A stretch of DNA of 64,000 nt from Nannochloropsis salina CCMP1776 (taxonomy: Eukaryota; Sar; Eustigmatophyceae; Eustigmatales; Monodopsidaceae): positions 238,583 to 302,582 of the forward strand of contig SDOX01000158.1 of assembly GCA_004565275.1 (NCBI GenBank). Direction: 5' to 3'. The notes under the pieces were generated by a model. That model saw only the letters and a program-made list of their open reading frames with translations, ran no database searches and was not told the origin of the DNA. Within the stretch, counting starts at the first letter, position 1, and every line of letters starts with the position of its first letter. Shown here piece after piece: positions 1 through 64,000 of this stretch. The position numbers were made by a program, and so were the translations under genes.

Positions 1-2033
1 AAGGCAGAGCAGAAAGATCGAACAGTACAACCCAAAAAATTTTAAAACGGCACATAGACTGTTCTTGTTCCTCATTACTGTCCTGTTCATTTGTGTACTG
101 TTTTATCTTGAGAAGACGTGAGAAAGTAGATGAGTCCACGATGCGGTTATTGGCGAATCGATCGCTCAGGTCCTAACTAGAAAGCAATGCTCTTTTCAGC
201 GCTTTGGAAGCAACAGTCGACAATGTCATTGCACTCACCGACAATATAATGTCCTAGGATATAACATTAAGATAGCTAACGTTATATGGTCCTGTTCGAG
301 CAAAAAGCGTTGCGTTGACTGAACTCGGTAACGGTCGTCGTACTTGGCTTAAATTTTCAAAAAGTTAAAATGTACAGTTCCTGTTGATCGACAAAAATTC
401 TGAGAGAATATGGCCCATATCTGTGTACAAACTGTGGCGGGTAGGAGAACCTGTACCATGATGCTGCTTCTGTTATAGATGATGTGCATTCAACAGAGTG
501 TGCACCTCCGCAACCTTCTCGTAGCGGCGGAGTGGCTCGAGGTCGCTCAGTCCATTGTGCAGGTTTCGCGCACCAATGAAAATATTGAAGATCTTAATGG
601 TTATTGGAGGCAATATCTTGAGTTACGGCAAAGAAAGCCTTCTGTCAGGTTTCAACTCGCCAGCATCGTCGTCTTATGAGTCCTACATCGCCTGAGATTT
701 ATCAGAAGAGGAACTGTTTAACTTTGCTCGGATCCCCCAAGACTTCAGCCGAGCATCGAGATAAATAATGGCTTCAAAAGGATTAAAATGAATGATAATT
801 TTATCAACAGGGAAAGCCCTGATACATTTTAATAAACTATACTCTGTCTCGATATCTTTGCAAGCCATAAGCTTGGTGTCATACCATGTCCTTTGGGAAA
901 CATCAGATTACCGCACTCTCATGAGCATCGACATACCCCTTCGTCCTCTCTTTCAAAAATTGCCTTTAGCACTATGAGGTTTGAACGTCATGGCCAATTG
1001 CATAATAATTTTGAAACACTGTGGCTATGTGTGTCATTTCTCAAGTGGTTCAAAAGTAAGGCCAAGATTTATATGTTTCTCGCGTGTTGCTCGCTTTAAT
1101 TCAGTGGCGCACGTTCTTCCTCTTGATTTCTTTTAAGTGTCAAAAAATAAATAAAATTTCGATGGTGCTGGTCGCTTACAAGTCGATAGACTTTGTTTAA
1201 GCTTCGAAGTACCTAAGAAAAACGTCCAATGGGCCGTGCTTATATGCTTTTCTACGTGGAATTTGTAATAAGAAGAAAAATGAGCAACGGCAAAATCAAA
1301 GAAGTGTATATCTCAGCAGAGCATTATTGTAATGCAGGTAAGTTTAAAACGTTTCTGTTTCTGATAGTCTTGAAATGAAGGGGTCTACACGCCTGGTCTT
1401 ATCCCACTGAACTGGTTGTTCTATGCAGCAACGAAACATCACAATTTCATGGCAAGCGGGAAGGAGTACAGGGATAACCTGCGTTTCTACTTACTATGTC
1501 AGGACTATCATCGCGCTGTGTCGGTAGAAAAAGGAGGATTGAGAATTTTTCACAATCTTTTCGATAGGCCATAATAATAGCTCGGACCGGCGACTTGTAG
1601 CGTCGCTGTCTAGACGCCATGACCTATTGCAGCACCCAAAAGGACGTCTGTGCATATCATAGGGATGTCTAACCATTCATAGATGGCATCCTTGGCGATA
1701 TCCTTCCTTATTCATTGTAAGAGGATCGAGAGGAGACGGAAACAGAGGCCTGCGTCCAAGCAGGAGATACAGATATCTGACGACTTGATCAGAGCATCAT
1801 GTTGTTCGATACGCACATCTTGTCACAGGTTTGCCTGTCTCGGGAATACAATTCAGCTTAGCTTGCCTGGTACAGTTAAATTATACCTTTGTATGGAGTA
1901 TTTAAGTGAACGCATGTGTAGTCAGTGCTTTTCTGTCCTCACTCATACCCTCTGTGGCCCTCGTTACCCTATACTTCCCAGCTTATTTTCCTGTTAACGA
2001 GGGAGCCCACCTCCGCGGCACCCAGCGTCCATC
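1..2033. other. Spacer upstream of LCB1, no gene recognised
   Basis: Clearly more AT-rich than the coding regions. Open frames here are short (at most about 100 codons), lack similarity to anything I recognise and show no consistent splice pattern. The last few hundred bases must contain the 5' UTR and promoter of the LCB1 gene, but I see no definite core element. Confidence 0.5.
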
Positions 2034-3626
2034 ATGGCAGCCGATCCATCGTTAGGAGACTCCTTTATAGACCTGACAATCGCACTGGAGCAACTCTGGC
2101 AGCAAATGCGGCGTGAGCTTTCCAGGGATGGTGTAAAGGAATGGCTTTTAGGCGCTCCGGCACGCTACAAAAAGTGGTGGCTGCACTTGGTAGAGCATGC
2201 TCCTGGCCACGTGGTGGTCGAGACAGCCTTGATTCTGTTCATTATATGGTTGATCTTCTTGAGGAAGACCGTGGACCCGTCCAAGGAGGACAGTTTCTTG
2301 TCGGAGAAGGAAATCGACCAGCTGGTGGAGGAGTGGCAGCCGGAGCCCTTGGTTCCGGGCCCGGACCCGGCCTGGGATGAGGAGGACGCGCAGGCCTTGG
2401 TCGTAGAGGAGGTAGACGGCACGCGGGTGGTCGTGAACGGGAAAAAATTGATAAACATGGCGTCCTTCGACTTCTTGGGCCTGGCCGGTCGAGGCGAAGT
2501 CAAGGAGGCGGCCCGCGCCGCCCTAAACAAGTACGGGTGTGGTTCTTGTGGACCGAGAGGCTTTTACGGCTCCATCGATGTGCACGTGATGGCCGAGCAA
2601 GCGATGGCGGCTTTCTTGGGCGCGGAGGAGGCCATTTCCTACTCGGACGCCGCCTCCTCGGTTTCCTCCACGCTTCCCGCCTTCGCCAAGAAGGGCGACC
2701 TATTGATCGCGGACGAGGGCGTATATGAGCCTATCCAGACGGCCATCAACCTCTCGCGCGCCCAGGTCCGGTATTTCCGCCACAATGACATGGAGGACTT
2801 GGAGCGTGTCTTGCGGGAGGTGGCGGAGGAGGACCGGCGACTGGATCGGAACGAGCGAGAACAGCGTCGGTTCATCGTCGTAGAGGGCCTGTACAAAAAC
2901 TTCGGGGACCTGTGCCCCCTCCCCGCCCTCATCGCCCTCAAGCGCCAGTACCGGTACCGCCTCTACCTAGACCAGACCTTCTCCTTCGGGTGCTTCGGGA
3001 CGGCGGGCCGCGGTCTGGCCGAGCACTTCGGCGTGCCCCTCGCTGACATCGAGGTCATGTCCGTCTCGATCTCGCACGCCCTGGGCTCGGTGGGGGGCAT
3101 GTGCGTGGGCACCTCTGAGGTCGTGGACCATCAGCGGCTCTCGGGGGCAGGCTACTGCTACTCCGCCTCTGCCCCGCCCTTCACCTCCTCCGCGGCCATG
3201 GCGGCCTTGGCCCTCTTGGAAAAGGAGCCGGAGTTGGTGACGAAATTGCGCGAAAATGCTGTTTGGCTGGCTCGGGCGCTGGGGAAAATTCCGGGGCTGA
3301 AAGTGAGGAGCCAAGAAATTTCCCCCGTGCTGCACGTAGGCGTGGCCGAGGCGGTCTCGAACGGATGGACGCGGGAGGAGGAGGAGCGGGTCTTGCAAGC
3401 CATAGCGCGGGCATGTGTGGACGCCGGGTACGCCGTGGTCACGAGCAAATACACAGTGTTGGACGTGGAGGCCGTGTCGAAAGGAGGGCTCTTGCCAGAG
3501 CCCTCGCTGCGGCTGGCGGTGTCGGCGGTCCACACGCGGGCCGAGCTGGAGGGGGCGGTAGAGGCGATCAGGAGGGGCGCCGCCGGGGTCCTGAAGAAGC
3601 ACGCGGGTCGGAGGACGGGGGGGTAG
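2034..3626 (+). CDS. LCB1: Serine palmitoyltransferase subunit 1 (LCB1/SPTLC1 family)
   Basis: Uninterrupted 530-residue frame starting at the ATG at 2034. Serine palmitoyltransferase condenses serine with palmitoyl-CoA in the ER, the first step of sphingolipid synthesis; LCB1 is the subunit that pairs with the PLP-carrying LCB2. Visible: one amino-terminal membrane helix (about residues 60-76, hydrophobic between ETA and RKT), then the alpha-oxoamine synthase fold with a YGCGSCGPRGFYG glycine-rich region (about 165-180) and the SPTLC1-type stretch VVDHQRLSGAGYCYSASAPP. Where LCB2 and related enzymes carry the Schiff-base lysine, this protein reads SVSISHALGSVGG with no lysine, which is the hallmark of the LCB1 subunit. 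Length matches the family. No LCB2 lies in the window. The gene ends tail-to-tail with a minus-strand gene. Confidence 0.95.
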   Translation: MAADPSLGDSFIDLTIALEQLWQQMRRELSRDGVKEWLLGAPARYKKWWLHLVEHAPGHVVVETALILFIIWLIFLRKTVDPSKEDSFLSEKEIDQLVEEWQPEPLVPGPDPAWDEEDAQALVVEEVDGTRVVVNGKKLINMASFDFLGLAGRGEVKEAARAALNKYGCGSCGPRGFYGSIDVHVMAEQAMAAFLGAEEAISYSDAASSVSSTLPAFAKKGDLLIADEGVYEPIQTAINLSRAQVRYFRHNDMEDLERVLREVAEEDRRLDRNEREQRRFIVVEGLYKNFGDLCPLPALIALKRQYRYRLYLDQTFSFGCFGTAGRGLAEHFGVPLADIEVMSVSISHALGSVGGMCVGTSEVVDHQRLSGAGYCYSASAPPFTSSAAMAALALLEKEPELVTKLRENAVWLARALGKIPGLKVRSQEISPVLHVGVAEAVSNGWTREEEERVLQAIARACVDAGYAVVTSKYTVLDVEAVSKGGLLPEPSLRLAVSAVHTRAELEGAVEAIRRGAAGVLKKHAGRRTGG

Positions 3627-3888
3627 GAGGTTGGGCTCGAGAGCCGGCGAGGGAAAGAAAAAGGCCGGGAAAAATGGAGCAAGGGGAAAGGGGAACGCTG
3701 GGTGGTTGCTTTCTTTCAGGAACGGACCGAGTCTTCGTGCACCCCGCCGAACTACGCCATGGTTTCGGCGGCTGCCTCCCTCACTCTTCTCTCCCTCCCC
3801 TCCCTCCGTCACTCCCTTCCCCAAGAGGGATTTACCGGTGGAGGTCTCTCCCCCCTCCCCCCCCCTCCCCCCCCGCCTTCCCAGTACT

Positions 3889-3988
3889 NNNNNNNNNNNN
3901 NNNNNNNNNNNNNNNNNNNNNNNNNNNNNNNNNNNNNNNNNNNNNNNNNNNNNNNNNNNNNNNNNNNNNNNNNNNNNNNNNNNNNNNN
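3889..3988. other. Assembly gap, 100 Ns
   Basis: Exactly 100 undetermined bases, the usual scaffold placeholder, so the true distance is unknown. Its left side is CCTCCC-rich pyrimidine sequence. The gap cuts the 3' part of the minus-strand membrane protein gene. Confidence 1.
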
Positions 3989-5567
3989 CCCTCCCCCATG
4001 TCCCCCCGGACGCGCTCCGCCTCCTGGTTCAACCTCCCGCCCACCCAGGTCCCCACCCGCCACATTTTTTCGCGCACTTTCCAGCGGGCGTCCAAGGCGG
4101 CGGCGTGTCCGTAGGAGATGTGGAAGACCTTCCCCAGCTTCCGCCATACCAACAGCTCCTGTTCCAGCGCCCGTACCAGACCCAAGACCGCCACGAGCTT
4201 CATGCCTAGGCAGCGGGCCATGTCCCCGCCCCGGTCCCGGAGCGTGGCCGTATACCCCCCCAGTCCCCCCCCGGCCAAGGCCAGGAGCCAGGCTGGGAGG
4301 AAGAAGAGGGAGATAAAGTGCGCGAGAAGGTATCCCAGAAAGGCGCCCACAAAGACTAGGACGGCCAGGGTCTGAGTCATGCTGAACTCCACGTCGCTGA
4401 GGGGGAGAAGGAGGGAGGGAGGGAGGGAGGGAGGGAGGGAGGGAGGGTGAATGAGCGGGAAACCTGCCGTCCTGCTACGTGAATGTGGCCTGATTCCGAG
4501 TATGCTTACTCGCCATTTACGCCATCTTTCTTCCCTCCCTCTCTCCCCCTCTTTGTGTCATCCCCCGCGCGCCCTCCCCTGGCTGCATCCTCAACCCCTC
4601 CCGCCCTAATTTCTTACCTCGGCGACGCCCGTACGTAAGCCCAAGGATTTTCCACGGGCGGGAAAGGCCGCCGGGGCGCCAGTCGAAGCAAGGGGCGCAG
4701 CTGATGGAGGGCGGGGTAGGCCGTCCCCGTCCGGGCTTGACGCTCCACCAGATAGATGAGCAGCAAGCCGAGGGCGCGAAACAGGTCCCCGAAGTCGTTC
4801 CTGAGCAGGGAGAGGAAGAGGCCCAGACCCAGGCCGGCGAGGGCGCAGGAGGCTGGGCGGTGGATGGCCGAGGCGCTCAATCCCAGCCCCAGGCCCGTCC
4901 CCGCGACGCCCGCAGCCAGGGTCACCGCCATGCGCCCCTGCCATCGGGCACAGTACAGGTCCACGGGGTCGGCCGGGCCTGCCTCTGGGCCCTCTTGGCC
5001 CTCGCCCTGCCCCTCCATGCCCTCCACATAGGTCTCCTCCTCCTCCTCCACCAGGTACTGAGCCTGATACCGGAATCCCTCTGTCCTCTCCCTCCCGTCC
5101 CGGCGGCGTCCCACCCCTCCCCACGCTGCCCCCTCCCGCGGCATTGGGAGGGGGGAACCGCCAGCAGTGGACGCGGAAAGGGGGCGCCGGTTCCGTACTT
5201 TGCCCGGGGCCCGCCTCTCATTCTCTTCCTCTTCGTCCCCAAGGTAGGGGGGGTATCCCCCTCCTGCGTGTGAAGGTCGGGAAGCCGAGGGCGGTGGGGG
5301 CTGACCGTTAGGGCGGCCCGGAGTGTAAGAGGAAGGACCATCGTGATACGACCATGGATTGCCGTTGGGATTGCTGGGGGACGCAGCAGACGGGGGAGGG
5401 GGTGGCCGGGCGTGGGCGGTCGGAGGAGGGCAGGAGAAAGTGAAAAGGACGGTGTAAGCAGCCGCTGTTGCAGCGGTTAGGGCCCGCGGGAAAGGTCGTG
5501 GCCGCTTCCGTCGTCCGTGAAAGCTGCAGGTGGTGGAGGACGCGGCCCGCATGTGCGCATCCGACAT
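3989..5567 (-). CDS. Multi-pass membrane protein of unknown function, 3' end lost in gap
   Basis: Two exons are supported. Exon 1 runs from the ATG at 5567 to 4618 (donor GTAAGAAA), exon 2 starts at 4396 after TCAG; joining keeps the frame (..A-S-P-S-D-V-E-F-S-M..). The amino terminus has a basic/hydrophobic leader (FPRALTAATAAAYTVLFTF) followed by a Pro/Ser/Gly-rich, then acidic linker. Two alanine/glycine/leucine hydrophobic segments follow (around WQGRMAVTLAAGVAG and ALAGLGLGLFLSLL), and exon 2 adds two more (LAVLVFVGAFLGYLLAHF and FFLPAWLLALAGGGLGG). The carboxy end enters the 100-N gap, and a frame resumes only briefly beyond it, so the stop is not known. The frame stays open upstream of 5567 for about 17 codons without another ATG. 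I do not recognise the family; an organelle membrane location is inference only. Confidence 0.6.
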
Positions 5568-6291
5568 GGTGGAAGCGCCAACTCTGGCGGGGTAGGAGGA
5601 GATCGACCAGGACACGAGCGACCAGAAGCCGACCCCGGGCTTTTGCGCGGCCTATGACGCAACAAAAAGAATGAGTACGTGAGGTCAAGACTTATTATTT
5701 GCAACGAAGACACACCTCCCCGATCATATTGCCAGTGGACCGTCGATGGCCCTCACTGCTCTGGTCAAGGAGCCCTTGATCCTTGATGCGTCTACATACT
5801 AGGGTTACTCGCCACAAATTCCGCCCCGGTGCTGCAATCGGTACGCGTAAATCCAGGGAGATAAAAACCTGCCGTCCACTCCCGTCCTACACCCCACCCT
5901 GCTTCTGCGTGCAACGCCCATGCGGCCGCCAAGGCCCGGGCATCGCAGGACCCAATGGCATGTTACCGCGAGATCGATAGAAGGGCCAGGGGCGTCGCCG
6001 AGGTCGCCGAGAGCGTGAGAAGCTCGGAACGGTCCCCTCCTTCTCCGTCTTCGTCCCCATGTGCCGCGGCCTCAGAGCGGCTTGTGCCATGCCGAGGCAC
6101 GCGTGCGCAGTGTGCTACGGTCAGCATGACGATACACTAAGGGGGGAGACGCTGGTGCTCCAGTGGTAGAGAATGTGCGATCTTGGTAGCCTTATACTCC
6201 AACTGCCGGGTTTCTATGCTGAATTCCTCTTTGTAATATTTCGTGCTTTCACGCTCACAAAAACTACAGAAGCCGAGCCTTCTGACCAAAA
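5568..6291. promoter_or_regulatory. Divergent intergenic region between membrane protein and proteasome gene
   Basis: About 0.7 kb between head-to-head genes, so it must hold both 5' regions. No long frame with recognisable protein and no clear TATA element or repeat found. A tRNA A-box-like stretch near 6155 is discussed among the rejected items. Confidence 0.45.
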
Positions 6292-7611
6292 ATGGCAATG
6301 CCAAGTACAAGTCTGGAACATTCAATGGGCCTGAAACCTGGCGAAGTCGCGACTGGGGTACGTTTTTTCCTTATGCCCCATCTTCAGCTTGCTCCATCCC
6401 ACTTGTTGCGGTCACTTCATTCCCCTTCCTCAACCGTTCTTGTTCCCCAATCCGCCAGACCACGATCATGGCCGTCGAATTCGACGGAGGCGTGGTCCTA
6501 GGAGCCGATTCCCGCACATCCACAGGAACTTACGTAGCCAATCGTGTGAGTGACAAGCTAACCGCCTTGCACCACCACATCTACTGCTGCCGGTCCGGTT
6601 CTGCCGCCGACACGCAGGCCCTGGCCGACTACGTTCGGTACTTCCTAGCTTCCCATGCCATTGACCTGGGACGTACTCCTGCGGTTTACACCGCGGCGAA
6701 GCTCATGTCGACCCTGATTTACAGAAACAAGGATAACTTGCTAGGTGAGGGGTGGGGGGAGGGAGGTTTGGAGGATTCGGGGGCATCGACGGCCCATATG
6801 CCCCATTTGTGTCGACCAAAATGTTTGCACTCTCACTTTCCGCCGCTATCCACCTTTCTTTTCGCCTGTGGCGGCACGCAGCGGGTGTGATAATCGGGGG
6901 ATGGGACCCGAAGGACGGGGGCCAGGTCTACACGGTCACGCTGGGGGGGACGCTGCAGCGACAGAAATTCTCCATCGGCGGTAGCGAGGGAGGGGGCCAG
7001 CGTTGGGGGGCGGGAGGGAGGAAAGGGAAGCTGAGGAGAGGATATGCACAGCCTCTGTATGGGGCTCACATTCGGCCCTCATGCCCACCTCTCCTCCCTC
7101 CCTCTTCTTCCCTTTTCCTCCCTCGTCCGCAGGCTCGGGGTCCACCTACATTTACGGCCACGTGGACGAGGCCTTCAAGGAGAACATGACCCGCGAGGAG
7201 TGCCAGAACTTTGTCAAGAAAGGTGGGTTCTTTCCCTTTCCCTCCCTCGTCTCCCCTCTCCCGCCGAAACTCTCCATGCCCGTGTCTTCGTCCCTCCAAC
7301 AATCCTCCCTCGCCCTTGTCCTCCTAGCCATCTCACACGCCATGGCGAGGGACGGATCGTCTGGAGGAGTCATCCGCATGGTCACTATTGACAAGACGGG
7401 GGTCTCCAGGGAGTTCATCCCAGGTAGGGAGGGAGAGCGGGAGGGAGGGAGGGAGGGAGATAGCGGCGTGTGGATCGACGGACGAATAGTCTAGTCGCAG
7501 AGTCGGACCATAGAGGAGGGAGGGACAGGGCTGTACACAAATCAAAGGGCTTACTCTCCCGCTTCCCAATGCCCGTGTGGAACAGGCGATAAGCTGCCGT
7601 ATGGGCCCTAG
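6292..7611 (+). CDS. PSMB6: 20S proteasome subunit beta type-1 (PSMB6/PRE3)
   Basis: Six exons give an in-frame 220-residue product: 6292-6357, 6459-6744, 6882-6980, 7133-7222, 7328-7423, 7586-7611. Beta-1 carries the caspase-like (post-acidic) activity of the 20S core. Exon 1 encodes a short propeptide ending ..VATG; exon 2 opens with [11 protein letters not shown], so autocatalytic cleavage Gly-Thr would expose the catalytic Thr1 exactly at the exon junction. Also visible are the GADSRTSTG strand with Asp17-like residue, the K of [16 protein letters not shown] (Lys33 region) and the [15 protein letters not shown] segment around the conserved SGG. The last exon encodes only eight residues (GDKLPYGP) before TAG. 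Introns are about 95-160 bp; intron 5 starts with a (GGGA)n run. Length fits the family. Confidence 0.93.
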
Positions 7612-8040
7612 GCGGGAGGGCTGGAAAAAGGAGGGGGGGCGGGGTAGGGTGGAGGTGTATCAAGTGAGAAATTCTGGGATACAAGCCGAGCAGAGGGACG
7701 GCACAACATGAGTTCCGAAAGAAGAAGTAAGAATGAACAAGACGGAAGCTTGGAGACCCCTCCATAAGGAGGACTCGGTCTTCCATTTGTTACTCCTCGG
7801 CCTTTCGACCGCCGACAATTCTTCTTGTGAGCAGGGAACGCACCGATGTCTCCTCCTTCCCATGACTGCCGTGGGTGGTTCAAAAGGCGCGATGGACAGG
7901 AAAACGTCGGCTCCGTCTTGCTGTCGGGTCCTACCTCCGAGTATCTTACAGTGTCCGCCTGCACGCCTCCCTCCACCCCCAGCCATCCTCAAGGCTCTCG
8001 ATTTCATTATGATTTCCTTACAAGACCCCCTACTTTCTTT
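7612..8040. other. Convergent 3' spacer
   Basis: Lies between the ends of the proteasome gene (+) and the plastid membrane protein gene (-). It contains G-rich and then mixed sequence, with no gene recognised. Confidence 0.4.
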
Positions 8041-10305
8041 TTATAAACTCAGCGGTCCCGTTTCCCGCCCTTCCTTCGCCGCCTCTCCTTCCTCCCCCAC
8101 TTCCTTCCCCCCGCTCTCGGCCTCCCTCACGACCGACGCCCTGGCTCTCCTCCCCGCCTTGCTGTTCGGGTCCGCCTCCAATCGCATCCACACCAAGAGC
8201 TTCTCCCAGGTGTTTAAGCTCTGAAACGGCGCCATCGTCTTCTCCAGCTCGAAACTCGCCACCACGGGCCAGCTCGCCTTCGTGGAAGGGATGCTGCGAC
8301 GGTGCGGCGGCGCTTGTCCGTCCCGCTCCCCACAAGGGCCTGCCTCCCCGTGACTGGTCGGGGAGGAAGGGGAAGAGGTAGGGAGAGGGGCGAGACGAAC
8401 CCGGACCTTGCCGGTTACGCGGCACCAGTGCTTGGGCTTCCGACGGACTTCCCCACTGAACCGCCAGACCAGCCTCCGTCCCTCCCCCTCCCCTTCACCC
8501 GGCCCACTGGGCCCCGGGCTCGACCCCAGGATGGAGTCGGGGGGGGAAGGGGAGGGGGAGGCCACTTCAAAGACGAGGCGGCGGTTGGCGGGCGTGAACT
8601 CCCATCCCAGGGGCGATAACTGCCCCATCCCCTCGCGAAGGAGAAGGACCGATTTCCCCTTCAGCACCAGGGATTTGCAGCCCATCTCCAGCGCGGCCAG
8701 GACGGCGGGCGGGAGGGAGGGCGGGGGAGGGGGGCCGACGTCGAGGGCCGAGGGGGAGGGAGGGAGGGAGGGGCCTTCGCCGGTGTCCGCACCCTCGGCA
8801 TGGGCCGTGGGGTCAGAGGGCGGAGGCCGGAAGCTCAAGGAGCGCAAGGTCCATTTCCCACGGAGATAGTCCGGGTGCTGATCCCAGCCGTGCACGTTCG
8901 GGTTGGGGGGAAGGTACTGCTGGCGGGGGCGGCGTTTTGTCCGGGCGGGGTCGGAGGCCCGACGGCGTTTGGCGAGCCGTTGCAGCCGTTTCCGGCGGAC
9001 GCGTTTGGGTGGGGGAGAATCGGGGGACGGGGGGAGGGACGGGGAGGGACGAGGGGAGGGGAAGGAGGAGGAGGAGGAGAAGGAGGAGGAGGAGGAGGAG
9101 GAGGAGGAGAGGGAGCCGGGATGGGGACACGATCCTTCCCTCCGGATGCTCGTGCCTGCTCCAAGTGGGGGGGAGGAGAGGGAGGGCGGGAAGGAGGGCG
9201 GTCTTGAGGGGAGGGGACAAGACGGCTGCAAAAAGGCCAAAGTCAAGGGAGCGGGGAGGAGCAACGAGGCAAAGAGAGGCGCAGAGGACCCCGACTTGTT
9301 GATCAGGAGAGCTTGGAGGCGCGACCCTACCCTCCCAACCCGCAGTCTTTTCCACAGCTTCCCGCCTTCCCCCCCGCCCAATCGGCAGCTGGCAAAGGCA
9401 GAAACGCTTCCTCCTGGCCCTTGCCCGCCTCCGTTCCCTCTTGAAGCCACCACAGGACTCCCTCTGCCCCACGCCTCTTTCAGCCGCTCCCCCCATCCGC
9501 CCACCATCGGAGCGGCGGCCTCCCACGCCCCCGCCTTTATCAGCAAACCGGCAAACACCAGCGTTGGGAACACCATCAATGCCGCCAGAAGCACGGCCAG
9601 CGTCTGCCTTTTGCTTCGAAGCTGCAGTTTCCGCTCTGTGTATCCCATCAGACGCGACACGGCCGGCGCCAGGAGGATGGCCCCGCCCACTCGAAGCGGT
9701 TTGGTCACCTGCGAGCCGGCCCACGCCATGGCCACCGCTTTTAGAAATCGGGTGCTAAGGAGGCGGAGACTCGGCGCACTCGTCGCGGCAGACATGGCCG
9801 CTTTGCCTGTCCCTGCGGCTGCTGCCGTGGCTCCCAGGGCGCCCGGCGAGAGTAGCGGCTCGGCGTCCCCATCCACACAACACCAAATGATCGTAATGGC
9901 CACCGTATAATATAAAGCGTTGACAATGCCGTAAGCCAATAGACCCGCGGATCCTGTTTCTCGCAATGCTGCGAGTGCTGCACGTAGCCGCCGTAAGGAG
10001 AAAAAGTTTCCCTCCCCCCCGGGAGGTGATGACGGTATTGGTGGGTTTGGGGTCACGTGGGAGTCGGAGGAAGGGGTGAAGGAAGAAGAGAAGAAGGAGG
10101 AAGAAGTGAAAGAAGATGGAGACGAAGAAGAGGTCGGGAGGGCACGGGGGAAGAGGGAAGGGAGTGAGAAACGACGGCAGGAATGTTTCAGGGGGAGGCT
10201 AGCACGGCGCCATGACGACTCGAGCGGAGGCGCAGAGGGGATAAATGCCAATGCACTGGCCATGGGGAGCAAAAGCAAAGCAGTACTTGCCCTCCACCAT
10301 GGCAT
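8041..10305 (-). CDS. Plastid-targeted membrane protein with unknown C-terminal domain (possibly two genes)
   Basis: Open frame of 754 residues from the ATG at 10305. It starts with a signal peptide ending in ALAFIPSAPP, an ASAF-type plastid targeting junction. Residues about 105-270 hold a conserved-looking membrane region: ETGSAGLLAYGIVNALYYTV, then AWAGSQVTKPLRVGGAILLA, then a last helix LAVLLAALMVFPTLVFAGLL. This resembles a family of plant and algal plastid membrane proteins of unknown role (from memory, not checked). A serine/proline and basic linker follows, including a Ser tract encoded by (GGA)n at 9061-9112 on the plus strand. A second compact region (YLRGKWTLRSLSF.., LVFEVASP.., HWCRVTGKVRVRL..) is not recognised. 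The linker contains a second signal-like segment ending in TLAFLQPS, so two gene models may be merged, or unrecognised introns may be present. Confidence 0.6.
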   Translation of the reverse strand: MPWWRASTALLLLPMASALAFIPSAPPLESSWRRASLPLKHSCRRFSLPSLFPRALPTSSSSPSSFTSSSFFSSSFTPSSDSHVTPNPPIPSSPPGGEGNFFSLRRLRAALAALRETGSAGLLAYGIVNALYYTVAITIIWCCVDGDAEPLLSPGALGATAAAAGTGKAAMSAATSAPSLRLLSTRFLKAVAMAWAGSQVTKPLRVGGAILLAPAVSRLMGYTERKLQLRSKRQTLAVLLAALMVFPTLVFAGLLIKAGAWEAAAPMVGGWGERLKEAWGRGSPVVASRGNGGGQGPGGSVSAFASCRLGGGEGGKLWKRLRVGRVGSRLQALLINKSGSSAPLFASLLLPAPLTLAFLQPSCPLPSRPPSFPPSLSSPPLGAGTSIRREGSCPHPGSLSSSSSSSSSFSSSSSFPSPRPSPSLPPSPDSPPPKRVRRKRLQRLAKRRRASDPARTKRRPRQQYLPPNPNVHGWDQHPDYLRGKWTLRSLSFRPPPSDPTAHAEGADTGEGPSLPPSPSALDVGPPPPPSLPPAVLAALEMGCKSLVLKGKSVLLLREGMGQLSPLGWEFTPANRRLVFEVASPSPSPPDSILGSSPGPSGPGEGEGEGRRLVWRFSGEVRRKPKHWCRVTGKVRVRLAPLPTSSPSSPTSHGEAGPCGERDGQAPPHRRSIPSTKASWPVVASFELEKTMAPFQSLNTWEKLLVWMRLEADPNSKAGRRARASVVREAESGGKEVGEEGEAAKEGRETGPLSL
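9061..9112. repeat. (GGA)n microsatellite inside coding frame
   Basis: Near-perfect GGA trinucleotide run on the plus strand. On the minus strand it encodes the serine tract of the plastid membrane protein. It could be length-variable between strains. Confidence 0.85.
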
Positions 10306-10666
10306 AGCTTGCTGTGTGGGTGGGTATGTGCGTGGAAAAGCGTGAATACATCAGAAAGGCCGCAGATGCATCTAGCTTTAAGTTGCTGTTGTTTCACAGG
10401 AAAGTCAACCAAGCCCGACACCTGTCAGGCGGACCCCCACACACTCCGTCGCCTGACATTAAGGCGGATCGAAAAATCGCATTCAGGGCATAGAACCGTG
10501 ACCCATCCCTGCGTCGCCCGGTGAGAGGATGTCAGGACTGCGACACTTTTTAGGAGGTGTTTTCCATTTGTCCGGAGGTTTGTGTGCCTTCAGCGCGGTG
10601 CTTCCAGAAAGGTGGGAGGATACTCAAGTAGAATGTACGCCCCATCCCGTCACGCACACAGGCAGC
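10306..10666. promoter_or_regulatory. Divergent promoter region, plastid membrane protein / cpn10
   Basis: 361 bp separate the two start codons, so the 5' regions of both plastid-protein genes share this stretch. No definite core motif seen. Co-regulation is only an inference from the arrangement. Confidence 0.4.
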
Positions 10667-11360
10667 ATGGTACAACCAGCTACAAAGCTACGACTGTTTC
10701 TACACCTTTTGCCATCATGCATGCAATACCTTCTGGTAGTGGTCGTCCTTATCCTGTCCTTGGGGCCCGCGAAGGCTTTCATTCCTCTGCAACCACACAT
10801 GCCACCACGGCAGCACCACAAATACCTTGCAGGGGGCCCTGATATTGTCAGAATGGCTGTACAGGACTCGTCTACACTTGTCAGCCTTCCTCATGACGAG
10901 TATATCAACACTCTTCCGGAGCAGGTATGCTAGTTGGCGAGAAGATGCTCAAAAGGCCACGTAGACACACCCTAGCACATCACTCTCCCAGCTTTTCCCC
11001 TTCTCATGGCTCTCATCTTGCCCTCTCTTTCCCTGGCAGGCAAGGAGCATGAAAGCTGAATGGCAATACTTGCTTGTCGAACGTCTGGAAGCGCCCACAG
11101 AAACACAAGGAGGCCTGTTCCTTCCCTCCACGGACCAGGATCCCCTGCACATGGTCCGCGTCGTCTCCATAGGCTCCGGCCTCGTGGGAGAGAGCGGGAT
11201 GTTGACCACCATCGAGAATCTGGGACGGGGCGATGTAGCCTACGTCAAACAACCCTGGGGCATTGGCCCCCGCGACGAAAATTGGGAGGGGCGGAAATTC
11301 TCCTTCATTCGGAGCCACGATGTGCTAAGCCGTATTGGTCCCACTAAAGGGAAGGAGTAG
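10667..11360 (+). CDS. CPN10: Plastid chaperonin 10 (GroES-like)
   Basis: Two exons, 10667-10924 and 11040-11360 (donor GTATGC, acceptor GGCAG, phase 0), encode 192 residues. Cpn10 caps the Cpn60 folding chamber. The amino terminus is a signal peptide whose hydrophobic core YLLVVVVLILSLGPAKA is followed by FIPLQP, an ASAF-type junction that predicts import into the complex plastid; a second in-frame ATG just before the core is an alternative start. The single GroES fold begins near WQYLLVERLE, includes the lid-loop region TETQGGLFLPS (mobile-loop equivalent with a GG-hydrophobic pattern) and ends IRSHDVLSRIG. Only one GroES domain is present, unlike the tandem cpn20 of many plastids. Upstream in-frame sequence to 10529 has an earlier ATG but a poor leader. 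Confidence 0.88.
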
Positions 11361-12620
11361 TAAGGAGGGGAAACGGAGAAGGAGAGGGGAAGGGGCGACG
11401 AGCGGAGAGGGTATGCAAAGGCCTTTGAAAGCTTTTTCGAACTTAATGTGTGCCGTGGTCCTCGAGCAGGTGGTCTGCATGCCGGGAAGGAAACCTTAAA
11501 ACGAAAGCAATCACGACGACACAGCGTCTATGGAAGGGAAGTTGATCAAGTCCCCTTTCATTTGTGTCATTTTGTTTGTACACGAGGATGCGAGCCATCC
11601 GATGGCGGCTTCCTTCTCATTTACGCAGACCTATGCGCTCGGCAACTGTGGGCGTGCGAGGACGCTCCGTTTTTACGTCTCGTACTCCAGGAGGCTCCCC
11701 GCCATTATTGTCGGCCATATTACTTAAAGGAGCTGAAGCACCTGCAGTCCCCGCCTTATGGAGGAGCTGGTGCTGTCGCTCTACCCGTCGCCGTTCCTGG
11801 ATGGCTGTCAAGGTATCGGCAACATTGATACATGATTAATTTTATAAAAGCGTCAGAAGCTTTGAACAAATGATTTTATAGCGTGATAGCAAAAACCTGC
11901 ACGGATGGGTCCGCGGTACGGGAATGCATTCAAATATCAGGAGTAGTCCTGCCTCGGAGGAACGGGAGGAAACGTCTTACAACCATTCCCATAACAACTA
12001 ATGGCCAAAATTGCTTCACCGGTTGATTTTCACTATAATTCTCATTTATGTCTCACCTTCGAGCTCTTCCACGTCTTCTGGTTTGAGTTCAATGCGTGTT
12101 GGCGGGCGTCGAAGCATCCCTCTGCCGCCGATGATGCCGAAAAAGGAGAGGCTGGTTCCCCTCGGCGGCTATCTATCAACTGTATAATCCTGCGAGTGGG
12201 CGTTTTAAGGAAGGTAGGATATGAGAGACGAGCAGCTGTTCCCCGCGTAATAAGCACGATGTCTTTGTGTAGCCTTTGGATGACTTTCAGTCGGAAAAGC
12301 ATAAACTCGGGCGCGCGACGACTACTCTTTCCCAGGGCGACATGCGAGCACATGCCACGGAAAATCAATACTGCTTTTTCACCCTCCAAGTATGCCGCGC
12401 TATCATTTTCTTTATACGTGCATCAAGCTATCACTCTTTTCGAGGGGTATGTCATGCTTTATGTCTTTTTTTTAAGACGAACCCTGCCGGCGATGGCGTC
12501 CATCGTTGGCGAGACCTGTGGGCCACCGAGACTACCAGCACTTAAATCACTCCTGCTCACTTGTATAATCCGGCCTTCCCAGCCTGTAGGTTAAAGCAGC
12601 GTCAAGAAGCTGCAGCTGCC
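11361..12620. other. Intergenic, no gene recognised
   Basis: About 1.26 kb between the cpn10 stop and the helicase start, both on the plus strand. The open frames in it overlap one another on both strands and have no recognisable domain. It must contain the cpn10 3' end and the helicase promoter. Confidence 0.45.
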
Positions 12621-15048
12621 ATGGGTGGCAGTGAGGACAAGCGCAAAAAGCGCAAGCTCGCGGAGGTAGGCAAGGTCAACAGGTGGAGAGTATCTTTCCG
12701 TCACGTTCCACTGTCGGCCGGATGCCTCTACTACTGGCCTTCTTCTCCGTCTGATGCGCTTAGTGCATGTTCTTAAAGTCGTTAACATGTGTCACCTGTT
12801 TTGCCGAGGTGATAGTGCCTTCTGACAATTTTATGAGCAAGAACTGATAAGTTTATGGTGTTTCTATCTTTACACTATCTCATGTGCCTTGGCAAGCCCC
12901 CTCTAATGCTCTATGATGACATTTGCGAGAGTGTTCCAAAAATTTTCCCTTCTTTTCCATCCATTCACTGATCTCCACGAAAGGAGCAAACGACGGAGGC
13001 CCTCGACCGGTCCGATGCAAAGGCCAGTAAGAAGAAGTGCAAGAAGAAGAAGCAGGATGCCGCTTCCTCTTGCCCATCCGCGAGACCCTTGGAAGTCTCT
13101 GATCCAGTAATAAAAAAAGATGAGTTATCGGACCAAAAAAAAGAAGAAGAAGAAGCTAGGGAGCGAAAGCTGCGCAAGAAGGCGAAGAAGGCATCGAAAC
13201 GGGCGGCCGAACTGCTCAAAATCTCTGAGGCCGAGGCGGCGGAGATGGAAGTCGAGGAGCCCGCCGACAAGCTCCTGAACGGCAGGACGAACGAGAAGCA
13301 GGATGAGCAATCCTCAGTTTCACGCCTGAGCAAAGAGGAGAGGAAGCGTGCCAAGAAAGAGAAGAAAAAGCAAGAGAAAATTGCCGCCGCCACGTCCCAT
13401 GCCACCCCACTTCCTTCCACCCCGTGTACCGCTGGCGCCCCCCACCCCTTGAGCAAGAGCGAGGCCCAGGCCTGGTGGGAAGAGAACGAGATCTTGGTCT
13501 CGGGCCCGGGGTGCGACGCCTTCCTCCCCACCCTCTCCTTCGCGGGGGTTGGTTTCCCCCCCGACTTGCTGAGATGCACCGAGGGCTTCGCCCGCCCTAC
13601 CCCCATCCAGGCTCAGTGCTGGCCCGTCCTGATGGGCGGCAGAGACATCATCGGCATCGCCGAGACCGGCTCCGGGAAGACGCTCACTTTCGTCCTTCCC
13701 GGATTGGAGCGCATCCGCAAGGCAGGGGCCCCGGACGGTGGGCGCGCGGGGCACGTCCCGCGCATGTTGGTGGTGGCCCCCACCCGGGAGTTGGCGATGC
13801 AGAGCGCGGAAGTGATCGACGGCGTGGTGGAGGGCTCGGGTCTGCGCAGCATCTGTCTCTTTGGCGGGGTGCCCAAACAGGAGCAGCGCCAGGCCTTGCG
13901 GCGGGGAGTGGACATTCTGGTGGCGACGCCGGGGCGGCTGGCGGACTTGATGGAGGAGGGGGAGTGCGACCTCTCCCGGGTATCCTATTTGGTCTTGGAC
14001 GAGGCGGACCGCATGCTCGACCAGGGCTTCGAGCAGGCCATCCGCGGGATCGTGAGCCACTGTGTGCCCCGCGGCCGGCGGCAGACGGCGTTGTTCTCCG
14101 CCACCTGGCCCGTGGCCATCCAGGCCTTGGCGGGAGAATTCCTGGAAAATCCGGTTAAGGTGACGATCGGGGGGGAGGATTTGAGCAGTAACAAGCGGGT
14201 GCAGCAGGTGGTGGAGGTGGTGGGAGAGTTCGAGCGGGAGGGCCGGCTGCGGGGGCTTCTGACGCAGTACCACGGTCGGCGCGACAACCGGGTCTTGGTC
14301 TTCGCGCTCTACAAGAAAGTGAGTGGGAAGGACGGAGGTCTGGACCTGGCACCTGGGACCCACCCTTTGACCTTCCCTCCCTCATTCCCTCCCATCCTTC
14401 CTTCCTTCCTCCCTTCCTTCCTCCCTCCCTTCCTCCCTCCTGTTGTCAGGAAGCGTCCCGATTGGAGCTGAATTTGCAGCGGCAGGGGTACAAGTGCTTA
14501 GGCATCCACGGAGACAAGGGCCAGAGCGACCGCATCGCCGCCATCGAGAAATTCAAGACCAAGGAGGTCCCCCTGCTGGTGGCCACGGACGTCGCTGCCC
14601 GGGGCCTGGACATCCCCGACGTGGAGGTGGTGATAAACTACTCCTTCCCCTTGACCATCGAAGACTACGTGCACAGGTAAAGGGAGGGCGGGAGGGAGGG
14701 AGGGCGGGAGGGAGGGAGGGAGGGAGGGAGAGAGAAGGGAAGGCAGGAAGCATGTAATCCTGTTGACGGCCTTTCCCTGCCCCTCTCCCTGTCTCCTGCG
14801 ACAGGATCGGCCGGACGGGCCGCGCGGGGAAGAAAGGCATCGCCCACACTTTTTTCCACCAGGGGGACAAGGGTAATGCGGGGGCTCTGGTCAACACCTT
14901 GCGCCAGGCGGGCCAGGAGGTGCCACCTGCCCTTTTGAAGTTCGGGACCGCGGTAAAGAAGAAAGAGCACAAGCTGTACGGGGCCTTCGGGCCTCGGGAG
15001 GGTATGGAGGAGAAGAAAGCCACCAAGATCGTTTTTGCGGACGACTGA
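12621..15048 (+). CDS. DBP3: DEAD-box RNA helicase, DBP3 / plant RH5 type
   Basis: Four exons (12621-12665, 12984-14318, 14450-14676, 14805-15048) splice in frame to 616 residues. DBP3 helicases act in the nucleolus in pre-rRNA processing for the large ribosomal subunit. The lysine-rich amino terminus (KRKKRKLAE, later KKKCKKKKQ and a KKAKKASKR stretch) fits nucleolar targeting. Helicase motifs in order: Q motif FARPTPIQAQCWP, Walker A AETGSGKT, PTRELAMQ, TPGRLADLM, VLDEADRMLDQGF, SATWP, then in exon 3 HGDKGQSDR and ATDVAARGLDIPDVE, and motif VI HRIGRTGRAGKKG created across the exon 3/4 junction. The tail VPPALLKFGTAVKKKEHKLYGAF is the DBP3-family signature. Intron 3 has a (GGGA)n arm after the donor and a pyrimidine arm before the acceptor. 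Confidence 0.93.
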
Positions 15049-15673
15049 GACAGGGTGCATACGAGGGCGGAAGGGGGGAGAGAGAGAGAAGGCGAACCCT
15101 GTATGCTGGAGAGTAGGGGGGGAGGGAAGGGGGAGAGCAATGGGACTCGCAGGGTACCCGGTCTCTCCGTGTACCCTGCCAGCACACGAAGGGAAGATAG
15201 GGCGGCGCGGGTGGCACGTGATGCCCCTTCATTCCCCAGAGGAGATGTCCCACAGCCCTCGGCGACTAACCCCCCCCTGTTCTCTCCGCGTCCGAACATT
15301 CTCAATATTCAAAGAACCATGACTTTTTGTTGGCCTCCGGCCACGGCGGTGTGCATCAACGACGTTGCGCCCTCGCCTCTACTCGGCGGAGGCAGCGACG
15401 TCGCTGGCCGTATGGGCGCCGACTGCTTTTCATTGCCCTCCGTCGACTTCCTCTTTGCTCCCTCTTGGCTCTTCTGCTCGCCTCTCAGAAGTTCGAGGGG
15501 CGAAGGGGAGCAGTAAATGTTACGTGGTCCCTCACCGACGAGGAAAGGCTTTGATTTGCCTCCTCTTTGTCCCATAACTCCACGAACACGGGCTCATAAC
15601 GCCCTCTTCCTCCCTTCACAGGCGCCTTTGTCCTCCCCCATCCCTCCTCCCACGTTCCTGCGGCCCGTGGCTT
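15049..15673. other. Spacer or 5' exon region of the next gene
   Basis: A stretch around 15410-15540 can be read as a basic and then hydrophobic leader (RRLLFIALRRLPLCSLLALLL), which might be the first coding exon of the membrane protein at 15674. I found no ATG-started frame with a matching splice phase, so it is left unassigned. Confidence 0.3.
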
Positions 15674-16018
15674 ATGGCTCCCTGGTCCTCCCGTGCAGGC
15701 GGCCGAAGCTTGGAGGAGGAGAGCCTGCGGGTGGACCTGGCCCTCAAATTGCGCGAAAAAGAGATGTCCCTCCTTCAGAGCCTTGTCGGCGGCCTGCGGA
15801 CATGGACCGCGGCCCTCTCGGAGATGGGGGTGGTGCTCAAACTCGTGCTCGCCGGCGCCGGCGGCTTGGTCTTCCTCTGGGGGGGGAGCTCCTTCGTATG
15901 GGCCGTGGTCAGGCCCTTTTGGGGGGGAAGGGAGGGGAGAGAGGGGCCGGTGGGATGGAAAGGGGGAAGAAGAAGGAGGGAGAGTGGGCGTCTGGAGGGA
16001 GGGGGAGGGGGAGGGAGA
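15674..16018 (+). CDS. Small membrane protein, partial; probably resumes after the gap and ends at 17100
   Basis: The supported part reads GRSLEEESLRVDLALKLREK, then LLQSLVGGLRTWTAALSEM, then one strong membrane helix (VVLKLVLAGAGGLVFLWGG). An acceptor CAG just before 15698 could open this exon. It ends in a basic tail, GWKGGRRRRESGRLE, encoded by a purine-rich segment. The same segment reappears right after the 100-N gap, where the frame reads KGGRRRRESGRLE, continues as an EG repeat and stops with GRRGTD at 17098-17100. I infer that the true gene goes directly from here to 17005-17100 and that the intervening sequence is misplaced. Family not recognised. Confidence 0.4.
15957..16018. repeat. 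Left copy of a ~60 bp segment duplicated across the gap
   Basis: Purine-rich segment starting GGAAAGGGGG and including GAGAGTGGGCGTCTGGAGG. It matches 17005-17066 almost base for base, differing only in the lengths of two G runs. Confidence 0.85.
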
Positions 16019-16904
16019 GAGGTGGAAGAGACGAAGAGGAAAGAGCGGTGTGGGAGACGGCGCTGCAAGTTCTCTGGTATCGTCCCCCTCCCCTCCTCCC
16101 TCCCTCCCTCCCTCCCTCCCTCCCTCCCTCCCTTGGATTCCGACCGTGGGTCCTCCACCTCATTCACGAGGAAAGCCGCAGGCGCGCCTCCCGCCTCTCT
16201 TCCCCGCCTTCCTCCTCCACCTCCCCACCCGGTTCCATCGCCGAACTCGTCTACAGCAGCACGTGGCAGTACCTGCGCGGCCTCTTTGCCGTTGCTTTCT
16301 TTTTGGCGCGAAAGTCGAAGCTGACCGGGTCGCAGCGGTTGGAGGAGGAGGAGTGGCTGGGAGGGGCCAGCCCTGCCTCTGTCGCTGCATCCCTCCTTTC
16401 CTTCCTGTTGGACCAGGACGCGTTATGGCTCCCGTACACGGGGGGCGTGCGGCGGGAAGGCTGGATGGTGCTGGTGCGGTTGATGGTGAGGGAGGGGGGG
16501 AGGGAGGGAGGGAGGGAGGGGGTGCGACACGTGCTGGACGCGGCCTTGGAAGGGGATTACATGCGGGAGGTGGAAGGAGGGGACAGGATGATCTTGGAGC
16601 GGTGGAGGAGGAAAGGGAGGAAGGCGAGACCCCGCCGCCCGAGGAGGGAGGCAAGGAGGGAGGGGCGGGGGCAGCCTACACGGAGGTGTTCGTAGAGGCG
16701 GCGGAGGAGGACGGAGGGCGGAGGCGGGGGGCGCGAGGGGGGCGGCTGGTGTTTGCAGGGGGGAGGATGGTGGAGGAGGTGGCCCTGGAGGCCTACCAGG
16801 CCGCCGGCTACCGGGGCCTGTGGTCGGAAGCTCGGCTCTACCGCCTGCTTTTCCGCCTTCTCTTGTGGGAACAGATTGTGGACCGGGACGTGCCTGGCGC
16901 TTTC
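16019..16904 (+). pseudogene. FAN1: Displaced central fragment of the FAN1 nuclease gene
   Basis: FAN1 is a structure-specific nuclease that acts with FANCD2/FANCI on DNA crosslinks. Two frames carry the central part of such a protein. The first (about 16240-16640) has ARKSKLTGSQRLEEEEW, ALWLPYTGGVRREGWMVLVR and ALEGDYMREVEGGDRMILER, which fit the TPR-like region of FAN1 (pattern RGRWW-DRLAL, then VR-GHRL). The second (about 16690-16904) has VEEVALEAYQAAGYRGLW and ARLYRLLFRLLLWEQI, then DVPGAF, matching the FAN1 segment VEELALAHY..GLLLWD..IPDVF that precedes the catalytic PLDL stretch. The frame change near 16690 implies an intron or an error. The fragment runs into the gap and is not followed by its natural continuation, which lies at 21.7-22.9 kb. 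It is labelled pseudogene only because it is incomplete in place; I think it is a misplaced piece of a real gene. Confidence 0.6.
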
Positions 16905-17004
16905 NNNNNNNNNNNNNNNNNNNNNNNNNNNNNNNNNNNNNNNNNNNNNNNNNNNNNNNNNNNNNNNNNNNNNNNNNNNNNNNNNNNNNNNNNNNNNNNN
17001 NNNN
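16905..17004. other. Assembly gap, 100 Ns
   Basis: Second placeholder of exactly 100 Ns. The sequence to its right repeats sequence found about 950 bp to its left, which questions the join. Confidence 1.
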
Positions 17005-17100
17005 GGAAAGGGGGGAAGAAGAAGGAGGGAGAGTGGGCGTCTGGAGGAGGGGGAGGGGGAGGGGGAGGGGGAGGGGGAGGGACGGAGGGGGACGGACTAA
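17005..17100 (+). CDS. Probable 3' end of the small membrane protein
   Basis: The frame KGGRRRRESGRLEE is followed by EG repeats and RRGTD and then TAA at 17098-17100. Its first 60 bp duplicate 15957-16018. Joining the two copies gives one continuous frame for the membrane protein that starts near 15674. Confidence 0.4.
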   Translation, partial: GKGGRRRRESGRLEEGEGEGEGEGEGRRGTD

Positions 17101-17618
17101 AAAGCCTTTGTGGCAGAAAGGCACACTGACAGAAAGAAGGGCAGTCAGGCCCTGTTAGAGATCAAGAAAGGAGCGGCCTCGCCATCATTTTCGTTATAAA
17201 ATGTGCTTTGACTCGGGTCTGGGCGACATCAACGCCTTCCGGTCTACCTCCCTATCTCCCCCATTACACTCTGTACACAACCTAGCTTTACTGTACACCT
17301 GTCCTTACGATTCGTCTCTTTCGCCAAATGATTTCCCGCCATTTTTGGCCCCACGAGAATCGCCCTCCATCCCCTTCGCCGTGGCAGCCCCTCACCTACA
17401 CTCCGGCCGGCCCCTCTCCTTCCCTCCCTCCCTCCCTCCCTCCCTCTCTCCCTCTCCTCCCTCCCTCCCCGCTCTTTTCCACACTCACCCTTCCTCTCTT
17501 CACCCATTTCTACTTCACACATGCCCTCCCTTGCTCTCTCACTCAGGCCTCTCCCCCAGCCCCGCTACCCCCTTTCCCTCTCTTGCCCACCGAGCCCTCC
17601 CTGTCCCTCCCCCGCCCC
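17101..17618. other. 3' spacer, pyrimidine-rich
   Basis: Between the end of the small membrane protein and the stop of the ankyrin/WW gene on the other strand. It contains (TCCC)n around 17415-17470 and CCT-rich sequence but no gene I can support. Confidence 0.4.
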
Positions 17619-18736
<1,118 letters not shown>

Positions 18737-19595
18737 ATGTTATATCCTGACCCTGGCGGCAGGAGCTCTTCTAATGCAGCGCAACGCAGTGTATCCCCTT
18801 CAATGCCCGGAGCGTACTGGTGGAAAAGGAGTCCGATCGTGACGTTTTAATTCCTACAAGAGCATACAAAGCACCTTTCAGCCGAGTGATAAGACGTATG
18901 ATGCGAACTTTGTCACATTTGCATCGTAAATAGGCACTTAAGTACGATTGTTGTGAAAAAGTCGCTGGGCTTTGCATAGATGGGTTGGGGAGGTCAAAGC
19001 AGTGTTCCTCCCCGTCTTGGAAGGTCAATTAATCACCACACAGGGTCTACTTTAGAAGGGCATTTGTCTCATGGACACTGGATTTCAGTTTATCAGCTAT
19101 GTACCATTTGCACAGGGAGACAATGCCTTGCATGGACGCCACGGTGTTCATAGGGGGAAGGGGCAGCGTTCCCTGAACATGCTTCAATCGCCGTCGCCGC
19201 TCCCCCCCCTCGATCCCGAAAATAGTTTATAAGACTATGCTCCCCTGGGGCTCAACTCCCATCGCGTCCAATTACGTGACCTTCCTCTCGTGAAGCTCAC
19301 GCGAAGTGGGTGACCCTTCTTCTTTCTGGGGGTGGAAGGCGTTGTCCGCGAGGGCCCCCGGAGGCCCGCGTACCTCACATTCGACCATCACCAGCGGGGC
19401 CCGACCCCTCGACTGATCTTTTATCGTTTACCCACCTGTACCTCCTGACAGGCCCCGCCAGTGTCAGGGTCGACATGGGGGGGAAGGACAAGGCTTGAGA
19501 GCTGACGACCGGCTCCAGCGACCTCCCCTCAGCCCGGAAGCATTTCTGATGCGCCCTGTGCTGGGAGCGTAAAGCCTCGAAGCCGATTGGTTGTG
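18737..19595. promoter_or_regulatory. Intergenic region upstream of the ankyrin/WW gene
   Basis: The stretch from 18840 to 19260 is relatively AT-rich and lies between divergent coding signals. No recognisable gene. It must contain the ankyrin/WW promoter and perhaps 5' exons of the gene to the right. Confidence 0.4.
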
Positions 19596-21540
19596 ATGGA
19601 TGGCGCGCGTGCACGCAACCCGTCAGGGCCCTGCACGCCGTGCGAGGACTCCTCTCGGAAACGTATTCGTCCAGGGCCTGCCCCGGGGTCGGGACCGGCG
19701 GCAGTGAGGGACGTCGCCTCCACGCCCTTCCCCGGGGGCCCCCGCGCCCGCGCACGCCTTGCCCTGCACGCCCGCATCAACCACCCGCTACCTCCATCGA
19801 TCCAGCGGCATCTGCATCAAATCATCGTGGCTTGGAAGCAGAAACCATGGTCTTTCCGAGTCAACAAGACCCTCCCTCTGGTCCCTGCCCCGCCACCTGA
19901 AGAACGTCGCCCGACAGCGGCGCCTCCCCATGCGCCCACCGCCCACGCCCAGCGCCAGTCCCCGAGTCCTGCCCTCCCCGCAGGGTCTTGCCAGCCGGAG
20001 ATGCCACGTGCGCTGTCTCCCAGCCTCTGCCCCGAGACATGGGCATGCACCCGGCGGGCCACCAGCCACGACCGGAGGAGGGTCCGCGCCGGGCGCCCCA
20101 GGCCCTCCTGCATCCGCCGTCGAGATTCGAAGCAAGACCACCCTCGGGCTGCTCCCACCCTTTCCGCCCCCCCCACCCCTCCCTTTGTCCTGTTGGGCCT
20201 GGGCCCCCCCCATTCCGACGGCCTCGTCGTTATAGCCGCCCGGTCCGGGGCCACCTCCTCGAGGGCGGGAGCGCAAGCCTCGGTGGTAGGCGCCCCCGAC
20301 GGCCCCCTCTCGCTGGCCTGGCACCGGCCTCCCTCCCTCCCTCCCCCCGCCCTCGCCGGGCACTGGCACCTCCTGCTCGCCCGCCTCGCCCCCGACCCAG
20401 TACCCGACCAGACCTGCCGTATCGCCCGCCCTTCCTCCCTCCCACCCTCCGCCGCACCCTCCCTGCCCCTCATCAACCCCTGGCCGGGCCTTCGGCGTCT
20501 GCTCCGCCACTTCCAGGGAGGGAAAGAGGAAGCTTTCTCTTCCCCTTCCTCCCCCTTTCCCTCCTCGCCTTCCCCCTCTTGCCACCACCTCTTCCCCCCC
20601 GCGGAGCGAGCACGCTTAACCGCCCTCGCTTCCTCCCCCTGGACCTCCCAGGCCGCCCTCTCCCTCCTCCTCCTCGTCAACGCCCTCCCCTCCCATCCCC
20701 CCGCCCTTCCCCCCGCCCTTCCCCCAAGCGGCCATCTCACAAGACTCTCCGCCCCTCCTCCCTCCCGCCCTCCCCAAAGCGACGTCCCACCTCCCCACGA
20801 AGAAGCCGGCCCCTCGGTCCTCTCCCTCCTCCCCGCCCTCTGGCCCCTCCTCTCTCTCCTGGCGCCCCGCCCCTCTCCTCCTGACTCTGCCTCTTCCCTC
20901 CCCCTCCCTCCCTGCGGCCGCCTCCTCGATAAGCAGGGGCCCGTCTCCGCCTTCCTTTTCCACGCCCTCCCCCGGCCCCCCCCACCCATTCCCTTGGAGA
21001 CTGAACCCCCCCCTCTGGCCCCTGCTCCCCCCTCTTCCCACGGCGCATGCCCCAACTCCCCCTCCCACCCCAGCCCAAAAGCCGCCACCGACCGCCCCAG
21101 CCTAAACCCTCCTGGCCCCTCCCTCCAGCAGCAGCCAGTGGATCGACACGACCTCATCCCTCCCTCCCTTCCTCCCTTCCCCTCGCCCCTCCCTCTCCTT
21201 CAAGACCTCCGCAGCAAGGGCCTGGTGGTCTTCACGCCGCCCTCTTCACCCGATTCGGTCATCGCCTCCAAGGCCGACCCGTCCTCCCTCCCGCCCTCCC
21301 TCCCGCCCTCCCTCCCGCCCTCCCCCGGGACCTGGTCCGTGCATCCCTCCCTCCTCCGAGCCTTGCACCGTCTGGCTTTTTTGTACACGGGGAGCTGGGA
21401 GCTGGTGGGAGGGCGGGAGGGAGGGCGGAAGGGAAACGAAGCGCTCGCTTCCATCCTCGCCTTGCTGAGTGGAGAGGAGTTGGGCCTGTTCGACTGCCCG
21501 CCCTCGGCCCGGGCTTCTCTTGAGACGTCGTCCTCTCTCC
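19596..21540 (+). CDS. Long Pro/Ser-rich frame, possible amino-terminal part of FAN1
   Basis: Continuous frame from the ATG at 19596. Most of it is Pro/Ser/Ala-rich and unrecognisable, and (CCCT)n tracts on the coding strand inflate that composition. Near its end are more ordinary stretches: LLQDLRSKGLVVFTPP, LLRALHRLAFLYTGSWELV and ALASILALLSGEELGLF. The first and third resemble the FAN1 region where a helical block is followed by the SAP-like LLSAPELKSLAK segment, and the VRR-NUC part of FAN1 follows directly downstream on the same strand. The link is suggestive, not firm. Unrecognised introns are likely, and part of the frame may not be translated. Confidence 0.35.
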
Positions 21541-21569
21541 CAGAAGACAAAGCGGGAGGAGAAGAGAAG

Positions 21570-21718
21570 AAAGGAGAAGAAGAAGAAGAAGAAGAAGGAG
21601 GAGGAGGAGGAGGAGGAGGAGGAAGAGGAGGAGGAGGAGGAGAAGGAGGAGAAGGAGGAGGAGGAGGAGGAGGAGGAGGAGGAGGAGGAGGAGGAGGAGG
21701 AGGAGGAGGAGGAGGAGG
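21570..21718. repeat. (GAA)n/(GGA)n microsatellite
   Basis: About 150 bp of GAA grading into GGA. Depending on frame it encodes Glu or Gly runs. It sits exactly where the central FAN1 segment ought to be, immediately upstream of the frame GIEARLREV. Confidence 0.9.
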
Positions 21719-22921
21719 GGATCGAGGCGAGGCTGAGAGAGGTGAATGCCCTTGTCCGGCAGCGGTGCTTGGGGCGGGAGGTGCGGCGTGTGTGGGACCG
21801 GTACGAATGGGTATTGTGGGCGGGGAGGGAGGGGGGGGGAGGGAGGGGGGAGGGAGGGCAGGCGGTGGACGTGTGACGGGGTAACGAGGGAGGTGATGGC
21901 GGAGGTGGCGGTGGGTTTGGGGCAGGCGGGGCTCTTAATTGGGATACTACGACGGCTGGCCTTGAATTTGAGAGCCTGGTCGAAGGGGATGCCGGACCTG
22001 GTGGTGTGGGCGAGGAGGGAGGGCGGGAGGGAGGGACGGAGGGAAGGGCTGCCCCGGGGGGGAAAGGCTCGAAGGGGGGAGAGGGGGAGGAAGGAAGATA
22101 AGGGGGGCGGCCGGCAGGCACGCCTGGAGGGAGGGGGATGCAGGGGGTTAGTTAGGCGTCCTAGCCTTGTGAAGGCGGGTGCCGACGGAGGCGGCGACGG
22201 GGGGCGGGAGCGGGTCTGTGCGAGGGCCGTACATGAGAGGGAAGGGAGGGCGACAGAGGGAGAGGGACGAGCAAAGGAGATGGAGGGGGCGGGGTGGGAG
22301 GGGGAGATGGAGCTTGGAGTGGAGGAAGAGGAAGGGAAGGAGAGCTCGGCGTCCATGGAGCGGGACGGTCCTGAGAGCCTCTGTGTCCAGCTGGTGGAGC
22401 GGGAAAGTGAAGCGTGGAGGGAAGGATGCGGGCGCCGGGAAGGGAGAAATCCGGGGGCAGGAAAAGAGGAGGAGGGGGCCGATGGAAGGGAGGACGAGGA
22501 GTGGGAGAGGAGGGCGGGAGGGGGAGGAAACCGTGAAGAGGGATTGTGCGAAGTGGAGCAAATCAGCCAAGCTTGGGGGCGCTCGTTCATGCGCTCGTTC
22601 CAGCCCGGTGCCAGAAGGGAAGGGGAAGGAGGGGAGGGGGAGGAGGAGGAGGAGGAGGAGGAGGAGGAGGAGGAGGAGGAGGAGGACCCTAGTATTGAAG
22701 TCAAGCTGGTCGAGGTGAAGAGCAAGAACGACTTCCTCTCCCCGCATCAAGAGGCCTGGATCTGTGAGCTCCTGCGGGACGAGAAAGGGTGGAATGCCGA
22801 GGGAGGGGGGGAGGCAGGGCGGGAGGGAGAGCGGAAGGGAGGGCGGGAGGCAGGGGCAAAGGGAGGAACATCAGCACCCGCGGCCACGTCGTTCGAGCTC
22901 TGCCATGTACGTAGTGTGTAA
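21719..22921 (+). CDS. FAN1: FAN1 nuclease, carboxy-terminal VRR-NUC exons
   Basis: Two frames carry FAN1-type sequence. The first, starting right after the GGA repeat, reads GIEARLREVNALVRQRCLG then WDRYEW, matching the FAN1 stretch RRPALEARLQLI to SWDRF. The second reads EVMAEVAVGLGQAGLLIGIL, ALNLRAWSKGMPDLVVWA, and later IEVKLVEVKSKNDFLSPHQE, WICELL, and ends FELCHVRSV. These are the VRR-NUC motifs PD..(x)..ExK: Asp in GMPDLVVW, Glu and Lys in LVEVK, so the catalytic residues are intact. An intron near 21800-21860 is needed to join the frames. About 230 residues of E/G/R-rich sequence lie between PD and ExK where other FAN1 proteins have roughly ten; this may be an insertion or contain an unrecognised intron. 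The upstream central portion is missing here and lies at 16.2-16.9 kb. Confidence 0.68.
22640..22686. repeat. (GGA)n microsatellite in FAN1 VRR-NUC exon
   Basis: Uninterrupted GGA run that encodes a poly-Glu tract just before the IEVKLVEVK strand of the nuclease. Confidence 0.85.
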
Positions 22922-23171
22922 GAATGTGTCCTTGACACTAAGGGAAATAGGGAATGATGCCGGACAGGGTCAAGAAACGTTGGCACATATGTTCGCCCTG
23001 GCAAAAGCTCGCAAGCTCAGAGTAAAGTAAAGTAAATGGAAATGCGATACGATAGGGCTCGCATGCAGTGAACTCTTCCTTCCTTCCTTTTCCTCCTCTC
23101 GCCCAGCCTTACAGGGCGCCTTCAACCTTATCAAAACATCTTTTTGTCGCCATCCAACATTCCAAAACCCT
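22922..23171. other. Short convergent spacer
   Basis: 250 bp between the FAN1 and MAPEG stop codons. Includes the tandem AGTAAAGTAAAGTAA near 23020. No gene. Confidence 0.4.
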
Positions 23172-23875
23172 TTACTTGTACTCAAATTGTGCGATGAAGG
23201 CAACCACGATGCCCAAAAACACAGCCGCTACCACACTCAGCACCCCCAGCGTCCAGGCCACGGTGCGCCAGGGCTGCAGGGCAAAAACATAGCATGCCGT
23301 ATAAGCAAAGCGCGCCACCGTAAAGACGATCGTCAATACTATCACCCCAATTCCTCCCTCTGACTCTTTGGCACTACTGGCTAAGGCAGCTGACCACAAC
23401 ACAATAAGACCCAGAGGAATGTTCTCCAAATCGTTCGCCACGATACGCCGCCATCGCGCATCCTGCTGACGATCAACGTCCGAGACACCTAGTGGCCGAT
23501 TCAAGCCGAGCTTGGAATAGTCCTCGTCGATCCTGTTGCCCGATTTGATCGCCGCTCCCCCCTGACAAAAGCGCGGAAAAGATGCACGAAGAGAATGAAT
23601 AACATTGAGACATTGGACAGATTGGATACAGGTCATATGCAACAGCCACCCAACATTCCGATCTGCTCTTCTTGAAAAACGCATTTGGTTGTCTTTGTGT
23701 ATTTAAGATGGATTGAAATCCTTACTATGTCTACGACTCTCCACACTTCTGAAAGCGTACACACCTGCATGGTCAGAGTCCAGACGTGTTTTAGATACAG
23801 CAGTCCCGTACAAGTCACTAATGTAGACAGAAGCATGGATCCTCCATAGATTGTGCCATACTCATCGTAACCCAT
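23172..23875 (-). CDS. MAPEG-family membrane protein, microsomal glutathione S-transferase 1-like
   Basis: Two exons, 23875-23765 (ATG) and 23561-23172, joined in phase 0, give 166 residues. MAPEG proteins are small four-helix membrane enzymes of glutathione and eicosanoid metabolism. Helix 1 is in exon 1 (STLVTCTGLLYLKHVWTLTM). After a charged loop (NRIDEDYSKLG) comes the family signature RWRRIVANDLENIPLGLIVL, matching the R..NDLEN(I)P pattern of MGST1 with its glutathione-binding Arg/Asn/Glu region. Two more helices follow (GVIVLTIVFTVARFAYTACY and WTLGVLSVVAAVFLGIVVAF). An earlier in-frame non-ATG extension exists, but the ATG at 23875 is the first good start. Substrate cannot be told from sequence. 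Confidence 0.8.
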
Positions 23876-24574
23876 ACTTGTCAACGAAACTTATTCTTTC
23901 TTTGAAGAATTGAATCACGTCGCCCGTCCTGTAGACTGATTTGACAAAAATGAGACCCGAAAGTGAATCAGAAAGCCAGCTTTAAAACTCCAAAAATTAA
24001 TTGAAAACAAATAAATGCGGTTATTAAGTCCACCTGAGCTTGTCAGAACGCAAGGATGCCGTCGTCAGGTCTTGGATGGCTTTTGGAGGGAACAAGATGC
24101 GCTTTATGTGTAGCCGACGTAACTCCGAAACTCCGAGTCGTGTTCCACGCCAAGTGTAAGATGTGAATAGCGTGGCCTGCATGATGCGTGTTGAATCCTT
24201 GGTCCAAACGTCTTTTGTATGGTACCATTTCTCTCGTAATGGTTATCACATAAAGCTCTTTTAACGACAAAGCAGGTCGCTTTCATCTCTTGTCTTTGTG
24301 TCAACTACATCGTCATCTGTCGTAGTGTTCCGTCAAGATCTCTTTCTGCCCAATGGTCTGGTCTATCGAAAAGTCCGATTAGAAGGATAAAAGACAATGA
24401 TATTGTTGAATAAAAAAAGAGCATCCTCGCGTGAAAAAGGATGAACGTAGCCGTAACAAAGCGCAAAAATATTCGCTTCACCAACAGCGTCACAACACGC
24501 ATGACGAAAGGTACTTTGACATTTCATCCTCCCTTGTTCCGCCTTTATCCCTTTCACCCGCCATCTTCCTTGTA
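23876..24574. other. Intergenic, AT-rich, no gene recognised
   Basis: About 0.7 kb upstream of the MAPEG start. Short overlapping frames only. Expected to contain the MAPEG promoter and the 3' UTR of the SAP-domain gene. Confidence 0.4.
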
Positions 24575-25353
24575 TTAAGGGGCATAATTTCTCACTTCTC
24601 CCTCCGCTTCCTGCTCTGCCAGAAGACGGCGCTCAAAATCGTCTCCATAGGCACTAGGAAAACAGAAGGGAAGGTTTTCTTCTTCTTCAGGGTCGTGCAC
24701 AATGACGACTTCCCGGAAGCCCTCGTCGCTCAGAGTGTAAATTTTATCAAGGCTAGAGAGGGTACAAGAAAAAGGAAGGGAGAAATTAAAGGATGGGAGG
24801 ACGGGACATGGGCTAGGGTCATCGAATCCCAGCCCCAAAGCCCCAGCATGTTCCAACCCTACAAGCCCCCGTCTCCTTTTCTCCCCCACGCCGTCCTCAC
24901 CGTTCCAGTTGTTCTACCAAGTCGGCCTTATGTCCATTCGCCTGCATCCCCCTCCTCGCCAGCTCCTCCTTCAATTCCGCCACTTTCATCTCCTTGTACT
25001 TCCAGCCTCCCTCCGGGGGCCTGTCTGCCCACCAGGGAAGAGGAACTTCCAGCTCTCCGTCCATCTTGTTGAATTCGCTCGTCCACCACGACTTCTTCTG
25101 CTGCGCAGGTCTTCTGTTCCCCCCCCCTTCCCCCTGTACCCTTTAGCCGCTGCAGCCGCACCCCGTCCACCACTTTGGTGCCGCGAAGACCCTCCCTCCC
25201 CCCTTCCCCCCCTCCCTCCCTCCCTTCCTCCTGGGCCAGCCCCCTGCCGAGAAGGACGAGACAACGCCGATCCCGGCAGTCCCACGCCATCCAAGTCCAC
25301 TGCTTGCTTCCAGACAGGCCCGTCTTGCCCAGATCTAAGGGCAAAGCCCGCAT
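24575..25353 (-). CDS. SAP-domain protein (5' exon uncertain)
   Basis: Two exons are well supported on the minus strand: 25100-24901 and 24752-24575. The join CG|C keeps the frame (..LVEQLER-LDKIYTLSDEG..). The first encodes KKSWWTSEFNKMDGELEVPL and WWADRPPEGGWKYKEM, running into a clear SAP motif (MKVAELKEELARRGMQANG then HKADLVEQLER), a helix-extended-helix module usually binding DNA or RNA. The last exon gives an acidic tail (HDPEEEEN, ending EGEVRNYAP). Acceptor GCGCAG at 25101 opens the exon. Further upstream a frame starting with the ATG at 25353 (MRALPLDLGKTG..) could supply the first exon, but no junction is certain. Role in nucleic-acid binding is inferred from the domain only. Confidence 0.62.
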
Positions 25354-26576
25354 GGCGAAAGGAAGGAGGAGAGAAGAGAGACGTGACGACGACCGCTTCT
25401 CTTTGCGGACATGTCCATGTATGTTATGTCACCTCTTATCATGTGGTCTTCTCTCTTTTTGCCCGGCACTCCCCCCCCTGCCTTCCTACCTCTCGACGAT
25501 TTGTGCCATGTCTCTCTGCGGCACATCCTCCTTCCGCGAGGCCCCCCGGATTCCCTTTCCTCCCTCCGGACGCCGGGGGGGGGGGGGGGGGACGCGAAGG
25601 GCGTCGATTTGCTTTCTGTGATTGTGGTGGACAACCAAATGCTTGTAAATAGACGAAAAAATTGTTACGTGCGACGGGGGTACGGGCTGAAGAAGATGAG
25701 TGAAGGCTATGAAGGCAGCAAGGAAGAGATCTAAAACCGAGGCCCTTGCTGGAAACTAAATGCTACGTTATAATTCTACACACCCCATGTATCCTTTTTG
25801 TCGCACCTTTGCACCTGTCTCTCCTTGGTTTCCATCATTTCCAGAGTAATGCGCCTCGTCGTCCATGTGAAGACTGGCATCCATTGAGCGGGAAGACGAG
25901 CGGATGGAAGGACAAGGGGTGGCCGGAAGAAAAGCGGATGTCCTTCCATTGATTGAGAAGGACAAAGAAAGGGACGGTAGAAACACGAGAAATACGAGGA
26001 CATGCGAGAAGAAATAGGGCGTGGGAGCCTGCCATTTTCTACCGCGGTTGCACTTGATGAGGGGGCAGTGCATGGCAACAGGAAGAAAAACGAGACAGCC
26101 GGTTACCCGCTCTTGATTCTCCACGCCGGCAGCCCAAGTTACGCGCTCTTCCAGCTCCTACCATCGAAGAGAAAAGAGACACAACGTGATGAGCTTATAA
26201 TCCGCCAAACTCTCCATATCCACCCCGGGTTGAGGACGCCGGTCGTGCCCGGCGAGAGGGCGAGGCTCAATCAAGGGGCGGGAGCGTATACCGAGCTTGG
26301 CAGAGCCAGGAGGTTAAAAGAATGACGCTGCGTCAGCCTGACACGCCACCCTTCTTGGGCGCCTGTGTGGAACGGCCCTGGATGCTTTCAGCAAGTTCTA
26401 TGCCCGTGGTTGGAAGACAATGCTGCTGCGCGTGAGACAGATCGGAAAATGGAATGTGCTGGGTTGCATGATCTTGCGTTAAGTGGTCAGAGCGCTCCCT
26501 CGATCTTTCTGATGGGCTGCCACTTCGACAACTAGTTTGTTCCATTATCACAAATGTTATTTACGTCTCACAAAAC
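25354..26576. other. Intergenic, no gene recognised
   Basis: 1.2 kb between divergent genes (SAP-domain, minus; SANT-like, plus), so both promoters are here. Contains a run of G at about 25578-25590 and no frame with recognisable domains. Confidence 0.45.
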
Positions 26577-27717
26577 ATGTCACAGTTATTAAACATGCGC
26601 GTGATTGCATCTCTTTTGCTCCTGGCTGCGGTATGCAATGCCTTCCAAGCTCCCATTGTTTCTCGAGGTAAGCGGCCACGTCCCACGCTTTCTCACCACG
26701 CACCCGCCCCCTTTATATGGAAGGCTCACTTGAATGAAAAACGTGCTCGAGATAAAATGGTAGAGAGGTTTTCACGTGTGATAAAAGTACGTTTACACTT
26801 CTTTGCCGACTTGTGTCGTAGGGACTCTGTTATATGATCACAACAGGGTAGGCCAGCCAAAAGCAGCACGAAGCTCTACATCGTGGTGCTCGCTCACGCA
26901 GACACACATATGCACATGCGTTGATTGTTGTCGGTATAATAACATCTTACGCTCCTCTCTCTCATCTTTGTCCCTCCGTGCCAGGCCGTAGCCGCCAGGC
27001 CCCTCAAATGCTGGGCAACTTCTTCAAGACGGCAGCTCCCTCCGCAGCCCCTCCCGGCCAAGGCAAAGTAGGCGCCAAGGCCGGAAAGGGCGGGTCTCGC
27101 CTCAACTTGAAGAGCATTCCGAAAGAAGCCCCCCCCGCACCCAAGAAACTTGCCTCCATCGCGGCCGGTATCGCGCCAGCGGGCCCGAAGGTACCGTCCT
27201 TCCCCTTCAAGCTGGGGCGGACGAAAGAGGCCAAGGAGTCCACGGCCCGCGTCGTGAATGGGAAGCTGGAGGTGAGGAGGGGGAAGACGGGACAAGGGGA
27301 GAAATGTGAGAGGGTACGGGACGACGAAAGAGTGGTGAAAGGAAGGACACCACGTGCTCTCTACATTCATGGCGGTGTCCAGGGAGCGCAAATTTGAGAC
27401 CGTAGGACCCGATTTTCACGCCGTCATCTCCTCTTTTGCAGGGCTACTTCACCAACGAGCAACTGCAGGCGCTGGAGGTGGCGCGTCGGGAGGTGCCCTC
27501 CTCGGCCGCGTCCTACTGGCAGAAAATCGCCAGCAAGGTACCCGGACAGACGGCGGAGACCTGCAAGGCGATGACGAACCAGCTACTGTTGGACAAGGCG
27601 CGGGGGACAGGGAAGAACTTCTTCGGCGGCTACGTGGAGGTGAAGGAGACAAAAATGGTGGTGGACACGGAGGCGACGGTGGGGAAGCGCTTGAAGGCGG
27701 CCTTTGGCTTGAAATGA
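26577..27717 (+). CDS. Plastid-targeted protein with SANT/Myb-like domain
   Basis: Three exons, 26577-26667, 26985-27271, 27442-27717; all junctions keep frame; 217 residues. Exon 1 encodes a signal peptide (MRVIASLLLLAAVCNA) followed by FQAP, an ASAF-type junction, so the plastid is the predicted destination; the ATG at 26595 gives the same leader without the first six residues. Exon 2 is basic and Ala/Pro/Lys-rich (AAPPGQGKVGAKAGKGG). Exon 3 starts GYFTNEQLQALEVARREVPS then SYWQKIASKVPGQTAETCKAM, a good fit to a SANT/Myb-like helix-turn-helix (conserved W, then GQT..C). The ending is KMVVDTEATVGKRLKAAFGLK. A DNA-binding plastid protein is inferred; SANT domains also bind proteins, so this is open. 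Confidence 0.75.
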
Positions 27718-28420
27718 GTTGGAGAGGGAGAGGCAGAGGCGGGGAGAAAGGAAGGGGAAAGAGCGTGGAGGCAGGGAGGAATGGGCCGTATGCGGCACCT
27801 GACAAGCGAGCTGATGGCTTTGAGGGAGGTGCGCGGCAAACCCTGGGTGGGTAAGGAAGAAGAGAGGGAGGATGTGAAGTGAAGGGGGGTTCGCCCTGTG
27901 TTGTGAACATAGCGACGGTAATAGGTGTGGATGGAGACGAGTGAGCAGCGGGCGGTGTGGATCCAGGCAATAAATAATGGAAATCGGGTGCCAAGAACGA
28001 AAGGGCAAGGATGTGGGGCCCTCCACTGCCTCTCTCGCCTGCTCGTGCCCCCACTTGCTTCTCCGTTCCTCTTTTCTCCCTGGACCCTCCCCTGGACCCT
28101 CCCCTGGACCCTCCCCCTGGACCCTCCCCTCTCTCACCACCTCCCCGCGTCTTCACCCTCCTTCCCGTCCCCTCATGAAACCGTCACCCTCGGCCCATCC
28201 ACCACCCTTCAACCTCCCTCGTCTCCTACACACCCGCCATCACCCCCACTTCCTCCTCCCTCTTTCTGCGCCCGCCCCCCTGCCCCTTATTTCCCCCCCC
28301 TCCTCTGTCGCCCCCCCCATTCCACTCTTTCCCCCTCGCGCCCATCCATGTACCCTATCTGGCCCCATGTAGACCCTCCCTCCTCCCCTCCCTCCCTTCC
28401 TCCCTCCCTCCCTCTGCCCA
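27718..28420. other. Convergent 3' spacer
   Basis: Between the SANT-like gene (+) and the ASADH gene (-). The right half is extremely pyrimidine-rich on the plus strand and includes a short tandem repeat at 28081-28130. No gene seen. Confidence 0.45.
28081..28130. repeat. Tandem repeat, unit TGGACCCTCCCC
   Basis: Four near-identical 12-13 bp units, the third one base longer. Lies in non-coding sequence downstream of two convergent genes. Confidence 0.85.
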
Positions 28421-30589
28421 CTAAATACGCCCCCTGCTCGCCAACTCCACGGCCACTAACCCCACCGCTACGAGCAAGCTCAGGATCCATCCTGCCCGCT
28501 TCGCCCTCCTCCAGTGCTCAAAGGCAAAGGTCGAGCCCCACCCTCCCTCCCTCCCCACCCCATACTTGTCGGGCGAGAGAACCGCCTCGGCGATAAAAAC
28601 AGCGTTGCTAGCCGCCCCCCGCAACAACTGATCCCCGCACACGAACATGTCCAGGCCCTTCCGCCCAAAGACCAGGGACTGCCGGACCCGCCCCACCTCC
28701 ACCTCGTACTTCCCCGTGGCTGTGAGCGGCATCGGGTACAGATTCTTCTCCCTGTCGTCCCGCACCTCCACGCCCGGGGCTTCCTGTAGGAGGAGGAGGG
28801 CCTGGGCGGGCTCGATTTCCTGGTAAGTCTCGATGGTGAGGGCCTCGGCGTGAGCGCGCAAAGTCGGGACGCGGACAGCTGGGAGGAAGGGAGGGGGAAG
28901 AGGCGGGCGGGAGGGAGGGAGGGAGGGGAGGAAGGGAGGGAGGGAGGGTGACGCCCTTGCTGCCCGCGGATCGTGTGTTGCGTGACCCCTCGCCATCCTC
29001 TTGGTCAAAACGATAACCACAACGGCCCCCTCGTCCTTCCCTCCCTCCTCGCTGTCCCCTTTTCGCCCCCAGCGATCCCCTCCCTCCCTCCCTCCCTCCC
29101 TCCCTCCCAACCTGTGCATGAAACCTCCATGTGGGGGTAGTCGAAAATCTTCCGCGTCTCCCACGCGACCTTCATCTCCTCCTTGGTGTAGCCGTTCTCC
29201 TGGAAGGGAGGGAGGGAGGGAGGGAGGGAGGGAGGTGTCGTTAGAGATGAGGGGATGGAAAAGGGGAGGGAGGGAAAGAGGGAAGGCACTAGAATCCGCA
29301 CGAGAGGGGAGAGGACAAGGTGGGGTGGGACAAGAGAGAAAGGGCAGAGAAAAGAGCACGAAAGGAAGAGAAAAGCTCCGGGACGTACTTGAAACTTGTC
29401 GATGTGGGGAATGACGTTGAATGGGAGGGGGTGCGCGAAGACCTGGTGCTGGCAGTCGCGGCCGATCAGGTAGTGCTCCATCCCCGTCCGCAGCTCCTCC
29501 ATCCCTTCCTGCCCCGCCCCTGAGGCCGCCTGGTAGGTGGATACGAGCAGGCGTTTGATCCCATAGCGACGATGGAGGGGCCAGAGGGCCATGACGGCGA
29601 TCGCAGTGGTGCAGTTGGGGTTGGCGATGAGTTTGGAGGACCCGATGGCGGCGGCGTTGATCTCCGGGACCACCAGGGGGATGTCGTCGTCGTAGCTAGG
29701 AGGGTAGGAAGATGGGGGAGGGAGGGAGGAAATATAAGTCGGCATCTGTCGCGGTGTTTCCGTTTTATTGCTCCCCCGGGGCCTCATCCAAGCCCTATTT
29801 CTGTCTTATCCCGCCCTCCGCCCCAACCTCCTCCTCTCCCCTCCGTCCTCTCCGTCGCCTTTCTCCATCTTTCTTTCCTCCACGCAATCACCCGCCCACC
29901 CACAGTTATGGTCATCAGGCTAAGAATGAATCTCTCCCCTCCTTCTCCCCCTGGTGGTCCCTCGATTTCTTCCACGCCGCCCCTAGCCCGCGACCTGCCT
30001 CCTCCATCACCCCGTCACGGTCCCTTCTTCCCCCTTCTTTGCTTACCGAAAGGCCGATGAGTTGTCGATCACATACGGTCCCCCCTTTTCGCTGATTTTC
30101 TTGGCGTATTGCAGGGCGAAGGTGCCGGACACAGCCAAAAAGACAAAGTCGCATTCACGGGCTGCTTCCACGGTGAAGAGCTCGATTTTTTTTTCCCCAT
30201 ATGGCGTGCTCAGCGTCTTCCCGGCACTCCGCTCGGACGCAAAGAGACGCAGCGTTTCCAAAGTGACCGGGAATCGTCGATCTTTTAATACCTTCGGATA
30301 CGGGAAGATAAAGGAGGATGAACCAATGGAAATATGGTCTAGGACAGAAGTAGAGGGGGGAGCCATGGAAAAGGAAGGCAGATAAGGCACGACAAGCGAC
30401 GAATTACCATGACGGGTATTGTTTCTATCCAGAGAGTCAATATTGTCATCCTCCATCAAATATTTTGAAAGAGGTTTCGGGATATTATCTATTTCTCAGA
30501 CGCACCTTGATCATCTCTGCCCCGACGGCCCCTGTGGCTCCCACCACCCCCACTTTTTGCGTGGCATGGTGAGAGGAGGAACTGGACAT
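28421..30589 (-). CDS. asd: Aspartate-semialdehyde dehydrogenase
   Basis: Five exons, 30589-30506, 30291-30047, 29695-29389, 29199-29112, 28878-28421; phases match throughout; 393 residues. ASADH reduces aspartyl phosphate to aspartate semialdehyde, the branch point to lysine, threonine, methionine and isoleucine. Exon 1 holds the NADP-binding loop [16 protein letters not shown]. Then [15 protein letters not shown] and the active-site [18 protein letters not shown] (Cys nucleophile), [15 protein letters not shown], and the acid/base His in [14 protein letters not shown]. The usual enzyme ends near [20 protein letters not shown]; here about 45 further residues follow, ending in a probable membrane helix ([17 protein letters not shown]). 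No targeting peptide is seen on the first exon, though an upstream exon cannot be excluded. Intron 4 has complementary (GGGA)n and (TCCC)n arms at its ends. Confidence 0.93.
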
Positions 30590-31113
30590 ACTTGCTCAGC
30601 TGTCGACTAAGTGGAAGAATGGCCGCGCGGAGATTTGTGTGAAAAAGGGGGGGAAAGGGAAACATGAGAGGGATAGATCAGGGTTGTAAGATCTAAGCTG
30701 AGCTGTTGAGGAGGCTGGGTGCCTAAATTCAAGCACCTCTGTCGAAGCCCACGACCACCCGCAGGCGCGGACAGACGGTGACTCACAGAGCCTACATCCA
30801 CAGCACATGATTGAAAATTGAAAGGCATATTTTCCCGGGACTGCGGGGTGTGTTACTTGACTCTCGCGTGACATAGCCTACGGGCTTCAGCGAGGAGGCG
30901 AACAGGGCAAGGAGAGAGGGGAGGAATCGAGAAGGAAGATGAAGGCATTTGATTCTTAATTTTCTAAACTTCACCCCTCATTTCGTGGGTGTCATCCTTC
31001 CAGGCAGATTCTACAGAAACTTTTTGTTTCCTTGCGGTGGCGGACGTGCTGCGAAAGGTTGAGCTCAGGCCACCGGCCTCGGTCTGGGAAGAAGGAAGGC
31101 CGGGCAAACCACC
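30590..31113. promoter_or_regulatory. Divergent promoter region, ASADH / VPS26
   Basis: 524 bp between two start codons on opposite strands. No strong core element seen. The bases just before the VPS26 start, AAACCACCATGG, make a Kozak-like context. Confidence 0.45.
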
Positions 31114-32710
31114 ATGGTAAGGGCTGAGTGTTCTCATCTTCCATCACTTTTGAAACCGATGGCATTTGTAAAGCGCTGAGGCAGTTAAGAAACAAAGAAC
31201 ATACTTCATGCCTGTCTCACGACGACTTTTGACCCCACGTCTACTCGTTGGGATCCGCCTCACTTCCTTCCATCCTTTCCTTCCTGTCATGTCGTTCACG
31301 CGGCGCTTCAGTCGCTGTTTGGCAACCTTGTTGGTGGGCCCCAGGCCCGAGTCAACATAAAGCTCAACGGGATCGACCAACGGATAAAGAAAGAGATGAG
31401 CAGTGGGAGAGGCACCACCCACCTTCTGCCCCTCTACCAAGCGCACGAAGGAGTGGGCGGCATCGTAGAGGTCATCCTGGCGCCTGGAAAGAAGTTGGAG
31501 CACTTAGGGATTAAGATAGAGCTTGTAGGAGCGATCGAGGTAAGAGGACAAAAGTCATTTGGGGAAGGATGGATGTGTACGGAGGGAGAGAAGAGAAGGT
31601 TCGCCCAAGCATTGTGGGGCGGCCGCCATTCCCTGGCTGGAAACGCCCTCACGCGGCTCCTTCCTCCCCACTCCCTTGTCTCCCTCAGATGCTGCAGGAC
31701 CGTGGTCCGGTCCATGAGTTCACCAGCTTGGTCAAGGAGCTGGACACGGCCGGCGTGCTCTTCTCCGACAAACAGTACACGTTCGATTTCGCCACGGTGG
31801 ACAAGCCCTACGACTCTTACACCGGCCTCAACGTCCGCCTCCGCTACTTTTTGAAGGTGACCGTCACCCGTCAGTATGCGCCCAATCTAGTGGCAGAGCA
31901 GGAGCTGGTGGTGCAGTCCACCACCCAAGTGCCAGAATCCCATTCCAGCATAAAGATGGAGGTAGGCCGCGGCCCCCGCCCACCCCGTGCCTCTCTTGAA
32001 CGTGCTGTGCTCCACCCCCTTGTGCCCTCCGCCTTTGAATCCTCTTTGCTTGTCGCACCTCCCTGTAGGGGTAAGAATGTCCCGGCCTTTAGAGTAGCCC
32101 TAGGATGACAATGAGGTGACCCGTGTCATTAATTCTTTTTGGCTTTTTCGGAAAATCACGCAGGTGGGCATAGAGGATTGTTTGCACATTGAATTCGAGT
32201 ACGACAAGCAAAAATACCACCTGAAGGACGTCATTCTCGGTACGCAGAGCCCGATCCCAACCTCTCTGCCCCTCTACTTCTCGCTGCCGAGGCTGTCACA
32301 GATCTCGTTTCCTTCCCCCCTGAGCTCACGCCCTCCATTCCCGTCCCCTATTCTCTCCCTCCCTCCCTCCCACCCTATCATCAGGGAAAATCTACTTTCT
32401 CCTGGTGCGCATCAAAATCAAGCATATGGAGCTCGCCATCATCCGCCGTGAGAGCGCGGGCACGGGGGCGAATGTCATGAACGAGAGTGAGACGCTCTGC
32501 AAGTTCGAGGTGATGGACGGGGCGCCGGTGAAGGGCGAATGCATCCCTCTCCGCCTGTTCCTGTCCTCCATTGCGTTGACACCCACCTACCGAAGCGTTA
32601 ACAACCGTTTCTCCGTCCGTTACTATTTGAACCTGGTGCTGGTGGACGAGGAGGACCGGCGGTATTTCAAGCAACAGGAAGTGATTTTCTATAACAAGGA
32701 GCTGGGGTGA
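31114..32710 (+). CDS. VPS26: Retromer subunit VPS26
   Basis: Five exons: 31114-31116, 31312-31539, 31689-31961, 32164-32239, 32385-32710; all phases agree; 301 residues. VPS26 is the arrestin-like subunit of the retromer that recycles cargo from endosomes to the Golgi. Exon 1 would be just the ATG, directly followed by GTAAGG; the second exon continues SLFGNLVGG, giving MSLFGN.. like MSFLGGFFG of animal VPS26. Diagnostic stretches: [96 protein letters not shown] and [18 protein letters not shown]. The protein stops soon after FYNKELG and lacks the longer disordered tail of the animal protein. The 3-base exon is my inference; the rest is firm. Confidence 0.92.
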
Positions 32711-33362
32711 GCTTCCCCGCCTTGCAGCAGCTATCTTCCTTCTCGCGCCTGCTTCTCGAAAGGGAAGGGCTGGGTGGTTGTAGAGAATGTGGTCGGCTCA
32801 GGTCGGAAGCGTCGGTGTCAGGTCACGGCACACTCGACACTGGCAGGGAAAATCGAGGCGATGACTGGAGGGGATAAGGGAAGAAGCGGAATGGTTGTGA
32901 ATACAGGGTGGAAAAGGTTTGGGACGGGGGAAGACGACGAACGAAACGCGTAGCGACACGACAAAGAAAGTTTTGGAGGGAAGGATTCGATGGCCGGGTG
33001 TCTCTGGAGGGGCTTCATATTTTCTGCCGGTTCCACTCGATGCCAGGGGCCTCGGAGTGACCATGCGATGAGTGTCAGCCCCTGTAGTTCTTCTCTTGGT
33101 TTCCTCACGCCCATATCCTCGAGATTGCCGCCAGTCCCAGTCCCTGGATTCTCATTTCGTGAAGGGTGACCGTCTCACCGTCACTTCGTGTTTCAATAGA
33201 CTACAACTACCTAATTACATGCTCCCATCTTCCCTTCCTCCCCCTTCCCTTAATTTTCTATCAACCTGCCATCGCACGGACCCGACCGCCCTCTCTCCGC
33301 CGGCCCTCCCTTCCGCCCTCCCTCCCGCCCTCCCTCCCTCCATGACTCCTACGCCGCCCCAT
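32711..33362. other. Convergent 3' spacer
   Basis: 0.65 kb between VPS26 (+) and the carrier-like gene (-). A CCCTCCC-rich tract lies near 33300. No gene recognised. Confidence 0.4.
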
Positions 33363-36300
33363 CTAGAACTCCATCCCCTCCACCACATCGCCCATCCGCC
33401 CGAACACGTCCAGGACCAAGGTCAAGTCGTCGGCGGCCACCCCAAAGAGGCCCTTGAACCAGTCGTACAGGAAGAACTGAATCCCAATCAAAAGGGCGAA
33501 GAAAACGACCCGGATGTCCACGCCCGCGAACAAATTCGTCCAACCCCCTGGCTCGGCGAGCATGACCTTGACCATCTCCCGCCAATCGGTTTCCTCCTCC
33601 TGGGCGTTCACGCGCGTCAAGACGGCGTCGGCGGGGCAGCCGGTGAAGGCCCCCGCGACTCCCGCGGTGATCCCGGCCAGGAAGGAAACGGCGAGCGACA
33701 GGGTTTGGGTCTCTCGCGCCGCGGGGAAGAGGGAGAAGAGGGAGCCCCGGACGATTTCAAAGACGAGAAATTTGGTCATGATGAAAGGCACCTCCCGGAA
33801 GAGCAAGGGCTCCAGCCCATCGTAGATCCCGCGCACGCCCAAGGTGGCCAGCATCTCGTTCCCGACCGTCAAAAAACTCCCCAGGTCGGCCGAGGAGGAG
33901 GAGGAGGCAGGGGAGGAGGCAGGCGTGGCCGCCGACATCATCCGTATCCGCACTGCCTCCAGGGGACAGGTGAGGACGCAGGTGATGATGGTGGAGAGCG
34001 CCGAGGCACCCAAAATGATGGGTATTTCAAACACTTCCCCCGGGCCCGCCCCCACCAAGTCGGTCAACGCCCTCCGGAAAAACTCGTTGAAGCCTGGCAA
34101 CAAGGGGAGAGCGGGAAAGAGGGAGGGGGAGAAGGAGAGGAGGGGGAGGAGAAAAATGACAGAGTGAGCCCCGCGAGCCCAAGGTACGATCGTAAAACAA
34201 CTCAAGATTTCAAGTGTTAGAGTGCGCTTTCACTGGATTCATCATAGCCCCTCAGGAACTTACCAAAACCCAGCATGCCCAGCAAGAAACCGGCCAGACT
34301 CGTGCAGTCCCACGCCCTGTAAAACGCGTTACCCCCTTCTCCCCGGATCTTCTCAATCCCTTCCCTCCATCCGCCCGGGTACAGGCCCGGCCGTGCCTGT
34401 AAACGGGTTTTCAAAATCTCCAACGGCTGCAACGAGGTCCGAACGATAGAGATGCAACAGCCTCCCGACAGGGCCAGGCGCACGTAGTTCTCCAAGGTCA
34501 GTTCTCGCTCCATTTCGATAGGGCTGCGGCCCACGCGGCCAAAGATCGGGTCGTAGAGGGTGTTTTCCTCAGGCCGGAACGTCATCAGGTCCTCCTCCGG
34601 CTCCCCCCCCACCACGAACACCCCCCGGATGGGGTCGAATTCCAGGACCGTGTCGCTAGGAAGGAGCTGCTGCAGCTGCGCAGACAGGGAGGTCGGGTTG
34701 TAGTCGGAGGGAGCCTCGATCCGAGTCACGGCCGGGCGGACCACCGCCTTTGCCAGGGCCTGCTTTCCGTCCGCTTCCGCCGGCGGGGCGATGGTCACCT
34801 CGGCGCCCAAAGGCACCGTATACCCAGCCCCTCCATCCAAGAGCTCCACCGCCGCCACCTCTTGGTCCAAAATGGCCACCGCCGTGGCGGCCCCGCCCTT
34901 GTTCACGTCCAAGGGGGAAGAGGCAGAGGTAGAAAAGGAGGAGAAGGAGGAGAAAGGCCCGTTCGTGTCGGCGGCCGCGGCCATGGACTCCAAGCGACGC
35001 TGTTCCTCCGCCTCGCCGGGGCCCCGAGGGAGGATGGTGACGGTCACGGGGGGGCCGTCCTTTCTGTAGCCGTTGCCTCGGTCCACAAGCACCAACTCCT
35101 TCACCCGACCGGTCCCTCTTCCCAACACGGCTTCCGCCCGGGCCCGCCGGGCATCCGGCCCTCGAGGGGGCTCACTGATGACCACCTCGGGGGGGATTCC
35201 CTGCGTGTAAATGCTACCCGAAGAAGTGAGGACGAGGCGACGCAGACTCCCCGTCTCCCGCAGCACGGCCCTGGCTCGGGCGGGCTGGGGCGTGGGCATC
35301 ATCGGGCTGCTGATGGTGACCCGAGGCGGGGTGCGAGCTGTGTAGCCGTCCCCGCCCGTGACCAGGCGGAAGGCCGCCACTCGGGCGTTGTCCGTGTCGA
35401 CCAGCATGCGCGCGATGCCCTGCACGGGCTGATCCTTCTCCAGAAAGGAGAAGAGGATGGCGAGTTGCCGACGGGCCTCGGAGGTTTGCCCGTAACGGTC
35501 TTTCAAAAGTTCAAAGAGGCGTTGCACGCCTTCCGGGCCTTGGTAGTCGTACAAGCCGATCTCGGCACTGTCGGCAATAGCGGCAAATTGTCCCCGTCGA
35601 GTCTCGGTCACAAGGGCCTCTTTGTAGGTGAAAGGGATGTCCCGAGCCAGCTTCGCCCACAAGAGTTTGTCATCCTCGTCGAAATTCACCAGGAAACGGG
35701 TCAGGTAAGTGACGAATCGCACCGGGTATGTCTTCTGCCCCCGGTTCTGATCGCGGGCGCGACCCTCCACCTCGCTGAGACGCCGCCACCCCAAGTACCC
35801 CTTTCGGTTCGCCTTCTCCCCCAGGAACGAAGACGTTCCCACGCCTTCCAGGGTTGAGGCGGTGGGCGAGGTGGAGGCAGTTGAGCCGCTTGGGGCTTGC
35901 GACGGAAGGGCGGGGCCGCGGCCCAAGTCGAGCTTGCTCGTTTTCACTGCCAAGCCCGTCAAGAGAGTCACACCCACCACGCCCAACATGGCGTCGCGTG
36001 TGAGGCCTTTATGCCCCTGGCGCCCGCCTGGCCTGGCCTTCCTTCCCTCCCGTTGACTATCCCCCCGCCCTTTTTTCGGCTCCGCCCCCTCCGCCCCCTC
36101 CGCCTCTCCCCTCTCCTCCAAAAAAGTGGCTTCGGAATCCCCTCCTCTTCTCCGCTGTCTTCGGCGTTTCTCATCTTCATCGTCCTCCAGAGAAGGAGAG
36201 CCTCCGCCGGGAGTGGCCCGTAGAACTGTGAATACCGAGGAGGATCTGGATGGGAAGGGTGAAAGGGAGAGGAAGGCGCCAGAGAGGGAGGACCCTGTGG

Positions 36301-36541
36301 GAGGAGCCCGCGTATTGAAGGAGGGTCCGAGCAGCTTTGTCATAGCCCTTGAGGAAGCCGAAGAGAAGGTGCGGGAAGGAAGCGCCAGGGGCAGAGGGAG
36401 GCTCGGGCATAAATTTCTTGTTTTGGAACGCCCACTGCCGGCGCGGAAGGCTGACGTGTATGTGACCATGCTAAAGAGGGCCAGAGGCAGCACACCCAAA
36501 GCTGCGTGGGGAAGATGCTCTAGGTTAGAAAAAGCTTTCAC
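33363..36541 (-). CDS. Mitochondrial-carrier-fold protein with repeat-rich, plastid-type N-terminal half
   Basis: Exon 1 runs to 34264 and exon 2 from 34093 to 33363 (join G|GC keeps frame); about 1000 residues. The frame opens at 36541 with GTG, not ATG, and a stop lies just upstream, so the true start is probably in an unseen 5' exon. The leader (GVLPLALFSMVTYTSAFRAG) has an ASAF-like junction. After a basic linker comes a helical region (VTYLTRFLVNFDEDDKLLWA), then four repeats with a G-x-GY or similar core and a beta strand: GGDGYTARTPPRVTIS, SSGSIYTQGIPPEVVIS, DRGNGYRKDGPPVTVTI, GGAGYTVPLGAEVTIA. The last 400 residues are a solute-carrier domain: ALSGGCCISIVRTSLQPLEI (PLEILKTRLQA signature), TCVLTCPLEAVRIRMMS and AGAFTGCPADAVLTRVNAQ, the three PX-(D/E)XX-(K/R)-type motifs. 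Envelope transport is inferred; substrate unknown. Confidence 0.78.
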
Positions 36542-37360
36542 ACACTACAACAAAGGTGCATGATGCACAAGTCTGGACGAATCACTGGGATTTGCATCGT
36601 ACCTCGGCGTCGTCTTCTTTTTGCTGACATACCACTGCTGCGGAGGCGGTTGTTCCCGGCTCTCACATCCATCACACGAGGACTTTGTCCCAAAAATGGC
36701 AACGACAAGGATGATGATGCATGCACCTCCTCCATGACCGCTGTCTTGCCTACGAATGGGGGGGAAATCAAATTGAATAATGCTTGGTTAAGGCAGGCAC
36801 AAAGGAGTACGTACTCTCACAGTGGCATCTGGGGGCTCGGACGTATGTCGCGGCCAAGTTATTCGCATCTTTGCCTTTCTGCCCCACGGAAACCCGACAT
36901 CAACTCAAACTATGCCAGTTTCTACTCGCAGTCATGACCACAAGCAAAAAACGCCACGGGAAAAGAAATGGTGCTTGCTGCGTGAATAAAGGGGGAAGGA
37001 GCGAAGGAGGGAGGGAGGGAGGGAGGGAGAGGGGGCACGCTTGCCGTATCTTGCTTTCCCCTCTTTTTGACATGCTGAAGCTGTTTGGTCCGGGAAAAAA
37101 TGTGACAAACACACAACGTTCATTTTACAGCATGAAAATGTCATTTTAAATAGCACGGTACAAACATAGCTCAGTGATCTTTTCTTCCCCCGTTTTAAAA
37201 ACGCCGTATCACAAGACAGAAAGGGTTGCCGTGCCCAACGTTCCTCATCATGGTTTCGGCTCTCCATGGTTGCGTTGCATAACTTTAATTTTAACAAATG
37301 CGTCCGACAACAACACCACATAGGTCACATGTTGATGTTTGCACCTTTCTGTGGCGCTGA
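36542..37360. promoter_or_regulatory. Divergent region, carrier-like / Lsm11-like genes
   Basis: 0.8 kb with the 5' regions of both genes and possibly a first exon of the carrier-like gene. Includes (GGGA)n at 37007-37030. A 125-codon frame at 36560-36937 is not convincing. Confidence 0.4.
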
Positions 37361-38707
37361 ATGAGTTCGCCTGCTCCTTCACATGGATTTTGGTCTTTAC
37401 CTAGTAGTCCTCCGGACGGCGACGCCTCGGTTCCCCCTTCTCTCCCTGCAGCAAGTGCCACACCCTCGAAGAAGACCCTCTTGCGGGAGGCCCTAATTGC
37501 CTTTTATGAAGTGCACAACCCGTCTCAGCTTGTCGACGTTTTACTTGATGAGATTGTCGCTAAATATTTGGGACAGGAGTCTCAGCTCCTTGCCAGGCTC
37601 CATCGCCGTTACGGAGAGATGCCCCGCGTGCCGTACCTCCCTCGCAACGGGGAAAAACTCAGCATGGGCTGTGATGACACTCTTCCATGCAAATCAATGG
37701 ACGACTCAGCTCTAAATCGTGGGTCTTCCATCGGCATTCACTCGGAAGCAGAAAAAGCGTCGGATGAAGCACGTGCCAACCTCCTCTCCCCTCACTTTGA
37801 CGCCACCTTCACGCTCACGCAGCTGCCCCGAATGCGCTCCTCGGTCAGAGCCGTCATCCCTGTACCCGACGCCCCGCTTTTTGACAACTTGTCCCGCTCC
37901 CGTCACCTCTTACCCTCGTCGCACACCGACTACATGCCTCCTTGGGGTCCCAAGGAGGAGGCTGCAAGAGCCGCACGGAGACAAGCGCTCGTCGCGAAGA
38001 AGACGGCGATCGCAGCCGCCCGCGGTCCGCCTCTTCTCCAGGTGTTGGCGGAGAGCCTCAAAACCGGTCCGACGGGGTTGCTGTACCGATGCTATCAGGA
38101 GAAGAAGGCGGTGGTGGTGACCGTGCGAAGCCGGGGTGGGTTGAGGGGCACGGTGACGGGCCGGCTGCGGGGATTCGACCGGCACTTCAACCTGGTTTTG
38201 GAGGAGGCAGAGGAGGCGCTCTTTGTGCGAAAAGGGGAGGGAAAAGACAGAGGGACGGGTGATGGGGAGGGGGCCGAAGGAGAGCAGAAGGAGAGGAGGA
38301 GGAGTCAGCGGAAGAGGGGGAGGCGGGCGGGGAGGAAGCACAAGCTGCCTGAAAAGAGAAAAGAGGCACAACGTGAGCAAGAGGACGATAGCCTTGTCGG
38401 GACAGAGGGAGGACAGGACCAGCCGGCAGTGAAAGGAGGGAGGACAGAGGAATGGGAGGAGGATCCGGCGGGCGGGAGAAAGAGGAAACGGGCGGAGGCC
38501 AGAGGGGGAGTCGAGGAAGGACAAGCGGGAGGGGAAGAAGCAAGCCTAGCAAAACATCAAAAGACGGGCGCACGGCAGGACCAGGGAGGGAAGGAGGGCA
38601 GGGGGGAGGGAGTCTTGCGTCGCACGTTCCCCTTGGTGGTGGTGCGGGGGGACAACGTGGTCATGGTCTTCGAGGCGGCCCCCGCCCGGTCCACACACGC
38701 CCGCTGA
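37361..38707 (+). CDS. LSM11: Lsm11-like Sm-fold protein
   Basis: Single exon of 448 residues from the ATG at 37361. Lsm11 is a core subunit of the U7 snRNP that processes the 3' ends of histone mRNAs. The Sm1 half is VLAESLKTGPTGLL, KKAVVVTVRSRGGLRGTVTG and LRGFDRHFNLVLEEAEEALF (about residues 225-285). The Sm2 half, FPLVVVRGDNVVMVFEA, comes only near the carboxy end (about 423-440). The roughly 130 residues between them are charged, K/R/E-rich and low-complexity. A long Sm1-Sm2 insertion is what distinguishes Lsm11 from other Sm proteins. The amino-terminal part has another motif, ALIAFYEVHNPSQLVDVLLD then KYLGQESQLLARLHRRYGE, a helical module found in many protist proteins. Assignment rests on the split Sm fold and is likely but not certain. 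Confidence 0.72.
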   Translation: MSSPAPSHGFWSLPSSPPDGDASVPPSLPAASATPSKKTLLREALIAFYEVHNPSQLVDVLLDEIVAKYLGQESQLLARLHRRYGEMPRVPYLPRNGEKLSMGCDDTLPCKSMDDSALNRGSSIGIHSEAEKASDEARANLLSPHFDATFTLTQLPRMRSSVRAVIPVPDAPLFDNLSRSRHLLPSSHTDYMPPWGPKEEAARAARRQALVAKKTAIAAARGPPLLQVLAESLKTGPTGLLYRCYQEKKAVVVTVRSRGGLRGTVTGRLRGFDRHFNLVLEEAEEALFVRKGEGKDRGTGDGEGAEGEQKERRRSQRKRGRRAGRKHKLPEKRKEAQREQEDDSLVGTEGGQDQPAVKGGRTEEWEEDPAGGRKRKRAEARGGVEEGQAGGEEASLAKHQKTGARQDQGGKEGRGEGVLRRTFPLVVVRGDNVVMVFEAAPARSTHAR

Positions 38708-39241
38708 TGACATGCCGGGCTTTCCCATCTCCGACTTCTCTCGCTGCCTCCCGAGCCACCTCCATGCTGATGCAGGACCGAGGCTGAAAACGGTGATCCT
38801 AGATCCTCCGCCGGAGCGCGGTCTCTCGCGCCCTGAGAGGCGGGAGAGGCAAGGATTGGGGGTCAGGTCGTGTCGACCACGCGGGGGGAGGGTTGTGTCA
38901 GCTTAGCATGCGAAAGTACTGTGTGTATAGCCACCACCTCGAAGCTTCTATCTAAGTTTCGTGAAAGTAATTGTTTGCGTGATGATATCAATTTTTTCAT
39001 GGATAAACGTGTGCCCGCGGGCCGGACGCAGGGTTCATGTTAGGCCGGGCTGTGTCAGAGGCACCCGGCTTCTGTTCCCCCGACTACGACCGTGGTGTCC
39101 CACGGAATGGCTGGCTGTGTTATTTTACGCCCTACTGGCTGTCCTTTCGTCCAAGCAGGGCATTTCCTTGCGTCGCGTCCTTCCTTTTCCGCCCTCCCTC
39201 GCGCCGGTCGCCCCCCACCCGCCTTGGCTCCGCCCGTCGCC
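38708..39241. other. Convergent 3' spacer
   Basis: 0.53 kb between Lsm11-like (+) and NFU fusion (-). No gene recognised. Confidence 0.4.
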
Positions 39242-40798
39242 CTAGACTACATGCACATCCGTGACCCCCTGCATGCCTTTTAAAGCGTAAACCACGCCCA
39301 TTTTCACTTTCTCTGGGCCCTGGTATACGAGCTTTACCACCCCCTCCTCGCTCACGCCCCCAATCGAGGCGGAGGCCCCCAAGCCCCGGATGGCCGGCAA
39401 AATTTCGCGCAATTTTTCCTCCAATTTCCGTTCCAAGGCGGCTGTCTCGGTCAAGGGGCTGCCCGTCTCGTCCACAGAAAGGGGCGCGTCCGAGACCGCC
39501 TCCACACTTCCCAGCTGGGTGAATTTCTCCCGCAAGACCCGCTCCACCCCCATCTTCATGGTGGTCGTGGAGGACGGGCAGGAGCCACAGGCCCCTTGCA
39601 GGCGGAGGAAAATGTCCCGGGCCACCTGGTCGATACGCACAACCTCGATGTTGCCCCCGTCTGCGATCAAGTAAGGCCGGACTTCCTCCAGGACGCGGTC
39701 CACATTTTCCGGCGTCAGCTCCAGCGTGTCCTCCGTGGGGAGGGAGGTTGACGGGGGCGACGCCGGCGAAGGGGAGGAGGGGGACCCCGCCCCTCCCTCC
39801 CGGAAGGGACTGGCGATCTCACCACCTCCCTCTTTGGCAGCCGCATCCCGCGTGCCCTCCGGGATCGTGGACCGGGTCTGCCCCTCGATCATGCCACTCC
39901 AATCACTCTCCTCCACAGCCGCCTTCAGTTGCGCCCGCCGCGCCGAACGCGCTGCTTCTGCCTCCTCCCCATACTCCTCCTCCTCGTCCAGGTCCTCCAG
40001 TTCGTCCTGTAAGGTCGGGTCCGCCATGGCTGTCCTCAGCTTGGTCTTCGTGTCCGCGTGCGCCCCGCCCAGCCCGGCCCCCGACTCCACCACCTCTCGT
40101 ATCGACTTTGCCCAGCCCCCGGAGCCGCCCTCCCCCTCGCTTCGGTTCCCCTCTGGATTTTGCCCCGTTGCCGCCACCTCCTCCAGCCAGGACGCTTGCA
40201 CGGCCGCCATTTCCTCCCGCTTGGGGTATCGAAAGCTCTCCAACGCCACGGAGGCCACCACCTCCGGACCGTGCGCCTGCAAATGCCCTTCCAAGGCCAT
40301 CACCACGTTGCGGGTTACTCCCACGTACCGCAAGGTCCCCGAGGCGTCGTACACTCCGTACACTGCCGCCAAGCGGGTATCCTGCAAGTCTTTCAGGAAA
40401 GATGCGGCAGGGAAAGGGCCTTGGGCTCGGGTGAAGGAAGTCGACGTGCTTCCCGCAGGCGGTGCCCTCGTCCCGTGGGCGTCGTCATCGCCGTACAGAA
40501 ACTCGTGCAGCCCCTTGTGACCTTCTGGAACATTGTCGTCTGCGGCCACTCCGGACGCGACGTTGCCTGGGCTCTCGGCGGCGCCTACTTGCAAGGGTGC
40601 CGGGCGTGTGACTGTTTCTACGGCCGAAGAAGATGGAGGACTATGATACAGGACTAGGGTTGATGGGTTTTGAAGTGCTGCTGGTACCAAAAAAGCTCGA
40701 GTCAAGAGTTGTTGCTCTGATACAAGGGTGGACCCAAGCAAGAGGGATAGGAAGGTCGAGGTGGGCGTCATCATCCTTCGCAGCGGCCCTCTCCTCAT
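39242..40798 (-). CDS. NFU: Plastid NFU iron-sulfur scaffold fused to a GIY-YIG-like domain
   Basis: Single exon, ATG at 40798, 518 residues. NFU proteins carry a [4Fe-4S] cluster and hand it to plastid apoproteins. The leader (TFLSLLLGSTLVSEQQLL then TRAFLVP) ends in an ASAF-like junction. Residues about 140-220 form a GIY-YIG-like domain: LAAVYGVYDASGTLRYVGVT then RNVVMALEGHL, most like the amino-terminal domain of plant plastid GRXS16. An acidic, low-complexity linker follows. The NFU domain (about 365-445) reads NVDRVLEEVRPYLIADGGNI, then LQGACGSCPSSTTTMKMGVE with the cluster-binding CxxC. A last segment (KLEEKLREILPAIRGLG, KLVYQGPEKVKMGVVYAL) is a second NFU-like domain without cysteines, as in plant plastid NFU1-3. 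The GIY-YIG fusion is unusual. Confidence 0.88.
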   Translation of the reverse strand: MRRGPLRRMMTPTSTFLSLLLGSTLVSEQQLLTRAFLVPAALQNPSTLVLYHSPPSSSAVETVTRPAPLQVGAAESPGNVASGVAADDNVPEGHKGLHEFLYGDDDAHGTRAPPAGSTSTSFTRAQGPFPAASFLKDLQDTRLAAVYGVYDASGTLRYVGVTRNVVMALEGHLQAHGPEVVASVALESFRYPKREEMAAVQASWLEEVAATGQNPEGNRSEGEGGSGGWAKSIREVVESGAGLGGAHADTKTKLRTAMADPTLQDELEDLDEEEEYGEEAEAARSARRAQLKAAVEESDWSGMIEGQTRSTIPEGTRDAAAKEGGGEIASPFREGGAGSPSSPSPASPPSTSLPTEDTLELTPENVDRVLEEVRPYLIADGGNIEVVRIDQVARDIFLRLQGACGSCPSSTTTMKMGVERVLREKFTQLGSVEAVSDAPLSVDETGSPLTETAALERKLEEKLREILPAIRGLGASASIGGVSEEGVVKLVYQGPEKVKMGVVYALKGMQGVTDVHVV

Positions 40799-42520
40799 CA
40801 AAGCGAAGTCGCGGAGCTGCTGTAGGGTAAAAAGTCATGAAAAGGATGGGGCAATGTAACATACATAGTCCTAGTTAGTTCTAAGACGGCGAGTGCAAAT
40901 GCATCTCTGAAAGGCTTTGATTTGCGACGGTTGGGCCTTCATTCGGTATCTACACGTTTTGTGGCTCGGCCGACGGCGTGGGGGAAAAAGACTTGGATAA
41001 AGGTCCTGCCCGCCTCCAAAATGCAAAATTTGGTGTGCCACAATCGAAGGAAAGACTGAGGCCCCAAATGCCTATCAAGCGAAATCCCAAGCAAGAACAC
41101 GCCGCGCAGCGCCGAGAAGTCAACGTCAAGCCCGATGGACCCAAGAGCTACCGTAACACCCACGTAATACGAAAATTCAGGGACAGGGGTTCGAAAAGCG
41201 ATAAAGTCAAGGCCGATGGGGGCCCCGAGCAGTCGGCGGCAGACGGCGTTTCTGAAGTTGAAGCGCGCCCGACAGAGAATTAATACCGCGTGGACATGAC
41301 CACGCGTCACAGGAGGGAAATATAGGAAGGTAAAAACAGGTGTGTGAAGACTGACTTTGCTGTGGTTTTGGTCGGGTGGTCGAGGAGAAAAAAAAAGAGG
41401 ACGGTGCAAGGCTTTTCCTAGCAAGCAAGTTTCACCCTGCCTCCTTGATGCCCATTTGTTCTAGGCAGGACAGACAGGTTTCCTGGGGGTTCCTTGTTGT
41501 TAATTTCACCCCTTGATAGTGAATCCTGTTCCTGTAGAGTTTCTAGACCCTACCTGTGCACGGAAGGGGGCTTTTTATCGCCTGTCGCGCACGCGTGGGG
41601 TCCAAAAGCTGGAAAAAGAAGGCCGGGGGTGGAGGGGGGAGTATCTTTGAACGCTCTTCCTTGGAGAACGCCGCCTTGCCCTGAAGGACATTTTAGGAAA
41701 GCATCTGTGGCATGTTTTGGGACGGAACCACGCGACAAACTATGTCGTAGTGTATTCAGCCTGCAATTGGTTGAGTTCTTGATGTGCTTGTCTTGTGGGA
41801 TTTGTTGCAGGAGCATTTTTTCGGGCTTCCGAGGACGGAATCCATGCTTTCTTGGCCATCAACATGGCAGTCGACGTTCAGGCCTGGGGGCAAAGCCCTG
41901 TTTTATGCCCTACATGGGCGGTCCTACCGACTTGTCAAATCGATGCTGTGTCGCTTATGTCTCTACAGGTTACGTAGGCATTCTGAGCGCAAGGTGGATG
42001 CGTGCGTCTAATTGAATGGACGCTGTATGCGGGTTGAAAGGGAACAGTCTCGATTCTTTGTCGAGGCGGTTAGTAATTTTCCTCCTCCGAGCTAGTGTTA
42101 CTTGACGTCGCATTAATATATATATGCAACACTCTTATCTTACTACAAAACATTAATTTGGTAGTGTCAGCAATGGTTGGTGTGATTTAATCTCTTAGGG
42201 TTTCCAGGTTTTGTGTTGGCGGCACCGGCATTGAACTCTGATCACCTATGGATGAGAAATAAAGCAAAGCTGTTTATACGTCTCAAACCCATATTGAGGC
42301 ATGTGGCGCATTTTTGGATGTCTTAAACATATCAAACATCATACTGACATGCGTTTTGTGGACAGAGACAGCGTTATAGCTCCACGTTGACATAGGTGGC
42401 ACGTAAAAGGATTCACGCCCTGGAATGTGATCTCACGAAGTCCCCTTTCCGTCCCTGATCAAACACGTACCCCTCCAGGCGACTTGTTGAGAGTTCAACC
42501 CTGGTAGCAGCAGCAGCAGC
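40799..42520. promoter_or_regulatory. Long divergent intergenic region, NFU fusion / Pumilio
   Basis: 1.7 kb between head-to-head genes. Frames at 40939-41424 (-) and 41494-42015 (+) have no recognisable domain. An AT-rich stretch (ATTAATATATATATGC near 42112) might be a TATA-like element or simply composition. The Pumilio start is preceded by GCAGCAGCAGCAGC. Confidence 0.45.
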
Positions 42521-45500
42521 ATGGGTGGGGATGTACCAGTAGGAATAGAATCCAGTCATCATTCAAGAGTGACGTCCCTGGAGCGAGAGTCAGACCGCGA
42601 CTCTGAACAGCAGCTCTCTCCGATGGGTAGGACGGGTCAGGCGCGCAATGACTGCGATTCACCGGAGTACCACCTTCATAAGGCGCAAAGGGACAGCATG
42701 AGCAACGGTGAGAACACGGGCAGTCCATCTTTTTCCTTGCTGTACAAGGGAGAAGGGGGAGAGAAGGGTGGCGGAGGAAGCCGTTCCCCAAACGAGACGT
42801 CTCCAGAGACCAGCACCTCCGCCACCTCCTCCCTCTTCGGCTCCAACTCGGCGTCAGGATCGGGCTCCGACTCGGACGGAGAAGGGAGCGGTAACAGTAA
42901 CGCGGGCTTAAAGGCTGGCGAGGCTCCTGTGGGGAGCTCGGGCTCAGGAAGCCACCCTCACGGCCATGCCTCCGGCCCCCGCCCCTCGTTCTCCACACCG
43001 TCGCCGTCCCCCGCCGACTTCCTACTGGGCCACGCGACACCGCCGAGCAGCCGGGGCAAGGGAGGGGGAGGGAGCGGGAGTCCCTTGTTGGACGGTCCTT
43101 TCGGCGCGGACCTTTTCGGCGGTTTCCATGCTACCTCCGAGAGGGAGGGGCACCGACAGCAGCCGACGGACGGGAAGGAAGTGATAGCCCCACAGCGACG
43201 CTCCAATTCGCTGTCCCCGCCCTTGCCTGCCCTCTCCGTGCACGAGGCCCAGAGTGTGTTTGGTTCCACGGGCGGCCTCCGTCCGGGCGCCCCGCTGACC
43301 CCGGGAGGGCTGAGCCGCCGGGCCCGAGACAAAGGCTTCCATTCCACGCCCGGCGACGGCGGATTGGGGGCAGGGAGGGAGGGGGATGGAACGGGTATGT
43401 TCGATTTCGAGAAGATGGAGTACGAGCTGGCGGGTCTGGCCCGGAGAGGGGACAGGCGGCCGGAGCCAGGGAGTTCGGAGCAGGACGGACGAGGGGAGAC
43501 ACGCCGGCAGACATCAGAAGCAATGGGCAACGGTGGTCGAGGGCGGACCTTTGCCTCATTTGCACCGGCGGAGAGCCCCACAGAGGGCCTTCGCCACGCG
43601 AACAATTATGCCTCGTCATCTGCCTCCTCGCCGGCCCCCTCCCCCTCCCCCTCCTCTCTCGCCTCCTCGCGATCCTCGACCTCGCCCAACTCCTCTTCCA
43701 CCACGATCCAGCCCTTGGCCTTCTCTGGGAGCGGCGACGTCAGGTCTGAGGCTTCGCCGCTCGGCATGGCTGCGGGCTCTCCCTACCTGCTCCAGCAGCC
43801 GGCCTTCCCCTTTGGGAGCATGACGACCCCCGGCGATGGCTTGCAGGGGTACATACAGTCAGCGGCCAGCCCAGCTTCGGGCGCCAGAGCGTCTTCTTCC
43901 CCTAGGCCCGGACGGACAGAGGAAGGGGCGGGGATGGTCTTTGCCTACGGTCCCCATTCGCCGCTCGCCCCGGACAACCGAGTGTTCGGGCCCCCGGGGG
44001 GAGCGACCTTGCCGACGCAGGTCCACATCCCGATGGGGGCAGAGGGGCCGGTGGCCATGTTTCCTGCAGCCTTTGAGCAGCAACAGCTACAGCTACAGCA
44101 ACATCAGACGACGGCCGCGGGGAATGGTTTGCCGACGCATCTCATGACCACGGCGGGTCTGATGCCGTTGAGCCAGATCATCGCGTTGCATCAGCAACAC
44201 CAATTTCAGCAACAGCAGCAACAGCAGCGAGACAAGGGAGGGGCTGCTCTGCCCGCGAATCTCCCTTTCTCCCACATGACCCGAGGCATGGGGAAGACGG
44301 CGGGAGGGAGCGGCAATTTCAACGGCGCCGCCCACGGTAACCACGCCGGCGCGACCTTGGACAATATGGGCCACGGCGGAAGTGATTTCCCTGTATTGGT
44401 GGCGGGCAACACCAGTGTACACCCTGAGGGATCCTCGCATCCAGCGATGCTCCTGCACCCAACACGCCAACGCCAAGTGGGAGAGTCGCAACACCCGCAA
44501 CGGGCCTCGTTTGGCAGGACAGGCGCCAACCTGAATGCCCACGACACCGGCTCTCCCTCGACAGCCTCGCCCACTAGGAATCTGGACCCGTACGACGCGT
44601 TGTACTACGGGGGTACGGGTCCTGAGTTCAGGCAAGGCGGGGGAGGATTGTACGGCTCTGGGGGGGGGACGCGCCGAGGCGGAGGCCGGGACCGCAACGA
44701 CCGACGGGGCTTTGGAGGGAGCTTGAATGGAACGGGGAATACTGGCGGGGCAACATTAGGGGGAGGATCCTCTGCTGCAAATTTGAGCGGATTGTTAGCG
44801 AACTTGGGGTCTTTGGGCGGAGGAATGGCTGGTCTGGGCCTGGAATCGCTTTTGTTGAACGGCGTGTCCTCTCCCGCGTTGAAAAAACGCGTGGAACGTG
44901 ACCCGGATATATTGGCAGCATTGGCCTCGGCCACGCCCTCCCTGGAAGAGATTTTGAAGTCGTCGACGGTGCAGAGCCTCAGTCAGGATCAAGTTGGCTG
45001 TCGCTTTTTGCAGCTCAAGTTGGACGAGGCAGGCGCGGATGCCGCCACCATCATCTTCCAGCAAGCCAAGCCCTGCATGGCGGAAATGATGACGGACCCC
45101 TTTGGAAACTATTTGTTCCAGAAGATTCTGGACAAGACAAGTGAGCAAGAACGCGCGACCATCCTCTCCCTGGTGCAGGACGAATTGGTGAGCGGGGCCT
45201 TGAACTTGCACGGCACGCGGTCTGTGCAGCGGATTTTGGAAGTGTGCAAGACCAAGGATCAGGTCGCGACCATCACCGCCGCCCTTCGCCACGACGTGGT
45301 GCGGCTGTGCGTGGATGCCAACGGGAATCATGTCGTCCAGCGTGCGCTACAGCACTTAGGCTCGGAGGACCGGGCTTTCATTTTTGAGGCGGTCTCCCAG
45401 GCCTGTCTGGAGGTGTCCACGCACCGGCACGGTTGCTGCGTGATGCAACGCTGCCTGGACGCGGCAACACCCCTCCAACGCCGAGCCTTGGTCGCAGAAA

Positions 45501-46183
45501 TCGGCCGAAACTGTCTGCAATTGATGCAAGATCCCTACGGGAATTACGTGGTGCAGTACGTCCTGGACAGGTGTGCGGCGGATGAAATCCGTCCGGTGAC
45601 CTCCTGTCCCTTGGGGCGCATCACCTCCTTGTCCGTGCAAAAATATAGCAGCAACGTGGTAGAGAAATGCTTGGAGAAGGCCTCTGAAGACATCCAGAGC
45701 GCGTACATTGACGAAATGTGCGCTCCAGGAAACATCAAACACCTGATGCAGGACCAGTACGCGAATTACGTGGTCCAGCGTGCTCTGTCGGTAGCCACCC
45801 ACTCCCGAGGATTGCACCTGGTGGAGGCAGTGCGCCCGCATTTACATGCCATGCGCAACACGGCGGGGGGGCGGAGGATTTTGTCCAAAATCACCAAGAG
45901 GTTCCCAAACGTGGATCTGGGAGCGGACATGATGGCAGGGGGCGGAGCGGGAGGCACGGTGGGCAATAGTGGGGGTCCAGGGGGCTTCGTCTCGGGGATG
46001 AATAATGGGCACGGCTCTATGCACCATCCTGGACACATGCATGCATTGCACGGTGGTGGCCACCCGCCCCCTGTGCAGCACCACCCTCACCACCAGCACC
46101 CGCACCAGCATTTGGGTTTCCACCAGCACCGTTCGAACCAATCGCAGGCGCACTTTGGCGGGCATCACAGTGGATTCCGCTAG
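42521..46183 (+). CDS. PUM: Pumilio-family (PUF) RNA-binding protein
   Basis: Single exon of 1220 residues from the ATG at 42521. PUF proteins bind UGUA-containing 3' UTR elements and repress mRNAs. The first 780 residues are disordered: Ser/Gly/Pro-rich, then Gln/His-rich around residues 510-570. Eight PUF repeats span about 800-1135, with base-contact cores CRFLQ, NYLFQ, TRSVQ, NHVVQ, CCVMQ, NYVVQ, SNVVE and NYVVQ. By the established code the repeats 8 to 4 read U-G-U-A-U, so a UGUAUAUA-like site is predicted. Repeat 5 has Cys instead of the usual stacking Arg/Tyr at position 13, and repeat 3 has Thr in place of Cys. The tail is Gly-rich and then strikingly His-rich (QHHPHHQHPHQHLGFHQH). 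No intron is needed. Confidence 0.93.
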   Translation: MGGDVPVGIESSHHSRVTSLERESDRDSEQQLSPMGRTGQARNDCDSPEYHLHKAQRDSMSNGENTGSPSFSLLYKGEGGEKGGGGSRSPNETSPETSTSATSSLFGSNSASGSGSDSDGEGSGNSNAGLKAGEAPVGSSGSGSHPHGHASGPRPSFSTPSPSPADFLLGHATPPSSRGKGGGGSGSPLLDGPFGADLFGGFHATSEREGHRQQPTDGKEVIAPQRRSNSLSPPLPALSVHEAQSVFGSTGGLRPGAPLTPGGLSRRARDKGFHSTPGDGGLGAGREGDGTGMFDFEKMEYELAGLARRGDRRPEPGSSEQDGRGETRRQTSEAMGNGGRGRTFASFAPAESPTEGLRHANNYASSSASSPAPSPSPSSLASSRSSTSPNSSSTTIQPLAFSGSGDVRSEASPLGMAAGSPYLLQQPAFPFGSMTTPGDGLQGYIQSAASPASGARASSSPRPGRTEEGAGMVFAYGPHSPLAPDNRVFGPPGGATLPTQVHIPMGAEGPVAMFPAAFEQQQLQLQQHQTTAAGNGLPTHLMTTAGLMPLSQIIALHQQHQFQQQQQQQRDKGGAALPANLPFSHMTRGMGKTAGGSGNFNGAAHGNHAGATLDNMGHGGSDFPVLVAGNTSVHPEGSSHPAMLLHPTRQRQVGESQHPQRASFGRTGANLNAHDTGSPSTASPTRNLDPYDALYYGGTGPEFRQGGGGLYGSGGGTRRGGGRDRNDRRGFGGSLNGTGNTGGATLGGGSSAANLSGLLANLGSLGGGMAGLGLESLLLNGVSSPALKKRVERDPDILAALASATPSLEEILKSSTVQSLSQDQVGCRFLQLKLDEAGADAATIIFQQAKPCMAEMMTDPFGNYLFQKILDKTSEQERATILSLVQDELVSGALNLHGTRSVQRILEVCKTKDQVATITAALRHDVVRLCVDANGNHVVQRALQHLGSEDRAFIFEAVSQACLEVSTHRHGCCVMQRCLDAATPLQRRALVAEIGRNCLQLMQDPYGNYVVQYVLDRCAADEIRPVTSCPLGRITSLSVQKYSSNVVEKCLEKASEDIQSAYIDEMCAPGNIKHLMQDQYANYVVQRALSVATHSRGLHLVEAVRPHLHAMRNTAGGRRILSKITKRFPNVDLGADMMAGGGAGGTVGNSGGPGGFVSGMNNGHGSMHHPGHMHALHGGGHPPPVQHHPHHQHPHQHLGFHQHRSNQSQAHFGGHHSGFR

Positions 46184-48062
46184 GAGAGGTCTGAAAGCAG
46201 GACAGACGCGCGAGTGAAGAAGGCTTTCCGGGCGAGAAAATCGTGCGAGGGGTAAAATGGTTGAAAACTTACGCTGCTTAAGTATTGATGACGCTGCTTA
46301 AGTATTGATGACGCTGCTGAGAGAAAAGATCTGTATATGCATGGATGCAGGAGATATTCACGTTGTAGGCTTGCCGAGACCTTCGCACGGAGGGTACAAT
46401 ATAAGGGGCTGTAGAATATGTATCAGTCCTATATTATTTTAAGAATATAGTTTTAAGCATACACGGATTAACGTCCGTATAGCCGGGGGACTTGAGGACG
46501 CGTGGGCAAGGAAGATGTGCTGAAGGGAAATTGCAGTTAGGAAAGGGGCCAACAAGCAGCAAATCGAGCGGGCAGCTATGAGATGAAAAGGAGCAGTGGT
46601 GAAGAATATTGCAGTGCAAGTCAGGAGAGAGATTTACTTCGTCTCCATGACCGACTTCCTTCCTGCTAATTCCTCTCCATTTGTGATTGCGTGGTGCAGT
46701 CACAAACTTGTTTTCAGCTCATAGGGAGTACTCGAATATATGAATATAATGCGTCTGATATTGGAGATGGTCCATGGAAACAAAACGAGCGCTGTCGGGG
46801 ACAGACTTCACAAAATGTGCATCTTGCGGGATATCAGGCGCATGGCCAGGCATATGATTCAGGCTTCTGTGATCCTGTGGGTCCAAGCTTCTCTGAGAAG
46901 TGAAGGATCAAAGACTGGAGGCAGGAGGGGCATGTTATGGCCTCTATGTTCCAGTTGTGGTATGTATGTCGCGTGCGGGTCGCAGCGTCTACGTCGGATT
47001 CATGAGTTTGTAGGGACATTCATCATTCTATTTCCGGTTGACCTCGCATGTTAGGCAGCAAGGAAGTGGTGTATGGAAAGATGAGCGCGGTATTAATTTT
47101 CGTATTTATTGTACTACAGTATTTTTAAGTAATAGGCAATTGCCAGTCTCATCTTGTTTGTCTTCGCCTGAAGCCTCTGCGCCGAAAGGACACGAGGGAG
47201 GCGTAGTAGGAGTCAAACCAATCTTTGAAATTGCTTGTGTCGATGCACATAGCTGGCGACGTATTATTGAGCATACGAAGGTTTCCATAGCGAGGCAGTG
47301 AGGTCGAAAGAACGAAAAGAGAGCATGCAGGACAAAAGAACAGAGGACGACGAATGCGGGTATCCAGCGGACGGCGGGGACAAGTACGCGGAAAGAAGAG
47401 TGTGCCTGGTGGTGGAATCAGAAAGACAATTACGTAGTAGGATATTGGCAATGATACATGTCTGTAGACGTAAGGGCCGCCATGCTTGGAAGCAGGGAAG
47501 GGGAGAGTGCAAGAGAAGAACAGAAGGGGACCATAAGATGAAGAGGGGCACTCTCATTCCCGCCTCTTTACTGGGCACCGTTAAAATATACATTAACCAA
47601 AGAGAGCTGTTTAACTAAAAATTGAAAAAGGATTATTTAATGCTCATGACGATGATGTGACGAGCAGAAGACAAGACAGCAATGACGCGAAGACATGGCC
47701 GGGAAGCATGAGATATTCATTGGTAAGGATAAAGAACAGCTTACGTGCCACGGTTTATGAAGTATGCCCTTCACTTGAATCGACTTTTCTATACCCGTTG
47801 CACTTTGAAGCTAGTACGGGCTGAGGGACGACTTCTTATCTTAAAAAAAGGGCATTCAAAGTGCACAGACTTGAGAATCAATATACTCAGCCCCTGACTA
47901 GACAATATTACTTCCCATCGCTAGCTCATTATTTTTACTTACGGCTTCGGATCACACCTCTCCCGCATTTATCATTCTTCGTCGTCAAAAGTATCTATGT
48001 ATAAATAATACACCACCCTCATCCGCTTTCTCACGATTCTTGGAGTCGAAGAGCTTCGAGAA
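46184..48062. other. Long convergent intergenic region
   Basis: 1.9 kb between the Pumilio stop and the dipeptidase stop. It is more AT-rich than neighbouring genes, with a 20-bp tandem repeat near its start. Frames of up to 109 codons (for example 47264-47593, minus) have no recognisable features. An RNA gene cannot be excluded. Confidence 0.45.
46271..46318. repeat. Tandem repeat, 20-bp unit, 2.4 copies
   Basis: The unit ACGCTGCTTAAGTATTGATG occurs at 46271-46290 and 46291-46310, followed by 8 bases of a third copy. It lies about 90 bp after the Pumilio stop codon, so probably in its 3' UTR. Confidence 0.95.
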
Positions 48063-50529
48063 TTACGGGCCTAATGGCGCGTAGGTTTGTCGTACGCTCC
48101 ACTGTTGTCCGAGCCAGAAACCCAGCGCCGTACAAAGACCTGCCACAAAGCCCACAGCGGCCACGACCGTCGATGCGGTAAACCCTGCCCCTCTCTCGCC
48201 CGCCTCTCCTTCGGCCCTCCCCGATGATCTCACAGCCATAGCCGCCCCGTCCTTTTCCGTCACACTCTTCTTTACCCGTCCTCTAGCTTTCGCCGATACC
48301 CCTTGCTCCGGCAACACCGTAGGCGTGGAAGGAGGGAGGGATTCCGGTTCTGCCATTTGCAGGCTGTGATCGAAAAAGCCCGACACTTGGAGCCACCAGT
48401 ACGGGTAGAAGAGAAATTCCTGTTCAAATACCGGCGACTGCATATCTTTCACCTTGTAACCGTCACGGTAACGGGCAATGAGGGTGCGGAAAAGGTCTGC
48501 GATACGATGAAAAGGGGAACACGAGGAGGAAGGCGGTGAGTGCGTTGTTAGACTTCGAGAGGCGGCTTGAGCACATGTGGAAGGAACGTGTATCCACAAA
48601 GATCCTTACGTTCCCCTCCTTCTTCTTACTACACCTCCGCGCCCTTCTCAGGCCCTTTTTGCCACCTCCATCCGCATCCCCTCCCTCCCCTACCCAGCCT
48701 CACCCACCGTTCCAAGTTCTCAAGGCAACCTCCGCCGCTTTTCCCGCCTGCTCCGCCAGCACCTCCCGCGCTCCCTCCATGTCCCCAGTGGCCAACAGGG
48801 CCATGGCTTGCGAGTCGCTCGTCTCCGCGTCGAGGAACAACGGGGCTTCCAAGCTCCGTTGCGCAGCCTCCACGTCTTGACGGATGTAGCGGTAAAACCG
48901 AGTGGCCCAATTGCCCACCGAGGCGGCCGCCCAGTAATTGCACGTGTCCGTGTATTGGAATAGAGATCCTTGGGTGTACGAGGGGGGCAGGGAGGTCGAC
49001 GCCACGTACAGGGGGGTGTAAGTGCTCATGGCTGGCATGTACTGACAGATCCATACGCGCGCCGCCACCAGGTTGGGCAAATGGCTGCGGGACTGGGTGA
49101 CCGTCGAGTACGAGGTCCGGAACAGCGAGATGGAGCGTTCGTAGAACCCGGCGCCGGCCTGTAAGAGCGTCACGTTTTCGCCCAGATTGGCGGCGGGATC
49201 GTACCGGTTCGGGTCCCCGTACGGTCCTGCGGCCACACCCTGCGTCAAATCGTAGGCAGTGCCTTCGTAGTGATCGCGTTGGTAGCGCATCAGGTCCTGG
49301 GGTGTCAGGAGCTTGTCGGGCCGGACGGAGAAGGGGTAGCTGTCCCCGTAATCGTCGACGGTGGCGGGGAGGGACGGGGCGAGGGAGGGGGCAGCCAGCG
49401 TGAAGACTCGCCACACCCGCCGGGTCGCGTAGGCGGAATGCACGCGCAAAAAGCCGTACACGTGGAGGAAATCCAAGTCGCCGTCCTCAGGGGACCAGAG
49501 CCGGTGTTTCTCCGCCACGCGCCAGAGATTGTTCGAGTGCATGAAGTCGTCCGAGTGATTCCGGGGAATGCCACGGATGATGAACTGGTTGGCCACAAGG
49601 GAGAGGTGCTCGTCCGGCACCCGTTGGGCGGCCCATATCGCGGCCGTCCCCGTGTCGTCGGGGAGGATGTGGAAGATCCAGGCCTCTCGGGGATCCCCCA
49701 CGGTCAAGGCTTCGCCTGCCTCCGCGATGATGTCGTCCATCTGCCCGTCCCACTGAGCCCCATAGTATCCGTACCGGGTGGCCAAGTCCCCCATCGTCTG
49801 GATGGCACAGCGCGCGGTCCTGCACCGTTCCAAAGCAATGGAGCTCAGCTCCCCGATCTCCAATAAGGCCTGTCCTCCGTTTGGGACGCCGCGGGGCTTG
49901 GTCCAGAAACGGCCACTGCACGTGCTCTCCCCTATCGCCACCTGATGCTCGTTCTCGATGCCGTACAGGCCTTCAATCAAGGCGTACGTGTGCCGGACTT
50001 GAGGAATGTGCCCGATGATTTGGCTGAAGCCCTTTCTTTTCCATGCCCGGGCTTGAGGCAGGCTGGAGTCCAAATTCGCGGGCTCCCAGGTCGGACTCCG
50101 CCCCTCCTGGACCCGCCGGGGATAGGCCGAAGCGAACAAGTATATGGGCCGCTGGGCGCCCGCGGGCCAGTCCCGGGCAGGCACCTTGGCGAGGCGGAAA
50201 TCGCATTCGGCACAGTCGGCGGTATGCGTGGTCATCGTCGACCCGTCCACGCTGGCCTTGGGCCCTACTATGATGGTGGTGCATCGGTCGGTCCCGGGGC
50301 TGGGGGAGATGCGGTCAGGGTAGAACGGGGACGCAGGGAGGGAGGAAGAGTAGGGCACATGGACGTGGGAGACTAAGGCATTGCTGGGAGGGTGCTCTGA
50401 TGCTTGGTTTGGCTGGAGAGCAGAGTGGAGGGCGCCTGATCTCTCGAGGGGTGGCGGAGGGACTGAGACGGTGCAGTGGGAGATGGCGAGGAGGATAAAA
50501 ACACGAAGACAGAGGCGAGTCCCAGACAT
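48063..50529 (-). CDS. Family C69 dipeptidase with C-terminal membrane anchor
   Basis: Two exons, 50529-48708 and 48496-48063 (join G|AC keeps frame), 751 residues. C69 peptidases are N-terminal-nucleophile hydrolases that self-process to expose a catalytic Cys. A signal peptide (LRVFILLAISHCTVSVP) starts the protein. The catalytic region is TDRCTTIIVGPKASVDGSTM then THTADC, with Cys at about residue 83, followed by the family blocks GIENEHQVAIGESTCSGRFW, GDPREAWIFHILPDDTG and VPDEHLSLVANQFIIRGIP. Exon 2 ends the globular part (FYPYWWLQVSGFFDHSLQM), then a Ser/Lys linker and a single membrane helix (VVAAVGFVAGLCTALGFWLG) with a short tail. A membrane-anchored lysosomal or surface enzyme is inferred; the anchor is unusual for the family, and an about 80-residue propeptide would be removed. 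Confidence 0.86.
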
Positions 50530-51684
50530 ATTGCGGAGTGTGGTGGATGGTGCGGGTAGAGCTTAAAGGGAAGGAGAGGACGACGAGGAGGGAGACCCCG
50601 AAGAGAAAAAAAGTGGTGACCGTGACGGAAGGAATCACAAATTCCGTTGCCAGTATCCACTTTCCCTTTGGATTTTGGATTGTCAAGCTCGGACTTTACT
50701 TCGTTGTGGTAAATTCAAAGAAGGAGCCCCAGATAAGCCGACAAAAAATGACGGACGAATTAAAAAGACCTTGTCTTGGGACCCTAGGCGAACAACCTGT
50801 ACATTGAGTGCTGAGAGAAGGAAGCGAGACACAAGTACAGTCAGACGATTGAGCGTGACTGTGGTACCGGGGAAGAGGTGGAGAAGCCAACGTTCACGCA
50901 CAAATGTGCCAACAACTTTCAAGACTTCTGGTTTTCCCGTAGTAAAAAAAACTGTCTTGCATCCAGCCAGGCACACGCGTCAGATGTTTTAATAGGCTTG
51001 TAGAAGCATGGGGGAATGCTAGCCAGGAAGCAAAACACGACGACCCTCGACGTAAATTTCTCATCTGTATTTTAACTCCCATAACGATGTGCTCAGGATA
51101 AAACGCCAAGGTGCATTTTTGGGGCCAACGTGTTTGGCCGCAGACGATTTTCCGGGTATTCTAAGAGGGACTGACCCGTCCTAAAGACCGCGATACGCTG
51201 CTGCCGCCTTGCCATCCGCATTGAGGCCCCACGGGCGGGAAAGCAATCCAACTTTGGTAACTTCTGGATTTTTTATTTAAATAAAAAGGATAAGACGAGA
51301 GCGGGGGAAGATAGTCCTGAGAATTAATGTGGGGGAAGACGTGAATGGTTTACTCCAAGCGAACGAATCTTGAATGTACTCGCTCAAGCACTTCTCTCAA
51401 TAAAACGAATTTGTAGCAGCAATCATTCCCATCAACAATACCTTTGGAACTGATCTTTATCACCACTCTGTCAGATGCCCTTGTTGTTTTTCGTGCGACC
51501 TTGGGCAGCAAAGTTAACGAGTGCGCAAACTTAGATCATCGAGATTTACCATGAATTCAAAATCAGTTCTTTGCCTCAGTTATCAGAACACGACTGGTGA
51601 GGGCACAATTCTTTGTTTCAAATTACTTGCATGGGATGGCAACACTGACAAGAATCTGGTGTGGCTCGTCTTCTTCGCCCACCG
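50530..51684. promoter_or_regulatory. Intergenic region upstream of the dipeptidase
   Basis: 1.15 kb between the dipeptidase start and the 3' end of the gene on its right, both on the minus strand. Rather AT-rich from 51240 on. No gene recognised; must include the dipeptidase promoter. Confidence 0.4.
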
Positions 51685-54095
51685 CTATATCTCCTCTACG
51701 ATCAAAGTATCTGAGGCCTGATTAGCAAACTCATCATTATTATTCTCTCCCTGCTCTCTGCCTTCCTGGTCTTCTCCTTCTCCTCTATCACGCCCATGGA
51801 CAAGTTCTACAACTTTTGTTTCCCGTACTGAACCATCAGCCTCGCCACTCCCACCCTCCCTTGCTTCCGCCCCCCTGCCCGCCACATTCTTGTCTGCCCC
51901 CTCCTTCTCTTCTTCTGACACGTCCTGTACCCTGTTCTGCCGATTGGCTTCCCCTGGTCCGTCTCCTTTCCCAGACCCGCCTCCCTTTGACCCTCTTCCC
52001 CTTCCCGCCGGGCGGGCCACCGGCGCTCTCGGACATTTTCGGGCTTTGTGCACCACTTCGTGTTTGAAATCAAACACAACTGCGTCTATCTTGCTACCGC
52101 GTTCCCGACAAAAACGAGCGAAATGCTGCCAAAGGCCGTTCTCCATCGACCATTCTTCCATCCGCTCTACGACCGGGACATACCCCCCCCCTCCCCCTTC
52201 CCCTTCCCTTCCCCCCCTTCTCCCACGCTCCCTCCCTCCCCTGCTCCTTCCATCCGTTTCCAAAATCCTTCTCGCACGGCAATCTCTATTGCCTCCAAGG
52301 ACAAACCTTCCGAGCCCCCCATCTGCGCGTGACGCGCCTTGAGCGTGGAGTAGAGCGCCGCCGTGTCCCTGGCTGGCACGGGCGGGAGGGAGAGGGAGGG
52401 CCGGGGGGAGGGAGCGGGCGGGGACGGGGTGGAAATAGAGTCCAGGTCAGGGGGGGGGGCTGCCTCGTTTCCTCTCTGTCCAATATGACCCGGGGCCTCG
52501 GGCCGTGCGCCCCGCCAACTTCCCTCGGCTCCCCCCACCGTCGCCTCCTCCCACCTTTCTCCTGCTGCTTGGCCCTCCGGGGGCCCTCGAGCCCCCTCGC
52601 TTTCCCCCGTCCCCCCTTCCTCCCTGCATCCCCCCATCCCCTCCTCGTCCTCCTCTGCGGTCCCTTCAATCCCTCGATCTCCCGCCTGCCTCTCCTCGTC
52701 TTCCTCCCCCCCCCTTCCTGCACCCTTCCTCCCTCCCTTCCTCCAACCCTCCCTCCGTCTCCCCTTGCTTTTCACCCCCTCCCCATCCAGGGTAGGGGCA
52801 ACATTCAAGGCCGCCGCTTTCTTCCTCTCTCCCCCGTTCTGGCCCTTCTTCTCGGGGCGAGCCTTCCTCCTCGACAAGGAACCTCCCTCCCGCCCTCCCG
52901 CCCAGCCCTCCTGATCGCCTTCCTCCCTCTCCCAACCCGCACTGCCCTTGCCTGACCTTTGTCCCTCACCGGCGCCCCCCTCTCCTTCAAGCTTCTGCTC
53001 GGCGCCACTCATTTCCCTCTCGGCGGCTCCCTCCTTTCCCTCCATACCTTCCCCGCCCTCCCTCCCTCCTTCCTCCTTCCTCCTCCAAGCCCGAGCTTCC
53101 CCTTCCCCCTTTCCCTCCCCCTTCGCCACAACCTCTCCCTTGGCCAAGGTCGACCGCGGCCCCTGACTTTTCTTCAACAAGGCCCGGGCGGCGTGCATCC
53201 GCGCCAACTGCAACACCTCCTCCATGGCCGGCGGGGCCCGACCCAACCTCCACAAAAACCAATTGATCATCCCATTGCTCCGGTTCCAGCGTTTGAGCAC
53301 GTTCGTCGAGAGGTTCAGAGTACCCTTATGCCTGCCACTGCTGCTCGTGCTGCTCAAGCCGGAAGGCCCCTGCCGCCTGCGTTTCCGTGGAAGCTGGTCT
53401 CCGAGGCCTGTGGCGATCAGACCTTCCTCCCTCTCCTTCTCACCGTCCCCTACAGCATCACTCGCGACACTTGCCCCGCCTGTCGCGCCCGGACGCCCAT
53501 TTTCTTTCTCCTGAAAGAGCAAAAGGGAGTACGGAGAGGGCTTGGCCACAAATTCTTTGAGCTTCGCGGCGTCATAAAGCGTGTTTGCCGCGTTGGCCCT
53601 GTTCACCTCTTCGTAGAAGGAGTCCAGTCTTCCCACCGCCTTTACCCGCTTAGCTTCATTTTCTGGCAACTCAGATATTTTCTGGTCCAACCAGAGGTAA
53701 AGATGCCGGTGAGCGACGCGTGGGAAGGCACCAGCCGACTCAAAATGTGACCAAGAACCTCCTTGAGCCGAGGTTGGAGGAGGAAGGCGAGGATCAGGAA
53801 GTGGTGGAGGAGCCGTACGTACGGATGCATTTGAGGTCGGGGCCCGGTCCACAGACTGTTGGCCATCCATACAAAGGAGCTGCGTCACGCTAATGGTTGG
53901 TTGGTGCGCTTCTTGTCCGTTTGAGGCTGGAGATGACGAGGGGGGCAGGAGGGGGGGAGCTTCACAAGCTAGGGGGAGAAGCAGTGGGGCCACTTCTTGA
54001 TGGATAATCATTTCAGTGCCATCACTGCCGTCCATGTCTGAAGAGACTTGATGCAGGGCCGCTGTGTCATAATTGTAATGGAGGGTTTCATGCAT
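51685..54095 (-). CDS. Low-complexity protein of unknown function, frame broken at a G run
   Basis: Starts at the ATG at 54095 and reads for 642 codons to a stop at 52167. The first 300 residues hold ordinary sequence: HRHLYLWLDQKISELPENEA, RVKAVGRLDSFYEEVNRANA, KLKEFVAKPSPYSLLLFQ and NVLKRWNRSNGMINWFLWRL. Then comes a long E/G/R/K-rich stretch, then LEAIEIAVREGFWKRMEGAG. Just before the stop lies a run of nine C (plus strand, 52183-52191). In the adjacent frame the sequence continues sensibly: YVPVVERMEEWSMENGLWQH, FARFCRERGSKIDAVVFDF, then KHEVVHKARKC and an acidic tail ending DTLIVEEI at 51685. One extra base in the run would join both frames. An unnoticed intron starting at the GTATGT there is an alternative. 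I do not recognise the family. Confidence 0.55.
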
Positions 54096-54279
54096 GAATA
54101 TGAGAGATCTGTCTTCTTGATGCCGGACTGGGCCGCCTCGAGAAAGTGGAACATCCGGGTAGTCTTGTTTACTGGAAAGAAATGAAGGGCAGCTTATTCA
54201 TTCTTCAGCACCCAGGTTGTGAGAATTACTTTTCAATTGCGTAATGCATGTGCAATGTTATGGTCGACTTTCTTATTTA

Positions 54280-56994
54280 TCATGATAATATTTCGACGAT
54301 AAGCCGAATTATTTCGTTATGCATTCTCTCTTCCTCCTCCAATCGTTCACGGGTATCCCGCAGCTCGGCCTCCAAGGATGCTGCATGCACCGACAACGTG
54401 GATAACCTTTGCGATTCCCTTGCATTTGTCTCGTTTTGCACTTGTTTGTGATCGTTTGTCTGTGCTGTTGTCGGCTTATTCACGCAGATGGCGCTGGCAC
54501 AAGGCCTAGGCCTCCTTGTCGGAATGACGGCGGTGGCCGTTGCTCTTTCCGCTGTCACGGCCTTACAGTGCCTTGATTCATTGCCAAGTAGTTCTTTCGA
54601 TAAAAATGGAACTATATGTGTCTTCCGAGCCTGAATTTGAGATCTTGTGACCTGGCTTTCGGCGATAGAAGCGGCGATTGTGTTGGCAGATTTGGTTTCG
54701 TGTTGGATTTTACACACAGCTGTAGCAGTGCAGTGGCTCCCCGCGTGGCCTTTGCGCTTGAGCGCCGCTGACACAGTGGGGCGTAATACACCAGGAGGCG
54801 GACTGCTGGAACCTGTCCGTCTCTGATGGCTCGATGCCGGCGTGACACTCATCTGGTCTCGCCCGTTGCCATGTTTCGAAGCAGGACGAGACGCGGGTCG
54901 CGACACAATTTGGGAGGCGAAATCGCTTTTCTTCCTATGAGGGGTCGATGTGCTGTGGATATCGCTTTTGTTTATGATACTTTTATCGCACCTGGACGTG
55001 CTTAACCCTGGCCTCGCTTTTGACAGGAAAGATTTGCCGGTCGCTCGAGCCGTAATGGGCAGGTCGTCCTCCTCGTCTCCTCCCACTGTTAGTTTTTCCT
55101 TCACAATAGGCGGTTTCCCAATACAATCGACATGGTTGTCGTGGAAGCCTGCACTCTTTTTCCCGGTACCGGAGGTAAAGCTTGCCGACTGTGGGGTGGA
55201 GGCCAGGCTTGTGTTTGCGGCAGAAAGTGACGGACGGTGCATAGTGGGTGGACACTGGCTCTTGATTGCAGAGATTTGACTTTGTTGGATGAGATGGAGC
55301 GCGGAATGTTCCGCGGCTAATTGGTCTTGATAGCGGGGTTTCTCGGCGACGCTGAACGAAACGTGGCGAGCGTCTTGGGTCTTACTTGGTTGGGCCTTGG
55401 CGCAGTCTTCCTTGGCCTTTTTCCCCGGTGCCTTCCCTTGGTCGGCCTCCTTCCCGCGCCCAGCTCTACCGGACTTGAACTTGCTCTGATTGGCCACCAA
55501 ATGAGCCTCCAGGCGCATGATCGAGTGGGCCATTTCCTCGGTCAAATACCGACGGGACCCTTCCAGTTTCAGGCTCGTCAAAGTCTGGGAGGTTGTCGCC
55601 GTGTTGACAAGTTCGAATACGGCCGCTTGAAGGAGGTATTGCTCCTGCGCGTTCCCCTTGTGAGCTACGGTATCGCCCAAGGACGTAGGGTGCAAAGGTG
55701 GCAAAGTGATGGCCAGCTCCATCAAGGCTGTGGGCTCTCCCAGCATGAGGCTCAGGGATTGGAGCCCCTCAGCTGTCACCTGATTTCCCCGCAGGTCAAG
55801 GCTTTCCAAGGCGACGTGCCCCCCTTCAGCACCAACCACCTCGGAGATAGCGTGAAAACCGTCGTCCCTAAGTTTGTTGTGGGCCAGACCCAGTTGTTTC
55901 AGTTTCGACCCGGGCGATGCAGGGGGGAAAAGGCCGTGGATGTGCCCCATTACTCCTTCGTCCGTGATCAGATTTCCATCCAATACCAGCTGTTTTAACG
56001 GACACCCCGCATTCAAATCTGCGTAAACCCGCACGCCTCGTACTAGCTCAGCGAGCCCATCGTCGCCCAAGCCGTTGTAGCTGAGATCAAGGCTGGTGAG
56101 ATGGAAGGTCCAGGGCAGCATGTCATTCCGCTTGAGGCTCCCGCCGTGTTCCACAAGGTAGTCCTTGGCTGGGAAAGCTTGCTCCATCGATGCCTCTGTT
56201 TGTGCTCGGATTACGCTGCCTACTTCTGGGCATGCGGCGCTCGCAAAAGGAGAAGACGAGGAAGTGGACTCTGCTGATAGATCTGCGGCGAACATTCCCC
56301 CAAGACCTGCTGCACCAGCGTCCCCCAAATTATTCCGGCCTAAATTTAAGAGACCTGGCCCATTTTGCGCGCGAAGAAGCTTGCTCAACACCAGGGCAAT
56401 TTCCGGTCCCAAGGCGTTGTCACTTAGGTCCAAAGAACCCCCGGCAAAGTGTGGAAGATAAGATAGGCAGTCGACCAAGGCGGTTACGTGATCGATAGTG
56501 AGGTTGCAGTGACGTAGGACCAAATGTCGTAGCGCGGACGACTTCAAATTTTGTTTTATTTCCTTGGTGAACACGCACAAGGCGTCTTTCTGCTCTGTCG
56601 ACTCTGATAAAGCGACTGATGGTATCGCGCAGGTGCTCGAAAAGTCAGCGTCTGTAAAGGACAAGGTGTGCAGAACCTCGTTCTCCGCTAAGATCTGTCC
56701 GAGCTGTCGCATCCCCTCAGTTCCCGGACGGGACGCGGGTAAATGCAAGCCCTGAATACGAGTGCTGCGGCTTAATGTCAAAGCAACGGCGCATACTTCT
56801 ACTTCGGTAGTTCCAGGCGGCAACGTCACTATCCCTATCCTTTTTTGTGATCCTTCCACGGAGGGAGCTGACTGCAGTTCAAGTGCCCGAACCATAGCAT
56901 TCAAAGGTCTGATATTTAATGCTTGACATGCCAATACGTAAGTATGCAACTCTTGATTGTTCTCGTTCTTGTCATGATCCATTTGTGGTGACAT
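54280..56994 (-). CDS. Leucine-rich-repeat protein with C-terminal coiled coil
   Basis: Single long frame of 904 residues, ATG at 56994. The first half carries ribonuclease-inhibitor-type leucine-rich repeats: ALRHLVLRHCNLTIDHVTAL, GSLDLSDNALGPEIALVLSK, GLLNLGRNNLGDAGAAGLGG, LTSLDLSYNGLGDDGLAELV, LKQLVLDGNLITDEGVMGHI, LKQLGLAHNKLRDDGFHAIS and LESLDLRGNQVTAEGLQSLS. A basic, disordered middle follows (SGRAGRGKEADQGKAPGKKA). The end is a short coiled coil (HAASLEAELRDTRERLEEEE then RMHNEIIRLIVEIL). Such an architecture is typical of scaffold proteins, including some centrosomal and cytoskeletal ones, but I cannot assign a specific orthologue. The gene lies just upstream of the unknown low-complexity gene in the same orientation, with only 184 bp between them. 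Confidence 0.8.
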   Translation of the reverse strand: MSPQMDHDKNENNQELHTYVLACQALNIRPLNAMVRALELQSAPSVEGSQKRIGIVTLPPGTTEVEVCAVALTLSRSTRIQGLHLPASRPGTEGMRQLGQILAENEVLHTLSFTDADFSSTCAIPSVALSESTEQKDALCVFTKEIKQNLKSSALRHLVLRHCNLTIDHVTALVDCLSYLPHFAGGSLDLSDNALGPEIALVLSKLLRAQNGPGLLNLGRNNLGDAGAAGLGGMFAADLSAESTSSSSPFASAACPEVGSVIRAQTEASMEQAFPAKDYLVEHGGSLKRNDMLPWTFHLTSLDLSYNGLGDDGLAELVRGVRVYADLNAGCPLKQLVLDGNLITDEGVMGHIHGLFPPASPGSKLKQLGLAHNKLRDDGFHAISEVVGAEGGHVALESLDLRGNQVTAEGLQSLSLMLGEPTALMELAITLPPLHPTSLGDTVAHKGNAQEQYLLQAAVFELVNTATTSQTLTSLKLEGSRRYLTEEMAHSIMRLEAHLVANQSKFKSGRAGRGKEADQGKAPGKKAKEDCAKAQPSKTQDARHVSFSVAEKPRYQDQLAAEHSALHLIQQSQISAIKSQCPPTMHRPSLSAANTSLASTPQSASFTSGTGKKSAGFHDNHVDCIGKPPIVKEKLTVGGDEEDDLPITARATGKSFLSKARPGLSTSRCDKSIINKSDIHSTSTPHRKKSDFASQIVSRPASRPASKHGNGRDQMSVTPASSHQRRTGSSSPPPGVLRPTVSAALKRKGHAGSHCTATAVCKIQHETKSANTIAASIAESQVTRSQIQARKTHIVPFLSKELLGNESRHCKAVTAERATATAVIPTRRPRPCASAICVNKPTTAQTNDHKQVQNETNARESQRLSTLSVHAASLEAELRDTRERLEEEERMHNEIIRLIVEILS

Positions 56995-57227
56995 GTGGCT
57001 TTCTTTTGCCTGATGGATAACAAAGAAAAAAAGGCAGTGATTAGATACTTAGATCGGAAAACGAGGAAAATACGAGAGAATAAGAAAGCGAATACCAGAA
57101 AGACAACGAGGCCTAGAACCAATATATAATTTATTCTACTCTTTTTGTCTTCCTAATCTATGCAGCCAGTCGATAGGATAGTTGGAACTTTTTGCCTGTA
57201 CGCGGAAGAGCAACTAGTACCCTGAAC

Positions 57228-57248
57228 GGGCCGGTAAAATCTGGCCAG
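57228..57248 (+). repeat. Direct repeat element, copy 1
   Basis: A 21-bp element beginning GGGCCGGTAAAATC and ending GGCCAG. Differs at two positions from the copy at 57419-57439, 191 bp downstream. Confidence 0.7.
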
Positions 57249-57418
57249 CTCGATACCTTCTCTGCCTCCCAACGGCGGCAAACCCTCCCGACGAGCATTA
57301 AGCCAAATTATGCTTCTATCCGCTTTATATTCATAGACACATTGCAACCATGCAGCACGGCCCCGTGCTCGTCACCAGCGCCGTTTGCCCGTGGTGGAGT
57401 GCCTCTTGAATGGAATAT

Positions 57419-57439
57419 GGGCCGGTAAAGTCTCGCCAG
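57419..57439 (+). repeat. Direct repeat element, copy 2
   Basis: A 21-bp element beginning GGGCCGGTAAAGTC and ending CGCCAG, the partner of 57228-57248. Both lie upstream of the dehydrogenase start. Confidence 0.7.
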
Positions 57440-57789
57440 GGGGAGGGCTCGGAAACGGCGAATAGGAACAGGGGCGACCCTCCTTGGGAATGGGGAGGGG
57501 GGCAAGGCCAGGTCAGCTTAAGAAAGGGCGGGATCTGGCGTCGTGTTGGTGTGAGGAATCGTTAAGGATGCTCGTTGCATCACTCTTGACGCGTGCGGAA
57601 CGCCATCATGTGCGGCTGTCAAAATAGGCAGCCTCTCGCCTACCTGACTGAGCCTAGGCTGTCCTCGCTCGTAACTCAACATCGTGCAGAAAAAAGACTT
57701 CTCAGTTTCCTACCAAATTTACGTCTACATATTCTTACCTTCATATTTTCACAGGTTAAAATCGCCGTGCCACCCTTAGGCTTCAAGCA

Positions 57790-59754
57790 ATGAGTCTGCA
57801 ACCGCATCTCGCTTTGCTTGGAATGGCGGGCTCATTGGTCGTGGCCGACCGCCTGCTTTCGGGACCGGGCAGGAAAAACCGCGCGAAGGACTCTCATAGG
57901 CATTTACCACCTACATCACGCTCCGCACATTGCGAAGCAAGTGGCGGCAAGCGAGAGCTGTCCCCTGTTGAGCAGCTGGAGGACATGCGGACAACACCTA
58001 TCAAATGCCGGGACGGAACCCTGGTCTATCCGTACTCGCTACCCACACGGGATGCGCAATTGAACCGCCTGAAAAAAGAAAAATTTGATGTCCTGGTCAT
58101 CGGAGGTGGCTGCGTAGGGTCTGGCGTCGCGTTGGACGCCCAAATACGGGGCCTGAAGACCGCCATGGTCGAGGCCAACGATTTCTCCGCCGGTACGTCG
58201 GGGCGGTCCACCAAATTGATTCACGGGGGCATACGGTACCTGGAGACAGCCTTTTGGAAACTGGACTATGGCTCTTTTGCTCTGGTGCAAGAAGCTCTGG
58301 AGGAGCGCGCCCACATGCTGAACGCAGCTCCGTACATGAACTCGCCGTTACCGATCATGATTCCGATTTACAAGTGGTGGGAGGTGCCGTATTTTTGGGC
58401 AGGAGCCAAGGCCTACGACCTGGTGGCGAGCAGACAGAAATCCGTGCCTTCCTCTCACTACATGGACGTGGACGAGGCTTTATTCCAATTTCCCATGCTG
58501 CGCGGGAAGGGGTTGAAAGGCGCCATCATTTACTACGATGGGCAGATGAATGATACGCGGATGGGCCTTACCATCGCCTTGACAGCGGCGCAAGAAGGCG
58601 CCGCGATTGCGAACCGAGTGGAAGTGGTGTCCCTCCTCAAAGACCCGGGGACCGGGCAGGTGAATGGGGCGCGGGTCCAGGACCGACTCACAGGGGTGGA
58701 ATGGGACATCGCCGCCAAAGTGGTGGTCAACGCCACGGGCGTCTTCGCCGACAAAATCCGGAAATTGGACGACCCCAAGGCGGTGGAATTGATCGAACCA
58801 GCCGCCGGGGTGCACGTCATGTTCCCTGCCCATTTCTCCCCGGCAAAAATGGGCCTGATTGTCCCGAAGACCACCGACGGGCGGGTCCTCTTCTTCCTGC
58901 CCTGGGAGGGGTGCACGTTGGCGGGGACCACGGACTCGCACTCGGACATCACCATGCACCCCCAGCCCACTGCCCAGGAGGTGAACTTTATCATGCAGGA
59001 GACGAACCGGTACCTGACCACGAACGTGGCGGCCAAGGACCTGATCGCCGCCTGGTCGGGCTTGCGTCCGCTGGTCAAAGATCCAGAGAAGATCAAGGAA
59101 GGCACAGCCGCCCTCTCCCGGAACCACGTGATCGAGGTCTCCGAGACAGGGAAGCTGATTACCATCACGGGGGGCAAATGGACCACTTATCGACGCATGG
59201 CGGAAGACACCGTCGACCGGATTTTGCGGGAGCACGCAGGTCTGCTGGCCAACGGAGACGTGAGCCCCCAGGCGAGTACGTGGAACCGGAAGCTGCTCGG
59301 AGCCGACCGCGCCGGCATCGTCTGTGCGCAGAAATTCAACAAGATCGGGATCACCCTCCGGAACGACTACGAACTCCCAGAGGACGTGTCGGCCCATTTG
59401 GTCAAGAGCTACGGGACGCGGGCCTTGCAGGTGGCCGAATGGGTCCGCGCTGGCTACCTAGACACGAAACCAGGCAAGGCGAAACGCCTGCACTCGCGCT
59501 ACCCCTTTTTGGAGGCGGAGGTAATATTTGCCGTGGAGCAGGAATACGCCCTCAAACCCATGGATATCTTGGCGCGTCGGACCCGTCTGGCCTTTCTCGA
59601 CACAGAGGCGGCTCGGGCGGCCGTGCCCCGTGTGGTGAAGCTGATGGGCGACTTGTTGGGATGGTCCTGGCGTCAGCGGACCATGGAGAAGGCGGAAGCA
59701 TTGGCGTTTTTGGAGACTATGAATGTAGAAAAGACGGCCCTGTTGAAGAAGTAG
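57790..59754 (+). CDS. GPD2: Mitochondrial FAD-dependent glycerol-3-phosphate dehydrogenase
   Basis: Single exon of 654 residues, ATG at 57790. The enzyme oxidises glycerol-3-phosphate to dihydroxyacetone phosphate on the inner mitochondrial membrane and passes electrons to ubiquinone. The amino terminus (ALLGMAGSLVVADRLLSGPG then a basic stretch) fits a mitochondrial leader. FAD-binding motif FDVLVIGGGCVGSGVALDAQ (about 99-118). The family signature GTSGRSTKLIHGGIRYLE follows. Further blocks: YYDGQMNDTRMGLTIALTAA, VVNATGVFADKIRKLDD, FFLPWEGCTLAGTTDSHSDI, IAAWSGLRPLVKD, SRNHVIEV and ITGGKWTTYRRMAEDTVDRI. The carboxy-terminal domain is complete (RYPFLEAEVIFAVEQEYALK, ILARRTRLAFLD). No EF-hands, so it resembles plant SDP6 and fungal enzymes more than animal GPD2. 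Codon use is strongly GC-biased, suggesting good expression. Confidence 0.95.
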   Translation: MSLQPHLALLGMAGSLVVADRLLSGPGRKNRAKDSHRHLPPTSRSAHCEASGGKRELSPVEQLEDMRTTPIKCRDGTLVYPYSLPTRDAQLNRLKKEKFDVLVIGGGCVGSGVALDAQIRGLKTAMVEANDFSAGTSGRSTKLIHGGIRYLETAFWKLDYGSFALVQEALEERAHMLNAAPYMNSPLPIMIPIYKWWEVPYFWAGAKAYDLVASRQKSVPSSHYMDVDEALFQFPMLRGKGLKGAIIYYDGQMNDTRMGLTIALTAAQEGAAIANRVEVVSLLKDPGTGQVNGARVQDRLTGVEWDIAAKVVVNATGVFADKIRKLDDPKAVELIEPAAGVHVMFPAHFSPAKMGLIVPKTTDGRVLFFLPWEGCTLAGTTDSHSDITMHPQPTAQEVNFIMQETNRYLTTNVAAKDLIAAWSGLRPLVKDPEKIKEGTAALSRNHVIEVSETGKLITITGGKWTTYRRMAEDTVDRILREHAGLLANGDVSPQASTWNRKLLGADRAGIVCAQKFNKIGITLRNDYELPEDVSAHLVKSYGTRALQVAEWVRAGYLDTKPGKAKRLHSRYPFLEAEVIFAVEQEYALKPMDILARRTRLAFLDTEAARAAVPRVVKLMGDLLGWSWRQRTMEKAEALAFLETMNVEKTALLKK

Positions 59755-60848
59755 GGGTGGGATGGTGGGATGAAGGAGGAAAACTTGGGGAGGTGAGAGG
59801 TGAGGGAGGAAGGGCGGCAAGGAGGAGTATATACTTACGGAGGAAAGCGTGCATGTGTACAGATTAAAGGAAACAATGGAGATATGTTTGGCAGTTGAAA
59901 AACGTGTTCGAATCATGCTCTTTTACTCTCCAACTGACACGAAATTTATAGCGCCATGTCGCATTCTGACTACTAGGCTTAGGTAGGCCTCATCACAAGC
60001 TGGATCGGTTCGAATTAAGCATACACTAGAGCCAAGCTTTCAAGACAGCCACGTTTCAATTCTCTCGAAACACTTTCTCCATTCAGCCCGGTAACTATGC
60101 CGATTCATAGCGGCCAAGATAGAGGGGAGGTTAGCAAGAATGTTGCGATCCCTCCCCAGTCGTTGCCTCGCACACAATCTAGGACTTCACCTTTCCATGG
60201 AAAATTGAGAAGTAAAGATTGGTTTTCTTACGGCATGTCAGATGAAAGCATGACCCCTAAACATGAAGAGCTGCAGGCAAAACACCTGCTCTAGACGAGC
60301 ACGATGAAATCTCGAGAACCCGCCGTACTTCAGTTGATCCCGCATGACGACGGCCGCCATTGAAATAAGCTACCTCACTTTATTCTAGCATCTATTACCA
60401 CCGTTGTGAGGGCCGAACGAGGACAATTTTGTGCGAAACAAGCACGAACGCGCACACAATTAGTGGGACAGACGAGCAGATCGATGGCATGCGGCACGGT
60501 CTCGCGTTCTCGGCGACCAGAAAGACGGAGCAGAGGGAGGCCTGCCGAGTTCCGAGGGGCATTTTAGTCCAAAAATTGTGTTGACACGCGAACAAGTAGC
60601 TTGAAAAGAGGAAGGGAATGCCTGGGCTTCACTTCGAGAGCGGGAACTCGCTTGTGCGTCTTCCTAGCTGCCCATGGTCCCTTTGTGGTGGAGGCTGTTT
60701 CGTCCTACCGAATGTGTGGCGCTCCATGCATCTTCTGCCTCCCAAACCACCAACATGAGCACGCGAAGGAAGGAGAAAAAAGTGGCCGCAATGTTCCCTT
60801 CTCATATTTGTTGTCTCATCACAAACATAGGTACATAATACAACAATC
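59755..60848. other. Intergenic, no gene recognised
   Basis: 1.1 kb between the dehydrogenase stop and the TCTP start, both on the plus strand. Short frames only. Contains the dehydrogenase 3' UTR and TCTP promoter. Confidence 0.45.
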
Positions 60849-61645
60849 ATGATCGTCTACAAGGATGTCATCAGCGGTGACGAAGTGGTGAGTTATCTCT
60901 CGGACCCGTGTGACATTCCTTGGTCACCTTCATTAAATGTATCCTTGTGTATCGCGCTGGCACGAAAGATGGACATTGCTTGAAAGGAACGTGCTTGCCG
61001 CGGATTCCAGGAAGCAAGGACCGCCACCACCCGTTTCTCGCACCGTTGACCTTGCCTCCTGCATGATCCTTGACCTCAATACCCCCCCACGCAGTCTTTT
61101 TCTATTCAAACTGATGGGTGTCCTTTTTTTTCACGATCCAGGTCTCGGACGCGCTAAAAATTGAGCCCGTGAAGGAGAACGGGGAGGACGTCCCGGGTCT
61201 ATTTGAAGTGGATTCGGCCATGGTTGCCGTTGGCGGTGGAGACATCGACATTGGGTGTGGGAATGCTTTTGGGGGGGCAGGGGAAGACGAGGGAGCAGAC
61301 GACAATGTCCAAAAAGAGAACAACGTGTCGGGTTCCAGCGGCTTCAATTACACGGCGATGCCCTTCTCGAGTAAGGGTGAATTCAAAAGCTGGGTCAAAG
61401 ACTACGTCCGCAACGTCCGTCAGGCTCTGAAAGCGAACGGCGTGGCCGTGGAAGAGATCAAAAAATTCATGGAAGAGGCCCCGGGGTTCGTCAAGTGGCT
61501 GGTGGACAAGTACGATGACCTGGAGTTCTTCATGTCCAAGAGCATGAACCCGGATGCGGGCTTGATCTTCTCTTACTACAAGGACGGGGCGCACTGCCCC
61601 ACTTTTGTGTACATCAAGAGTGGTTACAAGGTTGTCAAGTTCTAA
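60849..61645 (+). CDS. TCTP: Translationally controlled tumour protein (TCTP)
   Basis: Two exons, 60849-60887 and 61142-61645, joined in phase 0, give 180 residues. TCTP is an abundant, conserved cytosolic protein with an Mss4-like fold linked to growth control and translation. Exon 1 gives MIVYKDVISGDEV, the classic amino terminus; exon 2 continues VSDALKIEPVKENGEDV. Signature regions are present: the Gly-rich acidic loop (DIDIGCGNAFGGAGEDEGAD), FNYTAMPFSSKGEFKSWVKD after NVVSG-like NNVSGSSG, the helical hairpin YVRNVRQALKANGVAVEEIK and FVKWLVDKYDDLEFFMSKSM, then the final strands GLIFSYYKDGAHCPTFVYIK and YKVVKF. The length is slightly above the typical 172 because the flexible loop is extended. 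A splice site near the start codon, as seen here, is my reading of the GTGAGT donor. Confidence 0.95.
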
Positions 61646-62568
61646 AGATCAGCAGGGAGGGGATTTGGCGGCAGGGATAGTGGTGGGGACGGGTGCAGCG
61701 AGAAGAGGGAGAGGAGGGGGCCGTGGGGCAGGCTGGAAGCGATGAGACGGAAGAGTGAAAACTGAGGGACGGAGGCAAAAGCACCGCACGGAAAGACTAG
61801 AGGGCGAGAACCTTATAGACGTTCAAGCGTGGCATCATTTGTTGATTTCTTTTTTTAAAAGCTGTTTCCTCCTTCGGCCCCTGCTTTCGCGGGCGTGGGG
61901 TAAGGGAAGCGGCGAAACGTATTGCAACCCCTCTCCTGGGCCCGACCACGTGCCTTCCCCTTGAGGGCACAAGCACCGGTCCCGTCATCCGGCTGTCACG
62001 CGGCAGCAACCCCTCCCTCTCTTGCGGGGGGTCAACTCCCAGCGGCAGCTTCCCTTGTCGGTGGTGCGGGCTTCTGTGCTCTCGAGGACGACTCCCGACA
62101 CGCGCCACCCTCCCTCTCCACCGTTGTGACACGAGGAAGCCTCCCAGCCCCTACCTCCCCTCTCTCCCCCACGAACAAGGCTCTAGGAACCCCCCTAGCC
62201 GCCCCTGTCTGGCAGGACACGCCACCAAGCTCCCCCCTCCACACAACCCGAACCCTCTCGCCCACGTCTTTCCTACTTGCATCCTCCCTCCCATTCCCAT
62301 CCCCTGTATGATACACCCAAGATCCATCAGACCATCGGTCGACAGGCGTGGGCCGTCGCCTCCGGACTATTCCCCCCAAATCCGGACCGCGCAAGGCATG
62401 CATCCTCTACACAGCACGGTCTCTCAATATTTTCACCACGAGAACACTCCCAAGTCTCTGATCCGATCCAACCCCCCTCCCCACCAGTCATCTTTGCTCC
62501 CTCAAACCCTCCTTCCCGCCCTACTTCCCCTCCGCCGCCCCGCGCTTCCCCCCCTTTCCCTCGTTTTA
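61646..62568. other. Convergent 3' spacer
   Basis: 0.9 kb between the TCTP stop and the stop of the gene at the right edge. The right half is C-rich on the plus strand. No gene recognised. Confidence 0.4.
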
Positions 62569-63855
62569 TCACCACGAGGAAGAGTCCATGCCTAGGGCGG
62601 AAATCAACTCTCCCTGCGCCGTCGGGGACAAGACCGAGCCCAGGTCCTCGAATCGGGCAAACGCTTCCTCTGGAGCTAGGCCCGCGTCCCCTCCCTCCTT
62701 GCCCCGGTCCATGGGGGAGAGAGGCATGAGCATGGGGGGGGGCACTTTCAAGATACCCGGAGGCTCCGAGAGCGAGTGGCGTCCGTCTCGCGGGCCCCGA
62801 TGGCCCATCGGCAGGGCCATGCTGCCCCTGCGCAGGTCTTGACCCGTAGTCCCCTCCATCTCCGCGCCCCTCGTATCCAGGGCGCGTTTTTCCTTGTCAG
62901 GATCCATGGGTAGGTCGCGTGGCTCCCCCAGGCCTCCCTCCCTCCCCGGCTGCGTCCCCACGTCCTCCCTCTCTATGCTTAGGTCCGTATGGCGCCCCGT
63001 GCTCCCCTCCTGGCCACCACAGGCAGCTGCAGCCGTCCCGCCCGTTTTCTCCGCCCTCCGGTTCCGCTGCCGGATCTGTCCTGCCCCTACCCCATTCCCG
63101 CCTCTCTCCCCAGGGGGACCCTCCTCCCCCTGCGATCCCGCCCCGTGCTTAGTGGGGAGGGAGGACGAGGGCGGGAAGGAGGACGGGCCTGACGCCTTTG
63201 ACAACGAGGTCGCACTTGTCCCCCCTGCGCCTCCTGCCTCTGTCCTTTCCCCCTTGGCGAGCCCGTGTCCATCCTCCTCCACCTCCCCCCCGCCTTCCCT
63301 CCCTGCCTCCTTCCCCCTCCCTCCTTCCCCCCGCGACTTCGATCCCGTCGCAGCCACCGCGGCCATGGCCCTCTCCTTCTTCCTCAAATACCTCTGGTAC
63401 TTGCTCAACACCTCTTCCTCCCGCATCCCTAGACCGCGTCGGGCCGCTGCGTCGGCCCATACCGCTTTTTCCATTTTGGCGCGAAGCTCGACGATACGAA
63501 TGTTGTTCCGGTGATGGAGGCGGCGGGCCCGGCGCTCGTCTTGGCGCAAAAAGAGGCCTACCTCTGCTTCCAGGACCGCCACGTTCCCTCCTTCCCGCCC
63601 TCCTTCCCGCCCTCCCTTCCGTCCGTCCCTCCCTCCGAACAGGGCCATCGTCCGGAGATAATGCCGCAGAGCCCGGTCTCGGTCGGTGAGGTCCCACACA
63701 CCCAGGGACGCCAGCTCCTGGCTCAGGCGGTCGTCCACGTGGCTCCGGACCAAGTGCTCGACAGAGATTGCCCCGCGCGGGGTTCGCGGGGAAGGGAGGA
63801 CGAAGACCCGGTTGGGGGAGGGGAGGGGAGCGAGGGGGGCTTCTGGAAGGGCCAA
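62569..63855 (-). CDS. Unknown protein, partial at 5' side, Gly/Ser/Arg-rich
   Basis: Open frame of 428 codons ending at 62569. No ATG starts it: the first codon at 63855 is TTG, so it probably continues into an upstream exon toward or beyond the window edge. A possible acceptor (GTTAG) lies near 63930. The upstream part has ordinary helical sequence: ISVEHLVRSHVDDRLSQEL, TDRDRALRHYLRTMALFG, AVLEAEVGLFLRQDERRARR, NIRIVELRAKMEKAVWADAA and REEEVLSKYQRYLRKKERAM. The rest is Gly/Ser/Arg/Glu-rich and disordered, ending with PEEAFARFEDLGSVLSPTAQ and LISALGMDSSSW. No domain recognised; the charged helical part may be coiled coil. Confidence 0.5.
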   Translation of the reverse strand: MALPEAPLAPLPSPNRVFVLPSPRTPRGAISVEHLVRSHVDDRLSQELASLGVWDLTDRDRALRHYLRTMALFGGRDGRKGGREGGREGGNVAVLEAEVGLFLRQDERRARRLHHRNNIRIVELRAKMEKAVWADAAARRGLGMREEEVLSKYQRYLRKKERAMAAVAATGSKSRGEGGRGKEAGREGGGEVEEDGHGLAKGERTEAGGAGGTSATSLSKASGPSSFPPSSSLPTKHGAGSQGEEGPPGERGGNGVGAGQIRQRNRRAEKTGGTAAAACGGQEGSTGRHTDLSIEREDVGTQPGREGGLGEPRDLPMDPDKEKRALDTRGAEMEGTTGQDLRRGSMALPMGHRGPRDGRHSLSEPPGILKVPPPMLMPLSPMDRGKEGGDAGLAPEEAFARFEDLGSVLSPTAQGELISALGMDSSSW

Positions 63856-64000
63856 GGCTGGCTTGTCGACAGGGGAAGGCGGGGAGGGCAGGGGGGGGGC
63901 GTGAGGGAGGGGGAGGACGGCCAGGAGCTAACGGAGGGCTGTGGGGAGGAGGTGGGGAGGGGGGAATGGTCCTGGGGCTGGCGTCGAGGGAGGGGAGGAG
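63856..64000. other. Right edge, probable 5' continuation of the partial gene
   Basis: G-rich on the plus strand. Too short to resolve exon structure. Confidence 0.3.

Follow-up and report, generated by a model that had tools for sequence, protein, structure and literature searches.

A FAN1-type nuclease gene in two pieces in Nannochloropsis salina, very probably through misassembly

The sequence of one FAN1-type nuclease gene, FAN1-B, lies in two places 4.8 kb apart within a 64-kb stretch of Nannochloropsis salina DNA (C35:238583–302582; the window, with positions counted from its first letter). On sequence evidence, this broken order is very probably due to a misjoined contig in which assembly put the middle of the gene 4.8 kb too far upstream. 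The genome searched (26.5 Mb, 103 contigs) also holds a second FAN1 frame, FAN1-A, which is uninterrupted (1021 aa, contig C2, 772324–769262, minus strand), so that two paralogs are present, the window gene among them, and FAN1 is not missing from the genome.

Two pieces of one protein

Re-reading of the sequence and a codon check located both FAN1 pieces on the plus strand where the original prediction had put them, and the claim that the piece at 21.7–22.9 kb continues the piece at 16 kb was borne out by a whole-genome search with P0015, a related protein (12 candidates scored). Successive stretches of P0015 matched the two pieces in turn: residues 88–210 matched 16566–16907, residues 236–274 matched 21718–21831 (50% identity, E = 0.515), residues 271–338 matched 21854–22069 (60% identity, E = 1.9e-14) and residues 528–599 matched 22682–22921 (E = 5.9e-9). 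Residues 211–235 had no match anywhere in the genome, although 25 residues are few enough to escape detection, and elsewhere, on other contigs, the acidic stretch 411–526 gave two weak matches (E = 0.014 and 0.071). The split of these matches indicates that the sequence of one protein occupies two places in a changed order, with a short part unfound. The coding features are as follows.

16023–16904, plus strand: middle piece of FAN1-B, probably displaced; 16566–16904 is securely FAN1, the preceding part weakly so
21718–21831, plus strand: GIEARL part of the FAN1-B nuclease domain (P0015 236–274; pairwise z 14.1)
21854–22069, plus strand: part of the FAN1-B nuclease domain with PDLVVW (P0015 271–338; D codon at 21995–21997)
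22682–22921, plus strand: carboxy end of FAN1-B with E-x-K and the stop codon (P0015 528–599; VRR_NUC match)

P0015 (601 aa) and P0016 (523 aa), the nearest relatives, each have the middle part and the nuclease part within a single chain, whereas the window pieces lie apart; both are predicted proteins, and the contiguity of their DNA is therefore assumed. They were among five proteins recovered with a shorter composite query, while a longer composite query had yielded two distant FAN1 proteins and no near one among the candidates scored (in each of the three protein searches, that for FAN1-A included, roughly 8000 candidates sharing most words). In pairwise tests against P0015 and P0016 with 200 shuffles, the GIEARL part gave z values of 14.1 and 11.8 (none of the 200 shuffles reached the score), the nuclease-side middle part 32.5 and 25.4, and the PDLVVW part 29.5 and 32.6. 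Scores stayed within background for the GIEARL part against six other proteins (z at most 1.5), for the middle part against three FAN1-A proteins (z 1.3 to 2.4), and for the window middle and GIEARL parts against FAN1-A itself (z 1.6 and −1.5). Over the matched stretches, the pieces are 50–64% identical to P0015 or P0016.

The 949 stop-to-stop window frames of at least 40 aa were also searched with a profile built from 17 FAN1 relatives. Two frames scored below E = 1, namely 21746–22918 (E = 1e-28, profile positions 708–801) and one that ends at 16904 (E = 6e-14, profile positions 599–651); the GIEARL-bearing frame was absent from the best 40 of the 949. The profile includes P0015 and P0016 and is thus not independent of the protein search that yielded both; the pairwise shuffle tests and the genome search with P0015 examine each piece on its own. 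Against solved structures, the C frame matched human FAN1 weakly (E = 0.02), and the joined middle piece matched FAN1 at E = 1.5, ranked below two unrelated chains.

P0015 itself is tied to FAN1 by sequence (best E against human FAN1 = 4.7e-9) and by its predicted model (mean pLDDT 63.6, pTM 0.53; blocks over 161–330 and 531–560 mostly 80–95, two near 64), for which all 20 matches to solved structures with E ≤ 0.001 were FAN1 chains. The best of these had E = 2.3e-7 over 162 columns; the alignments take in about a third of the model, which accounts for TM-scores of 0.20–0.26. A tree was built from 216 columns and 20 rows, the window row being joined from its separate pieces. In it, the window protein grouped with P0015 and P0016 (support 100/100; branch length 1.94 changes per column), and the window protein was 64% identical to P0016 over 173 columns.

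The spacing between the DVPGAF and IEARL motifs, originally put at about 30 residues, is indeed short in relatives: counted from the F of GAF to the I of IEARL, it is 22–59 residues in the 18 of 19 relatives that allowed a measurement, with 23 in ten of them and 27 in both P0015 and P0016. That the pieces come from two different genes, or from transcripts joined by trans-splicing, is scarcely credible. The observed order is all that speaks for such an origin; against it stand the matches of both pieces to consecutive parts of a single related protein and the coincidence of the missing residues with an assembly gap.

Gap, copied flank and purine run

The sequence on either side of the middle piece, and the run at which the rest of the gene resumes, carry the following features.

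15957–16022, plus strand: left flank copy, 66 bases, the 3' side of the neighbouring gene running into a purine tract
16905–17004, no strand: 100-N gap directly following DVPGAF
17005–17070, plus strand: right flank copy, starting at the first base past the gap
21554–21721, plus strand: purine run, a GAA/GGA array of 168 nt, proposed second seam; frames differ across it

The gap interrupts coding sequence, and the initial 66 bases past it match 15957–16022 at 94%; the FAN1 middle piece starts where the match to this flank stops. Up to the point of divergence, the flank copies differ solely by two one-G length differences, so that G runs would be miscounted in this assembly if the copies are one place read twice. 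The unique 42-base core of the flank was found at two places in the 26.5-Mb genome and at no third, and it did not occur in 100 shuffles of the window. In the core search, which skipped simple repeats, the query 15600–15998 matched itself, 43 bases past the gap and no other place. With the flank copied and its unique core at no third place, the neighbouring gene appears to resume past the gap, interrupted by the FAN1 block. Across the genome, the middle piece was matched over its full length once; a further 85 matches, of 31 to 84 bases, all fall in its G- and A-rich part (query 328–442).

Gaps were surveyed over 172.5 kb (the window plus 98.5 kb from C35 and 10 kb from C2), and four N runs were seen, with lengths of 100 (twice), 2097 and 6975. 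The other 100-N gap, at 3889–3988, has no copied flank; with the copy at one of two such gaps, the signature is not established as usual for this assembly. The 2097-N run lies just beyond the window end (C35:302583–304679) and may be a gap.

Together these observations argue for the misplacement that had been predicted for the 16-kb piece. An assembly gap (16905–17004) borders the block, the sequence past it opens with a duplicate of that at the proposed false seam, and the block is single-copy and fits elsewhere, in line with the colinear relatives; the missing residues, P0015 211–235, fall at the gap. The predicted role of the GAA/GGA run as the seam at which the middle is missing likewise agrees with the reading frames. 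Three plus-strand purine runs in the window reach 60 nt or more, and that at 21554–21721 is the longest. In the upstream frame, which then continues into a non-FAN1 frame, most of this run codes for glycine; in the GIEARL frame, the end of the run codes for glutamate, so that the two clash.

A plausible path can be proposed for the assembler. It would have passed from the purine-rich 15957–16022 of the neighbouring gene into FAN1 through a similar purine tract, run on to DVPGAF and stopped there, leaving the gap of 100 N. The sequence that truly continues the neighbouring gene would then have been placed past the gap as the next contig, hence the second copy of the 66 bases, and at the proper site the upstream side would have been joined straight to GIEARL across the GAA/GGA run. 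In the true order, the upstream part would be followed by the purine array, the middle piece, about 25–27 missing residues and the nuclease end. A published Nannochloropsis salina assembly was made by merging 454 and Illumina data that had been cut into artificial reads (PMC6953503). It comprises 27.6 Mb in 194 scaffolds and may differ from the genome analysed here (PMC6953503).

Two frame switches, placed by eye at 21831–21854 and about 16600–16690, lie within conserved FAN1 sequence, both in G-rich stretches similar to the G runs of the flank copies. Errors in run length could account for them, as could decay or a very short intron. At 21831–21854, a G-run length error is as likely as an intron, for which a GT...AG pair seen by eye would give about 46 nt.

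The same features bear on a real rearrangement, in which the middle of FAN1-B would have moved into the purine-rich 3' side of the neighbouring gene with duplication of about 66 bases of the target. Direct repeats can border genuine insertions, so the copied flank could also be the mark of one; the two frame switches would suit a decaying copy and could mean decay instead of error; and the loss of FAN1-B could be tolerated with FAN1-A uninterrupted. However, the break would have to coincide exactly with an assembly gap, the removed part would have to adjoin a purine array, about 25 residues would also have to be lost, and the pieces are still 50–64% identical to P0015 or P0016. We therefore consider a rearrangement improbable and misjoining very probable, in keeping with the original ranking of a FAN1-breaking rearrangement as the less likely of the two.

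Both arrangements might instead be present, with a duplicated fragment near the neighbouring gene and a complete gene at 19.5–22.9 kb that collapsed at the repeat. The array at 21554–21721 appears to be of a collapse-prone type, but the middle piece has its one full-length match in the assembly and P0015 88–210 was matched at that single place, which makes this arrangement very unlikely.

Amino-terminal sequence and neighbouring frames

Two open frames lie between the pieces.

17619–18221, minus strand: ankyrin-repeat and WW-domain frame, not FAN1 (Pfam Ank E = 5.6e-12, WW E = 1.8e-10)
19506–21553, plus strand: open frame, candidate amino terminus of FAN1-B by its position and openness

The frame at 19506–21553 may belong to FAN1-B, as was originally suggested. 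The suggestion found no backing in Pfam, the profile search, pairwise shuffles or profile–profile comparison, none of which gave a significant match, and the frame is accordingly retained as a candidate only. An SAP/HTH amino-terminal domain in particular had no Pfam or profile match in 19506–21553, and the pairwise and profile scores lay within those of shuffles.

The label of TPR/pre-nuclease segment given to the 16-kb piece holds in part: 16566–16904 is FAN1, whereas the TPR label on the first part is weak. About 38 residues of this first part match P0015 (z 4.8, with one of 200 shuffles as high), and its profile comparison score lies within the range of 40 shuffles. Pfam gave no match to FAN1_TPR (PF21170) in the window piece, P0015 or P0016, and none to FAN1_HTH in the window paralog; FAN1-A (as P0003) scored 19.7 for FAN1_TPR, for which the cut-off is 24.

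Further upstream, the plus strand carries a DEAD-box helicase frame at 12972–14471, after which, by eye, further helicase-like sequence seems to be present in another frame.

Active site and the two paralogs

The active site is covered by two further features.

16827–16829, plus strand: active-site glutamate codon, aligned with human FAN1 E834 (alignment and codon check)
21998–22711, plus strand: insert of 238 residues, acidic, low-complexity and repeat-rich, between the catalytic D and the E of E-x-K

VRR_NUC (PF08774) was detected in the frame 21746–22921 (E = 4e-12, passing the cut-off) and in the joined conserved parts of FAN1-B (E = 3.7e-17). The active site of human FAN1 contains D960, E975, K977 and E834 (PMC4348246). 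In the 20-row alignment, metal-binding E, D, E and K aligned with human E834, D960, E975 and K977 in every row, the joined window row included, and VRR_NUC together with this residue set also aligns the window protein with the human and Pseudomonas FAN1 structures. The human columns were assigned through the P0015–human alignment with an inferred chain offset of four, which we take from the presumed length of human FAN1. A putative counterpart of the helical insertion before the PD strand of VRR_NUC aligns in the window protein and is helical in the predicted model of P0015.

The codons of this catalytic set are divided between the two FAN1 pieces: the first glutamate is on the 16-kb piece, and the others are on the second (D 21995–21997, E 22712–22714, K 22718–22720). 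If the order is real, the active site is split; a genome in which the first catalytic glutamate has moved, leaving the active site over two places beside an uninterrupted FAN1-A, is however an unlikely outcome. If whole, the FAN1-B product would be expected to function, as FAN1 does, as a metal-dependent flap nuclease.

The distance from D to E-x-K sets FAN1-B apart from most FAN1 proteins, with 238 residues compared with 20 in FAN1-A and 14 in most animal relatives. Similar distances occur in P0015 (219) and P0016 (213), and the distance is also long in P0014 (276) and P0006 (102), so that the long insert is not unique to the window paralog; in the other 15 relatives it is 12–32. FAN1-A, whose relatives include proteins named FAN1 (protein search) and in which VRR_NUC was detected on contig C2 at E = 2.1e-23, shares the catalytic set and the VRR_NUC domain with the window paralog. 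The two fall in separate tree groups, each with 100/100 support, and FAN1-A is a single open frame without a gap, whereas the window paralog is broken. Relative to known FAN1, the window paralog is set apart by a gene that is non-contiguous in the assembly and by having no FAN1_TPR or FAN1_HTH match. In the literature searched, we found no paper on FAN1 in Nannochloropsis or on algal FAN1 VRR-NUC paralogs.

There are thus two FAN1-type genes here, of which the window gene is divergent and carries a long stretch between two active-site motifs. The artefact matters for annotation: gene calling would yield fragments, and there is a risk that the paralog is taken for lost. The window gene is a small addition to what is known of FAN1.
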